Below are positions 1 to 34,171 of a DNA stretch of 34,171 nt, piece after piece. This stretch comes from Phycisphaerae bacterium (GTDB taxonomy: Bacteria; Planctomycetota; Phycisphaerae; Phycisphaerales; SM1A02), in the NCBI GenBank assembly GCA_018701395.1, contig JABIWU010000053.1, positions 1 to 34,171 on the forward strand, given 5' to 3'. Both the position numbers and the translations under genes were made by a program. Under the pieces are notes generated by a model that was not told the DNA's origin, made no database searches, and saw only the letters and a list, made by a program, of their open reading frames with translations. Position 1 is the first letter of the stretch. Every line of letters begins with the position of its first letter.

Positions 1-1
1 A

Positions 2-504
2 TGGTTTTTTGGATTGAATGCAAACATAAAAACAGGCATTTCTGGTCCAATTATGGGTTTGTTGAATAAAAAACAACTCAAACATCCCTCCGAACACCAC
101 AGATAACCCTTTATATGGGGAATGTGTGGTGTTTCAAATACGTTAGTGGTAACTCAGTAGAAGCATTAGCGCAAGCGCTTGGATGTGTAGTTGTATTGAA
201 GAGCAGTACTACTCACATTTCAAATGGCGTGGAAACAATACAAGACGATAGCGGCAGCGTTGTACTTGCTACAGGTGGAAGCGGGGATGTTCTGTCTGGA
301 ATTATTGCTGGCTTGCTATCTCAGTTTGGCGTGCATTGTGTTGAACATCTTCTCCAAGCCGCAGTGCTGGGTGTTCGAGTTCACGCGCTATCTGGTGAAT
401 TGTTTGCAAGTGAGTTTGGTAACTCTGGAATGCTCGCAACGGATTTACTGGACCGTATTCCGAAAGCGATTTCGACACTAAAAAAGGTGTCTGTCACTCG
501 GTGA
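2..504 (+). pseudogene. nnrD: ADP-dependent NAD(P)H-hydrate dehydratase, 3' part, frameshifted
   Basis: NnrD repairs hydrated NADH/NADPH in the cytosol using ADP or ATP. The C-terminal half is clear: VVVLKSS, then the nucleotide/phosphate-binding stretch LATGGSGDVLSGIIAGLL at about 290-345, then AAVLGVRVHA and a SGMLATDLLD-like end. The open frame reaching position 504 is blocked upstream by a TAA at 67-69, and its first ATG (115) would give only 129 aa against about 280 for the family. The preceding part of the protein is visible in another frame: GLNA (11-22) and HPSE (83-94) match the family's DGLNAL and TPHPGE motifs with normal spacing, and that frame stops at 104-106. A change of frame between about 95 and 105 joins both parts with the expected number of residues. 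This is either a one-base mutation or an assembly error near the contig edge; the 5' end lies outside the window. Confidence 0.75.
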
Positions 505-525
505 CACCCAACTAGATCATCGGGG

Positions 526-531
526 TACACT
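526..531 (+). promoter_or_regulatory. -10 box of a probable leaderless promoter
   Basis: TACACT lies exactly 6 nt before the ATG at 538, so transcription should start at or next to the start codon. No Shine-Dalgarno sequence precedes this gene. A GTGACA at 501-506 might serve as -35, but its 19-bp spacing is poor. Confidence 0.5.
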
Positions 532-537
532 ACGCAT

Positions 538-1524
538 ATGAGCTCAACAAAAGTATCGGAGATGACAGGGCAGGGGTTTGTGCACGGTGTGTACTCTCTT
601 GTTAATCCACAAATTGGCACAACGAGAAACGGAGAGCCGTTTCTAAAGTGTTTGTTGCGTGATGCAACTGGCGAAGCAATCGGACGGCTCTGGCGTTTTG
701 ATCCAGCAACTATGCAGGACATTACTGCAACTGGTTTTGTTCGCATCGAGGGGTCCCAAGAAATGTATCAGGAAAAACTCCAGATAAAAATTGGAGAAAT
801 ATGGTCACACGAGCCAAGTTCAGACGAGTTAACAGACTTATTGCCAAGCACTCGAAAAAACATTGATGAAATGTTTGCTGAAGTTACTCATTTAATTTCA
901 ACTCTTGAACATCCAGCAGCGAAGGCACTTGGCGCAGCGTATCTTGATGATGCCGACATGATGCGGGACTTTCGCGTCGCTCCAGCTGCGATGCAAATTC
1001 ATCACGCATGGATTGGTGGGTTGCTTGAGCACACGTTACAACTAATGAAACTTGCAGATGCGATGCTCCCAAATTATCCTCGATTGAATCGTGACATTAT
1101 TTTGATTTCGCTTTTTATTCATGACATGGGAAAAATTGAAGAACTTCGTTGGGATAGAGGTTTCGAATACACCAGAGAAGGAAATCTAATTGGCCATATT
1201 GCTCGAGGTGCTATGTGGCTAGAGGGCAAAGCGAAAATTGCAGAAGAAAGTGTAGGCGAACCGCTGCCCGATGGTTTCTTGACGGTTATGCAACACATAG
1301 TGTTAAGCCATCATGGATTGCTTGAACATGGTGCTGCAAAATTACCTTCAACACCAGAAGCGATTTTTGTTTCCCAACTTGATAATCTAGATGCCCACAC
1401 CCAAACGGCACTTGATTGTGCAAGGCCCTGGATTCAAACTGCGGTAGGCGATGAAGCATTTACGGAACGACTTTGGTCCTTAAATACAAGGTTGTTCCGT
1501 AGAGACCCGCTCAAGACCTCTTAA
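538..1524 (+). CDS. YhaM-family OB-fold/HD-domain 3'-5' exoribonuclease
   Basis: The 328-aa protein has the two-domain layout of the YhaM/CBF1 family of cytosolic 3'-5' exonucleases. An OB-fold nucleic-acid-binding domain spans about residues 12-92 (GEPFLKCLLRDATGEAIGRLW, then a beta-rich segment). An HD metal-dependent phosphohydrolase domain follows: HHAWIGGLLEHT at 155-166, HDMGK at 195-199, GH at 219-220, LSHHG at 256-260 and the distal Asp in LDNLDA at 281-286. These are the expected metal ligands, so it should be active. Length matches the family (about 310-330 aa). The start is supported by the -10-like box 6 nt upstream. Substrate preference (RNA or DNA) cannot be told from sequence. 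It stands 33 bp behind the nnrD remnant but appears to have its own promoter. Confidence 0.85.
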   Translation: MSSTKVSEMTGQGFVHGVYSLVNPQIGTTRNGEPFLKCLLRDATGEAIGRLWRFDPATMQDITATGFVRIEGSQEMYQEKLQIKIGEIWSHEPSSDELTDLLPSTRKNIDEMFAEVTHLISTLEHPAAKALGAAYLDDADMMRDFRVAPAAMQIHHAWIGGLLEHTLQLMKLADAMLPNYPRLNRDIILISLFIHDMGKIEELRWDRGFEYTREGNLIGHIARGAMWLEGKAKIAEESVGEPLPDGFLTVMQHIVLSHHGLLEHGAAKLPSTPEAIFVSQLDNLDAHTQTALDCARPWIQTAVGDEAFTERLWSLNTRLFRRDPLKTS

Positions 1525-1656
1525 CCGACAAGACGCATTTTTTAAGTGGTTTTTGGAACATTTCCCCTTGTGTTGTGGATGTTTTACCATATCCTTGAAC
1601 TATCAATGAGGCATTGGCATTTCGCCAATTAAATTTTTCATTACTAGGAGATTATT

Positions 1657-3369
1657 ATGTTTAGCGCATTTTTGCTCGCTTCCATTTACACGGCAACACC
1701 TTATACAAATCAAGATAGACTTCCATTGGAATTAATTCCAGTTCGAGTTGTTGATTCTATTGATTACGCCAAAATGTTTGAAGGCGATATTGACCGCGAA
1801 AAAAATGGAATGCCTTTGCGTTTCGCACAACCGACTGAAGTTTCTATTACTCCTGCAACGCATGGTATTTGGGAACGACTTCAAGATAATAAAATGCGTT
1901 GGACGTTCAGCGTATTTTGTGACAATGCACTTTCAATGAATCTTGGATTCGCTAATTACAACATGCCAGAATCTGGTTCAATGTTAATTATGGACGAAAC
2001 ATCTGAAATGCAAATTCGTCCATTTACTTCAGATGACAATAAAGACCACGGTCAATTATGGACACCAATTATTCCTTCAAACCAAGCGGTGATTGAAATA
2101 ATTGTTGATAAAGCAGACAAGCATTTCGTTTCAAAATCGATTGAACTTACAGCGATTAATGCGGGCTATCGAGGCTTTAAAAAACTCGAAGGCCGAGGAT
2201 CATCAGGCGCTTGTAACATCGATGTTGTTTGTTCACAGGGCGATTCTTGGTGGGATGAAATTCCATCAGTTGGAGTGTATACACTCGGTGGCTGGTGGAC
2301 TTGTACCGGCGCAATGATCAATAACACAGCAGAAGATTTTAAGCCGTACTTTTTAACTGCCAATCACTGTGGAGTTACAAGTAGTTCAGATGCTTCGATC
2401 GTTGTGTACTGGAACTATCAAAATAGTTACTGCCGTGTTCCTGACAGTGGCGATAGTGGTGGTAATGGCAATGGTAATCTTAGTCAATTTACATCTGGTT
2501 CGACTATGCGTGCAACGCGTTCGTACACAGACTTTACGTTGACAGAACTTTCCTCATCGCCGAATGCATCATGGGGTATTACATTCTCAGGTTGGTCAAG
2601 GTCATCATCGACAAGTGGAGTTGGTGCAGGAATTCATCATCCTTCAACTGCAGAAAAAAGAATCTCATTTCCAGATTATTCATCAGCAAGCGGTGAATAT
2701 TGGAATGTAAACTGGAATCAAGGAACAACTGAGCCAGGATCTTCAGGCTCGCCACTTTATGATTCAAATCACCGCATTGTTGGTCAATTATGTTGTGGAT
2801 CAGCGGCATGCGGCAACGACTCAAATGATTACTACGGTCGTTCAATTAGTCTATCGTGGACAGGTTCAGCTTCTAGTAGTTTAAGTTCATGGTTAGATCC
2901 TACAGGTTCAAACGCTCCATACCTTGACACATACAACCCAGCCTCCGCACCAGTTGGCGCATGCTGTATTCCTGCAGCAGGAACATGTATTGATTTCAGC
3001 CAAGCAGTTTGTATTTCAGGTGGTGGAATTTACCAAGGCGATAATTCTGAATGTGCAACTACCGATTGCCAACTGTATGTCGGTGCATGCTGTATTGAAG
3101 CAACCCAGGCGTGTGTCGCAGTTTCAGAAATAACTTGCAACGCAGGTGGTGGTATTTACCAAGGCAACGACACTGCATGTGCAGACATTGATTGTTTCGC
3201 ACCCGCTTGCCCATCAGATATTAATGGCGACAACACTACAGATGTAAGTGATATTCTCGCGTTAGTTGCTGCTTGGGGTAGTAATGATGTCAATGCAGAT
3301 GTTAATGGAGATGGGGTTATAAATGTTTCGGACTTGTTAATCATGATAGAAGCATGGGGTCCATGCTGA
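1657..3369 (+). CDS. Secreted trypsin-fold serine protease (lysyl-endopeptidase-like) with Cys-rich modules and C-terminal dockerin-like domain
   Basis: 570 aa, exported by a short N-terminal signal (FLLASIYTATPY, residues about 4-16). After a beta-rich propeptide-like region (25-180) comes an S1-family protease domain of the lysyl-endopeptidase kind. Its triad is visible as His237 in TANHC, Asp292 in YTDFTLTEL and Ser363 in GSSGSPLYD; the GIHHP motif (325-329) is also typical. Two Cys-rich modules of about 38 aa, each starting GACCI (434-471 and 476-513), follow. The end is a dockerin-like pair of calcium loops, DINGDNTTDVSD (521-532) and DVNGDGVINVSD (548-559), finishing WGPC. This resembles the 'GC-type dockerin' domain of Phycisphaerae proteins; a partner is not in the window. 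AGGAG (1645-1649) is a good ribosome-binding site. Paralogue of the next gene. Cleavage specificity is inferred only. Confidence 0.85.
   Translation: MFSAFLLASIYTATPYTNQDRLPLELIPVRVVDSIDYAKMFEGDIDREKNGMPLRFAQPTEVSITPATHGIWERLQDNKMRWTFSVFCDNALSMNLGFANYNMPESGSMLIMDETSEMQIRPFTSDDNKDHGQLWTPIIPSNQAVIEIIVDKADKHFVSKSIELTAINAGYRGFKKLEGRGSSGACNIDVVCSQGDSWWDEIPSVGVYTLGGWWTCTGAMINNTAEDFKPYFLTANHCGVTSSSDASIVVYWNYQNSYCRVPDSGDSGGNGNGNLSQFTSGSTMRATRSYTDFTLTELSSSPNASWGITFSGWSRSSSTSGVGAGIHHPSTAEKRISFPDYSSASGEYWNVNWNQGTTEPGSSGSPLYDSNHRIVGQLCCGSAACGNDSNDYYGRSISLSWTGSASSSLSSWLDPTGSNAPYLDTYNPASAPVGACCIPAAGTCIDFSQAVCISGGGIYQGDNSECATTDCQLYVGACCIEATQACVAVSEITCNAGGGIYQGNDTACADIDCFAPACPSDINGDNTTDVSDILALVAAWGSNDVNADVNGDGVINVSDLLIMIEAWGPC
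2953..3195 (+). repeat. Two tandem Cys-rich 'GACC' modules
   Basis: Residues 433-471 and 475-513 of the first protease repeat the plan G-A-C-C-[IV]...C....C...GGGIYQG....C...DC. They are about 38 aa each and diverged at DNA level, so they are protein modules, not recent DNA duplications. Their six cysteines suggest small disulfide-bonded extracellular domains. Confidence 0.75.
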
Positions 3370-3380
3370 TTAAATTTTTC
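3351..3380 (+). terminator. Possible terminator overlapping the stop codon of the first protease gene
   Basis: AGCATGG at 3351-3357 pairs with CCATGCT at 3361-3367 around a GGT loop (7 bp), followed by an A/T-rich stretch ending ATTTTTC at 3374-3380. The stem uses the codons for the conserved AWGPC end and the stop codon. The T run is not immediately adjacent, so this is a weak candidate. Confidence 0.3.
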
Positions 3381-3637
3381 AGTTGCCTATGTTTGCCTAT
3401 CAGGATCCATTTAGGATGTTTTGTATAGCACGGCATTGTTGGGCAGATGTAGATGATTTAGACAAAATTGGGCAATAAAGGCAGTAATTCTCTAATTAGT
3501 CACTTATTTCAGTAAATTAATTGCAACCCAGTTAAGATAGTTCCACGAATAGCGTATTAGAGATATAGGCGAAGTCTATTATTGCGTGTGTACGTAGTAA
3601 TTGCCTCGTTTTCAAACATCACAGGAGACTAGGAGTC

Positions 3638-6328
3638 ATGTTATTAACCCCAATTTTACTCGCTGCAATATGTACGGCGGGACCAGTTCTGTCGCCAACC
3701 GCTAACACTAGTTTGCCACTTGAATTGGTTCCTGTTGTAACAGTTCAAAATTTGCATTATGCAACGCTGTTTGCACAAGATGAGCAAAGAGAAATGACAG
3801 GTCAAGCGCCTGCTTTTGCAGTTCCAACAACAACCTCAATCACGCCAGCTACAAAGGGTATTTGGGAAAGTTTAGGCAACGACAAACTGCGTTGGACTTT
3901 GAGAGTCTCTTGTAAAAATGCAGTTTCAATGAACCTTGGCTTTGGCAGATACAACATGCCTTCAAGTGGTTCTTTGACAATGTACGATGCGTCGGGCGAT
4001 TTCCGCGTTCGACCATTTACAGCAGATGACAATAAAGCACACGGCCAACTTTGGACACCTGTTATTCCAGGCAACGAAGCAGTGATTGAAATCATTGTAG
4101 ACAATGATCAAAAAGCGTTTGTCGTAAAAGGTATTGAATTAACTTCAATAAACTCAGGCTACCGATGGGTTCGTGATGCATCTAGCCGTGGTTCTTCTGA
4201 ATCATGTAATGTGGATGTTGTTTGTCCTGAAGGTAACGCATGGCAAAATGAAATTCCATCCGTTGCTGTGTATACATTGAACGGGTATCTAACTTGTTCT
4301 GGTGTAATGATGAACAACACTGCCCAAAACCAAACACCATTTTTCCTTACTGCAAATCACTGCGGTGTTACATCAAGTAGTGACTCAACTATAGTTGTGT
4401 ACTGGAATCATGAAAACAGTTATTGCCGTGTTCCTGGCAGTGCTGATAGTGGAGGTAATGGCGACGGCAACTTTAATCAATTTACTTCTGGCTCAACAAT
4501 GCGAGCAACAAGAGCGTACAGTGACTTTACTCTGACTGAACTATCAAGTGCACCAAATGCTGCGTGGGGTATTACATTCTCAGGTTGGTCGCGATCTAGT
4601 TCAACAACTATTGGCTCTGGTATTCACCATCCAGAAGCAGCTGAAAAACGAATTTCATTCCCAGACACCGTGCAGCCATCGGGTGAATATTGGGATGTCA
4701 ACTGGGGTCTTGGTCGAACAGCACCTGGTTCATCAGGCTCACCACTTTACGATAGTAATCACCGAGTTATTGGACAACTCTGCTGTGGTTCATCGTATTG
4801 TCCAAACGACTTAAACGACTACTACGGTCGTTCATTAAATCTTTCATGGTCTGGTGGCGCTAGTAGCAGTCTCGGTTCATGGCTTGATCCTGCTGGCTCG
4901 AATGCACAGACACTCGATACGTTAGTTCCTGGCGGCGGCGGTGATCCATCCGGCGCTTGTTGTGTTGGAACAAGTTGTACCTACGGTACAGCTGCTGCAT
5001 GTTCAACTATTGGCGGAACATACCAAGGCGATTTTGTTTCATGTACTTCCTACCCTTGCGGTGGAGCGCCAACCGGTGCTTGCTGTGTTGCAGAGAATTG
5101 CACAGTTGAAACGCAATCGGCTTGCGGAACAGCAGGCGGTTCTTATCTAGGCGATGGTTCTGCATGTAGTGCAGGCGCTTGTGACAACGGTGGATGCCAA
5201 GTTGGCTACTCACCCGACTGCGCAGGAACATGTTTCGAAGATGCGGTCTACACAGACTGGATTGGCGATGGTTATTGCGATGATGGCGCATACATCCCTG
5301 CAGATTACGGCTACGGCGGTCCTGCAGGCGTTGCGATTTTCTTAAATTGTACACAATTTAATTGTGACAACGATGACTGTACTGGCTGTGATGGTGGCGG
5401 CGACCCAACAGGTACCTGTTGTGTTGGTTCTTCCTGTACTGAAGTAACTCTAGTTGCATGTACTGCTTCTGGTGGCGAATGGGGCGGTGCTAATACACTT
5501 TGTGCCGATGATACTTGTGGAATGACTACAAGTTGCCCAGCAGACTTAAACGGCGATGGTGCTGTAAACGTTAGCGATGTGCTTGCGATGGTTGGTGTTT
5601 GGGGAACGAACGATCCTGTAGCAGATGTTGATGGCGACGGCACTGTTGGTGTATCTGACTTGTTGTTGATTATTGAAGCTTGGGGCCCATGTCCAGCAGG
5701 CGATCCAACAGGCGCATGTTGTGTTGGTACGAATTGCTTCATTGAAACACAAGCAAACTGTACGGCACTTGGCGGCACCTATAACGGTAATGGCAGTGCA
5801 TGTTCTGCAAATACATGTGCGCCAACTGCAACTGGTGCTTGCTGTGTTGGAACAACTTGTTCGATAGTGACGCAAGTGAGTTGTCTGGCTTCAGGAGGCA
5901 CCTATAACGGTGACAACTCAAGTTGTGCGAGTAACCCATGCGGCGGCGGTGGCTGCCCAGCAGGTGAAATTGAAGATTGCAATGGCAACTGTTGCCCAGA
6001 TACTTGGGTTGCGGATGGATATTGTGATGATGGTACCTACGAATGGAATGGTATTGCAATTTTCTTAAATTGTGATCAATTCGCTTGCGACGGTGGCGAC
6101 TGTACAGATTGCGGTGGTGGCGAAGGTTGCCCAGCAGGTTGGACAGCTGACTGCGTTGGTACGTGCTTCCCAGATTATGTTTACACAGGTTGGGTTGGCG
6201 ATGGGTATTGCGACGATGGTGCATACATTCCAGCAGACTTTGGTTGCACAGAATGCCCAGCAGGAGAACCAATTTGGCTCAACTGCGCAGATTTTAGCTG
6301 CGACGGTGGCGACTGTACTTGCCCGTAA
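3638..6328 (+). CDS. Large secreted serine protease paralogue with five Cys-rich modules, internal dockerin-like domain and three Notch-like modules
   Basis: 896 aa with a signal peptide (LLTPILLAAICTAGP, about residues 2-16). Residues 25-425 are a close paralogue of the preceding gene's propeptide and protease domain; the triad is His241 (TANHC), Asp296 (YSDFTLTEL) and Ser366 (GSSGSPLYD). The long C-terminal half holds five GACCV-type modules (438-474, 479-515, 591-627, 691-727, 732-768), a dockerin-like calcium-loop pair in the middle (633-685: DLNGDGAVNVSD, DVDGDGTVGVSD, WGPC), and three modules resembling Lin12/Notch repeats (537-583, 786-825, 849-895: GDGYCDDG ... LNC..F.CDGGDC). The start follows AGGAG at 3630-3634. 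Likely an extracellular or surface enzyme. An internal dockerin-like domain is unusual, since they are normally C-terminal; modules appear to have been added behind an ancestral end. Confidence 0.85.
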   Translation: MLLTPILLAAICTAGPVLSPTANTSLPLELVPVVTVQNLHYATLFAQDEQREMTGQAPAFAVPTTTSITPATKGIWESLGNDKLRWTLRVSCKNAVSMNLGFGRYNMPSSGSLTMYDASGDFRVRPFTADDNKAHGQLWTPVIPGNEAVIEIIVDNDQKAFVVKGIELTSINSGYRWVRDASSRGSSESCNVDVVCPEGNAWQNEIPSVAVYTLNGYLTCSGVMMNNTAQNQTPFFLTANHCGVTSSSDSTIVVYWNHENSYCRVPGSADSGGNGDGNFNQFTSGSTMRATRAYSDFTLTELSSAPNAAWGITFSGWSRSSSTTIGSGIHHPEAAEKRISFPDTVQPSGEYWDVNWGLGRTAPGSSGSPLYDSNHRVIGQLCCGSSYCPNDLNDYYGRSLNLSWSGGASSSLGSWLDPAGSNAQTLDTLVPGGGGDPSGACCVGTSCTYGTAAACSTIGGTYQGDFVSCTSYPCGGAPTGACCVAENCTVETQSACGTAGGSYLGDGSACSAGACDNGGCQVGYSPDCAGTCFEDAVYTDWIGDGYCDDGAYIPADYGYGGPAGVAIFLNCTQFNCDNDDCTGCDGGGDPTGTCCVGSSCTEVTLVACTASGGEWGGANTLCADDTCGMTTSCPADLNGDGAVNVSDVLAMVGVWGTNDPVADVDGDGTVGVSDLLLIIEAWGPCPAGDPTGACCVGTNCFIETQANCTALGGTYNGNGSACSANTCAPTATGACCVGTTCSIVTQVSCLASGGTYNGDNSSCASNPCGGGGCPAGEIEDCNGNCCPDTWVADGYCDDGTYEWNGIAIFLNCDQFACDGGDCTDCGGGEGCPAGWTADCVGTCFPDYVYTGWVGDGYCDDGAYIPADFGCTECPAGEPIWLNCADFSCDGGDCTCP
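4949..5941 (+). repeat. Five Cys-rich 'GACCV' modules
   Basis: Modules at 4949-5059, 5072-5182, 5408-5518, 5708-5818 and 5831-5941, each 37 aa, with the plan G-x-C-C-V-G-x-x-C ... T-x-x-x-C ... GG-x-[YW] ... C ... C. The 4th and 5th copies are the most alike (both GGTYNG). They are interrupted by an LNR-like module and the dockerin-like domain. Confidence 0.75.
5246..6322 (+). repeat. Three Notch-like (LNR-like) modules
   Basis: Modules at about 5246-5386, 5993-6112 and 6182-6322 share [IV]-[GA]-DGYCDDG, a spacer, then LNC or LNCDQF and C-D-[GN]-[GD]-DC. The cysteine and acidic pattern resembles calcium-binding Lin12/Notch repeats. The first and third also share GAYIPAD and are nearest to each other, suggesting duplication inside the gene. 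Confidence 0.65.
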
Positions 6329-6352
6329 TCGGCGTTAAAATAGTTTGAATAG

Positions 6353-6386
6353 AAGGACCCCGCTCATGCGGGGTCCTTTTTCTTTT
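6353..6386 (+). terminator. Rho-independent terminator after the protease genes
   Basis: An 11-bp G/C-rich stem, AAGGACCCCGC (6353-6363) with GCGGGGTCCTT (6368-6378) around a TCAT loop, is followed by a T-rich tract to 6386. It lies 25 bp behind the protease stop codon. Confidence 0.9.
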
Positions 6387-6397
6387 AAACGAATGTT

Positions 6398-6426
6398 TTG
6401 GTATAAATTTGATTGTGCACTACAAT
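6398..6426 (+). promoter_or_regulatory. Promoter of the glycosyltransferase gene, leaderless type
   Basis: TTGGTA (6398-6403), a 17-bp spacer, and TACAAT (6421-6426). The -10 box ends 6 nt before the ATG at 6433, so the message should begin at the start codon. This decides the start: the longer reading from a TTG at 6409 would lie inside the promoter. Confidence 0.6.
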
Positions 6427-6432
6427 ACGGAA

Positions 6433-7164
6433 ATGCGAATATTAATAGGAATTCCGGTATATAACGAAGCGAAGTACATTAACTCAGTTCTAAGTGAAGT
6501 TTGCAAATATGCAAGCGACATCTTGATCGTTGACGATGGCTCAAATGATTTAACTCCCGCTCTTTTGGCTGGCCATAAGGTGGAGGTAATACGCCACTCT
6601 GAAAATCGTGGCTATGGCAGATCGCTTCAGGATATGTTTCGATGGGCAGCGGTTGACAATTTTGATTGGCTCATCACAATGGATTGCGACGAGCAGCATG
6701 AGCCGGCGTCCATTCCGGAGTTTATCAATCGAATTTCTTGCGATGATTCAGACATCATTTCAGGCAGTAGATATTTGGAATTGCATCCCGAAAATGACTT
6801 GCCTCCAAAAGAACGCCAAGCGATTAATCGGCAAGTTACGGATGAATTGAGAGATGCTTTGGGCATTTCTCTCACCGACGCGTTTTGTGGCTTTAAAGCA
6901 TACCGAGTGTCAACATTAGACGCATTTAACTTCGATGTAAATGGCTATGCATTTCCAATTCAATTCTGGGTGCAAGCAGCAGCTCGCCAATTAAGAATTA
7001 GTGAAATTCCTGTGCGAATGATTTATAACGATCCAAACCGCACTTTTGGCGGTCAACTTGATGACCCAGTAAAACGATTGGATCATTACCGCGCAGTGCT
7101 CTGTAATGAAATAAGAAAAAATGAAGTTGCATTACCAAATGCAAGAGAACAGGCGCCTTGCTAG
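6433..7164 (+). CDS. Family 2 glycosyltransferase (dolichyl-phosphate-mannose-synthase-like)
   Basis: 243 aa with a GT-A fold: nucleotide-binding start MRILIGIPVYNEAKYI, LIVDDGSNDLT at about 34-44, the SENRGYGRSL segment, and the metal-binding DxD motif in MDCDEQHEP. A GSRYLEL-like acceptor-loop motif and DAFCGFKAYR follow, as in polyprenyl-phosphate sugar transferases. No transmembrane helix is visible, so it is soluble or peripheral. The sugar donor and acceptor cannot be told. It overlaps the next gene by 7 bp, implying co-transcription. The ATG is preferred over an upstream TTG because the first residues then match the family and a -10 box sits 6 nt before it. Confidence 0.9.
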   Translation: MRILIGIPVYNEAKYINSVLSEVCKYASDILIVDDGSNDLTPALLAGHKVEVIRHSENRGYGRSLQDMFRWAAVDNFDWLITMDCDEQHEPASIPEFINRISCDDSDIISGSRYLELHPENDLPPKERQAINRQVTDELRDALGISLTDAFCGFKAYRVSTLDAFNFDVNGYAFPIQFWVQAAARQLRISEIPVRMIYNDPNRTFGGQLDDPVKRLDHYRAVLCNEIRKNEVALPNAREQAPC

Positions 7165-8291
7165 CAAACCCAGTTATCTCTGATTGGACTTCATTGGTCG
7201 CTTCGCCAAGCGGGGTATTGTTTGGAAAACCATTAACTGCCTGGAGAGAGTCTGCAAGAAAACAATTGGGGCTATCCGAAAAACCGCATATTGTTGTTGG
7301 ACATCAGCCTGAATTTTTTCACCCAGGAATTCTCGCAAAATTTATTGCAGGGAGCCATATTGCAAAGGAAGTGAACGGTACGCTTGTCCATCTTGTCGTT
7401 GACCACCACTTTGGCGTAAGCGGAACAATTGAAATTCCAAACCAAGAAGGGCGGTATGTAACTTCGAGCACTGTAGAAATTGCGCCGCTTATTACTGGCG
7501 TTGCGATGAAAGACCAACCACGCGTTATTGCTGGCACGAACGATGCATTTTCAACTGCTTTGAATCAAGCTGAAGGCAGTAATGCCGCAATGCAATTTGC
7601 AAACGCAACAAACAGCATGATGTCTCATTGGGCGAAGGTTGGTGCAACAATTTCGGGAACATCTTTATTAGAAAGCGATCTTGGAAAGGCAATAGTTGAA
7701 GAAATGCAAAGCAATCCTGCTGCATGTATAGATGCATATAACAACGCTATTGATTTGCATTCTTCATCCACAGTTGCAAAATTGGATACAAATGAACTCC
7801 CTCTCTGGCAAGGAAAAACGAATGAAGTTTGTTCTGGCATTTTTACAGATTTGCGGCCTCGTGCTTTGTTGCTGACCTTGTTGGCTCGTCTTCTTGTTGG
7901 CGATTTATTTGTACATGGAACTGGCGGAGCGTCATATGATGTTGTTATGGAACAGTGGGCAAGCGACTGGCTTTCGATTGTTCCGTGCGCCATGACTACT
8001 GTTACAGCAACTGTCCGTTTGCCATTGCATGCTCAATCAATAGACGATGCTCGTCGCATGTTTTTTTCGCCACCAAAATCTTTAGTTGAGGCAATTGAAA
8101 ACGCGCCGTATGGTTCTGCCGAAAAGAAATTGCAATTTCTCGCGCTGCAAAAGTGGCTTGCTCAACATAGCCAAAAGCCAGACATTGCATCATTGAAAAA
8201 AGCACAGCAAATCGCTCGCAAACGAGATTGGGCTTTCCCTTTGTATTCTGATGCACAGTTAGCGCAACTCAAACATGAAATTATAAATTAA
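7158..8291 (+). CDS. Unknown protein, possibly distantly BshC-like
   Basis: 377 aa, probably starting with TTG inside the end of the glycosyltransferase gene; no upstream ATG fits. I do not firmly recognise it. The segment IVVGHQPEFFHPGILAKFIAG (45-65) followed by a hydrophobic strand and VDHHFG (81-86) resembles the start of BshC, the cysteine-adding enzyme of bacillithiol synthesis (TGQQ..L..GPLYT.YKA ... ESDDHDF). It has no signal peptide or membrane segment, so it is probably cytosolic. It is shorter than BshC (about 510-540 aa). No other bacillithiol gene is in the window; the neighbouring glycosyltransferase is of a different kind from BshA. The C terminus overlaps the convergent next gene by 11 bp. 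Confidence 0.35.
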   Translation: MLANPVISDWTSLVASPSGVLFGKPLTAWRESARKQLGLSEKPHIVVGHQPEFFHPGILAKFIAGSHIAKEVNGTLVHLVVDHHFGVSGTIEIPNQEGRYVTSSTVEIAPLITGVAMKDQPRVIAGTNDAFSTALNQAEGSNAAMQFANATNSMMSHWAKVGATISGTSLLESDLGKAIVEEMQSNPAACIDAYNNAIDLHSSSTVAKLDTNELPLWQGKTNEVCSGIFTDLRPRALLLTLLARLLVGDLFVHGTGGASYDVVMEQWASDWLSIVPCAMTTVTATVRLPLHAQSIDDARRMFFSPPKSLVEAIENAPYGSAEKKLQFLALQKWLAQHSQKPDIASLKKAQQIARKRDWAFPLYSDAQLAQLKHEIIN

Positions 8292-9585
8292 GCGGTGCCC
8301 AAATTTTACTTAACTGGTCTTTTGTTGAACCAGTGATAACGGCATTGTTCTGTATAGTTTGCCGAATCAAGTGCCCACTATTGTCAAAAGTAGAGTTGGC
8401 ACTTTTCATGCCTTCACCAAATTGGGTGGTGAGGGTTTTAGTTTCATTGAAATGCACAACGACAGAATCAATGCGAGTTAAAATAGTTTGTTTTTCGATG
8501 TTGTCATAGCACCACCATCTATAGGTAGTGTCAGACGTAACATTTGAAATGAGAAGCCCAGAAATCCAAGTGAGTGCTCTTGGAAGCCATGGATTTATAA
8601 TCTCAGATTCAAAGGGTGATTCCATTAGGTTCGTTGTTAAATCTTGAGTTACAACAAGTAACTTTGATTTTGGCGCACCAAGCTGCGGTCGGTTCCGGAA
8701 GCCAGTTTCGCTAATGGTTGCATTGATTTTATCCACCCACCTTGTTGTTTTACTTGACCAGCGTTCGTCTTGCCCATCCCAACTCATCCAGTACTTCGCA
8801 TCTGTATCGCTGACTACCCTAGTTTCCAAGTTTGGCACTAGTCTTGATTGGAAGGTTACGACGATTCCAGTTGGCGGTTCATTCTTTGTGCTATTTGTGT
8901 TCTCAATTTCTTGCATAGAACCAAGCGCGACCGCAATGTATGCGTATCCAATATCTCGTAATGATCCATCCTGCTCAATTGCTTGAATTCGCCTCCATTC
9001 TTCAAACCCATCAAAAGGTCGTAACGATTCTTCATTTAATGTGCTCAAGAGTGCAGAAGCAGCATCGAGGCTCTGCATCTTATTGCGCAGTAATACCACT
9101 GGATCCACCGGAATAATGGATTGTAAGATGCGAACAATTTGTTCTTGGCCGTATTTCCAACCCTCAAGATTTGTAACCACTGTGGCCATAATCATTTGCT
9201 GACCTGGCGCAAGTATGGCGAGGCGACCAATAATGGACTGTTCAACCTGTTTGCTGTGGTGTAAGACATGCCACCAGCCCTTTTGAGCTCCAATGGTCAT
9301 TTCCATCTGGGCGAGGGCCACAGTGCCGTCTGGGGATTCAACGCTCTTCACTGCATCAAGAATGAACTGTTTAGGAGTAATCCCTTTTTTTGTAGGTCGC
9401 TTTTCGATGCGTAAGTTCCAGTTAACACTAGAGTTACCGCTAGAAATGATGCAAAATGGAGGGTGGGTACTCGTGCCGACGATTTCCGTTTGAGCCGGTA
9501 GATCCATTTGGAATCCAACAATCCCATTTTGGTAAGGCGCGCTTATAAGGAGGCTAGCGAGAGAGAAGAATATGGTGTTCAACAT
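8281..9585 (-). CDS. Exported protein of unknown function
   Basis: 434 aa. The N terminus MLNTIFFSLASLLISAPY looks like a signal peptide (cleavage probably near residue 16), so the protein is likely periplasmic or extracellular. The rest is mixed alpha/beta with no recognised catalytic motif. An early stretch (GIVGFQMDLPAQTEIVG, then a basic segment RIEKRPTKKG) recalls small domains that handle lipoprotein or surface-protein substrates, but this is too weak to use. The start is supported by TACAGT 6 nt upstream. It is transcribed away from the ribosomal operon and convergent with the BshC-like gene, with an 11-bp tail overlap. Confidence 0.6.
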   Translation of the reverse strand: MLNTIFFSLASLLISAPYQNGIVGFQMDLPAQTEIVGTSTHPPFCIISSGNSSVNWNLRIEKRPTKKGITPKQFILDAVKSVESPDGTVALAQMEMTIGAQKGWWHVLHHSKQVEQSIIGRLAILAPGQQMIMATVVTNLEGWKYGQEQIVRILQSIIPVDPVVLLRNKMQSLDAASALLSTLNEESLRPFDGFEEWRRIQAIEQDGSLRDIGYAYIAVALGSMQEIENTNSTKNEPPTGIVVTFQSRLVPNLETRVVSDTDAKYWMSWDGQDERWSSKTTRWVDKINATISETGFRNRPQLGAPKSKLLVVTQDLTTNLMESPFESEIINPWLPRALTWISGLLISNVTSDTTYRWWCYDNIEKQTILTRIDSVVVHFNETKTLTTQFGEGMKSANSTFDNSGHLIRQTIQNNAVITGSTKDQLSKIWAPLNL

Positions 9586-9591
9586 GCGGGC

Positions 9592-9597
9592 ACTGTA
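9592..9597 (-). promoter_or_regulatory. -10 box of a probable leaderless promoter (minus strand)
   Basis: On the minus strand TACAGT ends 6 nt before the ATG at 9585-9583. No Shine-Dalgarno sequence is present. No convincing -35 box was found at 16-18 bp. Confidence 0.5.
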
Positions 9598-9643
9598 GCA
9601 GAGGTAGGCAAAATGAAAAAGTCGTTTCTTGGAGGGTTAGACA

Positions 9644-9673
9644 TTGACAAGGCACCCCTTAAGAGGATAGAAT
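9644..9673 (+). promoter_or_regulatory. Main promoter of the ribosomal protein operon
   Basis: A perfect TTGACA (9644-9649) and TAGAAT (9668-9673) separated by 18 bp. Transcription would start near 9680, leaving about 90 nt of leader before rpsJ. This is the strongest sigma-70-type promoter I see in the window, fitting the most highly expressed operon. Confidence 0.75.
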
Positions 9674-9681
9674 CCTCGATT

Positions 9682-9708
9682 CACCCTCTTGCGGAGCAAG
9701 TTTGGGTG
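9682..9708 (+). promoter_or_regulatory. Leader hairpin at the 5' end of the ribosomal operon mRNA
   Basis: CACCC (9682-9686) pairs with GGGTG (9704-9708), and CTTGC (9688-9692) with GCAAG (9696-9700) around a GGA loop; one T faces TTT as an internal loop. It would form the very 5' end of the transcript. It may protect the RNA or be a feedback site; in E. coli L4 binds the S10 leader, but no direct resemblance is claimed. Confidence 0.45.
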
Positions 9709-9770
9709 TGGAAGAATTGGCTCGCACGTCGCAAGTCCATAGAGAAATTAGTTTGAGGAACACACCTGTA

Positions 9771-10073
9771 ATGCAGATTATTCGGATCAGAATGGAAGCG
9801 TACGACCACCAAGCACTGGATGCTTCGGCGAAGGAAATTGTCGATCACGCAAAGCGCACAGGTGCTCGAGTTGCTGGACCAGTACCACTGCCAACACGGC
9901 GTGAAATTTACACTGTGAACCGTTCAACTTTCGTGAACAAAAAATCACGTGAACAATTCGAAATTAGAACACACAAAAGAATCATTGACATTTCAGAGCC
10001 AAACCCACAAACAATTGAAGCGTTGAATCGCCTCGTTGTTCCTGCAGGTGTCTTTGTAAAAATTAAAACGTAG
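9771..10073 (+). CDS. rpsJ: 30S ribosomal protein S10
   Basis: 100 aa, close to the usual 102-105. The family start [17 protein letters not shown] is intact, and [17 protein letters not shown] and [14 protein letters not shown] are the conserved core; the end INPQTIEAL-like segment follows. S10 lies in the head of the small subunit and in other bacteria also pairs with NusB in antitermination. The ATG at 9771 is chosen because a longer reading from TTG at 9702 would run through the leader hairpin. GAGGA (9755-9759) is the ribosome-binding site. First gene of the operon; no tuf gene precedes it in the window. Confidence 0.98.
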
Positions 10074-10075
10074 CC

Positions 10076-10139
10076 ACAGAAGTACATTCTGTTTTAGTAA
10101 ACACTCCGGTCAAGTCAACAAACAAAGAGACCCCTGACC
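10076..10139 (+). promoter_or_regulatory. Two hairpins in the rpsJ-rplC spacer
   Basis: ACAGAA (10076-10081) pairs perfectly with TTCTGT (10087-10092) and is followed by TTTAG. Further on GGTCA (10108-10112) can pair with TGACC (10135-10139), just before the rplC ribosome-binding site. Possible partial attenuator or processing site. Confidence 0.3.
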
Positions 10140-10167
10140 AAAACCCTTGCGTCTTAGGACAACAACA

Positions 10168-10842
10168 ATGTCGAAAACATTAATTGGAAGAAAAGTTGGA
10201 ATGTCAAGGTATTTCCTTGAAGACGGCACAAACATACCTGTCACAATCGTTCAGGTTGGACCGTGCGTTGTCACACAAATTAAGACTGAAGAGGGTGAGG
10301 GTTACAATGCAATCCAACTTGGGTATGAAGATGTTCGACCAGGTCGTTCAACCATGCCAATCATCGGCCATGATGCAAAAGCAAGTACAGATCCAAAACG
10401 TTTTCACCGCGAAGCACGCGTAGAAGAACTTGGTGATCTTGAACTAGGACAATCAATTGATGTTTCAACTTTTGAAGATGTCATGTTTGTAGATGTTGTT
10501 GCAACGAGTAAAGGCAAGGGTTTTGCGGGCGGCATGAAACGGCACAATTTTAAAGGCCTCGAAGCATCGCACGGTGTAAAGCGTGCGCATCGTCGTCCTG
10601 GTTCAATTAACGGGCACGCAACAAACCTAGGCACTGGCCCAAAACCTAAAAAGGGTAAACGGATGCCAGGTCACATGGGTAACAGACAAATTACATGTCG
10701 TAGTTTGCCAGTAATTAGTATTGATAGTGAAAAAAACTTGTTGATGTTGAAGGGTACAGTTCCTGGACCAAACACCGGCATGATTCTTGTTAGAGAAGCG
10801 AAACGATTAAATAGGAAAAAAACTACAGCAGCCAGTAAATAA
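10168..10842 (+). CDS. rplC: 50S ribosomal protein L3
   Basis: 224 aa. Conserved start SKTLIGRKVGMSRYF, the GKGFAGGMKRHNFKG loop reaching toward the peptidyl transferase centre, RRPGSINGHATN, and the KGKRMPGHMGN motif that carries the methylated Gln/Asn site in other bacteria. L3 nucleates 50S assembly. The ATG at 10168 with AGGA at 10155-10158 is preferred to a TTG at 10147. It follows rpsJ after a 94-nt spacer with hairpins. Confidence 0.98.
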   Translation: MSKTLIGRKVGMSRYFLEDGTNIPVTIVQVGPCVVTQIKTEEGEGYNAIQLGYEDVRPGRSTMPIIGHDAKASTDPKRFHREARVEELGDLELGQSIDVSTFEDVMFVDVVATSKGKGFAGGMKRHNFKGLEASHGVKRAHRRPGSINGHATNLGTGPKPKKGKRMPGHMGNRQITCRSLPVISIDSEKNLLMLKGTVPGPNTGMILVREAKRLNRKKTTAASK

Positions 10843-10863
10843 TTTATTGGTAGATTTTCAAGG

Positions 10864-10945
10864 CTCAATTTGAGAACCAGTTAATCGCGACAAACCGTAA
10901 CAGTACGCCGAGTCAAGCTCTACCGAGTGACCACCGGATTCTCAA
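10864..10945 (+). promoter_or_regulatory. Candidate structured intercistronic region upstream of rplD
   Basis: The 180-nt spacer between rplC and rplD is unusually long for this operon. TTGAGAACC (10870-10878) can pair with GGATTCTCAA (10936-10945), leaving one bulged A. The first strand also overlaps a local CTCA/TGAG hairpin (10864-10874), so the two folds exclude each other. L4, encoded next, is the autoregulator of this operon in E. coli; control of rplD here is inference. Confidence 0.35.
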
Positions 10946-11022
10946 CTCAGACCAAAAGAAGAATCCCGACCACATCGGAGCGCAAGGCAAACAAAGACGA
11001 AAACGTCACAGGTGAAATAAAT

Positions 11023-11676
11023 ATGATTGAACTTCCAATATATAACAAAAAAGGCAAGCAAGTCGATACCTTAAATATCGATGAAGCGATGCTCGGATCC
11101 GAGGTCCGTCCTACTCTGCTTAAGCAGGCGTACGTGATGTTTCACTCCAATCGCCGCCAAGGCTCAGCTCGAACCAAGAGCCGTGGAATGGTTGAAGGAT
11201 CAACCCGAAAAATTTACAAACAAAAAGGTACAGGCAACGCTCGAATGGGCCAAGTCCGCTCCAACATCCGTAAGGGTGGTGGTGTTACTTTTGCGAAAAC
11301 TCGTACACACGAGCATTTCCGTAAAGACATGCCTAAAAAGATGCGTCAGCTCGCAAACCGCAATGCGCTATTAGCGAAACTGGTTGATGGCGAAGTGAAG
11401 TGCATCGTAGATCTTGATTTTGCAAAACCAAAGACTACTGACTTCAAAGCAATCCTAGACGCTGTTGGTATCGACAGAAGTTGCCTCGTTGCAGTTGATA
11501 GCGAAAACCGAAACGCAGCTGTTTCTGCTCGTAACATCGAGCACGTTGACACAATCCGAGTGGACCAACTCAATGTGTTTGAATTACTTAATCACAGATA
11601 CCTTGTCGTTGATAAAGCATCGATGGAAGCATTTTTAGATGGTTCTGCTTGGAAGAAAGAAGAGGAGGCAGCCTGA
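11023..11676 (+). CDS. rplD: 50S ribosomal protein L4
   Basis: 217 aa (E. coli 201). Conserved features are the start IELPIYNKKGKQVDTL, the long tentacle with RRQGSARTKSRGMVEGSTRKIYKQKGTG split over about residues 44-72, and a C-terminal globular part. L4 lines the exit tunnel and in gamma-proteobacteria also represses the S10 operon. The reading frame extends upstream to a GTG at 10927, but the ATG at 11023 matches the family and has AGGTGA at 11010-11015. Its TGA overlaps the rplW ATG by one base, so the two are translationally coupled. Confidence 0.97.
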   Translation: MIELPIYNKKGKQVDTLNIDEAMLGSEVRPTLLKQAYVMFHSNRRQGSARTKSRGMVEGSTRKIYKQKGTGNARMGQVRSNIRKGGGVTFAKTRTHEHFRKDMPKKMRQLANRNALLAKLVDGEVKCIVDLDFAKPKTTDFKAILDAVGIDRSCLVAVDSENRNAAVSARNIEHVDTIRVDQLNVFELLNHRYLVVDKASMEAFLDGSAWKKEEEAA

Positions 11677-11954
11677 TGGAAGTCACAACAATTATTAGAA
11701 AACCTCTTGTAACTGAAAAGTCAACATTTGGCGTTGGGGCAAATAACCGCTACGTCTTTGAAGTTGACAAACGTGCTGACAAGGGTCAAATTAAACGCGC
11801 TGTTGAAGAACTCTACAGTGTTCGCGTTCTGTCCGTAGCTACTCAGGTTCGTAAGGGCCGAATGAAACGCAACAAAATGGGTTGGTTCAGGGTTGGTAAT
11901 CAAAAACGCGCTGTCGTGAAACTTCATATGGAGGATCGCATCGAACTCTTCTAA
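11676..11954 (+). CDS. rplW: 50S ribosomal protein L23
   Basis: 92 aa. The start MEVTTIIRKPLVTEKST, FEVDKRADKGQIKRAVEELY and RKGRMKRNKMGWFRVG are typical. L23 sits at the tunnel exit and docks the signal recognition particle and trigger factor. AGGAGG within the end of rplD serves as ribosome-binding site; the start codon overlaps the rplD stop. Length is slightly short of the usual 95-100 aa, without a visible gap. Confidence 0.97.
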   Translation: MEVTTIIRKPLVTEKSTFGVGANNRYVFEVDKRADKGQIKRAVEELYSVRVLSVATQVRKGRMKRNKMGWFRVGNQKRAVVKLHMEDRIELF

Positions 11955-11973
11955 GAGTTAGCGAAAGAAACCT

Positions 11974-12828
11974 ATGGCTATTAGAGTTTATAAACCAACT
12001 ACACCAGGTCGTCGAAATGCTTCCGTGAACCTTCACGTTGAAGTAACAAAGAAAACACCTGAAAAGTCATTACTTGCACCAATCAAAAAGAATGGTGGTC
12101 GTAATAACCAAGGCAAGATTACTGTCCAAGGTCGCGGCGGTGGTCACAAACGTCGTTACAGAAAAATTGACTTCCGCCGTCTGAAAGACGATATGGTCGC
12201 AACTGTAATCGGCATCGAATACGATCCAAATCGAAGTTGTCATATTGCTTTAGTGCAATATGAAGACGGAACAAAACGATATGTTTTGGCTCCCCGCAAC
12301 CTCACTGATGGCGACACTATTAAAAGTTCAAACAGTGCGATTGAACCAAAGGCTGGCAATTGCATGCCTTTGAAGTTTATTCCAACTGGTTTGACTGTAC
12401 ATAACATTGAGTTTGAACCAGGCAAAGGCGGCGCTCTATGCCGTTCTGCTGGAGCGGCCGCAAGGTTGAGTAACCGCGAGGGTCGTTGGGCAACAATTGT
12501 GTTGCCTTCAGGTGAAATTAGACAAGTTTCCGTTGAGTGCCGCGCAACAGTCGGTCAACTCGGAAACACAGATCACCAAAATGTCAAACTCGGTAAAGCT
12601 GGGCGAAATCGATGGCTTGGTCGTCGGCCTAAAGTTCGCGGCATGGCAATGAGTCACCACGATCACCCGCTTGGTGGTGGCGAAGGTCGTTCCAAAGGTG
12701 GACGTACTCCTGCTAGTGCTTCGGGCACGAAGTCTAAGGGTGGTCGCACAAGGGTTCGTGGTAAATGGACGGATGCTCGTATCCTCCGTCGTCGTAAGAG
12801 TAAACGTTACGGGCAACTTAAGCTCTGA
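11974..12828 (+). CDS. rplB: 50S ribosomal protein L2
   Basis: 284 aa (E. coli 273). Conserved stretches include TPGRRNASV, the GRGGGHKRRYRKIDFRR segment at 53-69, the central SH3-like part, and the C-terminal rRNA-binding tail RILRRRKSKR. L2 supports subunit joining and the peptidyl transferase centre. The usual HPHGGGEG motif reads DHPLGGGEG at 230-238: the first His (His231, equivalent to E. coli His229) is kept, the second is Leu. The segment after it (RSKGGRTPASASG) also differs from the usual GGRHP form. It starts 19 nt behind rplW. Confidence 0.98.
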   Translation: MAIRVYKPTTPGRRNASVNLHVEVTKKTPEKSLLAPIKKNGGRNNQGKITVQGRGGGHKRRYRKIDFRRLKDDMVATVIGIEYDPNRSCHIALVQYEDGTKRYVLAPRNLTDGDTIKSSNSAIEPKAGNCMPLKFIPTGLTVHNIEFEPGKGGALCRSAGAAARLSNREGRWATIVLPSGEIRQVSVECRATVGQLGNTDHQNVKLGKAGRNRWLGRRPKVRGMAMSHHDHPLGGGEGRSKGGRTPASASGTKSKGGRTRVRGKWTDARILRRRKSKRYGQLKL

Positions 12829-12842
12829 TTTAGGAAGAAGAT

Positions 12843-13121
12843 ATGTCAAGATCACTAAAAAAAGGTCCATTTGTCAACGAAAAACTTTACCGCAAGGTAG
12901 AAGCGATGGGATCTTCATCGAAAAAGGAACCAATCAAAACATGGTCGCGTGCCTGCACAATCGTGCCAGAGTTTGTCGGTTTCACTTTCGCAGTTCATAA
13001 CGGACGCCAATTCATGGATGTACTCGTTACAGAAGATATGGTTGGCCATAAACTTGGCGAGTTTTCACACACTCGATTGTTCCGAGGTCATACCAACAAG
13101 AAGGAAGGCATCCAAGCGTAA
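12843..13121 (+). CDS. rpsS: 30S ribosomal protein S19
   Basis: 92 aa, normal length. [10 protein letters not shown] at the start, [16 protein letters not shown] and the [17 protein letters not shown] end are the family hallmarks. S19 pairs with S13 in the 30S head and contacts A-site tRNA. It lies 14 nt after rplB with a GGAAG-like ribosome-binding site at 12832-12836. Confidence 0.98.
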
Positions 13122-13140
13122 CGCTTGAAAGTTTTTACTT

Positions 13141-13473
13141 ATGACATACAAAGCAACACATAAATATGCTCGAATCTCGCCTCGAAAGGCGCGGCTAGTT
13201 GCCGATTTGATTCGTGGCAAAAGAATTGACGATGCTCTTGCGCAATTAGAATTTTCTAAGAAGCGTAGTGCATGGTATTTCAAGGCAGTATTGAATAGTG
13301 CAATCGCTAATGCGGAAGAACAAAACGCAGACGTTTCGACTCTTTATGTTTCGGAATCACGCGTTGATGAAGGCTCCGTCATTAAGCGCTGGCGACCAAA
13401 AGATCGCGGTCGTGCGCATCCGATTCACAAACCGACTAGCCACCTCATCATCTCTGTTGGAGAGAGGAAATAA
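13141..13473 (+). CDS. rplV: 50S ribosomal protein L22
   Basis: 110 aa. YKATHKYARISPRKARLVADLIRG at the N terminus (shown here in part as its best-known block), AIANAEEQ in the middle, and the long beta hairpin tip RWRPKDRGRAHPIHKPTSHL that reaches into the exit tunnel. The hairpin is the site of macrolide-resistance changes in other bacteria; nothing abnormal is visible. The stop overlaps the rpsC ATG by one base (TAATG). Confidence 0.98.
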   Translation: MTYKATHKYARISPRKARLVADLIRGKRIDDALAQLEFSKKRSAWYFKAVLNSAIANAEEQNADVSTLYVSESRVDEGSVIKRWRPKDRGRAHPIHKPTSHLIISVGERK

Positions 13474-14177
13474 TGGGACAAAAAGTTCATCCATTTGGAT
13501 TTAGAGTTGGTATTACCGAAGGACATAAGTCACGTTGGTATGCACCAAAAGCACTCTTTGCAGAGTTACTTGTTGAAGATTATCGCATTCGCGAATTCGT
13601 CGACAAGCGTCTCAATCGCACGCCACCATTTGCGGCTGTGTCAGATATCTTGATTGAACGTACTCGTGAAGAGCTAATAGTAATTGTTAAGACAGCACGA
13701 CCAGGCCTCGTTGTAGGTCCAAAAGGTGCTGAAATAGACAAACTTGTTGTAGACCTTCAAGCAATGACTGGCCGTAAGGCACAAGTTAAAATCTTGGAAG
13801 TCATGAACCCAGACACTGACGCACGTCTTGTAGCCGAAGCAGTTGGCGAACAGATGCGTAAGCGCGGCAACTTCCGCCGCATGCTCAAACAACGTGCTGA
13901 ATCAGCAATGCAGCATGGTGCAAAAGGAATTCGTATTCAAATCTCAGGTCGCCTCGGCGGTGCTGAAATGGCGCGAAAGTTTATCGTTAGAGAGGGTTCC
14001 ATTCCACTATCTACGTTGCAAGCCAACGTGGATTATGCGCTCGTACATACTGAAACAACGTATGGAATTATTGGCGTAAAGGTTTGGATTTACAAAGGTA
14101 TGTATACCGACGCAGAAGAAGAACAAGTTGATTCACAAGCAGCAGGTGCTCGCGGTCGTGCTCGAGGTCGTCGTTAA
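13473..14177 (+). CDS. rpsC: 30S ribosomal protein S3
   Basis: 234 aa. GQKVHPFGFRVGI start, KH domain with VVGPKGAEIDKL at about 80-91, and the C-terminal IQISGRLGGAEMAR block that helps form the mRNA entry helicase site. It ends in a basic Arg/Gly tail (ARGRARGRR). The start codon overlaps the rplV stop and depends on GAGAGG inside rplV. Confidence 0.98.
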   Translation: MGQKVHPFGFRVGITEGHKSRWYAPKALFAELLVEDYRIREFVDKRLNRTPPFAAVSDILIERTREELIVIVKTARPGLVVGPKGAEIDKLVVDLQAMTGRKAQVKILEVMNPDTDARLVAEAVGEQMRKRGNFRRMLKQRAESAMQHGAKGIRIQISGRLGGAEMARKFIVREGSIPLSTLQANVDYALVHTETTYGIIGVKVWIYKGMYTDAEEEQVDSQAAGARGRARGRR

Positions 14178-14189
14178 GTTTTAGAAGTT

Positions 14190-14219
14190 GCCCAGCATGG
14201 GCGCCCATTATGGGTTTTT
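14190..14219 (+). promoter_or_regulatory. Competing hairpins between rpsC and rplP
   Basis: GCCCA-GCA-TGGGC (14190-14202) and CCCA-TTA-TGGG followed by five T (14204-14219) are adjacent; the central ATGGGCGCCCAT is palindromic, so the strands can re-pair. The second resembles a weak terminator. Partial attenuation or RNA processing is possible; the rplP ribosome-binding site AAGGAG follows directly. Confidence 0.35.
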
Positions 14220-14233
14220 AAGGAGATCGTCCG

Positions 14234-14653
14234 ATGCCACGGATGCCAAAACGAATTAAGTTCCGCAAACAGATGCGTGGAAAAATGAAAGGCAATGCCA
14301 CACGAGGTAATTACGTGGCATTTGGCGACTACGGTTTGCAATCGCTTGGAACACATTGGGTTTCTGCAAGGCAAATCGAATCGGGCCGTATTGCTGCGCA
14401 GCACTATTTACGCCGTCAGGGCAAAATTGTCATCCGCGTTTTTCCAGACAAGCCAATCTCAAAGAAACCACTTGAAACTCGAATGGGTAAAGGTAAGGCA
14501 GATACAGATTTCTGGGCAGCACGCGTTAAGCCAGGAACAATCCTTTATGAAATAAGTGGTGTTCCAGAAGAGATGGCAAAAGAAGCATTTGCTCGGATAG
14601 CGCACAAGATGCCGGTACGTTGCCGGTTTGTAGGACGGAGACTTTCTGTTTAA
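14234..14653 (+). CDS. rplP: 50S ribosomal protein L16
   Basis: 139 aa, usual 136-140. [16 protein letters not shown] start, [28 protein letters not shown], and the [19 protein letters not shown] block near the A site. L16 is essential for late 50S assembly and tRNA accommodation. AAGGAG at 14219-14224 is the ribosome-binding site. The gap before it (56 nt) carries competing hairpins. Confidence 0.98.
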
Positions 14654-14686
14654 CGCAGTAGCGTGTAACAGAGAAGGAATGAAGAC

Positions 14687-14878
14687 ATGAAAGCAAAAGC
14701 GGTTCACAAACTAGGTAATGAAGAACTCACAATCGAAGTGGATACCCTTCGAAAGAAACTCTTCGAACTCAAAACACAAGGCGTAACTGAGAAGATTCAA
14801 AATACTTCGCAGTACGGCAAACTTCGTAAGGACATCGCACGATTGCTCACCGAGCAAACAATGCGTAACAAGGCGTAA
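14687..14878 (+). CDS. rpmC: 50S ribosomal protein L29
   Basis: 63 aa, all alpha-helical as expected: EELTIEVDTLRKKLFELK then a KDIARLLTEQ second helix, the common L29 plan. It binds near the tunnel exit beside L23. GAAGGAATG upstream supplies the ribosome-binding site. The gene ends three bases before rpsQ. Confidence 0.95.
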   Translation: MKAKAVHKLGNEELTIEVDTLRKKLFELKTQGVTEKIQNTSQYGKLRKDIARLLTEQTMRNKA

Positions 14879-14881
14879 ACT

Positions 14882-15160
14882 ATGAGTCATTTAAAAGAAA
14901 TAATAATTCCCGAAAATGCATCTCGCAAAGTAGGCATCGTTACATCCGATGCTCGCGACCAAAGTTGCAAAGTGGAGATTCAATTTTCAGTTAAACACGA
15001 AAAATATGGCAAGTACATTCGTCGCCGCACGCTCATTCAAGCACACGATGCAAACAATGAAGTAAAGCTTGGCGACAAAGTAGAAATCGCAGAATGTAGA
15101 CCAATTTCAAAGACAAAATCATGGGTTGTAACCCGTGTTGTTAAGGCATCGCTCAGGTAA
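14882..15160 (+). CDS. rpsQ: 30S ribosomal protein S17
   Basis: 92 aa with the OB-fold pattern RKVGIVTSDARDQSCKVEI, HEKYGKYIRRRTLIQAHD and the closing GDKVEIAECRPISKTKSWVV. It is a primary 16S rRNA binder. It starts 3 nt after rpmC, so it is translated in coupling. Confidence 0.98.
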   Translation: MSHLKEIIIPENASRKVGIVTSDARDQSCKVEIQFSVKHEKYGKYIRRRTLIQAHDANNEVKLGDKVEIAECRPISKTKSWVVTRVVKASLR

Positions 15161-15184
15161 AACACCTGTCGAAGGAATAGAACA

Positions 15185-15571
15185 ATGCTCCAAAAAGAAT
15201 CAAGATTAGAAGTTGCTGACAACAGCGGCGCAAAAGAGGTGCTAGTAATTAGTGTCCTTGGTGGATCAACCGCTCGCGGTAAATATACACGGCGAACAGC
15301 TGGCGTTGGTGATCGCATCGTTTGTGCTGTGAAAAAGGCATTGCCTAATTCACAAGTCAAATCAGGCGACATAATCAGAGCTGTTGTCGTTCGTACAAAG
15401 TACCCAACTCGTCGTAAAGACGGTTCTTACGTTCGATTTGATTCAAACGCTTGCGTTTTAATCAATGAAGATTTGAACCCAACTGGCACACGCATTTTTG
15501 GTGCGGTCGCGCGTGAGTTGCGTGAAAAGAACTACATGAAAATTGTATCACTCGCATCGGAGGTGGTGTAA
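15185..15571 (+). CDS. rplN: 50S ribosomal protein L14
   Basis: 128 aa, about five residues longer than the usual 122-123 because of a small insertion near residues 30-36 ([11 protein letters not shown] against GGS..RY in E. coli). The blocks [31 protein letters not shown] and [13 protein letters not shown] are conserved. L14 forms part of bridge B5/B8 to the small subunit. The stop overlaps the next ATG by one base (TAATG). Confidence 0.98.
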
Positions 15572-15939
15572 TGCCTAGGCATATAAGAACAGGTGACACG
15601 GTAATGGTTACTGCAGGCAACGATAAGGGTGCCGTCGGTGAAATTCTTCGTGTACTCATTAAAAAAGATCGTGTTGTTGTGAAAGGTGTGAATGTTCGTT
15701 CAAAGAACATTAAGCCATCGCAAACAAATCCAAACGGCGGCGTCATCAAGCAGGAAATGCCTATTCACATGAGCAACGTAAGCCCAGTTGTTGAAGGCAA
15801 GCCAGCACGATTACGCTTCGAAACTCAGAAGGACGGCGCGAAAGTTCGTATTGGCGTAGTTCGAGACAACAGTGGAAAAAAAATCGAGAAAGTCATCAGC
15901 TCAGTTCACTCCGCCGATGCACGTTCAACAGGAAAGTAA
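15571..15939 (+). CDS. rplX: 50S ribosomal protein L24
   Basis: 122 aa against about 104 in E. coli; the extra length is mostly a basic C-terminal end. The KOW motif is clear: GDTVMVTAGNDKGAVGEI at about 7-24, then VKGVNVRSKNIKPSQ. L24 is one of the two assembly-initiating proteins of the large subunit. Translationally coupled to rplN. Confidence 0.97.
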   Translation: MPRHIRTGDTVMVTAGNDKGAVGEILRVLIKKDRVVVKGVNVRSKNIKPSQTNPNGGVIKQEMPIHMSNVSPVVEGKPARLRFETQKDGAKVRIGVVRDNSGKKIEKVISSVHSADARSTGK

Positions 15940-15942
15940 GTC

Positions 15943-16521
15943 ATGACAGCTACTATTGACAAACCAAGATTAGAGACCCTCTACTCCGACGAAGTAAAGG
16001 CGAGCATCATCAAGGAATTCAACCTTGCTAATGTTTCACTTGCACCAAAATTGGCGAAAATCACAGTAAATATTGGGATTGGTAGATTTCTTGACAATCA
16101 GAAATTAAAGCCTGAAATTAAAGAAACTGTTATCTCGACTCTAACTCAAATCACTGGCCAAAAACCAATTATGATTTTGGCAAAAAAATCAGTTGCAAAC
16201 TTTAAAGTCCGCGAAGGTGCACCTTCTGCATTTATGGTCACAATGCGTGGCGAAAAAATGTGGTATTTCCTAGATCGTTTGATTTCACTTGCGATCCCAC
16301 GGATTAAAGACTTTAGAGGGTTAAAGGACACCTCATTTGACCAAGCGGGTAATTACTCTTTTGGTGTAACTGAGCAAGCAGTTTGGCCAGAAATTAACAT
16401 GGCAGAAGTCCACTTTACACACGGAATGAACATAAACCTCGTATTTGAAAATTCAACACCAGAATTGAGCAAAGCTGTTTTGACTCAACTTGGTATGCCG
16501 TTTGTGCGGGATGAGGAATAA
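15943..16521 (+). CDS. rplE: 50S ribosomal protein L5
   Basis: 192 aa (usual 179-187) with a slightly longer N terminus. Conserved blocks: ITVNIGIGRF, QITGQKPIMILAKKSVANFKVREG (a 5S rRNA-binding stretch, here in part), RGLKDTSFDQAGNYSFGV and the closing beta strands. It binds 5S rRNA with L18. Starts 3 nt after rplX. Confidence 0.98.
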   Translation: MTATIDKPRLETLYSDEVKASIIKEFNLANVSLAPKLAKITVNIGIGRFLDNQKLKPEIKETVISTLTQITGQKPIMILAKKSVANFKVREGAPSAFMVTMRGEKMWYFLDRLISLAIPRIKDFRGLKDTSFDQAGNYSFGVTEQAVWPEINMAEVHFTHGMNINLVFENSTPELSKAVLTQLGMPFVRDEE

Positions 16522-16530
16522 GGAAAGAAC

Positions 16531-16716
16531 ATGGCAAGTAAACGCGTATTTGAACAAATGAAACGAGAACCTAAGTTCTCTACCCGCAAGAAAAACAGAT
16601 GCCAAATCACAGGTCGTGGTCGTGGTGTCTATCGCAAATTCGGCATTAGCCGAATCATGCTTCGCCAATTGGCTTTGGAAGGCAAGATCCCCGGAATGCG
16701 TAAGGCAAGTTGGTAA
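16531..16716 (+). CDS. rpsN: 30S ribosomal protein S14, short form lacking zinc ligands
   Basis: 61 aa, the length and N terminus ([21 protein letters not shown]) of the short zinc-type S14. However, of the four Cys ligands (C..C ... C..C) only the first remains: CQIT replaces CxxC, and ISRIM replaces the second pair. The C-terminal half ([17 protein letters not shown]) instead matches the zinc-free form as in E. coli, which is about 101 aa long. So this is a compact, probably zinc-independent S14. It stands in its normal place between rplE and rpsH, with AAGGAAAG as ribosome-binding site. Confidence 0.93.
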
Positions 16717-16774
16717 ATAGAGAAGTTTCACATCGCTCTACTAACGTAGTTGCCATGTATTTGGAGTATTAGAA

Positions 16775-17173
16775 ATGTCACAACAAGACCTAACATCAGA
16801 CATGCTTACACGCATTCGAAATGCAGTGCGAAATCACGCGCCGGATGTCTCATGTCTAAACAATAAACTTAACAGAGGTATTGCCCAAGTCCTTAAAGAT
16901 GAAGGTTATATTGAAAGTTTCGATGTCATTGATGATGGCCGTCAAGGCCGACTCGACGTTCATCTACGGTATGGTGAACGTGGAGAACAAGTGATTAACA
17001 CAATCAAGCGAGAGTCAAAACCTGGCTGTCGAGTGTATCGAAGTGTAGACGATCTTCCAACACCACTTGGTGGGCTTGGAATCGCAATCGTTTCAACTAG
17101 TAGTGGAATTATGAGCGACCGTCGCTGCCGACAAGAAAAAGTTGGTGGTGAGGTTGTAGCAACCGTCGCGTAA
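16775..17173 (+). CDS. rpsH: 30S ribosomal protein S8
   Basis: 132 aa, usual 130-133. TSDMLTRIRNAVRNH start, GYIESFDVIDD, and the C-terminal GGLGIAIVSTSSGIMSDRRCRQEKVGGEV block, whose STSSGIM loop is the 16S rRNA contact. In E. coli S8 also represses the spc genes through rplE mRNA; whether that holds here is unknown. TTGGAG at 16761-16766 is the ribosome-binding site. Confidence 0.98.
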   Translation: MSQQDLTSDMLTRIRNAVRNHAPDVSCLNNKLNRGIAQVLKDEGYIESFDVIDDGRQGRLDVHLRYGERGEQVINTIKRESKPGCRVYRSVDDLPTPLGGLGIAIVSTSSGIMSDRRCRQEKVGGEVVATVA

Positions 17174-17192
17174 GGCGCGAAGAGGACGAACT

Positions 17193-17753
17193 ATGTCACG
17201 TATCGGAAAACAATCCATCACAATTCCTTCAGGCGTTGAAGTAAAACTAAACGCTAATGATCGATCAATCAATGTAAAAGGGCCTAAAGGCAATTTGTCA
17301 TTTGGTTGGCGTTCAGAAGTGAGTGTGAAACATAACGATGAAGATAAGCAAATCTGCTGTGCAATCGCAGATGGCACGGAAGAAACTAGAGTTGCACGCG
17401 CGTTGTGGGGAACCACTCGAAGTTGTATCAACAATATGGTTGAAGGTGTTTCAAAAGGATTCACCAAGAAGTTGAAAATCGTCGGTGTTGGTTGGAATGC
17501 AAAAGCGCAAGGGCAAACAATTGTTCTTAGTATTGGCTTCTGCCACACAGTGGATATTGTTGCGCCAGATGGTGTTACTTTTGAAATTGAAAAAGGCACT
17601 GCAGTTACAATTACAGGCGCGGATAAACAAGCAGTCGGCCAGTTCGCTGCGGTTATTCGTTCTAAGCGTGAGCCAGAGCCATACAACGGCAAAGGCATCA
17701 TGTACCACGACGAAATTATTATCCGTAAAGCAGGGAAAGCATTTGGCGTTTAA
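17193..17753 (+). CDS. rplF: 50S ribosomal protein L6
   Basis: 186 aa, two similar alpha/beta halves. SRIGKQSITIPSGVEV start, VKGPKGNLS, GVSKGFTKKLKIVGVGWNAK, and the C-terminal signature PEPYNGKGIMY slightly shortened before IIRKAGKAFG. L6 contacts the sarcin-ricin loop near the factor site. GAAGAGGA at 17179-17186 is the ribosome-binding site. Confidence 0.98.
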   Translation: MSRIGKQSITIPSGVEVKLNANDRSINVKGPKGNLSFGWRSEVSVKHNDEDKQICCAIADGTEETRVARALWGTTRSCINNMVEGVSKGFTKKLKIVGVGWNAKAQGQTIVLSIGFCHTVDIVAPDGVTFEIEKGTAVTITGADKQAVGQFAAVIRSKREPEPYNGKGIMYHDEIIIRKAGKAFGV

Positions 17754-17772
17754 GTAGCCAAAGGAGATTAAC

Positions 17773-18135
17773 ATGAACCGCATTACAGCAAGAATTAAAC
17801 GATACACACGGCGCAAACGAAGCGTTCGGAAGAACATCTTCGGCGTGCCGACTAAACCCAGACTATCACTTACCCGTACTGGCAAGAACATGTACGCGCA
17901 ACTAATTGATGACACATCTGGACGCACACTTTGCTCAGCTTCTACTATTGAAAAAGATGGAAAAATGGAAGTTGGCAGTAATTGTGATGCAGCAAAAACA
18001 ATCGGCGTTCGCCTTGCAGAAAAAGCGAAATCAGTAGGCATCGAATCGGTTGCGTTTGACCGTAACGGTTACAAATTTCACGGTCGAGTAAAAGCACTCG
18101 CTGAAGGTGCTCGAGAAGGCGGACTTAAGTTCTGA
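17773..18135 (+). CDS. rplR: 50S ribosomal protein L18
   Basis: 120 aa. Basic N-terminal tail RIKRYTRRKRSVRKNIFG, PRLSLTRTGKNMYAQLIDD, then AKTIGVRLAEKAKSVGI and the end FDRNGYKFHGRVKALAEGAREGGL, all typical. Binds 5S rRNA with L5. AAGGAG at 17760-17765 precedes the start. Confidence 0.98.
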   Translation: MNRITARIKRYTRRKRSVRKNIFGVPTKPRLSLTRTGKNMYAQLIDDTSGRTLCSASTIEKDGKMEVGSNCDAAKTIGVRLAEKAKSVGIESVAFDRNGYKFHGRVKALAEGAREGGLKF

Positions 18136-18151
18136 GGAACGGACAAGATCT

Positions 18152-18751
18152 ATGGACAAGAATAAGAACAAGAATAAGAAATACGAAGAAGATAAAAGTG
18201 GCATCGACTCAAATACAGTTGGTGTTTACAGAACTGCAGCTACCGTAAAAGGTGGACGTCGGTTTAGTTTCTCCGCAATGATTGTGTGTGGTGACCGTAA
18301 GGGTCGCGTTGGACTTGGTTATGGAAAAGCAAACCAAGTTCCAAATGCAATTGAAAAAGCGCAAAAGAAAGCTAAACGAGAAATGCGTGAGTTCCCACTA
18401 ACAGGAACAACAATTCCGCACGAAGTTACAGGCCGTTTTGGTGCTTGTAGTGTTCGGCTTGTTCCAGCATCACCTGGTACAGGCGTTATTGCAGGCGCAG
18501 CTGTTCGTGCAGTACTTGACCTTCTTGGAGTACAAGATTGTCTTTCAAAAGCATACGGTTCAACAAATAATAAAAATCTTACGAAGGCAGTCATCGATGG
18601 TCTTCGACAACTTCGTTCACGAGAGACAGTCGAACGACTTCGTAAAGTAACTATTGATAAAACACACACAGAAACATCCCACGAAAAAACACCAGTTGCA
18701 GTGGATGTGTCTAGAAATGAAGAAAACATTAGCGAGGAAGTGACTGCATAA
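18152..18751 (+). CDS. rpsE: 30S ribosomal protein S5
   Basis: 199 aa. The dsRBD-like domain has RTAATVKGGRRFSFSAMIVCGD (given in part), GYGKANQVPNAIEKA and the GTGVIAGAAVRAVLDLLGV block near residue 115-135; the C terminus is extended and acidic. S5 is a proofreading and mRNA-unwinding protein. The ATG at 18152 is chosen; the frame runs on upstream through the end of rplR but without family similarity. No rpmD (L30) gene follows, although this is its usual place. Confidence 0.98.
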   Translation: MDKNKNKNKKYEEDKSGIDSNTVGVYRTAATVKGGRRFSFSAMIVCGDRKGRVGLGYGKANQVPNAIEKAQKKAKREMREFPLTGTTIPHEVTGRFGACSVRLVPASPGTGVIAGAAVRAVLDLLGVQDCLSKAYGSTNNKNLTKAVIDGLRQLRSRETVERLRKVTIDKTHTETSHEKTPVAVDVSRNEENISEEVTA

Positions 18752-18781
18752 GTCCTTCCTTAATTTGGAGATTAACCACCA

Positions 18782-19315
18782 ATGATGATTCATGACATTA
18801 CAGAGCAAGTAGGCAAGTACAAAGTTCGCAAACGAATTGGTCGAGGCCACGGTAGTGGTTCGGGCAAGACAAGTGGTCGTGGCCATAAAGGCGCGAAGTC
18901 ACGCTCTGGCTACTCAAGACGCCCAGCATTTGAGGGTGGACAAATGCAATACTTCAGGCGCATTCCTAAGCGTGGTTTTACAAACGCAGACTTCAAAACT
19001 GTTTATCACATTGTGAACCTAGCTTCACTTGAAGCACGCTTTAAAAAAGGCGCGACAGTTGATGCAGCCGCATTAGTAGAAGCGGGTTTAATTCGAAACT
19101 TCAAGAACCCTGTAAAAATTCTAGGCCAAGGCGATCTTACAATCGCATTGAATATTGCAGCGGATAAGTTTTCTACATCAGCATTGAAGAAAATCGAAGC
19201 CGCGGGCGGTAGCGCCACCGTAATTGAAAAGAAAAAATGGGTTCGTGATCGTTCAGTTATGCCAAAGAAAAAGGCAGCAGCACAAGCCGAAGCGGACAAG
19301 GGTTCAGACGAATAA
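18782..19315 (+). CDS. rplO: 50S ribosomal protein L15
   Basis: 177 aa, longer than the usual 144-150 by an Ala/Lys/Glu-rich tail (KKKAAAQAEADKGSDE). Core: KRIGRGHGSGSGKTSGRGHKG, then FEGGQMQYFRRIPKRGF, and the C-terminal globular part. Two Met codons stand at the start; ATG at 18782 or 18785 are equally possible. TTGGAG at 18765-18770 is the ribosome-binding site. Confidence 0.97.
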   Translation: MMIHDITEQVGKYKVRKRIGRGHGSGSGKTSGRGHKGAKSRSGYSRRPAFEGGQMQYFRRIPKRGFTNADFKTVYHIVNLASLEARFKKGATVDAAALVEAGLIRNFKNPVKILGQGDLTIALNIAADKFSTSALKKIEAAGGSATVIEKKKWVRDRSVMPKKKAAAQAEADKGSDE

Positions 19316-19327
19316 GGTTTTTACTGT

Positions 19328-20749
19328 ATGTTTCAAGCAATCATAAACATCTTTAAGATTTCTGAACTTCGCAATCGCGTATTCTTTACGTTTGCGATGA
19401 TTGCGATCTATCGCATTGGTTTTTGGATTCCACTTGCAGGCGTAAACCAACAACAAATGGTCGAAGCGGCCGCAAAAGCAACTGAAGACTCAAGTGGATG
19501 GGGCAAGTTCCTCGATTACGCGTCGATTTTCTCTGGTGGTTCTTTCTCTCAATCAACAATATTTGGTTTAGGCATTATGCCTTACATTACTGCGTCAATT
19601 ATCTTCCAATTATTGCAATCGGTCATGCCGAAATTGCAAGAGTTGAAAAAAGAAGGCGCATCTGGGCAAGCGAAAATTACAGAGTGGACACGTTACGCAA
19701 CGGTTGCAATGTGTTTTATTCAAGCAATGATGTGGCTCAAATTTATTGCTGCGCAGGGATTGATTCGACCAGAATTTTTAAACCCTGGTGGCTTGCTAAT
19801 TTTCTACATTGCGGGCGTGACAGTGCTTACTGCTGGTAGCGTCTTTTTGATGTGGCTTGGTGAGCAAATTGACAAATATGGCATTGGTAACGGTGTTTCC
19901 CTCATTCTGACCGCGGGAATTGTGGCACGTATGCCTCAAGCACTTGAATGGGTATGGGATAACTTTAGCACTTCGCAACAATCAACAAGCGGGCAGGTGG
20001 GCATTTTAGGCGTTGGCTTCTTGGTAGGTGCGTTTATCTTTGTTGTAGCGGGCGCAATCCTAATTACCGTTGCGCAGCGTCGGATTCCAATTCAACAAGC
20101 AAAACACACGCGCGGGCGTAAAACCTATGGGGGTGGTCGCCATTACTTGCCACTCCGTGTAAATCACGCAGGCGTTATGCCAATCATTTTTGCAAGTTCA
20201 CTTTTGATATTCCCCTCAGCATTCTTTGGGTACCTCCAATCGGCAGCTTCTGCTTCGCCGGATCCATCAAGCTGGTGGGTTGCAACGACAACGTTTATGA
20301 ATGCAAACTTTCAAATGGGTGAATACCCATATATAGTTTTAGAGATTATATTGATTTACTTTTTCAGTTATTTCTGGACAACAATTGTGTTTAGTCCAGA
20401 AGACATGGCAAGGCAATTGCGCGATAACGGCAGTTTCATACCTGGATTGCGACCTGGCCCACGAACCGCCGAATATTTAGAAACAGTTGTTGAACGCATC
20501 ACATATGTGGGTGCAGGATTCTTGGCAGTCATTGCAGTTATCCCCTCAATCGTTTCAAAAGAAATGCAAATCCCATTTTTCGTTTCAAGTTTCTTGGGAG
20601 GAACGGGTTTGTTAATTGTTGTGAGTGTTGGTCTTGACTTGATTCAACGAATCGAAGCAAACCTACTCATGCGTAATTACAAAGGATTTCATGATGCGCC
20701 AGTACGCAGTCGTTCTGGTGGATCCTCAAGGAGGCCCAGCAGTGCATAA
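19328..20749 (+). CDS. secY: Preprotein translocase subunit SecY
   Basis: 473 aa (E. coli 443), the pore of the Sec translocon. About ten transmembrane helices can be traced, beginning [42 protein letters not shown] (in part) is the plug/helix 2 region, and the cytosolic loop [17 protein letters not shown] and [23 protein letters not shown] are conserved. The loop after helix 7 is somewhat longer than usual. It follows rplO after 12 nt. adk and map, which often come next, are absent. Confidence 0.98.
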
Positions 20750-20760
20750 GTGGTACATAT

Positions 20761-20976
20761 ATGGTTAAAGAAGAAAAAATATCTCTAGACGCTGAAGTAG
20801 TAGAAGCTTTACCTGATGCAAGGTTCAAAGTAAAACTAGAAAATGGACACGAGATACTAGCGTACATCAGCGGCAAAATGCGACGATTCTATATCCGGAT
20901 TTTGCCCGGTGACAAAGTAACAGTAGAGATTAGCCAGTACGACATGACTAAGGGAAGAATTACATACAGACACTAA
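20761..20976 (+). CDS. infA: Translation initiation factor IF-1
   Basis: 71 aa, the usual size: an OB-fold with [31 protein letters not shown] (two overlapping short blocks), [16 protein letters not shown] and GRITYRH at the end. IF-1 blocks the A site during initiation. The start is 11 nt after secY; no strong ribosome-binding site is seen, suggesting coupling to secY. Confidence 0.98.
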
Positions 20977-21004
20977 TTCCTTCATAAATGAAGAGGAAAG
21001 AACT

Positions 21005-21121
21005 ATGAAAGTAAAAAGCAGTATTAAACGAAGAACTAAAGATTGCCAAATCGTCATACGAAAAGGCAAACGTTACGTTATCAACAAGAAGAACCCACGA
21101 TTGAAAGCTCGACAGGGCTAA
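21005..21121 (+). CDS. rpmJ: 50S ribosomal protein L36, zinc-ligand-free form
   Basis: 38 aa, starting [17 protein letters not shown] and ending NPRLKARQG; length and plan are those of L36. Of the four zinc ligands of the standard protein (Cys11, Cys14, Cys27, His33) only Cys14 remains; the others are Thr, Asn and Leu. The [13 protein letters not shown] and NPR segments resemble the zinc-independent paralogue YkgO of E. coli. GAGGAAAG at 20991-20998 is the ribosome-binding site. Position between infA and rpsM is the normal one for rpmJ. Confidence 0.93.
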
Positions 21122-21162
21122 CCAGAAAAATCCCGGATAGCCCCCGAGATTGGAGAACAAAT

Positions 21163-21540
21163 ATGCCACGTATTGCAGGTGTAGACATCCCAGAAAACAA
21201 AAAGGTGCGATATTCGCTCCGATATATCTATGGTATTGGTCCAAAGATTGCGGACGATATTTTAGAAGAGTCTAAAATCGATCCTGATACAAAAGCTCGT
21301 GATCTAACAGATGACGAAGTTGGTCGAATTGCTGCTTACCTAGATTCAAACTTGATTGTCGAAGGTACTCTTCGTCGTCAAGTGCAACAAAACATTCAGC
21401 GACTGCGTGACATTCGGTCTTACCGAGGCGAACGTCACCGCAAGGGCTTGCCAACTCGAGGTCAACGAACTCGATGTAATGCGCGGACTCGTAAAGGTCG
21501 TAAGAAAACTGTTGCAGGTAAAAAGGGCGTTAAAGGTTAA
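21163..21540 (+). CDS. rpsM: 30S ribosomal protein S13
   Basis: 125 aa. [19 protein letters not shown] start, [14 protein letters not shown] helix-hairpin motif, and the basic C terminus [16 protein letters not shown]-like block (here [21 protein letters not shown]) that reaches the P-site tRNA. The ATG at 21163 with TGGAGAA (21151-21157) is used; an in-frame ATG-less extension into rpmJ has no similarity to the family. Confidence 0.98.
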
Positions 21541-21543
21541 GAC

Positions 21544-21610
21544 GGCAATGTTGCACGTTGCAACATTGCTCGCAAGGTTCCTCTGGATTGCATCCAGAGA
21601 TTTAGGAATC
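21544..21610 (+). promoter_or_regulatory. Tandem hairpins between rpsM and rpsK
   Basis: Hairpin A: GCAATGTTGCA (21545-21555) and TGCAACATTGC (21559-21569), 11 perfect pairs with a CGT loop. Hairpin B: CTCTGGAT (21581-21588) and ATCCAGAG (21592-21599), 8 perfect pairs with a TGC loop, extended below by GGTTC (21576-21580) with GAATC (21606-21610). No T run follows either, so they are not terminators; translational control or RNA processing is more likely. Confidence 0.55.
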
Positions 21611-21636
21611 GCATGAGCGAAAAAGGATAGAGAATT

Positions 21637-22008
21637 ATGGCTAAGAAAAAATTACGTAAAAATATTGGCAAGGCAATTGTCCATGTCAAAGCAACATTCA
21701 ACAACACGATTGTCACTATGACCGACTTGAGTGGCGAGACCCTTTGTTGGGACTCCGCTGGCACCGTCGGTTTTAAAGGCGCTCGTAAAGCGACACCATT
21801 TGCTGCAGCACGAGCTGCAGAAAAAGTAGCAGTAAAAGGTCGCCGTATGGGTGTAACGGAAGTTGAAATTCGAGTTAAAGGTCCAGGTAGTGGTCGCGAC
21901 TCAGCGATTACAGCACTTGAGCAAAATGGTTTGCGAATTACTGCAGTAGAAGACCATACAGGTGTGCCACATAACGGTTGTCGTCCTAAAAAACAACGCC
22001 GTGTTTAA
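21637..22008 (+). CDS. rpsK: 30S ribosomal protein S11
   Basis: 123 aa (usual about 129). [20 protein letters not shown], the [19 protein letters not shown] block and [13 protein letters not shown] at the end are family hallmarks; the usual TPIPHNG reads TGVPHNG. S11 lines the mRNA exit channel at the platform. AAAGGAT at 21622-21628 is the ribosome-binding site. Between it and rpoA there is no rpsD, only a structured 114-nt spacer. Confidence 0.98.
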
Positions 22009-22026
22009 GTAAGTATTTTGTCGCCC

Positions 22027-22114
22027 CTTAGAGATGGGCGTGATGGGTTTTGACAGCCATCGCGATCCGATTCTAAGTAAGCGTTTATTGGCTAGAAGCC
22101 ACTGTCAAAAGAGG
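22027..22114 (+). promoter_or_regulatory. Predicted pseudoknot leader of rpoA
   Basis: An extended hairpin pairs CTTAGA (22027-22032) with TCTAAG (22072-22077), GGG (22036-22038) with TCC (22066-22068, one G-T), and CGTGATGG (22039-22046) with CCATCGCG (22057-22064, one G-T). Its 10-nt loop contains TTTTGACAG (22048-22056), which is perfectly complementary to CTGTCAAAA (22102-22110). A small hairpin TGGCT-AGA-AGCCA (22089-22101) fills the gap just before that strand. The rpoA Shine-Dalgarno GAGG (22111-22114) follows at once, so the pseudoknot could hide or position the ribosome site. Confidence 0.6.
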
Positions 22115-22122
22115 ATAGAACA

Positions 22123-23274
22123 ATGATGCACGTACGATGGCGAGGATTAGAACTCCCCGCAAGTGTAATTTTAGAAGAACGGTCAGCAACGGACACATTT
22201 GGCCGATTTATAGTTGAGCCATTTGAAAGCGGTTTTGGTACGACGATTGGCAACTCTCTCCGTCGAATTTTGCTCAGCACAATTGAGGGCTCAGCAATTA
22301 CATCCATTCGCGTTAAAGGTGCTGAACATGAATTCTGCACAATTGAAGGTGTCAAGCAAGACATGGTTGACATGGTGTTGAATGTAAAAGGTTTAGTAGT
22401 TGACGTAGATTCCGATGAACCCAAAGTTCTTCGTTTGTCAGCATCTGGCCCTGGCGAAGTTACAGCTGATTTAATTGAAGCAGATTCATCTGTAACAGTT
22501 TATAACCCAGATCATGTAATCGCAACTTTAACAGATAAAATTGATTTTGAAATGGAACTTACAATTGAACGCGGTCGTGGTTATGTGCCTGCTGCGGAAC
22601 AATATGCAACTAAAGACGAACAGGTCATTGGCGATCTTCCAATTGATGCTTCATTTAGTCCAGTTCAACGTGTTCGTTACCGAGTTGAAAACACTCGAGT
22701 TGGCCAACAAACAAACTTTGACCGTTTAATTCTTGACATTTGGACTGATGGCACAATCAGTCCAGAAATGTGCCTAGTTGAATCAGCAAAGATTCTTCGT
22801 AAGCACCTTAACGCTTTCGTTCAGTTTGATTCACTTGGAACAAAAGTTGTAAGCGTTGAAGCCGCCGCTGCTGCCGCAGTTGATGAAGAATTAATTCGAA
22901 AGCTCAACATGCCAATTCTTGACTTAGACCTTACTGTTCGGTCCTCGAACTGTTTGGAACTAGCATCAATTGATCGAGTAGCACAATTGGTTTCCTTGAA
23001 TGATCGCGAACTACTTCGCTTACGAAGTTTCGGACGCACATCTTTACGAGAAATCAAACGAAAACTCGATGACCTTAACTTGACTCTTGGAATGCAATTG
23101 CCTCCAGGCGTTGACGGAACAGTTGAACTTCCACCAATGGAAGAAGGCGACGATTTCTGTGACGATTCAGATGCAGATTTAGACTGCTGTGATGACGAAA
23201 TGTGCAGTGAAGAAGTAGTAAATAATGATAACCCAGGAGACGAAGTCATCGGCTCCGCAGAGGGTAATGAGTAA
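22123..23274 (+). CDS. rpoA: DNA-directed RNA polymerase alpha subunit
   Basis: 383 aa (E. coli 329). The N-terminal dimerisation domain shows EPFESGFGTTIGNSLRRILL at 32-51 and ERGRGYVPA at 149-157. The C-terminal DNA/activator-binding domain spans about 268-324, with VRSSNCLELASI keeping the Arg and Asn that contact the UP element, and GRTSLREIKRKL. A tail from about 330 to 383 is new: highly acidic with four Cys (DDFCDD, LDCCDDEMCSEE). Two ATGs (22123, 22126) are possible starts; GAGG at 22111-22114 serves both. The upstream spacer is strongly structured. Confidence 0.98.
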   Translation: MMHVRWRGLELPASVILEERSATDTFGRFIVEPFESGFGTTIGNSLRRILLSTIEGSAITSIRVKGAEHEFCTIEGVKQDMVDMVLNVKGLVVDVDSDEPKVLRLSASGPGEVTADLIEADSSVTVYNPDHVIATLTDKIDFEMELTIERGRGYVPAAEQYATKDEQVIGDLPIDASFSPVQRVRYRVENTRVGQQTNFDRLILDIWTDGTISPEMCLVESAKILRKHLNAFVQFDSLGTKVVSVEAAAAAAVDEELIRKLNMPILDLDLTVRSSNCLELASIDRVAQLVSLNDRELLRLRSFGRTSLREIKRKLDDLNLTLGMQLPPGVDGTVELPPMEEGDDFCDDSDADLDCCDDEMCSEEVVNNDNPGDEVIGSAEGNE

Positions 23275-23275
23275 C

Positions 23276-23295
23276 CAAAGCGTTGTAGCGCTTTG
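23276..23295 (+). promoter_or_regulatory. Hairpin between rpoA and rplQ
   Basis: CAAAGCG (23276-23282) and CGCTTTG (23289-23295) form seven perfect pairs around a TTGTAG loop, one base after the rpoA stop codon. The rplQ ribosome-binding site CAAGGAG (23296-23302) follows immediately. There is no T run. Confidence 0.4.
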
Positions 23296-23309
23296 CAAGG
23301 AGTACGACC

Positions 23310-24068
23310 ATGCGACATAGAATTCATGGAAAACAATTATGTAGAGACAGCGAGCACCGCACTGCGATGCTTCGTAACCTCGCTGCTGGACTTTTTGAAC
23401 ACGGTCAAATTGAAACGACCTTGCCAAAAGCAAAGGCAGTGCAACCATTTGTAGAAAAAATCATTACTATCGCAAGGCGCGGTGGTTTTAATGCTCGCAA
23501 GCGCATTGAGCAAATGATTAATGACCGCAAGATTCATGTCTGGGTTGCAGATCCAAACGTTCCAGATTCAGCAAAGCAAAACGATCACTTTGATCTTCCA
23601 AGCGAAGATTCAATCGAATTTAACCGTTATGGTGAAGTTCGTAAAGCGCCTCGTCTGGTCCAACACATTTTGACAGTTGTTGCTCCTAAATTTGCTGATC
23701 GTGATGGCGGGTATACCAGAATCATCAAAATCGGCAAGCGTCGTCTTGGTGATGGAACAGACTTAGTCGTTTTGCAACTCGTTGGCGAAGAAGAAGGACC
23801 ACAAATCGGTGGAAACGATTCACGTCGAAGAACGCAAAAGCAACGTCGTCGTGATTTCGCTGCAAAAGTTCTTGTTTCAACTGTACCTGAAGTTGAATCT
23901 GCGCCAGAAGCCAAATCTGCACCAGAAGCCGAAGTTGTGCCCGAGGCAGAAACGGCGCCAGATGTTGAAGCAACAGATGTAGAAGTTACAGAGGTTGAAG
24001 CAACAGAAGAATCGGCTCCTGAAACACCAGAAGCAACAACAGATGAAGCTGAAAAGACGGAAGAGTAA
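23310..24068 (+). CDS. rplQ: 50S ribosomal protein L17 with insertion and acidic tail
   Basis: 252 aa, twice the usual 115-130. The core is intact: MRHRIHGKQLCRDSEHRTAM, ETTLPKAKAVQPFVEKIIT, and GGYTRIIKIGKRRLGDG at 133-149. An insertion of about 30-40 residues (roughly 74-112, acidic, DPNVPDSAKQNDHF...) lies in the middle. From about 190 the protein is a low-complexity Glu/Pro/Ala/Thr tail with repeated APEAE units. L17 lies next to the exit tunnel, so the tail could project from the ribosome. Last gene of the operon; a strong terminator begins 25 nt after it. Confidence 0.96.
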   Translation: MRHRIHGKQLCRDSEHRTAMLRNLAAGLFEHGQIETTLPKAKAVQPFVEKIITIARRGGFNARKRIEQMINDRKIHVWVADPNVPDSAKQNDHFDLPSEDSIEFNRYGEVRKAPRLVQHILTVVAPKFADRDGGYTRIIKIGKRRLGDGTDLVVLQLVGEEEGPQIGGNDSRRRTQKQRRRDFAAKVLVSTVPEVESAPEAKSAPEAEVVPEAETAPDVEATDVEVTEVEATEESAPETPEATTDEAEKTEE

Positions 24069-24092
24069 CCTTTTCCTAGTATTTACTTTTAA

Positions 24093-24124
24093 ACAGCCCC
24101 GAAATTATTCGGGGTTGTTTTTTT
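24093..24124 (+). terminator. Rho-independent terminator of the ribosomal operon
   Basis: AACAGCCCCGAA (24093-24104) pairs with TTCGGGGTTGTT (24109-24120), 12 bp with one G-T pair, loop ATTA, and the T run continues to 24124. It closes the rpsJ-rplQ transcript. Confidence 0.9.
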
Positions 24125-24185
24125 GTCGTTTTTTGGAAAGTCTCGCTGGGATTCTCTCAAGAGGGGGCTGTCCTAAAAAACTAGG

Positions 24186-24191
24186 TATCAT
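24186..24191 (+). promoter_or_regulatory. -10 box of a probable leaderless promoter (pheS)
   Basis: TATCAT ends exactly 6 nt before the ATG at 24198. There is no Shine-Dalgarno sequence at a useful distance from that ATG and no clear -35 box. Confidence 0.5.
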
Positions 24192-24197
24192 GCTCAA

Positions 24198-25181
24198 ATG
24201 CTTTCAAAGCTAGACAAACTACAAGATGATGCGATTGTTGAAATTGGCACGGTTGATTCCATCAATGGGCTGGAAACATGGCGAGTTACGTACCTTGGTT
24301 CAAAGGGTCGTCTCAAAGGTGTTATGCCGTTCATGAAGGACGTTCCAAAGGAAGAAAAACCCGAAGTCGGCAAACGACTGAACGAAGTGAAGAATGCGCT
24401 AGAGAGCGCGTTTGATACTCGAAAAGGCGAACTTTCTAGAAGCACTTCAACTCGACATCCAATGGATGTAACAGAGCCAGGCAAGGATGTTGCTCTTGGC
24501 CGTCGCCATATAATTACAAAGACAATTGACGGAATAACAGAAGTATTTAGCAAAATGGGTTTCTCTGTTGCGTATGGTCCCGAAGTTGAAGATGAGCACC
24601 ACAACTTTAATGCTCTAAACATTCCATACGATCACCCCGCACGTGATCCAATTGACAACTTTTTTATGGGCAACGACCGAATGTTGCGCAGCCAGACATC
24701 GACGGTGCAAATTCGTGTCATGGAATCAACGCCACCGCCAATAAAAATTATTGCTGTTGGCCGAGTTTATCGACCAGACACACACGACGCGACACATTTC
24801 AGTATGTTCCATCAGTGCGAAGGATTACTTGTTGCACCAAAAGTTTCAATGGTCGATTTAAAAACAACACTATTTCAATTCGCAAAATCGTATTTTGGCG
24901 AAGAAGCGGAAGTTCGTTTCCGACCAAGTTTTTTCCCATTCACTGAACCATCAGCTGAAGTTGATATGAAGATGAAAATTAAAGGGAAGTGGCAGTGGGT
25001 AGAAATCGGTGGATGTGGTTTAGTAGACCCAAATGTTTTTGAACAACTAGGTTACGACAATGAAAAGTGGCAGGGTTTTGCGTTTGGTCTTGGCATCGAA
25101 CGAGTAGCAATGCTTAAGTATGGCATCCAAGATATTAGATGGCTATTTGAAAACGATGCAAGGTTCTTACGTCAGTTTTGA
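24198..25181 (+). CDS. pheS: Phenylalanine--tRNA ligase alpha subunit
   Basis: 327 aa, the usual bacterial length. The N-terminal coiled part (1-85) is followed by the class II catalytic core: GFSVAYGPEVEDEHHNFNALN at 121-140 (in part), DNFFM, RSQTSTVQIRVM at 164-175, motif 2 around HQCEGLLV (205-212), FRPSFFPFTEPSAEVD (241-256) and motif 3 GFAFGLGIERVAMLKYGI (293-310). PheS works only with PheT, which is not next to it here although the two are usually adjacent. An ATG at 24190 overlaps the -10 box and is out of frame; 24198 is the natural start. Confidence 0.98.
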   Translation: MLSKLDKLQDDAIVEIGTVDSINGLETWRVTYLGSKGRLKGVMPFMKDVPKEEKPEVGKRLNEVKNALESAFDTRKGELSRSTSTRHPMDVTEPGKDVALGRRHIITKTIDGITEVFSKMGFSVAYGPEVEDEHHNFNALNIPYDHPARDPIDNFFMGNDRMLRSQTSTVQIRVMESTPPPIKIIAVGRVYRPDTHDATHFSMFHQCEGLLVAPKVSMVDLKTTLFQFAKSYFGEEAEVRFRPSFFPFTEPSAEVDMKMKIKGKWQWVEIGGCGLVDPNVFEQLGYDNEKWQGFAFGLGIERVAMLKYGIQDIRWLFENDARFLRQF

Positions 25182-25705
25182 ATGAAAATGTTCAATATTC
25201 TCAGACGTGGCCAACTACCATCGGTGCTGTTTGCATTGTTGTAGGGGGGCTTTCCCTTTTTGGTGGATGCCTTGCATTTACAGGAATGACGGAAATTGAA
25301 CAGCTCCACACCGCTATTCCGTTTGGTGAAGGCGAATTGTCTGAAGAGCTAGTAGCGCAACTTAAAGCAACCGAACCAGCAAAGTGGATAATGCATGTGA
25401 TTACATTTGCAAATATACTTTTCTCGATTATTCTCGTCGGTGCGGGGATGGCATTGCTCCAACGGGGATTAAAAGCACGAAAAATACTACTACTCTGGTC
25501 ATTTTTTTACACAATATTCTCTATCGCATCAGCTATTGCCATTTGGACCCCGCGAATGGAATTAGTTAGTCAGAACCAAGAGGTTAAGGGGATGTTTCTT
25601 GCTCAATTGGTTATTTCAACGCCGCTATACTTGGTCTTGCCAGTTTTTCTTATGATTTTCTTAAATCGGAAACGAACCAAAAACGAGACGGCTCTCTGGC
25701 GGTAA
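25178..25705 (+). CDS. Small integral membrane protein of unknown function
   Basis: 175 aa. Four membrane helices can be traced: about 15-36 (IGAVCIVVGGLSLFGGCLAF), 72-94 (ITFANILFSIILVGAGMALL), 101-123 (ILLLWSFFYTIFSIASAIAI) and 140-163 (QLVISTPLYLVLPVFLMIFL). The loop after helix 1 is acidic. The start is a TTG that overlaps the pheS TGA (TTGA); no in-frame ATG exists before helix 1. No family is recognised. It is co-transcribed with pheS but a link to translation is not implied. Confidence 0.65.
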   Translation: MNENVQYSQTWPTTIGAVCIVVGGLSLFGGCLAFTGMTEIEQLHTAIPFGEGELSEELVAQLKATEPAKWIMHVITFANILFSIILVGAGMALLQRGLKARKILLLWSFFYTIFSIASAIAIWTPRMELVSQNQEVKGMFLAQLVISTPLYLVLPVFLMIFLNRKRTKNETALWR

Positions 25706-25708
25706 CAT
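25703..25708 (+). promoter_or_regulatory. -10 box of a probable leaderless promoter (tyrS)
   Basis: TAACAT lies 7 nt before the tyrS ATG (25716) and includes the stop codon of the preceding gene. No Shine-Dalgarno sequence is seen. Confidence 0.4.
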
Positions 25709-25715
25709 ACGACAC

Positions 25716-27020
25716 ATGCAATTTTTAGATGAACTTACTTGGCGTGGATTGCTCCACCAAACAACAGGCGGAGACGAATTGCAAGCACATCTTGCAAGTG
25801 GAAGTCGAATGGCCTATTGCGGGTTTGACCCAACCAAAGATGCATTAACTATCGGCAACTACATGCCAATAAAAATGCTTCGGCATTGGCAACTTGCTGG
25901 CCATAAACCAATCGTACTTATGGGTGGTGGTACAGGTTTGATTGGTGACCCATCTGGAAAAGATGCTGAACGCCAACTTTTGTCAAAAGAGCAAGTTGCA
26001 AAAAATATCGAAGGGCAACTTCGTTGCTTTTCGAAAGTGCTCGATTTTGAGGGCGAAAATGCGGCTGTTATTGTTAACAACGCAGACTGGTTGTGCGAAC
26101 TTGGTTTTTTGGATGTACTTCGTGATGTTGGCAAATATTTTTCAGTGAACACGATGATTCAAAAAGATTCTGTAAAGGATCGATTGAATAATCGAGAGCA
26201 GGGTATTTCTTATACAGAGTTTAGTTACATGATTTTGCAAGCGTACGATTTTTTACATCTACGACGAAAAATGGATTGCACAATTCAAATTGCAGGAAGT
26301 GATCAGTACGGGAATATAGTTGCGGGCATCGATTTAATTAGAAGAGACATGTCCGCCTTGGCAGATGACGAGTTCCGTGGCGCTGGAATTACAAACCCAC
26401 TTGTTACTGCAAGTGACGGAAGTAAAATTGGCAAGACGGAAAAAGGCGCAATTTGGTTGACCGCAGACCGCACGAGCCCGTACGCGTTTCATCAATATTG
26501 GCTGAATATTCCTGATGAAGACGCTGGCAAATTTTTACGTTGGTTTACTTTCTTAGATCAAGAAAGAATTGAATCTATTGAAAAAGAACATGCTGAAGCT
26601 CCTCATTTACGTGCAGCTCAAAAAGCATTAGCAGATGCGATGACAGATATTTTTCATGGCACTGAAAATGTGACCCGTTGTAACGAAGCAGCGAAAGCGT
26701 TATTTGGTGGCGACATTAAATCGCTTGACGCGATAATGCTTGGCGAGGTTTTTGCAGAAGTTCCTGCTGGAGAATTTTCAAAAGATTCTCTTGGCTCTGA
26801 AACAGCATCGCTTGTTGAATTGCTTCCTCAAATAGAGTTATGCAAAAGTAAACGTGAAGCGAGAGAGTTTTTAAAAAACGGCTCGGTGTCCATCAACGGC
26901 GAAAAAGTTTCTGGTGATGAAGCAGTTGATCGAGTATTAACGTGCGATGATCTTCTTCACGGAACAACTATTTTGCTTCGACGTGGGAAAAAAGCTTGGT
27001 TCGCAAGTCGCTGGTCATAA
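25716..27020 (+). CDS. tyrS: Tyrosine--tRNA ligase
   Basis: 434 aa, class I synthetase of the E. coli/Bacillus type. CGFDPTKDALTIGNY (35-49) is the ATP-binding signature, with TIGN where HIGH or HLGH is usual. GGGTGLIGDPSG (70-81), the tyrosine-binding SYTEFSYMILQAYDF (165-179) and QIAGSDQYGNI (191-201) are standard, and SKIGKTEKGAIW (236-247) is the KMSKS region. An S4 tRNA-binding domain ends the protein (SKREAREFLKNGSVSINGEKV). It charges tRNA-Tyr in the cytosol. Convergent with cdaR, 25 bp away, with no clear terminator between. Confidence 0.98.
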   Translation: MQFLDELTWRGLLHQTTGGDELQAHLASGSRMAYCGFDPTKDALTIGNYMPIKMLRHWQLAGHKPIVLMGGGTGLIGDPSGKDAERQLLSKEQVAKNIEGQLRCFSKVLDFEGENAAVIVNNADWLCELGFLDVLRDVGKYFSVNTMIQKDSVKDRLNNREQGISYTEFSYMILQAYDFLHLRRKMDCTIQIAGSDQYGNIVAGIDLIRRDMSALADDEFRGAGITNPLVTASDGSKIGKTEKGAIWLTADRTSPYAFHQYWLNIPDEDAGKFLRWFTFLDQERIESIEKEHAEAPHLRAAQKALADAMTDIFHGTENVTRCNEAAKALFGGDIKSLDAIMLGEVFAEVPAGEFSKDSLGSETASLVELLPQIELCKSKREAREFLKNGSVSINGEKVSGDEAVDRVLTCDDLLHGTTILLRRGKKAWFASRWS

Positions 27021-27045
27021 GCGGCCATAAACGACTCTTTGAAAT

Positions 27046-28065
27046 TTAATTAGTTATTGGCGTTTCAGGTTGTTCTACTGGCTCAATTACAAGTTCGATT
27101 TCAAGTAACGCTGGGTCTTCAACGGTTGCGACGAGCTCATGTCCTGTTCCATCTTCCATAATTGCCATGAAAGTTGTTATGCGTTTCGTAGGAATACCCT
27201 GTTCCATGTCACCAGAACCGAGTCGAAGTATTGCGAAAACTTTGACGACACCTGATTCAATTCCTTCGATAATTCCCGCTTCCGCTTCTACCGTGACATT
27301 TGGAATCATTTTTCTTGGGAGAATCACGCTAAATGCTGCATAATCTTCTGCAGGTCCAGCAATTAAAACGCGTACTTGTGCAAGTTCTATTGTTTTGGTG
27401 CTGGACTGAATTTTGAAAGATACAAGAACTCTACTTGGTGTTGCTGTCACTCCAGCTGATTCAAGTTCTTCAGATAGTTGAATTACACCATCTCTTTTCC
27501 ACGTTATTCCTGGCGGAAGTTGCCATAGTGTATTTTCGCTGACAACGGCCTGTACAGTAAGCGTTTCAGGTAACGACTTGCGTAGTTCTTTCGGAATATT
27601 TAGTTGGACAGTTGCTGGGTCAACGGCTCCAATCGTACCCGTTACATTTTGCAATGTTACTTCGACAGTTGCTTCAACCCACTCGACGGTATGAATAGCG
27701 AGCGGGAATTCTGACGAATGAGCGGTATCAATCATTACCCCAGTATCTTTAATAGCATCAAGCGAGGAAATTCTGTTTGAAATTTCTGTCAATGATAAAG
27801 TCTCGTCGATTCCGCCTAAGGTTAGATGCAATCCGTCTGCACAGGCTGATTTTGCAGCATCGACAGCTGATAGTGTCCCTGAAAAAGCAAGCGTCACTTC
27901 AGTTTTCTTTGGAGAAATAGTACTGGTTGATCCTTCGGGTGGCGACAGGTGTAAAGTTACAAGAACTTCCGAAGTGCGTTTCGTGTTGCCATCAGCCCAA
28001 AACCAAACAACGATAGTAAGGACGGTGATAAATAAAATCGCGAGTGTGTCGTCTTTTCTTTTCAT
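27046..28065 (-). CDS. cdaR: YbbR-like membrane-anchored protein, CdaA regulator CdaR
   Basis: 339 aa. One N-terminal membrane helix (LAILFITVLTIVVWFWAD, about 8-25) and then an extracytoplasmic beta-rich part of YbbR-like repeats (for example around VTLQNVTGTIGAVDPATVQL-type segments), here strongly diverged. In Firmicutes CdaR binds the diadenylate cyclase CdaA and adjusts its activity. Its start overlaps the cdaA stop by 4 nt, the usual coupled arrangement. The usual third partner glmM is not downstream; tyrS converges instead. The family call rests on topology plus neighbour, since the repeats are weak by eye. Confidence 0.65.
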   Translation of the reverse strand: MKRKDDTLAILFITVLTIVVWFWADGNTKRTSEVLVTLHLSPPEGSTSTISPKKTEVTLAFSGTLSAVDAAKSACADGLHLTLGGIDETLSLTEISNRISSLDAIKDTGVMIDTAHSSEFPLAIHTVEWVEATVEVTLQNVTGTIGAVDPATVQLNIPKELRKSLPETLTVQAVVSENTLWQLPPGITWKRDGVIQLSEELESAGVTATPSRVLVSFKIQSSTKTIELAQVRVLIAGPAEDYAAFSVILPRKMIPNVTVEAEAGIIEGIESGVVKVFAILRLGSGDMEQGIPTKRITTFMAIMEDGTGHELVATVEDPALLEIELVIEPVEQPETPITN

Positions 28066-28919
28066 TCGGCATGCTCCGCTGAAGTTGTTGTTGCATTGCT
28101 CGTTTTTTCAGTAGAAGTATGTTCGAGAGTGCTTGCCGCTATGGAAGGATTCAAGCGATTAGCAAGTTCAGATTCAACTTCATCGGGTTCGATGAACGTT
28201 AATTCGCCATGGTCTGCAAATGAGATTCGACCAGTTTGTTCGCTGATGATAATAATGAGAGCATCGCATCGCATTGACAAGCCAACCCCCGCTCTGTGCC
28301 TTGATCCAAGTTCGGCAGAAAGCATGGCAGATTCATCTGCTAAAGGAAATTGCACACTCGCTTTCATAACTCGGTCGCCATTAATAATAAGACCAAGGTC
28401 GTGTAACGGATTGTTTGGCCAGAAAATAGATTGAAGTAATGGGGAACTAACTTCTGCATCAAGATGTTGCCCGCCAACAACGTGGTCTTCAATTTTGTTT
28501 TCGCGCTCGATTGCAATGAGTCCTCCGAATTGATTTCTTCCCAAAAATGTAGAGGCATTTGCTATTGCAGAAATAGTTGTATTGCCAACCGAAGATATGT
28601 TTCTGAATCTCGCAAACAATCCGGATTGGCTTACTCGCACTGCTGCTTGCCGAAGTTCGGGTTGAAAAATAATAATTAAAAGTACAAATAAAACAGTTAG
28701 AAATTCTCCTGCAAAAAAGTCTAATCGTTCAAACCCCGCAATATTTTCTGGCACCATTTGAAGTAACCAGAGAGGCAAAAGCAGGACAATTAGCCCGCGA
28801 ATGACGACGCCGCCACGCGTTCCTTGAAGAAATCGAAAGGCATAAAAGATAATAATCCAGATAATTGCTAACTCAATTACTATCTCTATAACGTTGTATC
28901 CATTAATATTCCAACTCAT
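28062..28919 (-). CDS. cdaA: Diadenylate cyclase CdaA, with altered DGA motif
   Basis: 285 aa. Three N-terminal membrane helices (about 10-30, 38-55, 70-87) precede a DisA_N-type cyclase domain (about 95-245) that makes cyclic di-AMP from two ATP. Conserved are GGLIAIERE (132-140), NNPLHD (169-174), ELGSRHRAG (203-211) with its RHR motif, and IIISEQTGRIS (223-233). The metal-binding DGA motif reads D174-L-G: the Asp is kept but Gly is replaced by Leu and Ala by Gly. The C-terminal 40 residues are a Ser/Thr-rich tail. Activity is likely but uncertain. TATACT ends 8 nt before the ATG, so the mRNA may be leaderless. Operon with cdaR. Confidence 0.9.
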   Translation of the reverse strand: MSWNINGYNVIEIVIELAIIWIIIFYAFRFLQGTRGGVVIRGLIVLLLPLWLLQMVPENIAGFERLDFFAGEFLTVLFVLLIIIFQPELRQAAVRVSQSGLFARFRNISSVGNTTISAIANASTFLGRNQFGGLIAIERENKIEDHVVGGQHLDAEVSSPLLQSIFWPNNPLHDLGLIINGDRVMKASVQFPLADESAMLSAELGSRHRAGVGLSMRCDALIIIISEQTGRISFADHGELTFIEPDEVESELANRLNPSIAASTLEHTSTEKTSNATTTSAEHAE

Positions 28920-28958
28920 ATACTCAAAGTATACGCTTATCCCGTAGGATTCTCATAT
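28920..28958. promoter_or_regulatory. 39-bp divergent promoter region, both transcripts probably leaderless
   Basis: On the minus strand TATACT (28933-28928) ends 8 nt before the cdaA ATG. On the plus strand TAGGAT (28945-28950) ends 8 nt before the ATG at 28959. The two -10 boxes are only 11 bp apart, so polymerase binding to one should hinder the other. Confidence 0.5.
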
Positions 28959-29474
28959 ATGGCACGATTTGGAAATACACAAGGCGTATCTCGACCGACA
29001 GGCGTGTGCGCATCAACCGGCGAACCTTTATCCCCACATGAACCCGCAATGGCAACATTATGCGACCGTGAGGAGGACGAGGGCTTCGATCGGCTCGATT
29101 ACAGCATCAAAGCATGGGAGGATGGGAAGCGCCCAGAGCGGCTGTTCAGCCACTGGCGATACACCGTTCCAGATGGTGATAAAAAGAAAGAAATAGGCAT
29201 TGACGATACCGTACTGGCTGATTTGTTTGAACGGCTAGCCGACGACGAACGACCCGCTCGCATCGCATTTAGATATATTTTGGCTTTGGTTTTGCTTCGA
29301 AAACGCAAACTGAAACTGGTTGGCCGTGAAAATACCGATGATGGCGAGATTTGGTTGCTTCAATGTAAAGGCGTAGAAGGGGAGCCAGTTCGAGTGAAAA
29401 ACCCAGGAATTGGAGAAGAAGAAATACAAGATTTATCTGAACAATTAGGTGAAATTTTGCAAGGCGATTTCTAA
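28959..29474 (+). CDS. Conserved-looking small protein of unknown function
   Basis: 171 aa, cytosolic by appearance, not recognised. The N terminus has a compact motif VCASTGEPLSPHEPAMATLCD (in part; Cys17, His27, Cys35) that could bind a metal. The middle is acidic and charged (WEDGKRPERLFSHWRY at about 52-67), then a helical stretch ALVLLRKRKLKLVG (109-122). A small N-terminal metal-binding segment followed by a charged, helical part is the only visible organisation. It overlaps the following lipoprotein gene by one base (TAATG), so the two are co-translated. Divergent from cdaA with a shared promoter region. Confidence 0.5.
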   Translation: MARFGNTQGVSRPTGVCASTGEPLSPHEPAMATLCDREEDEGFDRLDYSIKAWEDGKRPERLFSHWRYTVPDGDKKKEIGIDDTVLADLFERLADDERPARIAFRYILALVLLRKRKLKLVGRENTDDGEIWLLQCKGVEGEPVRVKNPGIGEEEIQDLSEQLGEILQGDF

Positions 29475-30235
29475 TGCGGCTCTTTTTTCTAATTATTCTC
29501 ATTATTTCTGGTTGCTCGCAAAGGAGTATTCCTTCATCTTTAGAAAAGGATGTCACGCCAGAAATGGTTCGGGCAAATCAAATTGAACGAACCGCATCCT
29601 TTGATGCGCTCGTTGGAAGAGGCGTGGTGGAATTTCGTTGGGAAGATGACGACGGCAAGCATAAGGAACAAGGTGATTTGGACTTTTGGAAACACGGAGA
29701 TTCAATATCATTACGAATTTCTAAACTTGGTGAATTACTCGTCTGGTTTGGCGGAGACAAAAACGAAAACTGGTTTTTTGATATGCTGGGTGATGAAACA
29801 ACATTAACAATGAATAGCGATGGTGCAATGTTTTCTGACATCACGACAGCGTTAGTTTTACTCGGGCTCGCGCCATTGCCAAACGGCGAAATGAATGTAT
29901 CCGCCGGTGTCATCACTTTAGCGGATGAAGAGGGAAGAGTCTGGACTGCAACTTTTGATAAAGTGACGCATCGCCCACTACAGATGTCAGTAGTTGAAGG
30001 CGAACATATTTCAAGTGCCCTGCATCGTTCAGGGATAAAAGTTGAAATCGAAAATTTGCATGCGTTAAACTGGCCTGCGTCAGGCGGGTTAATTGATTTT
30101 AAAGATAGCCGAGGTTCGACAGAAGTAAAAATTTCGTTTTCATCTTTATCTACAGTTGTTGCAGAAGAACCAATGGATCGTGTGTTAAATGTGTCGTACC
30201 TTCAAAAAGCATTAAAGCCATCACGAATTGAGTAG
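29474..30235 (+). CDS. Outer-membrane-type lipoprotein of unknown function
   Basis: 253 aa with a lipobox: MRLFFLIILIISGC, lipidated Cys14. The mature part is beta-rich (GRGVVEFRWEDDDGKHKEQGDL, SISLRISKLGELLVWFGGD in part, then WTATFDKVTHRPLQM), which recalls the half-barrel of LolA/LolB lipoprotein-handling proteins; this is only a fold impression. Probably attached to a membrane facing the periplasm. Start codon overlaps the previous stop, and the next gene starts 6 nt after it, so it sits in the middle of a three-gene unit. Confidence 0.6.
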   Translation: MRLFFLIILIISGCSQRSIPSSLEKDVTPEMVRANQIERTASFDALVGRGVVEFRWEDDDGKHKEQGDLDFWKHGDSISLRISKLGELLVWFGGDKNENWFFDMLGDETTLTMNSDGAMFSDITTALVLLGLAPLPNGEMNVSAGVITLADEEGRVWTATFDKVTHRPLQMSVVEGEHISSALHRSGIKVEIENLHALNWPASGGLIDFKDSRGSTEVKISFSSLSTVVAEEPMDRVLNVSYLQKALKPSRIE

Positions 30236-30241
30236 ACAAAC

Positions 30242-31216
30242 ATGATAGAACTACTCCTAGCCTGTGTGCTCTCTTCATCTCCGTTAGCAATAACAGGCAA
30301 CGAATCTGGCTTGTGGTTTATTGGTGATGTCGCACCAAATAAAAGCTCATTTACTGCAAGAGCAAAAGATTTAGATTTTGACTTGTGTCAACAATACGGC
30401 GAGAATGAATACGTTGTTGTTGTTCCGTTTACAAGGCGACCGTCTTTACTAGCTGTGGAAGAAAATAAGCTCTGGTTTGTTGATGCTTCATCAGGTGTTG
30501 GTCTTTACACTGTCAAACTCGCGAATGCAAACAGTGCAAGTACATCAAGAAATGCAATGTTGCGAATGCCTACGTTGCAATCGTTATATAAAACCACTGA
30601 AAAGCCAACTGGTTTACTCGTTTTGGAAGAAGAGCCAGTTTTGGTTTTTGATGCTTCGGGCGAAAACGCTACAACGCTCGTTCAATATAAAAACAAGGAG
30701 TGGACACCGCTTCCATCTATCAACGGCAGTGGGGCGAAAGTTACTCTTTTACGCAAGCAATTAATTGCTGCGGTTCCAATAGATGGCGGCGTTTCGCTCT
30801 GGTACTTTCAGGAGGGCAGTTGGCTTGGTGGAGATAAAATTGAAATAGATGGAGCACTTGCGGGACTCATTTGTAAAGATAATTGGCCGATTCTCATAAC
30901 GAATACTGCAGATGAAGTAACAATGACGGGCATTCAACAGGGTGGCCCTGTTCATCTTGCAACGTTTCCTCTTCCAAAAGGAAGGTGGGGCGCTGTCCCG
31001 ACTTCTAAGGGGATTACAGTTGTAGGAGTGCAAAGAAAAGGAATTTTTACGAGTTTTGATATTGGCTGGCCATCTGGCACAATTTCTGGACCAATTATTC
31101 TTAACGAACGAATCAAAAAAGATGATTCGCTTCTTTTTACTGTGCTGTTTCTTTCGATGGTCCTTGCTAGTTTGCTCTTAATTTCAAAAATCAGAAGACC
31201 AGTGCAAAAAAACTAA
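30242..31216 (+). CDS. Exported beta-rich protein with C-terminal membrane anchor
   Basis: 324 aa. A short signal peptide (IELLLACVLSSSPLAITG) and one C-terminal helix (LLFTVLFLSMVLASLLLIS, 297-315) followed by a basic tail give a single-pass topology with the bulk outside the cytosol. The body shows repeated strand pairs with Trp/Phe (SGLWFIGDV, NKLWFVDAS, VSLWYFQEGSW, KEWTPLP), like blades of a beta-propeller, perhaps 5-6 units. No catalytic motif is recognised. It is the last gene of the unit beginning at 28959. Confidence 0.55.
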   Translation: MIELLLACVLSSSPLAITGNESGLWFIGDVAPNKSSFTARAKDLDFDLCQQYGENEYVVVVPFTRRPSLLAVEENKLWFVDASSGVGLYTVKLANANSASTSRNAMLRMPTLQSLYKTTEKPTGLLVLEEEPVLVFDASGENATTLVQYKNKEWTPLPSINGSGAKVTLLRKQLIAAVPIDGGVSLWYFQEGSWLGGDKIEIDGALAGLICKDNWPILITNTADEVTMTGIQQGGPVHLATFPLPKGRWGAVPTSKGITVVGVQRKGIFTSFDIGWPSGTISGPIILNERIKKDDSLLFTVLFLSMVLASLLLISKIRRPVQKN

Positions 31217-31251
31217 TTTTATGGTGCTGAAAATGGGTTTTTGACGATATT

Positions 31252-31306
31252 ATGCTGTGTAGTGCATGGATGCGCTACGGTTATGTCTGGTTTATGCAAA
31301 CAGCAT
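31252..31306 (+). promoter_or_regulatory. Structured leader of the FliF-like gene
   Basis: ATGCTGT (31252-31258) pairs with ACAGCAT (31300-31306). Immediately inside, GTAGTGCAT (31259-31267) pairs with ATGCGCTAC (31270-31278) with one G-T pair, so the two helices stack. The ribosome-binding site GGAGAGGA (31313-31320) follows 6 nt later. No clear promoter could be fixed; TTGACG at 31241-31246 is a possible -35 without a good partner. Confidence 0.4.
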
Positions 31307-31326
31307 GAACACGGAGAGGATGATTC

Positions 31327-32484
31327 GTGAAAGACAGCTTAGTTACTTCAAAGAAATTCAGTTCAACGACAAACCGAACATTGCTAACCCTTGGATTTAT
31401 CGGTTTTACTGTGGGCATTCTTTTATCGGTGCAATCAAATGATAATGCAGCACGTGTTGAGCATTCTCAAGAACTTCAAATCGAAGAAGCACAGAGCATG
31501 CCGATTGAAAAAGAAGGCGAAAGCGTTTGGTTGCAATTTCTACCAAAAACTTCAATTGAAAAACGAGACGCTGTCCGAGCAACCCGTCAAAATGAACTTG
31601 CTGAAATGATTTCTACATTTGCAGGCGTGAAGCATTCAACAGTTCTTTTGTCCGATGCGCAGCAGCCGGGTATTGGTCAGCCTCACATAGTAATGTCGGC
31701 GTGCGTGATGGTCGAGCCAGAAAATGGGGCACTCTCTTCGATTACATTGCTAGCTATTCGAACAATTGTTGCTGGCGCAACTTCTGGCTTGCTAGTGGAA
31801 AATGTACAAGTAATTAATTCTCAGGTGGGTGCAATCGTAACGGGCACTAATCGCGTTGCTTCAAGACAGAATAGAGCAAGCGCGGTAAGGAAGCGAATCG
31901 AAATGGCGCTTGGGTTAACGATGGCAACCGTTTCCGTAAAGATGCAAAGCGACAATGCAATCACAGAGTACATTCCTTGGATTGACGATGCTACGCCAAT
32001 AGTTCGGGTGACACTTCCGAATTCATGGGTACAAAAACGTGCGAGTCAAGTTGGCACTGAAGAAATTGTACTGGCATCAGTTATTACTCTAGCAAAAGAA
32101 GCGGTGCCGACAGCAACAGTTTCAATCACGCTTGTCGAAGATGCAGTCATCGCTGCTCCACTGCTTGTAACAACAGAGTCATATGCAAAACAAATTGCTA
32201 TAGGTATTGGCTTAGCAGCAGTTTTATTATCTGGTTTCGTGGCGGATAGGCGAAGAAGGCCACAAGAAATAACAATACTCAAAAATGCAGAATCGCCGGA
32301 AGTAGAAGCCCGCAAAATACTTGAACTGGAACATTCTCTAGCTCGCCATGCAATTGATGCTTTAGACGGCGTTCGCAAGGTAGAGGTGCTGCGAGCGATT
32401 ATTAATTCAGAAGAACTCGCTGAAGATATGCCAGTTGTTGAAGTAAAACAGGGCGCACAACTTGAACTTACTAAATGTGGTTAA
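31327..32484 (+). CDS. FliF/YscJ-family ring-forming membrane protein homologue (orphan)
   Basis: 385 aa, starting with GTG behind GGAGAGGA. One membrane helix near the N terminus (about 18-35) and one near the C terminus (287-305), with a ring-building-motif-like domain at about 88-170: NELAEMISTFAGVKHSTVLLSD, PHIVMSACVMVEPENG (the psASV strand of FliF), ITLLAIRTIVAGATSGLLVENVQVIN (all in part). This matches the flagellar MS-ring protein FliF and the type III secretion protein SctJ/YscJ. It is shorter than FliF (about 550 aa), and the cytosolic tail (ARKILELEHSLARHAIDALDGV) does not match a FliG-binding end that I can recognise. No flagellar or secretion gene is nearby. Family call is moderate; function unknown. 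Confidence 0.6.
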   Translation: MKDSLVTSKKFSSTTNRTLLTLGFIGFTVGILLSVQSNDNAARVEHSQELQIEEAQSMPIEKEGESVWLQFLPKTSIEKRDAVRATRQNELAEMISTFAGVKHSTVLLSDAQQPGIGQPHIVMSACVMVEPENGALSSITLLAIRTIVAGATSGLLVENVQVINSQVGAIVTGTNRVASRQNRASAVRKRIEMALGLTMATVSVKMQSDNAITEYIPWIDDATPIVRVTLPNSWVQKRASQVGTEEIVLASVITLAKEAVPTATVSITLVEDAVIAAPLLVTTESYAKQIAIGIGLAAVLLSGFVADRRRRPQEITILKNAESPEVEARKILELEHSLARHAIDALDGVRKVEVLRAIINSEELAEDMPVVEVKQGAQLELTKCG

Positions 32485-33647
32485 GTGGTTGCGAAACTTC
32501 CGCGAGTGATCATCAATTCTAATGTTTGTCCAACAATGTCAACTTCGCGTTGTGTCATTGTTGTGAAGAACGGCAATGCAATGGTTCGCTGAGAGATAGA
32601 CTCAGCGACAGGGCAATTTGCTACTTCGGCATACTCAGAGAAAACAGGAAGGGTTGGAATTGATTGAAAGAAATCAGCGGCTCCAATTTCATGCCTATGT
32701 AATCCTTTGATTACCTCATCTCGATCATCTCTTGTAAAACGATCACTCAATCGAATTACATAGCCATCCCAACTCATTTGAATGCCCTCTTCAACTGTTG
32801 GGCATGAAATCTCTGCTACTCCACCAAGACGCCTTGTGTACCACAGCGCGACTTGGTCTCTTCGTTCCATGATTTCATCAAACCGAGTCATTTGAATTGC
32901 ACCAACCGCAGCGTGTACCTCACTCAGGCGAAATCCATGCCCCATTGATTGCATGAGTTCATCAGTTCGGACTCGCTGTAGGTCATCAATGGACATTGTT
33001 GGCTCACTTACAAAGCCATGGTTTCTGCGAAGTATACATTGCTCAGCTAAACCATCGTCGTCTGTAACGATTACTCCACCGTCTACGCTAGTGATTTGCG
33101 ATGTAGAGTGAAATGCAAAAATGGCTGTGCGACCAAACGTGCCAACTTGTCGGTTTCGTAGCATGCTCCCGATTGCTTGACCAGCATCTTCAATGAGTGG
33201 GATTTCTTGTTCTAGAGCAACTTTTGCAACGCCATCGATTCCTGCTGGATTGCCAAATGTGTGCGTCACAATAATGGCTTTTGTTTTGTCAGTAATCTTT
33301 TTTGCAAGATCGGTCTTGTCTAAATTCATAGTGCGAACATCGCAGTCAATAAAAATAGGGGTTGCACCAAGTTGAAGTATCGTGGATGCCGTTGCAGGAA
33401 ATGCAAAAGAGGGGATGGCAACTTCGTCGCCTAGACCAACGCCGAATGCTTCTAGTGTGATATGCATTGCACTGTGAGAGGAATTGGTTGCGATGCCGAA
33501 ATTGCATTCTGCATGCTTAGCAACAGCGGTTTCAAATCGTTTCGTCCACGACCCAAGGGCAAGTTGTTCGCCTAATAAAGCATCAGACGCTGCCCGTATT
33601 TCTCGGTCAGTAATGTCTGCACAACTCAGAGGTATATTCGATGCCAT
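32481..33647 (-). CDS. DegT/DnrJ/EryC1/StrS aminotransferase homologue lacking the PLP lysine
   Basis: 388 aa, the length and fold of sugar aminotransferases that act on nucleotide keto-sugars. Typical blocks are ALGSWTKRFE (30-39), NSSHSAMHITLEAFGVGLGDEV (in part; 55-75), PSFAFPATAST (79-89), the PLP-Asp in PLIEDAGQAIGS (150-161), FGRTAIFAFHSTS (171-183) and GFRLSEVHAAVG. At the position of the PLP-binding lysine (family pattern FxFHxxKxxxxGEGG) the protein has Ser183 (TCG), and the neighbouring GEGG reads VDGG. It cannot form the usual internal aldimine, so it is not an ordinary aminotransferase. It may be a dehydratase-like, regulatory or dead homologue. It follows the gene upstream on this strand by 5 nt and overlaps the FliF-like gene tail to tail. 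Confidence 0.85.
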   Translation of the reverse strand: MASNIPLSCADITDREIRAASDALLGEQLALGSWTKRFETAVAKHAECNFGIATNSSHSAMHITLEAFGVGLGDEVAIPSFAFPATASTILQLGATPIFIDCDVRTMNLDKTDLAKKITDKTKAIIVTHTFGNPAGIDGVAKVALEQEIPLIEDAGQAIGSMLRNRQVGTFGRTAIFAFHSTSQITSVDGGVIVTDDDGLAEQCILRRNHGFVSEPTMSIDDLQRVRTDELMQSMGHGFRLSEVHAAVGAIQMTRFDEIMERRDQVALWYTRRLGGVAEISCPTVEEGIQMSWDGYVIRLSDRFTRDDRDEVIKGLHRHEIGAADFFQSIPTLPVFSEYAEVANCPVAESISQRTIALPFFTTMTQREVDIVGQTLELMITRGSFATT

Positions 33648-33652
33648 ACTGA

Positions 33653-34171
33653 TTAATTTGAGCTAACTGCTGCAAGAGCTTTGTCGGCTAGGCCCATACG
33701 TTTTAGGTAAAGCCATGCAGCTTGAGTTTCAAGAGCAGGACTCAGATGCCCGCCGCCTGCAGCAATAATGCCAAGATATTCTTGGTCTTTCTTTTGTAGA
33801 GGGGAAGATGTTCTAGCTACAAGGAGTAGGGTAAGTACATCTGCTTTGTTGACACCGATTCGACGAAGCTTTGCGGCTTGTTCGGTTGCGTCTTCATTTG
33901 CGAGTTGGAGCATTGCAAGTAATAGGAGCTCTTGTTGCTCACTGTCATCTTTTGCGTCTTCCAAAATTGCCCAAGCATTTTTAGGTGCGATTTCTATAAG
34001 TCGAATGAATGCGCGAAACGCAACCTCTTTGCGGCGCGGGTTTGCATCAGTTTCTATAATTGAAAGGGATTCGTAAAAAGGCAGTGATTGTTCGTTCGTT
34101 AAGACTCCTTTTGCGAGCCTAAATGCCCAGTCGATGGATGCTCGATGCCCTTGTTTAACAAGTGCAATGAG
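33653..34171 (-). CDS. Unknown helical protein, 5' end outside the window
   Basis: The frame is open to the window edge, giving at least 172 residues of C-terminal sequence. It is rich in alpha helices of about 15 residues with Ala/Leu faces (EVAFRAFIRLIEIAP, ELLLLAMLQLANEDA, KADVLTLLLVARTS, ALETQAAWLYLKRMG), which suggests HEAT- or TPR-like repeats. No enzyme motif is seen. The real start is further upstream; a TTG at 33964 is not needed. It ends 5 bp before the DegT-like gene, so the two form an operon. Confidence 0.5.
   Translation of the reverse strand, partial: LIALVKQGHRASIDWAFRLAKGVLTNEQSLPFYESLSIIETDANPRRKEVAFRAFIRLIEIAPKNAWAILEDAKDDSEQQELLLLAMLQLANEDATEQAAKLRRIGVNKADVLTLLLVARTSSPLQKKDQEYLGIIAAGGGHLSPALETQAAWLYLKRMGLADKALAAVSSN

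Follow-up and report, generated by a model that had tools for sequence, protein, structure and literature searches.

A predicted pseudoknot leader before rpoA in Phycisphaerae

Between rpsK and rpoA of a Phycisphaerae bacterium, we have found an RNA structure that is conserved among relatives with covarying base pairs and is placed right at the ribosome-binding site of rpoA. The stretch of DNA analyzed (34,171 nucleotides; hereafter, the window) encodes there two stems, P1 and P2, and a third helix (the knot) between the loop of P2 and the bases before the Shine-Dalgarno sequence. We propose, with a probability of roughly two in three, that this element is a new cis-acting leader RNA of the alpha operon, namely an H-type pseudoknot that would act on the translation of rpoA or of rpoA and rplQ; in other words, rpoA translation is probably under a switch that has not been described before. 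A new control element, as had been suggested in an earlier note on this DNA, is indeed the best reading of the sequences, because the knot and the stems covary, the element is positioned at the rpoA ribosome-binding site, and no Rfam family matches it.

Layout of the element in the window

A gap of 114 bases separates the rpsK stop (22008) from the rpoA start (22123, perhaps 22126), and the parts of the element within this gap are listed in Table 1. The second ATG (22126) may be the homologous start of rpoA, since in many relatives only one ATG precedes the His codon.

Table 1. Coordinates of the element and its neighboring genes in the window
Feature	Position	Strand	Basis or remark
rpsK, upstream gene	21637..22008	+	stop codon 18 nt 5' of P1
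P1, 5' strand (CUUAGA)	22027..22032	+	sequence; genus alignment
Internal loop, 5' strand (GAU)	22033..22035	+	often GAAG-type in the rest of the family
P2, 5' strand	22036..22046	+	genus alignment
L1, single base between P2 and knot strand	22047..22047	+	sequence
Pseudoknot helix, 5' strand = P2 loop (UUUUGACAG)	22048..22056	+	sequence, covariation, shuffle test
P2, 3' strand	22057..22068	+	sequence, minimum-energy fold, genus alignment
Internal loop, 3' strand (GAU)	22069..22071	+	CCGA-type in many relatives
P1, 3' strand (UCUAAG)	22072..22077	+	sequence, genus alignment
P3, small hairpin immediately 5' of the 3' knot strand	22089..22101	+	sequence
Pseudoknot helix, 3' strand (CUGUCAAAA)	22102..22110	+	sequence, covariation, shuffle test
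rpoA Shine-Dalgarno (GAGG)	22111..22114	+	sequence
rpoA, putative controlled gene	22123..23274	+	homologous start may be 22126
rplQ (L17), gene after rpoA	23310..24068	+	rplQ after rpoA in 20/20 rpoA-side loci

The pairings described in the earlier note were all recovered: its long hairpin (22027-22077) is composed of the outer stem (22027-22032/22072-22077) and P2, its loop bases 22048-22056 are the exact complement of 22102-22110 with GAGG following at 22111-22114, its second hairpin (22089-22101) directly precedes the 3' knot strand, and no base intervenes between 22056 and 22057. The hairpin loop as a whole spans 22047-22056, and A22065 is a bulge in the 3' strand of P2 in the minimum-energy fold. 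Two stretches, AGAUGGG in the region of the 5' internal loop and UCCGA (22066-22070), are invariant in the 12 genus rows. The loop also contains TTGACA (22050-22055), which resembles a -35 box and is not kept in many relatives.

As judged from these letters, the layout is that of an H-type pseudoknot with two stackable helices: the bases of the hairpin loop are predicted, by covariation, to form the knot helix with a single strand farther downstream, and the helices abut with 0 spare bases in the window. P2 and the knot helix would form this pseudoknot, set on P1 and the internal loop. The window knot, with its 9 bp and an L1 of 1 nt, exceeds an ideal H-type helix, and its outer U-A pairs may thus not all be formed at once.

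The pseudoknot pairings in the window are not due to chance; the loop pairing together with P2 scores 41.1 vs 20.5 +/- 3.8 in 100 dinucleotide shuffles, none of which scored as high. The hairpin at 22024-22080 has a folding energy of -24.7 kcal/mol (z of -4.89), and the fold of the whole spacer has a z of -3.08, with 0 out of 200 shuffles as good in either case. In the nested minimum-energy fold, 22102-22106 pairs instead with 22115-22119, placing the Shine-Dalgarno inside the loop of that hairpin. The letters for this competing hairpin are present in the window and one sibling (G004) and absent from two others (G001 and G006), and the competing fold is therefore unconserved even among near siblings.

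Stable hairpins, together with TTGACA in the knot loop, might also be taken as signs of a transcription attenuator or terminator or of an internal promoter, which we regard as very nearly negligible. Neither a terminator-like nor a promoter-like site was found in 21900-22200, where a scan for intrinsic terminators (GC stem plus T run) gave none, and many relatives have CAGCAG-like letters at the place of TTGACA.

Covariation and placement of the knot in relatives

The rpsK gene was located in 12/13 genomes of the genus, 165/181 of the family, 147/151 of the order, and 232/248 of the class. From these loci, 137 rpsK-rpoA spacers were compiled: the window, 11 genus siblings, 77 others of the family, and 48 from other families of the order. 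One incomplete locus (L053) is not among the 89 spacers of the family (12 from the genus, 77 from elsewhere in the family), and matches of model R1 brought in eight of the 48 spacers from the order (L099, L102, L104, L106, L107, L108, L111, and L113).

The knot was examined in a MAFFT alignment (A1) of 29 out of the 89 family spacers, which were picked for a resolved P1 and moderate length and were not fitted to the knot. When RNAalifold was run on A1 with no knot supplied, the knot helix was the only helix obtained, and five of its seven pairs had compensatory changes. In A1, 99.0% of the 202 cells of the knot are paired vs 88.2% in shuffles and 23-53% in slid copies, and 25 cells are changed on both sides; among all 3655 six-column helices, furthermore, the knot ranks first, and it contains the top one of the 5138 column pairs when these are ordered by APC-corrected mutual information. 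In a second alignment (A2), with rows that come from the 70 of 89 sources matched by R1 at E <= 1 and are fitted to the knot helix, 98.8% of 488 cells are paired, and all seven pairs are double-changed (89 such cells). A tree-based count gave 67 double changes from paired to paired over the seven pairs, which is indicative only, as it covers 112/137 spacers in registers chosen by pairing and has no null.

The two stems covary in the genus alignment (A3), where 97.2% of the P1 cells and 90.0% of the P2 cells are paired, with double changes in 5/6 and 7/10 pairs, respectively. In A3 as aligned, only 59.7% of the knot cells are paired; by reading of the rows, this low score is due to a one-column shift of the knot strand in 8/12 rows, caused by an indel in the loop. 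When the 12 genus spacers are taken singly, the helix between the loop and the pre-Shine-Dalgarno bases is found in all of them, 11 at the level of <=5/100 shuffles. The element shares one trait with ribosomal-protein leaders, a covarying conserved structure 5' of genes that include one for a ribosomal protein (rpoA-rplQ).

Over all 137 spacers, the same helix reaches <=5/100 shuffles in 106 (hereafter, strong spacers) and 0/100 in 65. By group, the former level is attained by 11/12 spacers of the genus, 59/77 of the other family members, and 36/48 of the order (28/40 when the eight R1-derived ones are omitted); the 31 spacers that miss it include a genus sibling (G007). The search for the placement of the knot allowed 0-3 nt each for L1 and L2, 5-11 bp for the knot itself, and a knot end at 8-34 nt from the start; since these limits preset the ranges, only the comparison with shuffles is informative. 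On that comparison, no base lies between the knot strand and the 3' strand of P2 in 109/137 spacers (80% vs 41% in shuffles), and knots of at least seven pairs occur in 76% of the 137 spacers vs 22% of the shuffles run through the same search. An L1 of 0-1 nt is not enriched (52% of spacers vs 64% in shuffles).

The end of the knot is also preferentially placed, at 10-15 nt before the start in 70% of the 137 spacers vs 27% in shuffles; among the strong spacers, its 3' end lies 10-15 nt from the rpoA start in 83/106. This placement bears on whether the element serves in RNA processing or stability, as a cleavage site between rpsK and rpoA or as a 3' stabilizer of the upstream message. The intercistronic place and the stable hairpin would suit such a role, but mRNA ends would not need a knot end kept so close before rpoA, and we consider it a remote prospect.

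As for the remaining parts, P1 has at least five pairs in 105/106 strong spacers (a raw count with no shuffle baseline), and a linker hairpin of the P3 type is found in 84/106 vs 49.6 expected from shuffles. The covariation of three stems, which the earlier note had put forward as a check, is borne out for the knot, P1, and P2, and the linker hairpin is enriched in relatives but not universal. The 3' strand of the internal loop contains CGA or CGUGA in 90/105 spacers and the 5' strand contains GAAG in 59/105, both being raw counts with no chance baseline for such short words.

Across the spacers, the length of P1 and P2 is variable and the position of the knot is preferred, which would also be consistent with passive tuning: a ligand-free pseudoknot could hold rpoA initiation at a constant rate, or be a docking site for S1 or the 30S subunit, and so adjust the ratio of alpha to ribosomal proteins. 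S1 is known to have an affinity for pseudoknots, as the review PMC10931766 describes. The internal loop, however, tends to keep its letters while the stems change, and this conservation (again with no chance baseline) points to a site for binding more than to stability alone. Passive tuning is hence considered unlikely, and a leader RNA that binds a ligand is preferred.

Distribution, known systems, and a candidate mechanism

The element is present in several families of the order. When 298 genomes of the class were searched with R1, 34 had a match at E <= 1; 30 of these loci were examined, and 20 were found directly before rpoA and 10 with no alpha-operon gene. Among the 18 R1 matches with E up to 0.02, 16 are before rpoA and one (G392) is elsewhere, the locus of the remaining one (G151:C34) being left out. 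Model R2 matched the window and 32 of the 48 order sources outside the family, and none of the 11 genus siblings or the 19 class sources. Since R2 is blind to all the siblings, the models under-count; the window element itself was not reported in the whole-genome searches with R1, R2, and R3. In 294 genomes of the phylum, R2 gave four matches at E <= 0.1: two in the order before rpoA, and two elsewhere in the phylum with no alpha-operon gene nearby.

At the element, Rfam 15 gave no match at the gathering score in the window and none at E <= 1 in 14 loci; for RF00140 (Alpha_RBS) in particular, nothing exceeded the gathering score in the window and nothing appeared in the 14-locus E-value search. 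The alpha operon of E. coli, too, has an mRNA pseudoknot at one of its ribosome-binding sites, the S4 operator (RF00140; PMC10931766), but this operator is located before rpsM and not before rpoA. The pseudoknots of S15 leaders, above all in mycobacteria (rpsO), are likewise described in that review as lying upstream of the initiation site and being needed for repression, whereas the gene is another one and the likeness is one of described layout. Also alike are the candidate S4 leaders of Bacteroidia and Flavobacteria and the L17 leader of Actino- and Proteobacteria, which are supported by covariation and located in or around rpsD-rpoA-rplQ (Eckert and Weinberg 2020; PMC7247131); according to its main text, however, these S4 leaders are hairpins located before rpsD, and rplQ is the only gene that the L17 leader regulates. 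Neither planctomycet nor pseudoknot is a word used in that main text. The L17 downstream element (RF01708) is a structured RNA at the rplQ end of the operon as well, but is placed 3' of rplQ and occurs in Lactobacillales and Listeria, as given in PMC2864571. In searches of open PMC papers, judged by their titles and abstracts, no report recognizable as describing a leader of rpoA in Planctomycetes was found.

Apart from the element, the window has a sub-threshold match of RF00140 (22.3 bits vs the cut-off of 38) where rpsM starts (21090-21195). Weak matches of this family (E <= 1, none over the cut-off) occur in 78/101 genomes of the order and also in 9/14 control genomes. An Alpha_RBS element at the rpsM start was therefore set aside; given its presence in the controls, the signal probably reflects similarity of the rpsM coding sequence, the position of the hit having been read for the window.

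Translation is the level at which we infer the element to act, presumably with the help of a ligand. The 3' strand of the knot is just upstream of the rpoA Shine-Dalgarno, within the footprint of an initiating 30S subunit, and a formed knot should thus hinder (or trap) the initiation of rpoA, which an opened knot would allow. A ligand bound at the internal loop or the pseudoknot would then repress rpoA and, by coupling, rplQ. In all known cases, according to the main text of PMC7247131, the ligand of a leader is encoded by a gene that the leader regulates; on this analogy, L17 (rplQ) would be the first candidate, a tentative guess that we expect to miss about twice as often as it hits, and RpoA a bolder one. 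Our next guesses after L17 are S4, S11, or RpoA itself.

For Bacilli, whose rpsD has moved, the review PMC10931766 calls the regulation of the alpha-operon ribosomal-protein genes unknown. A conserved pseudoknot on the rpoA start, if true, would provide a directly testable answer in one phylum on the control of the alpha operon and rpoA and would be a further leader to which nothing in Rfam corresponds. The supply of RNA polymerase would then be tied to its own RNA switch, not to the surrounding ribosomal-protein cistrons.

rpsD and the hairpin of the sister families

The absence of rpsD from the place between rpsK and rpoA, remarked on in the earlier note, holds in the window genome, of which the sole S4 match is on another contig (G000:C93; L092) with no alpha-operon neighbors in the stretch read. 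This S4 does not have the CxxC zinc form, which is seen in class relatives with an S4 copy in the operon; Planctomycetes with such stand-alone C- S4 genes were reported as early as 2009 (PMC3087516). In the order, rpsD is found between rpsK and rpoA in 0/48 spacers outside the family, and the gaps within the family are too short to contain it. At the class level, rpsD is in this place in 16/19 loci (a twentieth, L203, is incomplete and outside the count); the three loci without it (L188, L190, and L200) had no R2 match. The knot and the absence of rpsD hence coincide at the order level, where they are confounded with phylogeny.

We then read 36 class-level gaps with rpsD in place. In 14 of these rpsD-rpoA gaps (L199, L202, L204, L206-L212, and L218-L221), the Shine-Dalgarno is directly preceded by a hairpin of two stems, of which the internal loop has the strands NNCAGAK and GAGAAC; all 14 belong to families f19, f23, and f25, and the 22 gaps of other families do not have it. 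This sister hairpin also covaries, with 90.8% of 195 cells paired in 13 rows and 11/15 pairs double-changed. By model R3, it is found in 28/298 class genomes at E <= 0.1, directly before rpoA at 25 loci (f17, f19, f23, f25, and f26) and with no alpha-operon gene at three. Of the 25 loci before rpoA, 24 have rpsD between rpsK and rpoA and one does not. Sister hairpins thus occur beside rpsD, and rpoA can have a structured leader whether rpsD precedes it or not.

For this reason, and because regulation of the E. coli alpha cistron is independent of S4 (review PMC10931766), we did not adopt a takeover from S4 as the default reading; that part of the suggestion in the earlier note, a replacement of S4 control by the knot, is not established. 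A related possibility is that the element is an S4 operator, binding the S4 whose gene has left the operon and keeping part of the alpha operon under its control. S4 does bind a pseudoknot in E. coli (PMC10931766), candidate S4 leaders are located before rpsD-rpoA-rplQ in Bacteroidia and Flavobacteria (PMC7247131), and the order-level coincidence described above would fit. The ligands of known leaders are, however, encoded by the regulated genes according to the latter paper, and rpsD of the window genome is on another contig (G000:C93); moreover, the rpoA leader is structured also in families that have rpsD upstream, and the Rfam families, those of S4 leaders among them, have no match at the element. 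An S4 operator is accordingly judged improbable.

The knot of the window's order and the sister hairpin are alike in place, in their two-stem layout, and in the letters CAGA/GAGAAC. Homology of the two is suggested by this likeness; nonetheless, when 84 sources were searched with R3 at E <= 5, only L206, L208, and L192 (0.0036) were hit and none of the window's order, and common descent is therefore not claimed. It is conceivable, though we would rather doubt it, that rpoA of Phycisphaerae has its own translational operator with an internal-loop core (CAGA opposite GAGAAC or CGA/CGUGA), which would be a plain two-stem hairpin in the sister families and a Shine-Dalgarno-proximal pseudoknot in the window's order, and through which alpha itself or L17 would feed back on the supply of RNA polymerase independently of S4.

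A crude two-strand search of E. coli 16S, 23S, and 5S rRNA with the sister-lineage loop, for an rRNA look-alike, gave scattered partners, none of which was recognized as a helix. As a separate observation, the rpsK-rpoA gaps of L188 (family f8), L280, L282, and L284 contain, before rpoA, a short hairpin in which ACAGATGCTC or CAGATGCTC occurs together with GAGCGATAATCC, and CAGA is again on the 5' side of its internal loop.
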